Source: Chromera velia (taxonomy: Eukaryota; Sar; Chromeraceae). From it: a stretch of DNA of 35,491 bases. The stretch spans positions 1 to 35,491 of the forward strand of contig JAHBMJ010000944.1 in assembly GCA_018398765.1 (NCBI GenBank), written 5' to 3'. The position numbers and the translations under genes are program-made. The notes under the pieces were generated by a model. The model had not been told where the DNA came from, ran no database searches, and was given only the letters and a program-made list of their open reading frames with translations. This document shows positions 1-35,491 of the stretch, one piece after another (positions within the stretch are counted from its first letter, which is position 1; every line of letters starts with the position of its first letter).

Positions 1-363
1 CATTTTGATGCAAAATCTTAAATTATTAAATACAATAAAATATGTATTGATGCATGCTACAAAAACTGGCGCTCGGTGCCGCACCCAAAAAATATATAAG
101 TGTTCATTCTCGGTATGGCCTCGCGTTACATGCATGCACGGCCGTCGAGACTATGTCGAGACTATACGGTCGAGTTCGATCATCTGCAGAGCTCATCAAC
201 ACGAAGACAGCTTGATTGGTGGAAGTTTACACGACATAGCTTCTTCAGGCAGACCAGGACTCAGACAAACGCAGCCTGACTGCTATTTCTTCAGCTACGC
301 AACCACTCCTTCAATTCACATTCGCTCTTCTCCACGGCTATTCTGACGAAGGGAGCAGGGAGG
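1..363 (+). promoter_or_regulatory. Upstream region of the CDPK gene
   Basis: The first 60 bases are AT-rich. A TATA-like string (aatatataag) lies at 91-100, about 270 bp before the CDPK ATG. A short direct repeat of gtcgagactat occurs at about 147-170. No coding signal stands out here. The open frame on the + strand at 5-346 has no recognisable motif and is not linked by splicing to the CDPK. The transcription start cannot be placed from sequence alone. Confidence 0.3.
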
Positions 364-1485
364 ATGAATTACAACTACGCCCCGCCAGTTCAGGCGCACG
401 CAAATCCTCCAGGGGCCTACGGAGCTCACAGACCGATCCCAAAGCAGCAGCCTCAAGTTCAGGCTCACGCGTACGTGCAGGGGACCTTCGCACAACAGCC
501 GCAAAGACAAAACTATGCAGGACCCAGCGCCCCCGCCCAACACCCGCAGGCACACTACGCAAGGGCTCCAGACGGGGGTGTCCGTGTGGCAAGACCGGCA
601 GTCGTCCAAGGCACTCATCCCCCCCAATCTCCTCAGCAGAGAGGACCCCAGACAGCCTCGGACGCTGAGAGACTTGAGGCAAGGGAAAGAATCAACAAAG
701 TCGTTCGAGCGTCTGACCTTTTACGCTCACAGGTCGGCCTGTGTGTCATGTTCACGCTTGGGTTCGTACATTGACGTCTTCTTGCATCTCACAAAGCCTT
801 TTGGTCGTCTGATACTTCACGGTTGCGGGTCGGGTCTGTGTCTCTCGTGTGGGCTTCGGGCCGGACGTATGCGAACATGTCTTTCATGCGCACCTTCGGA
901 CAGATTCAAAGAGCCATTTCCGCACAGATGTTGGAGTGCCCGTTCGAGCATACGAACGCGTGTGTGGCCTTCCGGGCTGACTGCTTGCCAACCTGCCGTC
1001 CCTCGTTTCCGTCTATGTGTCTGCCTGCCTGCCCCGATGCCTGGGTCTGTGTATGCATATAGGCAGGTAAGAATGCACCGTTTGCGTGCTTTTTTCTGTC
1101 TGTGCTCGTACCTATCTCCCTGCCTGTCTGCGTGCCCTGTCCTTCTCTCTCGCTGACCGTCTGTCTTTGTCCGCACATGTGTCTCTGTGAATTCATATGC
1201 ACTTGTGTCGATGCATTTTCTGTGGCTAGAATATGCCTTTGGGCAGATCTTTTTTGTCTGTCTGATTGTGTTGCGTGGGTGAGCAGACAAGTGAACAAGT
1301 GAGTGGGCGAGCAGGCAAATAGTGAGTGAGTAAATGAATGATCAAGTGCGTGAATGATGCAGTGAGTAACTGAGCAAATGAATGGTTGAATGCATGGAGG
1401 AATGAGTGACTGAGTCACTTGACGTGATTGAGTTGGCGAATGAAGGGAATGGCTGCCGTCTACATCCATGCGTATACGCCCGCAT

Positions 1486-1522
<37 letters not shown>

Positions 1523-4500
1523 CGCACACACATAGGTCGACATGCAGAAACAAAGAAGAAAAGAGAGTTGGAAGGAACAGGGAACGAGAAGGAAAGCAGC
1601 AGACGGACTGCTATACAGCTTGGCCCTGACTGTGTCTGTGTTTGTTTGTATCAGTGATTCTTCGTGTATCTCTCTTGGAGTCTCGTCTCTCTGTGTCTCA
1701 TTGGCGGCTGCGCGTGTGTCTCTTCGTCTTCGTCTCTTTTTTTCCTCCATCTGCCTGCCTGCTTGCCTCTACGGCTGGCCGTCTTCACCTTTCTGTGTCT
1801 GCATGCATGGCCAGACTTCTGTGTGGAGTGATTCAAAATACGGTCTCGCACACGCACTCAAACGCATTTGTGTACATCTTGTATGCAAGCATACGATACA
1901 CACACTCACATGAAGGTTGCATGTGTGCATCTATCTATTCTTTCTCTCTTTCTTTCAGGCAGCGACGGAGTTTGAGCGGTTCGACCTCGATGGCGACGGT
2001 TTTCTGTCCTTCGAAGACGCCAAGCAACTCGTGAGGGCAGTCGCACACCAGTGGGGGGTCCCCAGTCCAGACAGTTCCACGGTCAGCCTGTCTGTCTGTC
2101 GTGTGTCTGTCTGTCTGAGTGCTGTGGGCATGCATGAAGGCCTAGTTCCTCGACTTGCAGGCAGAAAAAGTGCATATGCGGTGGCATGAACATTCATTCA
2201 TGGTGTGTGAAATGAATCGTTTGTCTGCCACTCGCTGTATCGGTGCATGGGTGGACAGAGAGAGAGAGAGAGAGAGAGGATTCATGCATGATCGATTCGG
2301 AACTCTCTCTCTCCCTCTCTCTCGCGAGTTTCCTTCCGCAGTCTCAAACCTCTTGCGGTCGTTTGTCAAAGAATTGGGTAGTCCCTCTCTGTCCCTGTCT
2401 CTCTCTCTCTTTGCCCTTCCCTCTCGAGTTCTTTTCGTGCGCGTGCAGATATTAACATATTCACACACATATGTGTTTGTGTCGGCGACGCATGCTTTGT
2501 GCTGCGCGTGTGTCTCCATGCCCCTTCTTAAATTCGTCCATCGTTGCTGCACGCACACCTGACTGACGGTATGGTATGGTATGGTATGACATGGCACGCA
2601 GGTCAGGTGGCTGTTCGTTTACTTTCATACAGAATTAACCGCATGACATTCGCAGGTCAGGTGGCTGTTCGACAAGATGGACTTGACGGGAGAGCAACGG
2701 CTCGGCAGGGACGGGTTCCACCAGTTCTATAGGTAGGTAGGTAGGTAGGTGAGTGAATGAGTCGCTTGATATATTGAAGGAAAAGCAGATCAAGATGAAC
2801 ACATCCGGGGAGACAGCGGTGCCTGCCCGGTTCTTTCTGCTCTGCTCTGCTCTGCTTTACCCTATCGGTGCCGTGTTAGAGAGCGGAAAGAATGGATACT
2901 CAGGGGGGGACTGTAAGGACTGGACTGTCGTTTTCTTCGCTGCATGTCTACGTGTGTGCGCATGCGTGTGAGACTTCTGAGAGAGGAAGTCTCGTCATGT
3001 ATTGGGATGCGTGGTTGATTGTCGAGGCACTCATGTCCCCTACCCGCGCCTTGTTCTGTCTGTTTCCGACCTTTGTGATACATGAAAGCATGTGTCAAAT
3101 GTGTGGGTCGCGTTTGAAAGGTCTACTTATATACTCGATCCTGCGTCTGACGCCTGTTTGGCTGGTTGTTTGTTTGGTTGGTTGGTTGATTGCAGGTACG
3201 TTCTCTGTTTCCTGAGGGACCTGATCTATCCTATGGACAAGAGGGGCCTGCGAGAGATCTTCTACAGGAGGAAACAGCCAAAAAAGATGCAGGAAGTCTA
3301 CGAGGTCCGTCACCTGACGGACGGACACACAGACAGACAGACAATATTGACATGCAGGCATGCATAGCAACGCAAATTTCAAAGTTACATACGTAGATGT
3401 AGGTAGTAAGCGTACAAGGTCTGAATTCAAGTTCCTCTTCGAAGTGGTTTCCAGGTTCCATATTGAGTCTTCCGACAAAAGATCAACCAGAGCATATGCT
3501 GAAGTTAACAGACAGTGTGGCAGGAGAAGTGTGAACAAGAGTCCTACCGAAAGTACGTGCGTGCGTCAGAGCTGGATGATCATTGACGGAAGAGATGTGA
3601 TGCGGAAGTCCGAGCTAAAAATAGTGTATGGTGTACGAGACCAGTCACCAGTCTGTTCATTTGAGGATCTGAGGGAGACTTTCTCAGCTAGGTCAGGAAT
3701 CTCTATCCAGAAATGCATTCATGTCGAGACAGTTACAGAGTCACAGGATTGAGAGAGACAAAGGGACACACAGGAGCACGAGCACATGCATGCACACACG
3801 ACCAGGACTGCATGGAGCAATTAAGTAATCAAATATTTGATCGTCTGCCTGTCTGCCTACAGACGGGAAAGCTGCTGGGTGAGGGGAGCTACGGGAAGGT
3901 CCACATGGTCACAGAGAGGCAGACAGGCAATGTGCGATGTTGCAAGGCGATCCTGAAAGAGAAGATACGCACCTTCCCGGAAATGATCCAAAATGAGGTC
4001 GACACACTGCAGGTAGGTGGGTGGGTGAGACACAACGCATGCCAATGCCAATGTTCTCTCGATGCTGTGCTCCTCTCCTTCGGGGCGGTCGATTAGTCTG
4101 TCAGTCGGAAGGAAAAACAAAACGAGAGAAGTAAAAAAACGCTTGTCGCAAGATACACTTTGTCTATCTTTGTGTAGGCACCGATGGTCTCTGAAATTCA
4201 GTGGTTTTTGTCTCTTTCTCACACACACCCATCCACCTTTTTTCAAAGGCACGTGGATCACGAAGTCGTCGTCTGTTCATTTTTCGGGTAGCTCTTCTTC
4301 ATTGATTCATTCTCTCTGCAGACTCTTGACCACCCGAACTGCGTGAAGTACTTCGAATCTTTTGAGGATGCACAGTTCATCTACCTGATCTTCGAGTTCA
4401 TCAAGGGGAGGAGCCTCATCGCAGAGATCGTCCGACGGTTTGTCTCCCTGCCTGCTTGCCTGGGTGATTCTGTGTGGGTGTCTGTTGTGCGTCTGATGGG

Positions 4501-5849
4501 GTACTTTGTGAGGGTAATGAATGCTGTGTGCGCCCTTTCCTGTCTCTTGTTTCCTCTTGATCTTTCGGTTTCAGTATGCTGCTCCTGCGGCTGCTGCTGC
4601 TGGTGTATGTGTGTGTGTGTAGTAGTAGTAGTAGTAGTAGTAGTCGTCGTCGTAGTAGTAGTAGTGGGAGGAGGAGGAGGAGGAGGAGGAGGAGGGGGAG
4701 GAGGAGTGTGAGTTGGGGGCTGAATGGGTGGTAGGTAGATAGGCAGGTATGCAGGAAGGCATATTAGTTTATCCTTTTGTGTGTAAACGTATCTCTCTCT
4801 CACCGTGCTTCTCCATTCGCTTGTTCGCTTTCGCTGTCCATGTGTCTCCGTCTCGTTCAGATCTTTGTTTGTCTTTGTCTGCCTGTGTCAATGTCTGTCT
4901 GTCTGCCTGTCTGGCTGTCTGTCTGTCTATCTGTCTCTGTGTGTGATTTCAGATTCCAAAAGAAAAAGTCTCCGGAGGACCCGAAGCAGGATCCATCGGA
5001 GTATTCCTTTTCGGAGGTCGGCCTGCATGCCTTTCTCCTCTCTTTCTATCACACATGCACTTAGGCTAGGATCAACTCGCACACATCCTTGTTGAAGCAT
5101 TTCCAGATGTATTGTCAACTGATGTGACAAACCTCTCAGGGTTTCGTTTTTTTTCCGGAGAGAAACGGACTTCTTCTTTCTGTCCCTGTGTTGGTATCTG
5201 TTGGATGAATGGGCACAACATACTCATTTATGAATTATTGTTTTTCCTGCTGCACATGGAGAGTTTTGCGAAAGCGTGCACATGGCACAGTTGGGTTTGT
5301 ACGCGTGTCTGCAAGTAATTTGGTGACATGAATGCCTGTCTGCCTGTCTGTCTGTCTGTTTAAATGCAGGGAGAGATCTACAGATACATGAGATCGATCT
5401 TGAAGGCCGTCGCGTACTGCCACGGCAAGGGAATCGTCCACAAAGACCTCAAACCCGACAACGTGATGTGCCCGAAGGACAGAACACATGAGGGAGACCT
5501 GAAGGTGACTGAATGAGTGTATGGGTGCCTGCCTGCCTGTCTCCATGCATGCATGCATCATTGATCGGTTTGGTTCCTTCGACTGTCTCTCTTTGCAACA
5601 AGTCTCTGCCTTTGTAGATGAATGAGAGAGAACTGGAGTTTTCCTCAACGTTGTTGACTGGATGTTTTCGAGGGCACTTTTCTCCTGGCTTCGCTGCTTC
5701 TCTTTATCGCTTCTCTTCCTTCGTAGTAGTTCTCTCCTGGCGCACATTGAGCCCAACCAAACCATGCCTCGAAGCTGTGACCTTCAATCTCTCTTATGCG
5801 TGTACGATTTGGTTCGTTCATGCAAATGACGATGGGCAGACACATTGAC

Positions 5850-5882
<33 letters not shown>

Positions 5883-8800
5883 AATTGATACACGGGTGGA
5901 TGGACCGATCTTGCAAGCAGGTGATTGACTTCGGGTTCGCCGAGATGTTCCACGGAGACAAACAGTCAAAGGCCGCTGCCGGCACTCCCTACTACACAGC
6001 TCCCGAGGTGTATGCGGGACTGTACAACTACAAGTGCGACGTGTGGTCAGTCCGTCAGGTGTCGATCTCTCCTTGCAGGATGCAGTGCTTTCTTTCTCTC
6101 CATTCTTTGTGCATGCATGAAGGAATCTGTGTCTCTATGTGCGACGACGGGTGGAAAGTGTATACTGTCGTCGAGTGGTTTTTGGCCGCCAATATTTCGC
6201 ACACACACATACACACAGGGAGACCGCTGAATTTTCTTCTCTCCGGAGATGTTCCATCATTCTCCTGGAAAGGTTCTTTCAAGGAATGCAGAAGAATGGA
6301 AGGTTCCTCGACGGAAATTATTCTTTCTGTCAATCGTCCGAAAGCATCTGCCATGTCATTTTGCTGTCGCTGTGTTGCTTCCGCCACCGGAGAGCCACAC
6401 AGAGGCATTCCTTAGATATGTGTTCAGTGAGTTGCTTCTGTCTGCCTGATTAAATCAGTGCTGCGTGGTGAGACATCTGAAGAAGAGAATGAATGTGTGT
6501 CTGTGCCGACTTACTGCATGACTGTGTGCATGCAGGTCGGCAGGGGTGATCGTGTACATGATGGTGACTCAGCACATGCCGTTCGACGCGAAAACGACGG
6601 ACGCGTACATCTGGAAGATCACCAACCAGCCCGTGCTAATAGGGGGGCCTCTGTTCGAGGGGCGGTCAGTCAGTCAGTCAGTGGTGGGTGGGTTCATGGT
6701 GAATGGGGGGGTGTGTGGCACTTGCTTGCATGGGGGGTCGTAAAGGGAGTGCCTCTAAAATTTTAGTTAAAGAAAGCCATGCCTGCATATCATCTTCTGA
6801 TTCCGTAAAAGTTATTTTATGTTTGTGTCTGTCTGGAATGTTCTCCGTCTGTCTGTCATGCAGTCTGCCTGCCTTCCTGTCTGTCTCCACCCCCTCCTCT
6901 CTTGCTCTCGCTCCCCTCTCTTCTCTCTCCCTCTCTCTCAGGGTGCGTGCATGTGTGTGTGTGTGTGTGTGTGTGTGTCTGTCTGTCTGTCTGTCTGTCT
7001 GTTTGCTGGCAGGTTGTCAGCAGGGGATGCGTTTATGGACGTGCCAGTCAATGCGTCCGGTCAACAATTCCACCTGCCTTCTTGCCCTTGCACGTTTGTT
7101 TGTATGTGTTTTCCGGGTGCCGCATTTGGTTGGTGCCTCAATTTGTTTGTTTGTCTCTGGCTGAGCCCCCTCCCTGATGAATGAGAGCAGGTCCCCCGAA
7201 CTTATCGACCTTCTCAAGAAGATGCTCCACAAGAAGAAGGAGGACAGACCGACGGCAGCTCAGTGCCTCGCGCATCCTTGGTCGGTCAGCCTTGCAACCT
7301 GCAGGAAGTGTCGATCTTTGGATGCATCTACATTGGTATGTTTGTAGACATCTATGCATGTCTGTGCGCATAAGGATCTGTAGGTATGACCAACTCCCAC
7401 CAAGCTAGGAAGTAAAAATTTACTGACTGATTGCAGAATCCAAGTCTGTGCCTGTTCTACCAATGAGTGCCTGTGTGTGGTATGCAACAAATAGTTGCAA
7501 CCCTTTGTCTGCATGGTATCATGCTTTATTGCTTGCAGGTTTCTCGCGATGGAGCGTCAAGACAAGGGCGTGCTGGTCGGGCAGAGACACAACAGAGGGT
7601 CTATTCGAGCTCTGAGGCCTCCCCCCCTCGCAGCAGTGACCAAAAGGGGGTCAGTGAGTGAGTATATATGTGTATGTGCGTGTGTGTGATACTGAGTAAA
7701 GGACGCAAGACAGAACGATGCGTTTTCGGACCAGTGCCGAAAGAAAGAAAAAAAAATAGGGAAGGGAGTCTCGAGTGGTCGTGCACAGTATGTGCGTGTG
7801 TACCTACGTGTATGTTAGCTTGTACGTCTGTTCGTCCATCATTCGTCCGTTTCTCCTCTCTTCTGTGCTTCTGAGCGGCTACGAGACGGGAAAAAAAAGT
7901 TTTCACTGCACATCCCTCAGGCGTTCGCTCTGCTTGTTTGTCTGCCTGCCCGCGTGCGTGCGTGCGTGCGTGCGTGCCTGTCTGCCTTCCTGTGCGTCGC
8001 CATATGCGCACCGCATGCGCCTGTAGGTAGGTGCATGTACAAATGAATGTGCACATATATATCTATATATGTACATCTGCATGTCGCCTCGGGGGGCAGC
8101 TCAGCTCTGCTGAGATCAGCCGAGAGGCCCTGAGATCGCACGCACTCGCATAACGCATTTTTTCATTTTTGAGGGGGGGATCGGTTCTGTCTCCGTCACG
8201 GTCGGTGTCGCCCGAGTTCCAAAATGTGCCCCTCAAGCAACTCGCACGGAGCCGTGATCGCGCATGCTTTACTTACTTTGCGCATGCGTGCCCCTCAAGT
8301 GTAACTCGCACGGAGTTGCACATGCATATACGACGCGCGCGGTCCCGAAAAGCATATACTTCGCGCGTGTTGCCGTGGCCCCCGCCCCATGGCAGCACAC
8401 AAGACATGCCTAAGCCCCCGATGGTGTGCACCAATCAAAGATGAGCGGACCCCCTAAATGGCCCCCCGAGGCACTCACCCAACTGGTTGGGTGTATCCCG
8501 TATGTATATGTACGTCGGTGCATGTACAAATAAATGTGCACATGTGTATGTATGCATCTGTGGTGGGATTTTTGCATGCACGCTCCTGCAGGTCCGTGTT
8601 CGTTGACTATTCAAAGAGGTCTCCCTTCGAACGCTTCTGCCTCAACCTGGTGGCCATGAATCTCTCGGTCTGTCTGTGCGTGGGTGGGCGGGTGGGTACA
8701 TGCGTCTTCATCATACATTAATAACTTGCATGGTGTGAAACAGTGTTAATGTGAGATGCGCACTCCCACGTTGACGTCTTTTGGTTCTTTGAGCCGATTA

Positions 8801-9393
8801 AGCTGCTCTTGATCGCTGTGTTGGCTTTCGAGGGTTGAGTGGGGTCTACAGGGGTCAATGGAATGCAGAGTTTTTGCGTGTGACGACCGAATGGGTGCAT
8901 ACACGAATCCAAAGAGTTCTTCGCCTTATGCATGGAGGGAGCCTTTATTGAACGTGCGCGCATCTTCATTTGTGTCTGTCGGTCTGCCTGCCCGTAAGCT
9001 TGCCTGTTTTGCTCCAGAAAATGGCAATGAGTTTCGCTCTGCTCGTGTTCAAAGAAGAAGTCCACTGTCTCCTCTGCCCTTTCCCCCTTCTCTCACATTC
9101 ATGACAGAACAAAAGAGGGAGCAATACAAGGAACTTAGCGTAGAAGCAGAAGAAAGCGACGAATTACGGAATGAGACCGCATCGAGCATGTGCGTGATGT
9201 GATGTGATGTGATGTGATGTGAGTGTGAGTGCTGCTTTCCTCAATCCTTCTTTCCTTCCGTCTGCATGTCTGACTGGCAGGGGACTGCTCTCCAGAAGGC
9301 CCCCGAAGTCTTCAGAGCCCTCGATGTGGACAACGACGGTTTCCTCTGCAGGTCCGTCTGTCAGTCAGTCTGTGAGTCTGTGAGTGAGCGCAT

Positions 9394-9430
<37 letters not shown>

Positions 9431-11088
9431 CTTCCTTGAGTGCATGGTAAGAGTTGATCGAATGACACCATGGACAGCGTTCAGTGCTTCTTTCTCTGCC
9501 TGAGTCTCTCTCTACCTTCCTTCCTTCCTTCCTTCCTTCCTTCCTGCCGTCCTTTTCGTCCTGAGCCGTCCCTCTCCATTTTGTTTCGTCAGGCTCTCTT
9601 TCTTGCTTTCTTTCTTTCTCGGTGAAGAAAGACAAAGGGGGGGGGAGGAGAATACGGCGTAAGACAGAAAAAGGTAGGCAGACACGCACCAAGACAAAAA
9701 GAGCAGGACGGGAGAAAAGGCACAGTACAGGGATGTCTCATGCGGATGCAGACTCGGTCGGGCTTTGGCTGTTCGTTTCCTACTCACTCATGCATACTCT
9801 CACTCTATCCCTCTACCGATGCTTCGATCACTGAATTAAGCTTGCTCGTCAATGCTGATTTTCGTCAAGCATGGCTGAGGCACAGTAACGCAGAGAGAAG
9901 GCACAAAGCAAAGGTTTCTTCTGAAGCTCGTTCTATCTTCTTGTTTTATGAATATGTGAATGCGTCTTTCATTTTTACCCACGATTTCCTTTTTCTTTCA
10001 CACAATGTTCACGCATACACACACACACACATACACACACACTTACTTACACACACACGTGTATGCGGATGTTGTCTGCTTCTGCTTGTGCAGAGAGGAG
10101 ATGGAGAGAGGACTGTCCGACCTCGGACTTCCCAGGAGCTCTGCGGAGATCGCCTTCAACGCCCTGGACCATGAGGGCACGGGACTCGTCTCCTACTCCG
10201 AGTACGTTAGTCAGGCACTCACACAAGCAGTCGGCCAGGGAGGGAAGCTTGGGAATGAATGGAAGAATGACATGCAGGAAGTTTGAATAGTGTTCAGTAC
10301 AACCGTTTACGTCTCTTCTTTCCTTCTTCTTTTTTCTGTCTGTGCGCGCACGTGCGTGCAGGTTCATGGCGGCCCTGGTCTCTGCTGACAGCGAATTTGC
10401 TCAACACGCGTTTGGTGCGTTCCGTCTCCTCGACAGCGACGGTGATGGTCTGATAGGCGAAGAGGAAATCAAACGGCTCGTTGCGAAGGCAGACCCCGCA
10501 GCTTCCCTCGTCCCAGGAGGGGCAGAGCGCAGGTCAGAAAAAATAACTTCACTGTTCGTTCACAAAAGCAGATAGATGTGTGCACTCTTCGATGAGGATA
10601 TCGATATGGCTTAAAGGAGACAACAGAGCGGTCACGTTGTAGCATTTAAATGCTGCCCAATCAATCAATCAGTCAATCAAAGAGACCTTGTGGTCTCTTT
10701 TTGTCACTCTTGGCTCCTTCTCTTCATCCCGCCTCTAGGCTGACTTTTGGTGGTTGGAACAATGAATGCATTCCTCTCATCTCACACTGCGCTTCGACCC
10801 TTTTCTTTCCTGCGAACGCGCGTTCATTCGTCTGCTGGTCTGCCTGTCCCTCTGTCTGTCTGTTTGTTTGTTTGTCTGTCTGTCTGTATGTATGTCTGTC
10901 TGTATGTTTGTTTGTTTTTATGTCTTTCCATCTGCATGTGTGTATGTATCTGTCGGAGCGTCTGTAGGTACGAGAGGCAGAGGGTGAGTGCGGGGGATCT
11001 GTTTCGCCGTATGGACAAGAACGGAAACGGAAAGGTGGACTTCGACGCCTTCGTGGAGTTTCTCAGCAGTCAGAGAAAGAAGCACTAG
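364..11088 (+). CDS. Calcium-dependent protein kinase (CDPK), 17 exons, 714 aa
   Basis: This is a calcium-activated Ser/Thr kinase. Exons: 364-732, 1959-2081, 2656-2732, 3196-3304, 3863-4012, 4322-4437, 4953-5016, 5370-5504, 5921-6045, 6536-6664, 7191-7280, 7539-7649, 8592-8667, 9281-9351, 10094-10201, 10362-10532, 10968-11088. All introns are GT-AG and the frame stays open through every junction. Order of parts: P/Q-rich N-terminus (1-123), an EF-hand (132-143), kinase (about 227-496), junction (497-558), then four EF-hands (573-702). CDPKs are known from plants, ciliates and apicomplexans. An extra EF-hand before the kinase recalls apicomplexan CDPKs with extended N-termini, but I cannot assign an orthologue. 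There is no Gly at position 2, so N-myristoylation is not expected. The start is the first ATG in frame with exon 2. The intron sequence is much more repetitive than the exons. Confidence 0.93.
733..1958 (+). other. CDPK intron 1 (1.2 kb) with CA microsatellite
   Basis: No exon with a phase-compatible continuation was found here. The sequence is dominated by TCTG/CTGC-type tetranucleotides, a run of gagtga/aatga-like short repeats (about 1270-1430), and a (CA)n tract with interruptions at about 1487-1532. It ends in a pyrimidine tract (tttctctctttctttcag) before exon 2. Confidence 0.75.
2597..2671 (+). repeat. Duplicated 3' splice site of CDPK exon 3
   Basis: A 21-bp string holding the acceptor AG and the first 16 bases of exon 3 occurs twice, at 2597-2617 and 2651-2671, 54 bp apart. 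The bases just before both copies also share atgacat. Only the second copy leads into open coding sequence ([13 protein letters not shown]). The first copy would run into a TGA within about 14 codons. A GGTAT pentanucleotide array (about 2569-2588) lies immediately upstream. Confidence 0.85.
4605..4705 (+). repeat. Compound trinucleotide microsatellite in CDPK intron 6
   Basis: Consecutive short arrays of TG, TAG, TCG, TAG and GGA units lie between CDPK exons 6 and 7. The array accounts for poly-V/G and poly-P/T reading frames in this stretch, which are not genes. Confidence 0.9.
5840..5889 (+). repeat. (TTGA)n microsatellite in CDPK intron 8
   Basis: About ten TTGA/TTGATTGA units lie shortly before the acceptor of exon 9 (exon start 5921). 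It is intronic with no coding role. Confidence 0.9.
6946..7004 (+). repeat. (TG)n followed by (TCTG)n in CDPK intron 10
   Basis: A TG dinucleotide array passes directly into a TCTG tetranucleotide array and a gcag. A following frame from 7016 (RLSAGDAF...) could be mistaken for an exon. The real next exon starts at 7191, where [12 protein letters not shown] continues the kinase domain in the correct phase. Confidence 0.85.
7650..8591 (+). other. CDPK intron 12 (0.94 kb) with nested direct and inverted repeats
   Basis: This long intron holds an unusual block. A 27-bp direct repeat with one mismatch occurs at 8030-8056 and 8517-8543. Inside it, a perfect 12-bp inverted pair (gcctcggggggc / gccccccgaggc) lies at 8086-8097 and 8461-8472. 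The enclosed sequence is GC-rich and contains another imperfect duplication around gcccctcaag...ctcgcacggag, near 8227 and 8290. No open frame of note is present. It may be an inserted element. Confidence 0.6.
9193..9222 (+). repeat. (GTGAT)n pentanucleotide array in CDPK intron 13
   Basis: About six gtgat units lie 60 bp before the acceptor of exon 14. They are intronic. Confidence 0.85.
9390..9545 (+). repeat. (TG)n and (CCTT)n arrays in CDPK intron 14
   Basis: A TG array at about 9398-9427 and a CCTT array at about 9520-9544 lie between the first and second C-terminal EF-hand exons. Confidence 0.85.
10842..10960 (+). repeat. TCTG/TTTG/TATG tetranucleotide tract in CDPK intron 16
   Basis: A degenerate T-rich tetranucleotide tract forms the upstream half of the acceptor region of the last CDPK exon (start 10968). 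The cysteine/valine/leucine-rich reading frames across it are repeat artefacts. Confidence 0.85.
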
Positions 11089-12989
11089 CTCTCTCTGCCT
11101 CCCTCTCTCTCTCTGAGAGGAATTGAGGGGGACATGCGACTTGGATCAAGAAGGATAGAGAGGGAGTGAAAGAGGCCGGGTGGTAGTGGATTATAAAGGA
11201 TGGGTGGATGGATGGACAGAGGGAGGGACGGTGGGACGGAAAACGCAGACGCCATAAAGAGAACAGAACGAGGGGCTGAGTCAGTGAGGAGGCGGCTTTG
11301 GATTGCAAGCAAAGCGATTGCCTTCATTTTTACCTGATTTCATTTTACACTGCTGTACTGATTGTTGGTCACCGAGGCGGCCTTCTGTCTGTACGAAAAG
11401 TGGGCGCCCCTTCAGTCCCTCTCTCCCTCCCTCCCTCCGAGCTGGATGGTAGGTGGTCTGTGTGAAAGATCTTCCTTCTCACGAGTCTTATTCTGTTTGT
11501 GTCCCTCACTCACACTTTTTTGTTTTCTGTTTTCGCTTCACGTCGCGATTGCTGCATGAGGAGGAAAGGGCTGGGTGCCTCTCTGGCATTCATCGATTTT
11601 CGTCAGTCCGGTTAATGGGAGAGCGCGTGAGAGAGAAGGAAAGAAGTGATCGAGGCGGAATGGAAGTACAAGAATGCTTTCGTCGACCCTCCTTCCTTCC
11701 TTTCGTCGTGCCGATTGGTTTTGCTCCAGAGTGATGCGGTGCGCGGTTGGTTGATCAGGCACGATCTGATCTCAACTCTCTGTCTGAAAAAAAAAAGGAA
11801 CAGACAATCGAATGAATGCCTGCATGAAAGAGAAACAAAAAGAGCAACAACGGACAGACAGGCAGACGAACTGAAAAGCAGGCAAACAGACAGAGAGACA
11901 GACAAACAGGCAGGCAGACAGATAGACAGACACGCAGACGGTAGAGTTGTTCGTCATATTTTGTCGTTGAAGAGAAGAAGGAAGGTCAAAAACCTTTCCC
12001 TTTCTCTTTGATTCCGTTGTCCAAATCACTCACCCTTATTTTCTATCTCCCCCTTCCCGCAGCAGAGCAGTTGTTCGTTCGCTCTGCATGACTCTCTCCT
12101 CAATAATTGTCTCTCTCTCTCTCTTATCCCCTCGCATCCTCAAGGGGGCGTGTCAGGTTGCATGTGCATGCCTACTTGTTTGTAGAGGCAGGTGCATGAG
12201 CTGCTCGATCGAAGAACTTGCATGAGAAGTCTCCGGCGGAAGAAAAGAAAACACCTCAAGAGAGTGCCTAACAGACAGACAGACAGACAGACAGACAGAA
12301 AGTGTTTATTTCTCGAAGGTGCTGGGCAGCATTGACGTTATTGGTTTGTTTGTTCTCCCTCTATCCCCATTTTCACTTTTTCTCTCTCCTCTTTGGTGAA
12401 AAGGGGGTTAAAGGCATTTTTGTCTTTCTCTTTAAATGTTCTCTTCAATCCTTCAAAACGGTTTCACCCAGCCGGATCTGATCTGCGCTGTGTGGCGTTC
12501 TGGGAGCACAAGCAAAAATGCAAATGAAGTCCTGGCAATTCTTCTTACGCACTACAAACGACACCCGCAAAGAAGGGAACCAAAAAAGGCACTCTTGAAA
12601 AGTCAGTGAAAGAGGAATGTTTTTGTCATTTGATCTTCTCTTCTTCTCTAAACCGATCTGTGAGTGCCTCCTTTGTTGTTGTTGTTGTTGTTGTGTTATG
12701 AAAAGACTGAACACGGAAAGGCGAAGAAAGATGTCGACACGCAGCTTGTGGGCGCGGGTAAACTCCCCCTCCCCCCCCTTTACACCGGCGAAGGAAGGGA
12801 AAGATTGAATTAAAAGGATGAGCTTGCAACCATGCATATTAAACGATCGTCTGGTGCAAAGTATAGGAGTCTGTGCAGCGTTATATCTCTCATCATGATG
12901 ATTTCATCATGTTGGGACTCGGATTGAGCTATCCAAGTCAAATGTAAAGTCTTGAATAACAAATATTGTCAAATAAACACTAAAATTGG
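11089..12989. other. Intergenic region 3' of the CDPK gene
   Basis: No gene recognised. The stretch begins with CT-rich sequence after the CDPK stop and presumably contains its 3' UTR. CAGA-type tracts lie at about 11870-11935 and 12268-12300, and a TTG array at about 12672-12693. Open frames here are low-complexity or short. Confidence 0.6.
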
Positions 12990-13004
12990 AAAAAAAAAAA
13001 AAAA
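12972..13004 (+). terminator. AATAAA followed by a 15-A genomic tract
   Basis: An AATAAA hexamer at 12972-12977 is followed 12 bp later by 15 consecutive A residues (12990-13004). This could be the 3' end of a retroposed transcript copied into the genome. It could also be a poly(A) signal for a + strand transcript with a chance A tract. It marks the edge between the repeat-rich sequence and the AT-rich block to the right. Confidence 0.4.
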
Positions 13005-13930
13005 CTTCAACTTTTTTTATACCCTGGCAACAGATAGACATAGCGGGAAGGCTTAGTACGGAACCAATCAATCAATCAATCAATGACCATTGTTACCACA
13101 CTCAGCGTAGCACTCTTGAATAAGAGTCGGAGTACTCTAGGGCACCACTAAATCATGTATCACTACTCTTAAGAATAATAACATAGATAATAACTCAATG
13201 ATAACATACTACCTAGGGGGACAAAATTAATGCATATTATATCTAAGAAGCATATCTTCAACACAATCATCATGGGCTTGTGACACCCTAGTAAAAGTAA
13301 TCTAACGTCAGACTAGAAGATAACTTCCTATTTATATATAGCTCTGTCGTTTTGCTTTATATGTTAAATCTGTAAAATTAAAAAATGGTAGTCTAGGAGC
13401 GCTCTAGAACCCAATGTGAGACCCGTAGGACCCAACTAGTTAGTATAAGTCTTCACTAAGTCTACTTGGTCAGCTTGGTCCAACGCTGCCCCTTTTATTT
13501 GACAAACTTAAATCTTCGCTTTTTTAAAAAAAATTATGCATTAATTTTGTCCCCCTAGGTAGTATAACTCTTATTATGAGTCTTATATATGTTAGCTTGA
13601 ATCTCACCTAGTCTCTAGCCGGGCCCTCAGTCGGCGTAGTGGCCACCATTATGAAGCGCTAGATTACGCTGGATTATAGATGAAGCAAATACAAATACTT
13701 GCAGAGCTAGTGTGGGGCACTATATAGCCTTATAGGCTAGTCTCATCGGTGTTTCAAATTATTTTTTACCCAGCTTTCAACCTTTTGTTCTAGCTTTTGT
13801 TTTATACCAATGTTCACATTATTGTTCACATATATATCATATTCAAATACACTGTAGCACTGCATATGGAAGCATTTAGTATCATAATTCATGCCTGGCC
13901 TTCAGCCTGGCCAGCATCCACAGTAGCATC
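13005..13930. other. AT-rich block between CDPK and HAD gene ends
   Basis: The composition changes sharply. The block is AT-rich, without the TCTG/CAGA tetranucleotides seen elsewhere apart from a short AATC array near 13067, and has no long open frame. It ends at the stop codon of the - strand HAD gene (13931). It contains the inverted-repeat element at 13206-13565. It probably supplies the HAD 3' UTR and may be transposon-derived. Confidence 0.65.
13206..13565. mobile_element. MITE-like element with perfect 31-bp terminal inverted repeats
   Basis: Bases 13206-13236 are the exact reverse complement of 13535-13565. The arms begin atactacctaggggg. The enclosed 298 bp are AT-rich and non-coding. 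The trinucleotide AAC directly flanks both outer ends (13203-13205 and 13566-13568), which could be a 3-bp target-site duplication. The size and lack of an open frame fit a non-autonomous DNA transposon. The superfamily cannot be named from this one copy, and a long-armed hairpin with another role is possible. Confidence 0.6.
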
Positions 13931-14975
13931 TCACGTAGTCCCCATTCTCTTCTGGTCTGTAAGCCTAATCCCCTCCTTGCGATCGAATTGGTAGCCCGTT
14001 TGGATTCTTCGCCCGGCGTCGTCTTGGGCTGACACGCAGATGTTCAGGAAGTCGGCACTCGTCACACCCCGAATCCTGTAGAGAAGTAAATTTGACACGG
14101 AGGGAATGAATGGCAAGACATCGATCGACACGGGCATCCATCCATCCATAAATAAAAAGGGAATTCAAACCAAGAGCGCCACTGAGCGCCAAGCGCCTGG
14201 AAGAGTCACAGCAAAAGGGGCTTTTCCTTCAGGCATGATAAGTACGGACGTGCACGAATGTATATGGAGTATGAGGAATTCTAATAGGTGCATGCACGCT
14301 TTCTCCCCCTTTTCCATGCCGACACACAGACTATATGTTCTTTCTTCCTCTTTCTTTTCGTCTCGCAGGCACACAGACTCCCAGACAGACAGAAAGAAAG
14401 ACAGACTGTATGTTTCTTCTTCTCCCTTCTTTTCTTCATGTGCATAACAGACAAAAAGAAAGAAACAACAAAGACAAAAGACAAAAGAACAGAACCAACA
14501 ATCAAACAGCGTGGGCAAGGGACCCGAAAGGTGAGATTAAGCGCCCCTTGCCTGACTTTCACGTGATCACTGGGTTCACACGTTGATCCTCTGCTGCTTC
14601 CACTCAAGACAAAAAGAAAAAAGAAGAAAAAGACAAGAAAAAAAGAAGAGAAAAAAGAAAGAAAAAAACAACAACAACAAAAAGAAAAAAACTGCATGTG
14701 GGCACCGGTACCCTCATGTTCTTTAGACAGGGGGTGGGGAGTGGGGGGGCGAATTTATGGAGGGGGATTCTTCTGATGCTGTGTCGTCGTCTGTCGCAGA
14801 AGTACTCTTTTGGTGGAAACGAAACTCTCCAAAGTCCCATACCAAAAGAGCGACGGTGCTCGGTTGGGCCGTGAACCTTCTCCAAAACCTCTTCAGGATT
14901 CCTTCTCTACACGACCACCCAACCCCCAGCAGGCACAACCCAACTACAAAGACAGACAGACAGACAGACAGACAG

Positions 14976-15010
<35 letters not shown>

Positions 15011-15016
15011 CTATAC

Positions 15017-15053
<37 letters not shown>

Positions 15054-15232
15054 GCTCACGCACCTAGGATGGTCCAGAGCGAGTTCCTTCTGGGAGGGGT
15101 CCGAATTGCCCCACAGGACGAAATTCAACCGTGCGTTTCGGAGACTGCAAGCAGACACAGAGATAACAAGGCTAACTTCACCACACCACGCACGCACGCA
15201 CGCGCGCGCGCACACACACACTCTCTCTCTCA

Positions 15233-15294
<62 letters not shown>

Positions 15295-18200
15295 CACGAG
15301 AACCTTTGCATTCAAATAAGGACAACAGATGCGCTGAGGTACAAACACAATCCATCTGATCCACCGGCGCATTGGACGAGGAGTAGACAGAAAGAAAAGG
15401 CACCCCATTGAGATCATGCAGACCAAACTACAAGAGTATAGAAAGCAAAAGGAAAGTCCTTTGCCTTCCCCTCTCTCCCTCCCTCCCTCCATGCTTAATT
15501 CCTCACGTGTCTCTGCGGTCGTTGGCCATGGCCACGAGAGGTTCGATCCGGTCGTCAAAGACCTGAATGAAATCAGGCAGGAAGGATGGGAGAGAGAGGT
15601 AGCGATTGATTAAGGAGAAACAAAAGGTGGAAGCAATGGAGAGAGAGTTTTCGTCACTAAACGATGGCCATCGCAGGCTTCGTCCGTGTGGCCGTGAATC
15701 CCCCCTGCCGCCCTTTTCTGTTCCTTTGTTTCTTTCTTTCTTTCTTTCTCTCTTTCTTTCTTTTCCATCTCACAGCTTTCTTTGTGTGGACACTGCAACA
15801 AGGACCCACCCTTCCACCCACCCACCCTCCCCATGTCATCCATCCCCCAAAGCGACCACCTGGCTCTTCCTTCCTTCCTTCCTTCCTTCTGGTGCAGCAG
15901 GCAGGCCTGTGCGATGGATCAAAGAGACATCTGTCTATCTGATCGTCACCGCAGTGACGAAGAATTCTCTAGAACAGTGTGTCAAGCTCACAGGAAACAA
16001 ACAGAAAAGAGGAGAAACAGAACGTGTCCTCATTTCCTCAACTAACTGACTGACTCACATGCACAGGGACGTTCGGTTTCCGTCGGAACTTCCGAGTGAC
16101 GAAATCGATGATGTCGACCTTGTCGCTGCAATCAATCAATGTGATTGTTTTGTTTTATTGGATGCACTCCGTTTGGGACATGCAGGGAGAGCCAATGTAT
16201 TTCAAGAAAGAGGAAGGGAAAGGGCGTCGGGGAGGGAGGAGGACTGAAGAAACGACAGATGCGCATTCAAATGCATTCAATCCTCTGTGTCTCCCTCTCT
16301 CCCTCCCTCTCTGTCTGTCTGTCTGTCTTTCTGTCCGATTCTTCCTGCTCAAATGCAGACAGGAAGTGGAGAGGAGGGAGAGAGAGGGAGACAGAGGGAA
16401 AGAGAAAGAGGGGGAAGGAGGTTGCAGATGGACACCGAGGCTCTATCTTTCGGACCAAAAGAAGAAAAAAGAAAACGAGGATGGAAGAAAGGATGAAAAA
16501 TAGCGAGAAAAAGAGAACCACAGCGAGAACGAAAGAACGACAGACAGAAAGAAAGAACAAAAGAATTATAATCAGATGGAAAGAAAAAAGAAAGCAGACC
16601 GACCGACCTGAACGATCTTGCCCTATAGATTCGAATCTTGCCGTCAGGGAATTCGACGGAGAGGTTGGGAGGTCCTTTTCTGTTAGGCTTTCCTGGTCGG
16701 TAGGGCGGTCGAGGGTCCTTTTTCCGGACCTGCAATCCCCCCCATGCATCCATGCATGCACATTCATTCATTCATTCATTCATTCATTCATTCAATGCGT
16801 ATGCATGCATGAGCGTGCACGTCTGTGAACAAACCGAACCAGACATGGAGAGAGACAGACAGAGAGACAGAGAGACAGACAGAGAGACGGACTTGGAGCT
16901 CCCCCCTGTTGAGGATCTGGATCGTCTCTGCGAGGGACCTGGAGGTGATCAGGTGGACGTCCTTTCGGAACACCTGCACAAACAAACAAAGAGACACATG
17001 CACACGTCCCGCTGCTCATGTCTGTACGCTGTACTGGTGGGGACCTCGTTTTCTTCCTCACTGATCCCCGCGATATACAGAAATAAAGAACGAACCGAAA
17101 TTCCCCCCCTCTTGCATGCACGTACGAGGGCCATCCTGAATCAGCGAGCCAAGACTTCAAGCGCAGGTGTGCAGAGAACATGTGTTGATGCGACTTCACG
17201 AATAAGAAGGCTGACAAAATGAATGAATGACTTTTGACAGTAGGTCAAATGCCCAGCACAGAGAAAAGAGAGAAAACGAGGAGAAAGCACACCGAAATTG
17301 ATTACATGAGAGAGAAAGTACGCCAGAACCAAACAGATGGATGATGTCAGCAACAGACTGCCGGTCATGTCACATCAGGCAGACATGCAGACCTTGGTCA
17401 AGTACGCATTCACTTTCATGCAGAATTCTTTTTACATACAAAATACATACATGCATACATATACACAAAATGAATGCATACATCAGACAGACATGCAGAC
17501 CTTGGTCAAGTACTCCACGACCTCGAACGGTGTCGGCACGAGTTTTGCTTCCCAATCATCGTCTTCTTCTTCTGCAATCCCTCTTTGCCTCGCCCTCCCC
17601 CGGTCTCTCTGCATCTCCTCCTTTGCCTGCAGGAGCCCAATTGCAACTTTGAAGATACAAAAAATGTTGAAGGAAGTATTCGGCAAGCTCAAACAATGAT
17701 GTGTTCTCGGTCCAGCAGACACCGACAGAGAGAGACAGAGAGGGGCTGCCATATCGCTTCTCTTCTGCCCCCATCTCGACCACACACGCGTGCAGTAGTC
17801 GGCCAGGCACGCACAGGTGCGCGCACATGCTGACAAAACGGGACAGATAGGTAGAGAAATAAAAAATGTGCATGAACATACACATATACACATACAGTAA
17901 GCCAGACCGACACTCAGCCGGGTAGACAGAGATAGAGCGAAAGAAATAAGAGAGTGTTCAGTGGATGATCATGTGCATGTACGCGGAGAGTTGAGGTCAA
18001 CGGAAGGCAAGGGAAAGTAAGGGAAAGGAAGGGAAAGAGGGAAGACAGACTTAATTACTAATCCACTCGCTCTACTGGCCGGCCGTCCCTCCCAATCTTC
18101 ATGTGAAGATCCAGTCACTTGACTTGACTTGCATGCGTTCAGTTGACTCGAACGCAAACGAGTGCCTCACTCTTCCACCGACCCACCTGTTCGAAAGCGT

Positions 18201-18676
18201 TCATGGCATCAAAGGTTGACGTTCCATACTTCTGCCTCAACTCTTCCCGAAAGCTGCGGCGCCTCCAATGGCTCTTCAGGAAGTCCACGCGCCAAGGAAA
18301 AGGGGCTCCGCCGCGCTCCTCTATTGTAGTGCCTAACTTCTTTTCTACCTGCAAACAGACAGACACACAGACAAAGCGGCATGCAGACGAAAAACGTCAG
18401 AGAGTGCACAGGTTAGGTGGATGGAAACACACACAGAGACAAGAAGGTGAGGGACGGCAGGAAGGCAGGCAGGCAGGAAGGCAGAGTTACCACCGTGTTT
18501 GTACAATTCTGCATGCTTGTCTTCCACCCCTCGCCCCTCTTTGCCAGACCTGCAGCTTTTCGTTTCTGTTTTCCGGAGGCACCGGGTCCACTGACTGCAT
18601 TCTGCCTCACTGTCCCTCTTTCTCTCGGGGGTGTTCATCCATCCAGATGGTTTCTTTCCGCCTTCCGTCTTCTCGA

Positions 18677-18724
<48 letters not shown>

Positions 18725-21700
18725 GAATTGACGACCAACAAAAGCAGAGACTGACCGCCATGATTTCTTCACTCAGCCAGCGGAGAGCAAATACTCCTTC
18801 GTATCCGAACTCGGAAATGAACCTGAAAGGAAGGAAGGAAGGAAGGAAGGAAGTAAATTGACACGGACGGACATAAATATTGATTGGAATACTCAGACTG
18901 CATATGCTACTGAAACGCACTTATCCACACTTTCTTTGAACAAAGCATGACTACCCACCCTGGCACGGAGAGGAGAGGAGAGAAGCATTCATTATCAACC
19001 TGCCCGTGCATGAACGTCCCTCCCGCTACACTCTTGATTCATTCAATCCGCTTATTTGTTGCCGTTCTTTCTTTCTTTCTTTCTTCCTTCCAAACGGATG
19101 CCACCTTCCTTACTAAAAATCAGTGTCCACATTTTTACATACACTGAATCCGTACGAAATTTATTGCAGGACAACATCTTGACAGCATACAGCAAACAGA
19201 TGAACTTTACCCTGCCTGCCTGCCTGCCTGCCTGCCTCATTCATCTACCCACCGACCGACCGAGACCAGCGAACTCGAGATGAAATCCACCAGGGCATTC
19301 CCCCATCTCCGTCACCTGCCCGCCCGCCCGCGCGTGCACACACATACACACACACACACACACACAGAGAGAGAGAAGTGATGAAAAAGCGAATTCTGGA
19401 CAGGGAAGAGAAAACAGATACGCAGAAGCAAATTAGCAAACCGACTGACGCCTATGCAACAAACAGGCAAGAAGAACAACCAGTAGGCCCACAAAAAAAT
19501 CACAGAAAAACGGACAAAGAGGTCACACGAGAAATGGGCAGAATGGAGAGAAAAGGCAAACAGAAAGGACGGACGGTGAAAAGAAAGAAAGGGGGAAAGG
19601 AACAAAAAAAGAAAAAAAGGAGGAGAAAGGAAAGGGTGAAAAGAGGGGAGGAAGGGAAGGAAGGAAGGAAGGAAGGAAGGAAGGAAAGAACCAACCGACC
19701 AACGAACAAATCAACCAACCGAATCTTTCAGAGAACCAGTCTGGCCACAGAATCGCGGCTGCTCTCCAGGTCGCCTCACAGAATTCCTTCTGAGAGTCGA
19801 AGAACAGACCTGAGAGAGCGAGAGCCAGAGCGAAAAAAAAAAACAATCGGCCAATCATGCAGCAGAAACGTTCAATCGCCTTGCGTGCCAAACGACTGTC
19901 ATGCAGGGCACGCGTCAACGGTTTACTGCTTTACAAAAAAGACGAACAAACAGAGGACAACTAGACATGCAGGCCGGCGAGCACACAGACAGGCAGCCAG
20001 ACAGACGCATCGCAGATGACCATGTCGGACGAAAGGAAGAACCAGACAGAATCAGTCCCCCAGTCCAGACACGAAGGAATTGATAGAATGGACAGAATCG
20101 AATCGATTCAATGTAGTCGAGGGCAGAGCATCTTTTTCTGACATTCTGACGAATATACGTGAGTATTCTCAAGCACAGTGGGGCTTGGCTGACCGTCGAA
20201 GTCCATGATAATGACGTCGGGTCCGGCAGGCACCGCCTCTTGGGGCACCGTGAGGTCTTCGTCCTTTTTGAACGGAAAGTTCATCAGATCCATCGCCGCG
20301 TCCCGTCTCTGTATCTGCTCACGCTGCAGAGCCAGGTCGCCGTCCCGCATTTCGTCTGCAGCGCTCCTGCACTCTCTCTCTCGCACATGCGCAAACACAA
20401 ATCAGGAATACATTCATACACGGGGAGGGAGCATCACATAGATGGGTGCGTGCACATGCAAACAAATGGTACCACGCTGCAGACCGTACCCCATCTGGAG
20501 GACATGCGTGTTGGTTGCCTTCACATACAGACACACAGAGAGACTGCAAATATGCGTGCAACAAAAATTTGGCAGACACACAGACAGGCATAAAAGAGGC
20601 GAGGGAAAAAAAGGATCAACGAAAGAAACATCCACTGTCTGACTGACTGACCTGTTGCCTTCCTTCACCAAGGACAACGGAAACTCTCTTTGGAATTCCT
20701 CTTTCTCGTCCTTCACCTGTCTCCCCCACCGTCTCCACAAAGTTCTCAGCACAGGTCTTCTCTTCAAGACCCACTTTCTGTATTCCCTCAGCCAATCCAG
20801 GATTTCGTCCTCCTTCCTGCCCTCTTCAGGTTCGGGTCGAATCAGAGGGATGACGTCCAGCTGGACGGGGCGGCAGCCGAACTCCTGCACGAATTGTTCG
20901 CCCTCCCTGATCTGAAAAGCCCTCACGCTCAACTCCATGAAGTCGAGGTACTTCCAACGGAGCTCCCTCCTCTCATCATACCCCAACTTGTCCCACCCCT
21001 CTATGATTTCCCGTGCCTCCAGGTCCAGACTGTTCACGACGCGCACCAGTTCAACCTCCCGCATCTCTTGCACCGCCTCTTCGAATTGCTTTGAATTCAA
21101 TTCGCCGTCTTCTTGCATCGCTGCAGGAATGCGAGTCAATTACAACACGGGAGAGGCGGAAGGAAAGCTCCGTGCATGTACATGCAGTGACTGAAAGGGA
21201 GTACGCGTCGCAGTGATGAGCATACAGACAGAAAAGTAGAAAGGGAGTACGCGTCGCAGTGATGAGCATACAGACAGAAAAGTAGAAAGAAACGCAAACA
21301 CATTTGCAATGACAGGGGGGCGAAAAGGAGACAGGCGGCCTCCATACTATGAGGAGAGCGAGTGTTTTTTCACTTCAAGTGGGGTGTCTGAAACTCCCTC
21401 AGGTGCCGACTGACTGACTGACTGACCTGCTATGTCAAGGAGGCGAAATTGTGTGTTCCAGATGTCCTTCAGATGACGAGGCACGTGGCTGGTCTCCTCC
21501 ATGATTTGCTTCCCGAGAGTACGTGCTGCATGCGTGGAGAGGGGAAGAGGAGAGAAGAGGAGAGGAGAGGAGAGGCGAGGCGAGGCAGGAACACATGCAG
21601 GAGGAAGTATATGAAGGCGCATAGCTGAAGGCAAGCAATTGTGGAAGGAATATTCAGACTCACACATCTTTCTTTTGTTCTCCTGCTGTGCTTCAAGATC

Positions 21701-22629
21701 ACACACCCATCTATCTATCCATCCATCCGTCCATCGGGTTACAATGCAGGCAGCTCGCTTGCCATCATAAAGATAGAAGAAAGAGACACGAACTGCATCA
21801 ATGGTTTGCAATTGGACAGGCAGGCAGACAGACAGACAAGGGAGGCACGTAAACACATGCAGAAATCTACGGATAGGCAGACTGACAGACCGACAGACGA
21901 ACAACATCGCCCCTCTTTTCTTCCTTTTACGCACACAAGAAGAGAGGCAAGAAGAGAGAGTGACGAAGAAAAGCTCTCACGACAAGAGAACAACATGGTC
22001 CCTCAGAAAATAGAGGAACGAAGCACACCATCCAATAGCTATGAAGAAAACGGGAAAAGAGGCGACCAGTTTCATCACAGCAAACTCCGTGTGCGTGTAC
22101 AGGACAGGACAGGGCGAGGATCTCATCTGATATTCCGTGTATGATCGATCAGACTTCTTCGTCTTCTTGTTCATTTTTATGAAAGCCGAGACCGTCGTTC
22201 CTTTCCTGTGCTCCTTATGCGCGCATACACACAGATAGGCACAAGAGCCCCCCACGGCAATGCATCCATTCGTGTGCGCAAATGTTGGCATGTTCTACGT
22301 TCCGGACCTTGCGCGCTGTCGTTGCCCTCTACGTCTGCGACCTGTCTGAGTTCGGCCAACAGCGCCTTCTGCTTGGGGCTCAGCAGACGGTCGAGAAACT
22401 CTTTATTGCTCTTAGGCTGCGACAGGTCTGTGCTATAGTAGTCGTAGTGCTTCTGGTCTTCTTCTGAGGGGCTTCCGAGGAGGGCTGTGTGGGCGAAGGG
22501 CGGGGTGGGTAGGAAGAAGGATTGGAAGTTCGGTATTGGTCTCTGTTTGAACGAGGAGATGGAACGAGGAAGCGGCGGTTGGGGGTGTAGGAATGCGCGG
22601 GCAACTGCAAGCATGTTTTTATTGTTCAT
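13931..22629 (-). CDS. HAD-superfamily hydrolase, plant/cyanobacterial type, long N-terminal extension, 15 exons
   Basis: Exons from 5' to 3': 22629-22308, 21525-21427, 21120-20652, 20366-20194, 19809-19720, 19315-19267, 18822-18756, 18348-18187, 17626-17501, 16973-16893, 16729-16608, 16125-16059, 15562-15507, 15144-15064, 14075-13931. The product is about 702 aa. HAD enzymes use an Asp nucleophile, usually as phosphatases. Motif I is IIMDFDGLFFDS (D352, D354), motif II HLITSRS (T529), motif III SDKVDII (K589) and motif IV HVFDDRIE (D612, D613). The GYEGVFALRWL segment and the ending HPRIRGVTSADF match my memory of plant and cyanobacterial HAD proteins. Residues 1-350 are an extension with no recognised domain. 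The start is uncertain: the frame is open to an ATG at 22791. The substrate is unknown. Confidence 0.8.
14324..14640 (-). repeat. Dispersed repeat, copy in HAD intron 14
   Basis: The - strand of this stretch matches the + strand of 25141-25400 over roughly 240 bp with high identity, including cttgagtggaagcagcagag, cagtgatcacgtgaaagt and cccacgctgtttgattgttgg-type segments. It ends with a unit gaaaagaagggagaagaag plus aaacat-a-agtctgtct. A more diverged unit follows at about 14324-14365. Within the core, ggcaaggg and cccttgcc (between about 14513 and 14554 on the + strand) can pair as an 8-bp stem. It lies inside the 988-bp last intron of the HAD gene, in sense orientation. Confidence 0.8.
14950..15060 (-). 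repeat. TCTG/TG/TC microsatellite cluster in HAD intron 14
   Basis: On the + strand this reads as CAGA, CA and GA arrays. On the sense (-) strand it is TCTG and TC, as in introns of the + strand genes. It lies immediately downstream of HAD exon 14. Confidence 0.9.
15186..15292 (-). repeat. CA/GA microsatellite in HAD intron 13
   Basis: Arrays of CGCA, CA and GA on the + strand lie between HAD exons 13 and 14. They are responsible for several low-complexity frames on both strands. Confidence 0.9.
16766..16794. repeat. (ATTC)n array in HAD intron 10
   Basis: About seven cattcatt-type units sit in the 163-bp intron between HAD exons 10 and 11, next to GCATGC palindromes. Confidence 0.9.
17373..17513 (-). 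repeat. Duplicated 5' splice site of HAD exon 9
   Basis: A 33-bp segment that spans the last 13 bases of exon 9 and the first 20 bases of intron 9 (17481-17513) is repeated with one mismatch at 17373-17405, 108 bp into the intron. The intronic copy therefore carries a second, almost identical donor site. Confidence 0.85.
18673..18728. repeat. (GAAA)n array in HAD intron 7
   Basis: A gaaa/caaa tetranucleotide array on the + strand (TTTC on the sense strand) lies downstream of HAD exon 7. A related GGAA array occurs at about 18826-18852 near its acceptor. Confidence 0.85.
19560..19690. repeat. Purine-rich tract in HAD intron 5
   Basis: Long GA/AAG-rich sequence ends in a GGAA array (about 19648-19685). 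On the sense strand it is a pyrimidine tract just downstream of the exon 5 donor. Lys/Arg/Glu/Gly-rich frames on the + strand here are artefacts. Confidence 0.85.
20652..22629 (-). other. HAD gene exons 1-3: N-terminal extension with possible organelle leader
   Basis: Exon 1 begins MNNKNMLAVARAFLHPQPP and continues through basic, Ser/Pro/Phe-rich sequence with few acidic residues for about 45 residues, like an organelle transit peptide. The open frame upstream to 22791 adds a hydrophobic stretch (LLSVFVPSLCCLCALTHFCVA). If translated, this would give a signal peptide plus transit peptide, the arrangement used for complex plastids. Exons 2 and 3 encode charged helical sequence (EEAVQEMREVELVRVVNSLD, LDWLREYRKWVLKRRPVLRT) unlike any domain I know. 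Exon phases 1 and 1 match at both junctions. Confidence 0.6.
21193..21284. repeat. 46-bp tandem duplication in HAD intron 2
   Basis: Two consecutive copies of a 46-bp unit (beginning gaaagggagtacgcgtcg) occupy 21193-21238 and 21239-21284 with no mismatch that I can see, followed by the start of a third (gaaag). The unit is not low-complexity, so this is a recent local duplication. Confidence 0.9.
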
Positions 22630-23850
22630 AACCGTTGCAACGCAAAAGTGAGTAAGTGCACACAAGCAGCATAGAGACGGCACAAACACCGATAGGAGGG
22701 AGACGCAGGATCGAAGCAAGGACGACGGTGTCCAGTCGGAAGTTACACAGCCGTAGACGCTCATAAGCAGAGGAGAAGAGAAAGGGGGCAAACGGGAATA
22801 TCGTCGAAGACTCGTCAGGCGGGAGAAGCAGGCTTGGACTCAAAGAAAGAAGACGAAAGAAGTGCACAGCTAAAGAGATTCTCCATGACACTAATCAAAG
22901 CCCGCCAAGGACGGTCACCGAAAAGAAAAGCAACTGCCGACCAACCCGTGAAGAGATTGCTTAACGAGAGCCAGGTGACCAAGAGCGCCGAGGAGAGAGA
23001 GGATAGGCATAGAGAGAAAGGGGGCGCTGGTGGTCTCTTTGTTTTTCGCCTTTCCCTCTTTTTTGTGCCGTCAGGACAGGAGACGGAGAGGTTAGCCGTC
23101 TCGCGCATTTTTCCCCCCGCCTGTTGACTTTTTCGAGCCGCCCCCTCTTCTTCTTTCAAAAGAGGCTGCCAAAAGCCCCGACACGACGAACGGGAACGAT
23201 AGGCCCGTGGTGCAAAGCCTGAAAGCCTATCAATCAGTCAGAGCAAACCTCCTCTGCGACAGAAAGGAACGAACAACACACACGGAAGAATAGAAGGGCA
23301 GACAGGTAGCCCCTTTCGGTTCCCCCCCACGCAGAAACTTGACAGACGCACGCTAAGTTGGCACTCTCGTGACCACATACATGGACAGCAGGAACTTCTG
23401 TGTGCATTTGTGAACGTGGATCGGGGCTTCCGGCCGGCGGAGCATTCTGCCATATTCTGCCGGCAAGGAGATCGGCAGGAGTCTGATTGGCTCAAGGTAC
23501 CGCGGGCCGTCTCGGAGACATTCGGAGACTAAATTTGTTGTTGGGGGCCCTGAGAAAAAAAAATGCGCGGACGCGCTGCCATCTCCAGCCACCAAAATTG
23601 AAATTGAAGTTCAGTGAACCGTCTCGTCTCCTCTCATTTTGTCGATCTCGTCAATACCACTTCCAGTTAAACAGGAGAAGCTTGTCAGAAGGCAGTTCAG
23701 AAACTGAGAAAGATTGGAGTCCATCTTGTGCCTCGATTCCCATTGCTGAAAAGGAAAACATCCACTTGTGTTCGTGGCTCTTAACCGAGACTGAAAAGAA
23801 AGGAATCAAAGCATTCAACTGAATTCAAAGAAAGCAAGAAAGAAAGAAAA
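22630..23850. promoter_or_regulatory. Divergent promoter region between HAD and ALDH genes
   Basis: About 1.2 kb separate the two start codons, so this should hold both promoters and 5' UTRs. It has no long simple-repeat array and is not AT-rich. No TATA box or named factor site can be placed with confidence. The last bases before the ALDH ATG are purine-rich (gaaagcaagaaagaaagaaaa). Part of 22630-22791 may be coding if the HAD gene starts upstream. Confidence 0.5.
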
Positions 23851-24943
23851 ATGTCGTCCCCGATTCTCCAGAAGTATCCCTTCCTTGAGGAGCTCGGCCT
23901 GACCGATGGCACCAACTCGGGCGTCTACCTGGGAAGGGACAAGTGGGGCGGCTCTGGGGCAAAGTTCCAGTCTGTCAACCCCTCCACAGGTGCGTGCATG
24001 CGTCCGTCTGTCACTCCCTCTGTTCGTCGCAATGCATTGCGTTGTAGCAGCAGGGGCAAAAGGAGAAAGAGATAACCCAAGTGTCACATCCACGTGCTTT
24101 GGCTTTCCTGTTCGAGCGGGGACGGGGGGGGAGAGCAAAGAGACTTCGGGAAAAAAGAGACAGGGGGAGACGTGGGAAGGTTGCTTTTGTCTCACTGTGT
24201 CCACTCGCGTACATTGTGGCCGCTTTCGTTGATTTCGAGCCTTTGTGTTTCTGTGGCTTATATATCCGATGTAATGAAATCTATCAACACTCGTCAAGGC
24301 TGCTTCTGTGCATTTTGTGATTCGCTTCTTTGCAAATATTGAGCCTACCCTTCTTTTTGTTTCTCTGATGTCATATAACAGTGCGACTATCCCTGTTCTT
24401 TTACCCTTCCCCAAGCCCTTCCTCCTCCCGAGGCTCATCTCTACACAACGTGCTCTTCACACTTGCGGTGTTCAGAAGTCCCCGTGTGCACATACATGTA
24501 TGTATGCACCTGTTGTCTCTCTCTCTCTCTGATTGCAGAGGAGGTGATCGGTCACGTGAGTGGCGCGACGGCAGAGGAGTTGGAGGTTTGCGTCCAGCTG
24601 ATGTGTAAGAGCCAGGACGCATGGCAGAGAACACCCGCACCCAAGAGGGGGGAGGTCGTCAGACAGATCGGAGACGAACTCAGAAAGCTCCTCATCCCCA
24701 TGGGAAGGTCGGTGTGACTGCCTGACTGCCTGCCTGCGTGCATTAAGATGTATCGTCACAAGCTTTGGTATATATGTATGTATACACGTCTATACGTCTG
24801 TGAAGAGAAGAAGTGGAAAGAAAGAAACATATATCTGTCTATCTGTCTATCTGTCTTTCTTTCGAAAAAAGAAAAAAAGACGTCGTATAGTATGTCAGTC
24901 TGTTGTGTACATCAAGAAAAGAAGGGAGAAGAAGAAACATATA

Positions 24944-24977
<34 letters not shown>

Positions 24978-27900
24978 TTTTGTCTGTTGTGTCTGTCTGT
25001 TTTTGTCTGTTGTGTTCATGAAGAAAAGGAGGGAGAAGAAGAAGAAACATATAGTCTGTCTGTCTGTCTGTCTGTCTATTGTGTCCATGAAGAAAAGAAG
25101 GGAGAAGAAGAAACATATAGTCTGTCTGTCTGTCTTGTCTTCTTTTCTTCTCTTTCTTGTCTTGAGTGGAAGCAGCAGAGGAGTAGCGTGTGAAACCAGT
25201 GATCACGTGAAAGTCTGTCGGGAGGTGGAGAGGCAAGGGGCGCTTAACTCTCACCTTTCGGGCCCCCTGCCCACGCTGTTTGATTGTTGGTGCTGTTCTT
25301 TTGTCTTTCTTTTTGCTTTCTTTTTGTCTGTGGTGTTCATGAAGAAAAAGAGGGAGAAGAAGAAGAAACATATAGTTTGTCTGTCTGTCTGTCTGTCTGT
25401 GCGCATCGATGAGCTTGTCAGTTTGCATGAAGCTGCCTGAGTAGATTTATGCATGTGCGTGATCGACAAATAAATAAAAGGACTTTAGTGTCCACCCCAT
25501 GCAATCGCGAGTCAGAGAGAATCGGTCAGAATGCTCCAGCATCTCTGCAGAGCACCGCTTCCATGCATGGCAATGATGACATGACCTCTTGAAAGAGACG
25601 TGGTAACTCACACTGGATGAGTCTGTCTGTCTGCCTGCGATGTGCCATGTTGCTCAACTCATCTGATCTCATCTCATTGCAGGCTGATTTCTCTGGAGAT
25701 GGGAAAGATTGAGCCCGAGGGAATCGGGGAGGTTCAGGAGATTGTCGACATCTGCGATCTCGCCGTCGGCCTGTCGAGGCAACTGGAGGGCAAAATCTTC
25801 CAGTCAGAGCGCCCTGATCACTTCCTCATGGAGCAGTACCACCCTCTCGGCAATGTGGGCATTATCACCGCATTCAACTTCCCCGCCGGTGGGTGAGACT
25901 CAGAAGAAGTATCTGCAGCTTGCAGCACTTCATGAATGGGAAGAGCAGCGTACCAGAGAAGGGAAGAGTGAAATGGGGCAGCTGATGCCGTCATGGGATG
26001 AGAAGAGATGAGAGATGGACTGCGTCTCTTTTTGGTTGCTTGGTTGCTTGGTTGGTTTGGTGGTGTGGGCCTTGTGGGAAGGGGATTGAGGGGTCGGACT
26101 CGACCTGCCCGCACGGAGCCCAGAAAAGAAAATAGCTTAGAGCGATGTAGAAAACCCTCTACCACAATTGATGATGCACACGCATGCACCCTTCCCTTTC
26201 CTTTCCTGTTGTTGTCTATGCATGCAGCCCCTCTTGGATGGAACCTTGCCCTCTCCCTGATCTGCGGCAACTGCAACATCTGGAAGGGCGCAGACACGAC
26301 GCCCCTGACCCACCTGGCTCTGTCGAAGATCATCACTCGGGTCCTGGAGAGGAACGACTGTCCCGTGGGGGCATTCGTCCTCTGCACAGGCGACGGGAGT
26401 GTGGGGGAGAAGATCTCGAAGGACAAAAGAATCAACCTGGTCTCCTTCACCGGTTCCTGCAGGTAGGTAGGAAGGAAGGAAGATACCTGCATGCATTTGT
26501 GATCTCTCTGGCCTGCCTTCATGTGGTTTGCAGAGGTCAAGCAGACTTCGTTTGATTGTGAGGGGATGAGTGGGTGCTATGAGTTCGCAATGTGTGTTGG
26601 TGCTGTAAGTCTCCTCGTTGTATGCTTTATCTCTTTTGACACAGACGGATTTCGGGAAGAGACTCCTTTCTCAGGAGGAGGCAAAAGCGAGACTGTGCTC
26701 GCGAAGAAACACATGGACGTGCAGCAGTGCGTGAAGACCCATTTGATCAGTGAGTGTACAAGTGCCTGCCTGCCTGCCTGCCTGATTGTGCCTTCACTGC
26801 ACTCCCTCCTGCAGAACTGGGCGCAAGGTCGGGGTCGCAGTCCAAGAGCGTTTCGGGAAAGTGCTTCTGGAGCTTGGAGGCAACAACGCTTCTGTGATCA
26901 TGGAGGATGCGGACCTGGACCTGGCCGTCCGTGGGAGTCTCTTCGGGGCAGTGGGGACGTGTGGGCAGAGGTGCACGAGCCTGAGGAGGCTGCTCGTGCA
27001 CGAGAAGGTGTACGACGAGGTCAAGAGCCGCCTCGTGAAGGCATACGCAGGTAGGAACAGGAACACAGGGGGGGGGGAGGAGGTCGGTGGGTACAGAGGT
27101 TTGCCTGCCTGCCTGCCTACGCATGCACCCACCCGGGTGCGGGAACAGCTGTGGGAGTGCAGCCAGAGAGAGACGCGCATATCTGTGTGTAACAAGAATG
27201 TCTCTCTGGATGTCCTTAGATGAGGTCATGCATACGCAAAATCTTGTGTGAAGACGCTATGTGTGTGTATGTGAATGTATGCATGATGCAGGAATTCCGA
27301 TTGGCGACCCCCTGAAGGAGGGCACTCTCTGCGGTCCTCTCCACAACGACGCTGCCCGGAAGAGGTTCCTCGACGCCGTCAAGGAGGCCGAGTCCCAGGG
27401 GGGAAAGATTCTCTGCGGAGGGAAGGCCTTGAGCGACAGGCCCGGGTTTTTCGTCCAGCCCGCAGTGTGTGAGATCAGCCACGACAAGCCGATCGTGAAG
27501 GAGGAAGTATTCGGACCTCTCTTGCACCTCATCAAGATCTCCTCCCTCGAGGAAGCCATCGCTCTGAACAACTCCGTTCCTCAGGGTGGGTTCGTTGGTT
27601 GCTGTGGGGGGGGGGAGATACCGGGACACACACACATACACATACACACGCTGGCGGACGGGCGGGCGGACGGACGGACGGACAGACGGACAGACAGACA
27701 GACAGACAGACGGACGGACAGAGGGGCAGAGGAAGAGGAAGGAAAGAAGGAAAGGAAGAGAGGCAGAAAAAAAAGAAAAAGGAAGAGAGGCAGGAAAAAA
27801 AGAAAAAAAGAAGGAAAAGAAAGAGAGAGAGGAAAGAAGGAGGGAAATTGCAGATGTGAAACGGGTTGATGGTGATCGCATGACCGTGCGTGAGTGTTTT

Positions 27901-28013
27901 TATGCTGTTTCCTTTTTCAGACACCCCCGCGCTCGCTTTCTCACTCTCTCCGTCCGTGTGGAGGGGGGGGGGGCGGGGGGGNNNNNNNNNNGGGGGGGGG
28001 GGCGGGGGGGTGC

Positions 28014-28052
<39 letters not shown>

Positions 28053-28445
28053 CGTGCGTAAGCATCACGGTTTCTTTGCGTGCAACAGTGCGTTCAATCC
28101 TCACATATGCAGTTATGCTGTCACGTATTGATCTTGGTTTTTCGCGTCTTTTCTTTCTTTGTGTGTGTCTTTTTTGCTGCTGCAGGGCTGTCGTCTTCTC
28201 TGTATACCAAGACGATGCAGCACGTGTTCAGATGGACCGGCAACAGGGGCAGCGACTGCGGTCTGGTGAACGTGAACATCGGCACCTCTGGGGCGGAGAT
28301 CGGGGGAGCGTTCGGGGGTGAGAAGGAGACGGGAGGCGGCAGAGAGTCCGGGAGTGACGCATGGAAACAGTACATGCGCAGAGTGACGTGCACCGTCAAC
28401 TTCGGAGACGCTCTTCCCCTCGCTCAGGGCATTCAGTTCGGTTAA
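23851..28445 (+). CDS. ALDH7A1: Alpha-aminoadipic semialdehyde dehydrogenase (antiquitin, ALDH7A1 family), 7 exons, 512 aa
   Basis: This enzyme oxidises aminoadipate semialdehyde in lysine breakdown with NAD and also acts on betaine and lipid-derived aldehydes. Exons: 23851-23989, 24539-24707, 25683-25888, 26228-26462, 26815-27050, 27292-27585, 28186-28445. All junction phases agree and the length equals cytosolic antiquitin (about 511 aa). Visible motifs: [17 protein letters not shown] in the NAD site, LLELGGNNA with catalytic E269, GQRCTSLRR with catalytic C303, [13 protein letters not shown], and [20 protein letters not shown] near the C-terminus. Arg302 just before the cysteine is kept, as in antiquitins. 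No targeting peptide is visible, so a cytosolic location is likely. The start [17 protein letters not shown] fits the family. Confidence 0.96.
24798..25400 (+). repeat. Dispersed repeat, expanded copy in ALDH intron 2
   Basis: A unit of the form gaagaaaagaagggagaag...aaacatatagtctgtctg occurs at about 24907-24955, 25018-25070, 25087-25130 and 25338-25395, with two more diverged copies near 24800 and 24865. Between the last two lies the same roughly 200-bp core (25141-25330) found on the - strand at 14390-14640. The 975-bp intron containing it is the longest in this gene, and the repeat is in sense orientation. Confidence 0.8.
27640..27850 (+). repeat. GGAC/CAGA and purine tracts in ALDH intron 6
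   Basis: A gcgg/gacg/caga array is followed by a long AAG/GGA-rich purine tract. Here the CAGA form is on the sense strand, an exception to the pattern in most introns of this window. Confidence 0.85.
27982..27991. other. Assembly gap (10 N) inside a poly-G tract
   Basis: Ten N bases sit in ALDH intron 6 with long G runs on both sides and a TG array to the right. The true length and sequence are unknown. Coding exons are not affected. Confidence 0.98.
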
Positions 28446-29814
28446 ACAAGAAGAGCAGAGACACAGGGAGAGAGAGGCAAGAGGGCGAGGGAGGGAGAAA
28501 TGATATGTTGCTCTGTTGATGGTGGGCCTCTGTTCTGTTCTCTTTTCAATTAGGGAGGCAGATGGGAGGGGAGGAGGGGGGAGGGAGGCCGGTGAGATTG
28601 GGTGAGACTCTCTTTCTCTCTCTCTTCTCTGAACGAAGAATATCGTGAGCGAGTGATTGAGTTCTCTCTTCTTCTCTTCTCCTCCTCCTCCCGGGGTCGT
28701 GGACCTGCAGGCCCTTTTCTTTTCCCTCCTCGTTCCGTCTTTCGTATCTATCAGCATGAAATGTCGAAGGGAGATCGAAGGAGTCATACATGCAAGAAGA
28801 CACTTATTTCCACATGCACGGGGGAAGGGAACGCCTGAGTTTTTTTTTTGTTTTTTAACCTCAACAACATTTAATTAATAGTAATTGATTTGGTTTGCTT
28901 CTCTTCCCCTTGCCCTGCTCTTCTGTCTGGTCTCTTGGAAGGGGCTTCTTCTGGATACGAAAAAGGGAGGCACAAAAGGACAGGAGAAGGCCAATGACTG
29001 TTCGATCGAGGGAGCTTGTGATGGGAAGAGTTCTCCTCTGCTTTGTTCGCCAGTTTGCTGTATGCTGTGATGATCGGTAGACCTGTCTGTCGATCACTCT
29101 CAAAACGAGAGACTAGAGGAGAGATGGAAGAAAGAGACAATTGATGTGGAGGGTGGCGTAGCGAATCGAAAGAGAGCGATTAGGTTCAAAAAGAAAGCGA
29201 AAGGACGACGTACGCCTGAGCAAGAGACCAGGGCGAGATGCGCAGATGCGCGCGTGCATGTTGCGCGAGTGAGTGAGGGAGTGAGTACCTATGCGGGTGG
29301 GGGGGGCCCATGAGCCTCAGTGCCTCCCTGCTAAATTCAATTGATCGATCGAGGGGTGAGTGAGCAGCCGGATGGGGTGTGGTGGATTCAAAGAGAAAAG
29401 AAGGACAAAGGGGGGGTGGGTAAATGCATGGCTCATTCTCAAGTCAGAAGAGTAGAGAAATTGCTGGGGAAAATGCATGAATACTTCATAAGCACACTGC
29501 CATAAGGCGAATAGAGGCAGCGCTTGCTGAAAGCCGAAAGGAAAAAAGGAAGAGGTCGTGTCGAGGCAGAAGGAAATAGTGCGTTGTCTGTTTGTGTGCC
29601 CCATAAACTGTCTGTCTTTCTGCCTGCCTGCCTGCCTGCCTGCCTTTGTCAGTCTGTCTTTTTAATTCCCTCCATGTTTGTGTGTGAAAGGGTCTGTATA
29701 TGGGTGTGTTCCTGCGTGCCATTATTTTATCGACTTCCTCGTTTGTTGATGTCTGTCGGGTCAATATCGATTCACGCTGAAATGATTTCGTCTTTTTTTT
29801 TTTGTTGAGAGTTC
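28446..29814. other. Intergenic region 3' of the ALDH gene
   Basis: No gene recognised. It should contain the ALDH 3' UTR. GA-rich and CT-rich low-complexity sequence dominates, with a CCTG array near 29620-29644 and a (T)n run near 29790. No clear AATAAA signal follows the stop codon. Open frames are short and without motifs. Confidence 0.6.
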
Positions 29815-30750
29815 AGCTGAAATTAAGTTCTGGGAACTTAACAGTAGGAAGATGAAACCCATCCGATCCAATTGATACTAATTAAAACTTTGAATCCTCA
29901 TACCAACAGTACTGAGCATGAACAAAACAAAATTTAAAAACGTTTCGGGAAGAGTTTAAGCAACATTTCCACTGGCATAGTAATTAAGGATAACTTTGAC
30001 TATTTGAATAGTATTGCCAGTGTCTACTAGTATTATAGATTGTTTAGTTTGATGTGTTGGAAACACAAACATCTTGGCCAGCATCCTTGTTGAATTCTAG
30101 GTTGAATTGAGTATAAATCAAAGTAAATTGCTTTTGTAAAACTACTAGTAGTTGTAAAGAACCGAACTGCCTCGTACGTTGTTGCCGAACGCTAGATGCC
30201 TATTCATAGGCCGATGGCGATTGTGTATGATGATTACAGGATTCCATTCTGTTCAGGGCTGAAATCCCAAACCTGCGTACCAGTTGTCTGACGTTATTAG
30301 TTATGCACTCATTCATTTATAGGAAGTAAATGAAGTTCAATCGCTCACTATATTTTAGTGGTCATTCGTTCATTTATTTAATAATTTACAAATATTATAC
30401 TCGCTTTCGACTAAAAAGTTTTGAGCTGATCTTGGACTAAACTTTTGAAGTTGTTTTAACATGCACTCGTTTACCAAAGAAACAGTTTAAAAAATTGTAC
30501 CACTGGTCTCTAGTTTGTGCTGAAAAAAAGATATAATATAATTAGACGATCAAATCAATAACATATTAGAAATTCTGCTAAAAATTTAATGTTTAGTTAT
30601 TTAAACGTTTTCCTAGTTCCCGACCGATGCGGTTACCGCGACTAAAACTGGGAGTAAAAGCTAATCTCAAAATGACTCATATTACGGATATGTTCAGGCC
30701 TGGCTGAGGCTGGCTCTAGGCTTGGCTAGATGTACAGTTTTAAGTTTGGA
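29815..30750. other. AT-rich block between ALDH and MFS gene ends
   Basis: This is a second AT-rich, microsatellite-free block of about 0.94 kb with no open frame, like 13005-13930. It ends exactly where the MFS coding sequence stops (30751). No terminal inverted repeat was found in it, and the arms of the 13206-13565 element are absent. The right end carries imperfect ggctgagg/ctggctctagg repeats (about 30700-30730). Confidence 0.6.
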
Positions 30751-33273
30751 TCAGAGCAGTTCAATTCGACTACCTCCGTCAACTTCTTCAGAGAGAGCTG
30801 ACTCCCCCCCTGCACTCTGCCTCCTGTAAGTCGTGAAGGGGTCTGGAGGCCTGCTTTCTGAATATGCGGGCTGGTCACGATCGTCGAGGTCGAAAGACGA
30901 GGAGGGGACCATCGGATGAGAAGAACGCTGGTGGTTATGATGATCATACTGATGCATCATGGGGTGGACGGAAGAATTTGAGGAGCCAGTCTGGGGGGGA
31001 AGAATTATCATCTGGTCAGGCTGCTCTTCCTGCTGTTCTGCTCCTCCGTCCCTTGACGGGTTGTCCCGCACATCATCAGGATGAGCATGCGGGGGATGAT
31101 GCGGGATCGATCGGGGGGAACCTGAGAGCGACTGCGGGGGCTGGCAGTGCGGCTGGGGTTGACAGAGGAGCGGCGAAGCTGTGATGCTAGATCTTCCGGA
31201 GGGAATCGCGGCAGCTGCGCCTCCTCCTCCTTCTTTAGCTGGAGCGCTTCGATGCTTCACTAGGGTTTGTCGATCGTTCTCTCTTTCTCCCAATTTGGCC
31301 TCAGTCATCTCTCTTCGGTCTGAAGACGAAAAGGAGGAGGGAGGAAGGTGCCTCTCCGTTCCTGTCCCCCCACCTTCATGACCAGCGTCAGCCGTCAAGA
31401 AGAAGGTTTGTTGCAGGAGGGCAGACGGTCCGTTTGCTCTCTGGGCGATGTCCACCTCCCTCTCTGTCTCGTCCCCCCCCTCCAACAGGGACGCGGACAT
31501 ACACCGACCACGGTATCTGCCCACCAACCTGCTGATCTCATGGTGATGCGAGGAGGAGGAGGAGTGCTCTCTCTCTCTCTCTCCCCGACGACCTGCGTGT
31601 GGAGCGTCAAGAAGAACCATATGCTCTCTCTGAGCCTCTCTCTCGATTGAAACAGAATTCTCATGAGGTTGAAACCCCCCTGAAGTAAGCACACCCCCAC
31701 AACGACCGCAACCAAACCTCCCCTCGCTTCCAGACCCTCCATTCTCAGTGCCGCTGAGAATACTGCTGCTCCCCACTCCCCCACTAGTCTGTCGTCTCAA
31801 CCTCTCTTTCCCTCTCCCCCCTCCGTCAGAGACTAAAGAGGAAAAATTCAAACTGTGCCTTCCTCCTCCTCTGTCTGCAGAAGCCCCGGGCATCATGATC
31901 ACATCGTCGTGGCGTTGCCATCTCTCGCTCATGCGGGCTCTCAGACGGCGGAACCTGTCCCGCAGTCTGCGCACAGCAAATCGACTTTCTCCCCTTTCTC
32001 TTTGTCCTTCTCTCTCTCTGTGAGAGGACCCGGAAGCAGAAAGAGCACCGGCAGCAGCGGAAGCAGGCCGTCTCCTCGTCTCAGATGATTCTGCTGTCGG
32101 GGGTTGCCGTCTTTCTCTTTCATGGTCGTGCCCTCTATCTCCCCTTCCCCCTTTACCCTCCCCTCCCATCAGAGCTGCATCACTCAAACGTGCAGGAGGG
32201 GTCATTGCAAGGAAGCTCATGTCCCTCTCCCTTCCCCTGCTGGAGGCCGAGGGCAGGTCCGGGCTCTCTGCAGGGCTCCGGAGTGGAGACGGGATAGCGT
32301 GACCTTCCGATAGGGCTGCAGAGAGACGCACCCTCTCTCTCTCGCAAGTGCTGCCCTGCTGCTGCGGCTGGTTTCGGCTTCCTTCGATGAAAGATGCAGG
32401 CATACTGCACGCAATGAAGCTCAGACTGTCCCTCTCGCAATCCCGGTCCGACCCTCTCCTCTGCGTCTGCGTAAGAGGAGGAAGAAGGGAGGCAGACGCC
32501 CCTCTGCCCCCTTGGACGGCAGAGCGAACGAACCGTTCGTGTTCTTCCTCTCTCTCGAGCCTCTCTACTTCTGAGAGTGGTGCCGTACTCTGCTGCAGAG
32601 GCAAGGGGTGAGCACAGGTGCAGAATCTTGAGAGAGAGGGGGAGTGAGGAGAATCCTGCGACGGTTGTTGAGTCAAACGCATTGCAGCCACAGAGGGCCA
32701 CTCGTCCATGTGAAACGAATCGCTCGTCTGAAGCAAACGAGAACGTCGGTGAGGTGAGGCAGCTGCAGACGGAGACGCGGACGCTGATGCGGAATGCGAC
32801 GCAGAACCTGAGAGCTCATCGCCGAATTGGAAAGAACCCCCCCCCCTATCCGCCCCCCAACTCCCTGCCCTGTCTCTGTGGTTTCTCTTCGGATCCCCCC
32901 CAAACGAACTGAACCTCCCTCCTCCAGTCTCCCCGTCTCTGTCTGCCTGCTGCATCGGACCCCCCGATACCCTTTCTCTCTGTCTTCTTCCACGGTGACC
33001 ATCTCTGTCTCTGTCTATACTTTCCCCCTCTCTTCCTGACAGGGACAGAGAGACAGAGCCCATTCTCGATCTCTCGCCGTCTCCCTCCAACAGTTCCTCC
33101 ACGTCCTCAGGACCCAACGGCTCCCCATTCTGCCTCAAAATGCGGGCACGGAAACGCACGCACTGGGAGATGAGCAGTCGGAGCGTGTCGCCCGAGTAGA
33201 AGTGATTCAGAGGCCGCCCCTTTGTCTCTACCTTCAGGCAGACCAGACAGGCAAACGCTGCTACTGCAGACGC
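30751..33273 (-). other. Single 2.5-kb exon: MFS tail with repeated basophilic kinase-type sites
   Basis: After the last helix the exon has an ordered-looking patch (YSGDTLRLLISQCVRFRARI, LGPEDVEELLEGDGE), then low-complexity sequence to the stop. Arg-x-x-Ser/Thr motifs recur: RRGSD, RRPAS, RRQTS, RRQSA, RHSLNF, KHRSAP. A basic helical patch (RFAVRRLRDRFRRLRARM) lies mid-tail. No known domain is recognised. The exon is unbroken, while other exons in this window average about 130 bp. Confidence 0.7.
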
Positions 33274-34706
33274 CTGCACACACACACGTTCGGTGTACCG
33301 GGACTCAACTCGCATTTCTCTCTGTACCTGTACATATCTTATCATGCCTACGATCATGCAAATGTATACAGGGTGGAGAAGAGTTTGAGAGACAGCAAAA
33401 TGCGGCAAAAGAAGACGCGTCCAGCCTCCGTCCTCATATTCCGTTTTGCGTAGCATAGCAATAAGGAAATGAATCGAGACAAGCCGCCTCCTCCCTTCCT
33501 CCTGACAGAATGTCAGAGCAGACAAAAGAGGAGCTAGGAGGGGACAAACGAACGAAGAGAAGCACGCTTTGTCAATCGATCCGTCCATTGAAGGATGGAG
33601 CAAGAGGAGGGATCAGGTGGAACGGAATGGAGGGATGGAGGAAGAGGAGGAGGAAGGCCGCAAAGGAACAATGGAAGAAACAGGAAAACGAAAAGGAGGG
33701 AATGTGTGAGGGAAGGAAAAGCGAGAGAGAATTAAGGGGCAGAGCGAGAGAAAGAGAAACAGAGACGGAAAAGCGCGAGACACGCCCAACCCCCCGGACA
33801 GCAAAAAGGAGAAACTTTGGACAACGGACAGCTCAACAGACCCGGACTAGTAGAGACGAACAGAGAGAGCCTGACTTACTGACTGACCCCCACAACGAAA
33901 ACGAAGATTTCAGATGCCGCCATGTACCCGGGACCCGTGTATACAAGGGTCTCGTGGAGAAGAGGGGCGATAGCGCCCCCGAACTGCACGCACAGTACAT
34001 AAAAGAATCACCATGCGTGGGTATTTTATCGATGTCTTACGCAGGAAGGAAGGAAAGCTATATGTACTCGTTTCCACAGTCGGTTTGAACGAGGAGTTGT
34101 AGAGGAGAGAGCTGGCGACTCCGCTTACTCTCCAGGTCTGTACAGGAACGCCCCACGAGCTGCCTTCAAATGTCATGTGAAAGAGAGAGGGAGATTCTCG
34201 CGTGTGGTTGGACCTGAGTGGTTAATTCTCTGAGGATACGCGTCCTTCTGGCCGGAATACTTAAGCACAGCGTGTCCTTTGTGAGATGTATGTAGAATCT
34301 TGGATTCCGAGAAACGGGCTGGTGAGGAAGTCGCATGGTGCAGATGCACTTTACTCAGTGAAAATGGGAGAGAGAGAGAAAAAGGAAGGAAGGAAGGAAG
34401 GAAGGAAGGAAGAAAGAAAGAAAGAGAGAGAGAGAGATCAAGAGGGTCACCAAATACCGACCCATGAGGCCCTCGACACTCTTCTCTTCTCTTCTCTTCT
34501 CTTCTCGTCAGACTGAAATCTGTAGACTTGTGTGGTAACTGATGCGTGTATGTGCGTGCAGCGTGTCACACAAATCACATGTGACAAATGTGGGCGCAGA
34601 CAGAGCAGGGCACTCACCCAGTAAGCACTCGAGACCAAGCCGGTTCCAGTCCCCCTGCACACGGTCGGAAAGGCCTCGGCAGAGTAGAGTCGCATCAGTA
34701 CTCCAG
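30751..34706 (-). CDS. Major facilitator superfamily transporter, C-terminal part, with giant disordered tail (5'-partial)
   Basis: Exons recognised: 34706-34618, 33983-33888, 33273-30751. The first encodes RLYSAEAFPTVCRGTGTG, matching the sugar-porter/SV2-like consensus for the loop before TM11. The second gives FGGAIAPLLHE...ASEIFVFVVG, the third ASAVAAFACLVCLKVETKGR, the terminal helix and ETKGR signature of these transporters. Phases agree (0/0). MFS proteins move small solutes across membranes; the substrate cannot be predicted. The third exon continues for about 820 residues of Ser/Arg/Gly/Glu/His/Pro/Gln-rich, probably cytoplasmic disordered tail, ending SRIELL. Most of the 12-helix core must be encoded upstream, to the right of 34706, and I could not find those exons here. 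Confidence 0.75.
33274..34617 (-). other. Introns of the MFS gene
   Basis: Two introns, 33274-33887 and 33984-34617, carry purine-rich + strand tracts, including GGAA/GAAA/GA arrays at 34382-34437 and a TCTTC array at 34480-34505. The open frame of the large exon continues upstream to 33603, but the acceptor at 33274-33276 gives the correct MFS junction, so that extension is probably intronic. No other exon was accepted here. Confidence 0.55.
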
Positions 34707-35491
34707 CTGCATGTATGCATGCATGTACGCACACGGAACGAAGAACATGACGAAGAAGCTAGGAGAAGGAAGAAGATGAGATTGCCAACTTTTGTATGAG
34801 GGGACGAGCCTCGTTATCTATTCTGAACACCATATCTGCCTTAGTCAATGAGTTTGATTCCATTTCTGAACAATGAAAATGAAGGAAGCTTTATATGAAG
34901 ATCGCAAAACAAAAAGCTGATCGAACAATGTATGCACACAAAGAAAGAAGTATTTTCACGTGAGAGAAGTTCAAGTAGGTGAACAACAAAGTCAGTGATG
35001 ATGCTTTGGACCACAGGTTGTTCAACGCAGGCGCAACCAAGAAAAAGCAATTGTGTGCGAACATTTGCATGCGTTCAGGACTGCTACGCGACCATCGAAC
35101 GGAATGACACGAGAAACATGTTTTCTTTTAGTTGAAGATGCAACGAATGAACGAACGCCCCATGTTCATGTCATGTCCTCTGTTGGACTGCCTGTATTTA
35201 TTTTCATACAGAAACAAATAAAATTTTGTATTCACAAAAATTCTGTATGAAACTAAATGCATGCACCATCCTCTGTTGGACTGTGTAGTAAAACGGCGAA
35301 CCAGAATGGCAAAAGGCGCATCCCACTGCAAGCAACGCGAAGACCGCAAGACTGTATCGGACTGTGTCACAAACTCCCACGTGAATGCCGTGTCGGGCTG
35401 GGCTGATTCTCCGCAGATCTTTTGGGTGTTCCTTCTCTTCCTCTTCCTTCTCGCCTGCTTGTCCATCTCCCTCTTCCTGTTCTCCTTCTTC
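34707..35491. other. Right-hand edge: upstream intron of the MFS gene or unknown sequence
   Basis: No exon could be assigned. The stretch is AT-richer than average and has few microsatellites. On the - strand, about 35290-35400 can encode a hydrophobic run (SLAVFALLAVGCAF) preceded by charged sequence. On the + strand, 35417-35491 can encode FWVFLLFLFLLACLSISLF after a gcag. These are mutually exclusive, and either could be chance. A + strand AATAAA lies at about 35216. Confidence 0.35.

Follow-up and report, generated by a model that had tools for sequence, protein, structure and literature searches.

A repeat shared by one intron each of two genes in Chromera velia is the 3′ end of a retroelement, present as 5′-truncated copies in the window, by which we mean the whole stretch of 35,491 nucleotides analysed here. 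Our data indicate that this repeat belongs to a retroelement family that encodes a reverse transcriptase (RT) and probably inserts into (TCTG)n microsatellites. Judged from its sequence, the element is most likely Penelope-like. Its copies lie in the sense orientation of their host genes, and the strand bias of the TCTG target is sufficient to explain this orientation.

Results

The repeat in the window

An earlier note, made from the letters of the window, reported a dispersed repeat in introns of two genes that it named HAD and ALDH, and these labels are kept here. Pairwise alignment of the two copies gave 81% identity across 284 bp (E=6e-76), which is far above chance and confirms that the same repeat lies in both introns. 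The reported lengths of the two introns, 988 and 975 bp, were also correct. Each copy has the same orientation as its host gene, and coding segments lie on both sides of each intron, those flanking the HAD intron being on its own strand. Each host intron is indeed the longest of its gene, largely because of the inserts, in whose absence they would measure approximately 415 and 374 bp. The HAD copy was real, but the extent proposed for it (14324-14640) was too short, since homology to other genomic copies reaches 14894, and a separate short and decayed unit lies beside the longer copy. The ALDH stretch, previously read as four to six units, consists of four short pieces and one core copy with a tail (Table 1).

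Table 1. Host introns, element copies and TCTG tract in the window
Feature	Position	Strand	Basis or remark
Host intron, 988 bp, HAD gene (name from the earlier note)	14076..15063	-	Splice sites read; same-strand coding segments on both sides
5′-truncated copy of the retroelement sequence that lies 3′ of the ORF, terminus ATACAGTCTG	14402..14894	-	Homology to other copies
Further short copy of the 3′ terminus, decayed, with ATATAGTCTG at 14327-14336	14322..14401	-	72.7% over 88 columns
(TCTG)n tract upstream of the HAD copy	14951..14978	-	About 56 bp without clear homology between tract and copy
Host intron, 975 bp, ALDH gene (name from the earlier note)	24708..25682	+	Splice sites read; coding segments on both sides
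Decayed short copy of the 3′ terminus	24801..24858 (ends approximate)	+	80% over 61 columns
Short copy of the 3′ terminus with TCTG tail	24898..24967 (ends approximate)	+	Motif ATATAGTCTG at 24939
Short copy of the 3′ terminus with TCTG tail	24969..25062 (ends approximate)	+	Motif at 25049; boundary to the next piece within TCTG repeat
Short copy of the 3′ terminus with TCTG tail	25063..25130 (ends approximate)	+	Motif at 25115
Longest copy in the ALDH intron: core, 3′ terminus and (TCTG)n tail	25131..25401	+	92% identity with L040 at its 3′ end, 246 columns

Copy number and anatomy

The genome search covered 177.8 Mb in 4040 contigs. A 16-base word from the core, allowing two mismatches, gave 514 matches genome-wide (265 forward, 249 reverse) compared with 32 (18 + 14) for the reversed control, and the possibility raised earlier that only the two copies in the window exist was not borne out. 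The 3′ terminus GAAACATATAGTCTGTCTG, allowing one mismatch, gave 984 + 916 = 1,900 matches, and its control gave 0 + 0. The best 40 of 1226 candidate places were 91-100% identical to the ALDH query, and many copies therefore look recent.

Anatomy was read against a single locus, L040 (2006 bp). Blast found 94 pieces of this reference in 45 of the 46 sequences compared (45 loci and the HAD region). L009 gave no element piece by blast against L040; it carries the search word alone and was not counted. L013, L027 and L039 were excluded from the anatomy and orientation counts as overlaps. The 3′ ends are near-uniform, with 77 of the 94 pieces reaching the 3′ end of the reference. The 5′ ends are ragged, the starts of these 77 pieces ranging from 428 to 1964 of 2006 apart from L040 itself and L043, which begins at a contig end. 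Uniform 3′ ends together with ragged 5′ ends are the behaviour of target-primed reverse transcription in non-LTR retrotransposons. The "repeated unit" of the earlier description does recur, and it corresponds to the last 40-80 bp of the element, that is, to extreme truncations; it is the element's own end, re-inserted repeatedly into earlier tails.

Tandem core copies that share one strand occur in L005, L012, L018 and L022. A second type of terminus, with different upstream sequence, ends in AAGACGATATAGTCTGTCTG and gave 466 + 432 matches (control 0). The terminal motif occurred 167 times in 71 sequences, with 116 occurrences of the first type, 36 of the second, three of them matching both types, and 18 of other kinds. 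The counts of terminus type and of the stem described below also omitted several loci, L046 and L088 among them. Among the first 100 listed places per terminus type, neighbours within 1.5 kb lay on one strand in 51/51 pairs, among them all 18/18 pairs that join the two types. With no distance limit, 59 neighbour pairs were on the same strand and 10 on opposite strands. The joint count of the two types covers contigs up to C327.

Junctions with TCTG repeats

Junctions were taken as blast ends, which are approximate, and scored by the share of TCTG-phase 4-mers in flanks of 32 bp. Averaged over 75 flanks, the share was 0.40 at 5′ junctions; over 77 flanks it was 0.50 at 3′ junctions. Positions drawn at random from the same loci (n=20,000) gave 0.036. 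The mark of 0.3 was reached by 43/75 5′ flanks and 56/77 3′ flanks, compared with 2.4% of random positions. The complementary CAGA phase reached 0.3 in 0/75 5′ flanks against the 43/75 that were TCTG-rich, which ties insertion to the TCTG strand. The other 32/75 5′ flanks fell under the mark, including that of the HAD copy (0.00). At this copy a TCTG tract was seen approximately 56 bp further upstream.

A non-simple 10-mer was shared within 14/47 pairs of flanks of the same copy and within 409/2162 (18.9%) mismatched pairs, and these 47 flank pairs gave no general signal of target-site duplication beyond nested units. L017 is one clear case of a direct repeat, of approximately 35 bp, which includes non-TCTG target sequence on both sides.

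Orientation relative to genes

Gene strand was assigned with a codon model trained on 702 seed codons, in which the evident exons of the window rank first; a coding model that trained itself had drifted towards purine repeats and was dropped. A strand was accepted if its score was 12 or more and at least 2.5 times that of the opposite strand. These thresholds were set after the scores of the first sample had been seen, and were applied unchanged to the second. The orientation count used L054, L055, L056, L058, L063 and L067 from the range L049-L069; most others in this range are the same places, and L052/L060 (C158) and L049 were simply unused. The first sample gave 21 decided loci of 51, with 21/21 sense and with same-strand coding segments on both sides in 14. 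The second gave 10 decided loci of 20, with 10/10 sense. Combined, 31/31 decided loci were sense among 71 examined, and 40 had no clear gene strand. At the loosest threshold the ratio of sense to antisense was 42:3 (28:3 in the first sample, 14:0 in the second), the antisense loci being L024, L037 and L055, all of the first sample. Equal numbers of sense and antisense copies, the outcome that the earlier note had set against its own reading, were not found.

Twenty segments of decided loci were compared with Pfam. Nine matched at E<=0.01 and four of these were above the curated cut-off, namely PRMT5, ribosomal L36e, an apicomplexan microprotein family (E=7e-14) and trefoil. The weaker matches were to kinase, FBPase, WD40, TauD and Med12. 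The match to the apicomplexan family indicates an alveolate host, probably a relative of the apicomplexans.

TCTG tracts of at least three units and more than 100 bp from element marks lay 29 in sense and 3 in antisense. This number comprises 21/22 sense tracts in 29 decided loci and 8/10 in the genes of the window, which were counted apart, the two window loci being kept out of the loci part. Intronic TCTG tracts are thus mostly on the sense strand, and this would be enough to account for the sense orientation of the copies. TG tracts were also seen to lean sense (23:4 and 6:1).

The sense bias could instead be the product of selection, with insertion random as to strand and antisense intronic copies removed, for example as (CAGA)n false splice acceptors. 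In the first sample, tracts separated from the element span by more than 300 bp show a weaker bias than the copies (5:1 in the loci, 10:3 in window genes), and this, like 31:0 for copies against 29:3 for tracts, leaves room for an added filter. However, 31:0 and 29:3 do not differ (p=0.24), nor does the count of 23:3 for tracts at 200 bp (p=0.09). None of the 75 scored flanks is CAGA-rich, so that TCTG beside a copy invariably shares the strand of the element, and clusters within 1.5 kb keep to one strand. The strand is therefore fixed at insertion, and we consider selection an unlikely source of the bias.

The TCTG repeats could also have been made by the element itself, through slippage or telomerase-like addition at both ends, and have been absent before insertion. 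The same repeat does stand at both ends. Against this, the direct repeat of L017 holds non-TCTG target sequence on both sides, although it is a single clear case, and intronic TCTG tracts with no element marks share the same strand bias. An origin of the repeats in the element is therefore improbable, and we infer that the tracts predate insertion.

Coding region and family assignment

Longer copies carry upstream of the core the end of an ORF with a C2H2 finger (CPKCKATFSSERGLTTHQTH) and a Pro/Ser-rich tail. Still longer copies carry the RT, the best being an open frame of 690 codons at C2578, which takes in translated flanking repeat and in which the finger is cut off. Its motifs are IIPKMHKD, FDFTTMYT, IGLPMGTNCSPELSNLCLY and RLIDDIL. 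The RT motif set of the element is IIPKMHKD, FDFTTMYT, IGLPMGTNCSPELSNL and RLIDDI, which we take to be that of Penelope-like elements. A stretch HPEDCPCKKH precedes the RT in two copies (L059 and L067). The coding copies read are 5′-cut, internally deleted or interrupted by stops, and none of them is full-length or fully intact. No endonuclease domain was found in the element, whose N-terminal end lies outside these cut copies, and the ORFs read showed no LINE endonuclease either. A genome search with PF01541 (GIY-YIG) gave one match, at C3977, with no RT within the 1.8 kb read there and no link to the element.

Profile searches gave Pfam RVT_1 weakly (E=0.015, below cut-off) and an NCBIfam group II RT (E=0.045, far below cut-off). 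PDB gave one unrelated row (E=0.13), PHROGs and phage records gave no match, and viral contigs contained no relative. The predicted structure of the RT had a mean pLDDT of 38.8 and was set aside. A motif scan across prokaryote species genomes gave four matches, three of them in short unrelated frames of 42-94 codons. The fourth, L093, from a Bathymodiolus symbiont bin, contains a broken RT homologous to that of the element (E=8e-11 and 4e-6 in a search of the 8-kb locus with composition statistics off), and presumably represents DNA of the host mussel. The CPCKKH region found no similar stretch in L093 (best E=2.1). The motifs and the homology to L093 together suggest that this RT-encoding retroelement is most likely Penelope-like.

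The earlier note had proposed an undescribed non-autonomous element. The sequence is dispersed and mobile, as it supposed, but it does not stand alone, because the same sequence forms the 3′ end of copies that carry the ORF with RT and zinc finger. A related reading is that the mobile unit is a short non-autonomous element of approximately 240-600 bp, SINE-like or internally deleted, with the coding copies as mere helpers. The ORF is absent from most copies fetched by the core word, and the second terminus type has ATATAGTCTG in common with the first despite its other upstream sequence. However, there is no fixed 5′ head, as 5′ starts are spread along the reference; L040, L041, L042 and L048 run unbroken from the ORF into the core; and the window contains no tRNA. 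This makes a short mobile unit quite unlikely. A SINE with a tRNA, 7SL or 5S head was rejected in view of the missing tRNA, the lack of an Rfam match at gathering score and the lack of a fixed 5′ end.

The hairpin

The stem of ggcaaggg and cccttgcc reported for the core pairs without mismatch in the HAD copy alone. Of 74 copies, 53 have CCCCCTGCCC as the 3′ arm, which gives an A-C mismatch, and the 5′ arm is fixed by the way of sampling, as copies were picked by that word; conservation of the hairpin is not supported. No Rfam family matched the window or seven loci at gathering score. The 25 sub-threshold Rfam rows, many of them microRNA models, were read as chance matches to purine/pyrimidine repeats. 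The earlier note had also suggested an intronic RNA module. If conserved, with a structured core and a host function that maintains its sense orientation, such a module would agree with the orientation of the copies and the possible stem, but with the stem mismatched in most copies, no Rfam family and copies truncated at many points inside the core, nothing was found in its support and it is very improbable.

Discussion

Our data are consistent with a mechanism in which the tail of the element is also its target. The RNA of the element would end in ...AUAUAGUCUG(UCUG)n. A genomic TCTG tract would be nicked or exposed on its (CAGA)n strand, whose 3′ end would pair with the UCUG tail. The RT would copy from this paired end and usually stop early, leaving 5′-truncated copies with TCTG repeat at both ends. 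Because the new tail is itself a TCTG tract, later copies would enter it in the same direction and build arrays. As intronic TCTG tracts are mostly sense, the copies would be sense. A more far-reaching version is offered tentatively and is rather doubtful. In it, the choice of target is carried by the RNA tail, with (UCUG)n pairing with nicked intronic (CAGA)n in the manner of telomerase, perhaps free of any endonuclease. The element would thus read the direction of transcription through microsatellite strand asymmetry and grow its own next targets, and the same machinery may serve at least one further family that shares only ATATAGTCTG(TCTG)n.

The strong sense bias of an intronic transposon would then have a simple reason, since the direction of the element is set by the strand of the microsatellite that it enters, with no need for selection. 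Identity of tail and target would also connect telomere-type priming with intron growth and the spread of microsatellites. The Chromera velia genome has been described as 193.66 Mb in 5953 scaffolds with many low-complexity repeats and transposable elements, and the word Penelope is absent from the main text of that paper (PMC4501334). Another paper calls Ectocarpus the first report of Penelope-like elements in TSAR (PMC12477816). The literature matches listed included no report of such elements in alveolates. If the alveolate host and the family name both hold, our study would bring Penelope-like elements to alveolates.

LINEs that target microsatellites show strand-fixed insertion into simple repeats, 5′-truncated copies and uniform 3′ ends. 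The present element shares these features, but its RT matches L093 and has motifs that we take to be Penelope-like, and no LINE endonuclease was recognised in the ORFs that were read. Penelope-like elements with an N-terminal endonuclease have GIPMGTNCAP-type RT motifs, a CxC linker between endonuclease and RT, a bias to insert into microsatellites, and tandem copies. Those with an N-terminal GIY-YIG, Naiad and Chlamys, were reportedly described by Craig et al. in 2021. The element resembles them in its GIPMGTNCAP-type RT motifs, perhaps in the CxC-like CPCKKH before the RT, in its microsatellite bias (43/75 TCTG-rich 5′ flanks compared with 2.4% at random) and in its tandem or partial-tandem copies (the four tandem loci and the 51/51 same-strand neighbours). 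It differs in a tetranucleotide target, TCTG, matched by its own tail, in its C-terminal C2H2 finger and Pro/Ser-rich tail, with no GIY-YIG found in the cut copies, and in a host that is probably alveolate. The hammerhead ribozyme motif is known only from canonical Penelope clades with a C-terminal endonuclease. Neither the window nor the seven loci matched it, or any other Rfam model, at gathering score, which is compatible with the clade with an N-terminal endonuclease because that clade is not known to carry the motif either.

Canonical Penelope has a C-terminal GIY-YIG, 5′ truncation and a tandem or partial-tandem arrangement (PMC11167929). The truncation and the arrangement are found in the present element, whereas its C-terminus consists of the C2H2 finger and the Pro/Ser-rich tail. 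Athena elements are described as endonuclease-deficient, telomere-associated Penelope-like elements with terminal repeats both at the 3′ end and at the truncated 5′ end (PMC3846280). Priming of this kind at exposed 3′ ends, with no endonuclease, would give the picture observed here, and the element likewise has terminal repeats both at its 3′ end and at its truncated 5′ end. Unlike Athena, its copies lie inside introns, not at chromosome ends, and the repeat is TCTG.

A second terminus type

The sequence GAAAGGAAGCGATTCGGAAAAAGTGAAGTGAAGAAAAGACGATATAGTCTG(TCTG)n forms the 3' end of a second repeat type throughout the genome (Table), with 898 matches genome-wide versus none in the control search. 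In the genes of the window and the 29 loci whose gene strand was clear by the codon model, TG tracts were also biased towards the sense orientation (23:4 and 6:1), and TC, TTTC and TTCC tracts showed a weaker sense bias than TG.

Domain matches and the symbiont-bin contig

The long open frame that carries the GIY-YIG match at L094 also contains a CDCAICKK stretch, and no reverse transcriptase (RT) was seen near this match within the 1.8 kb read. A broken RT homologous to that of the element lies on L093, a contig with few long ORFs that was binned as a Bathymodiolus symbiont; the contig looks like DNA of the mussel host inside a bacterial bin. The apicomplexan family match at L067 is a hint at the kinship of the organism that hosts the element.

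At locus L037, a copy of the element without TCTG flanks is enclosed by two diverged direct repeats, and the pieces common to both include CAATTTTCTTGCAAT.

Table. Positions of the features (L numbers, genomic loci; G000:C3977, genome contig)
Feature	Position	Strand	Detail
Broken RT	L093 (JACCHT010000015.1), about 3243-3633	-	GIPMGTNCAP type
Exon matching Pfam Apicomplexa microprotein (PF23512)	L067:2380-2586	-	E=7e-14
Second repeat type, examples	L048:841-1079; L008:168; L043:2367		
GIY-YIG (PF01541) match	L094 (G000:C3977:28300-30100)		single match of the whole genome; long open frame
Tandem repeat, 46-bp unit	21193-21289 of the window		2.1 repeats, 100% match
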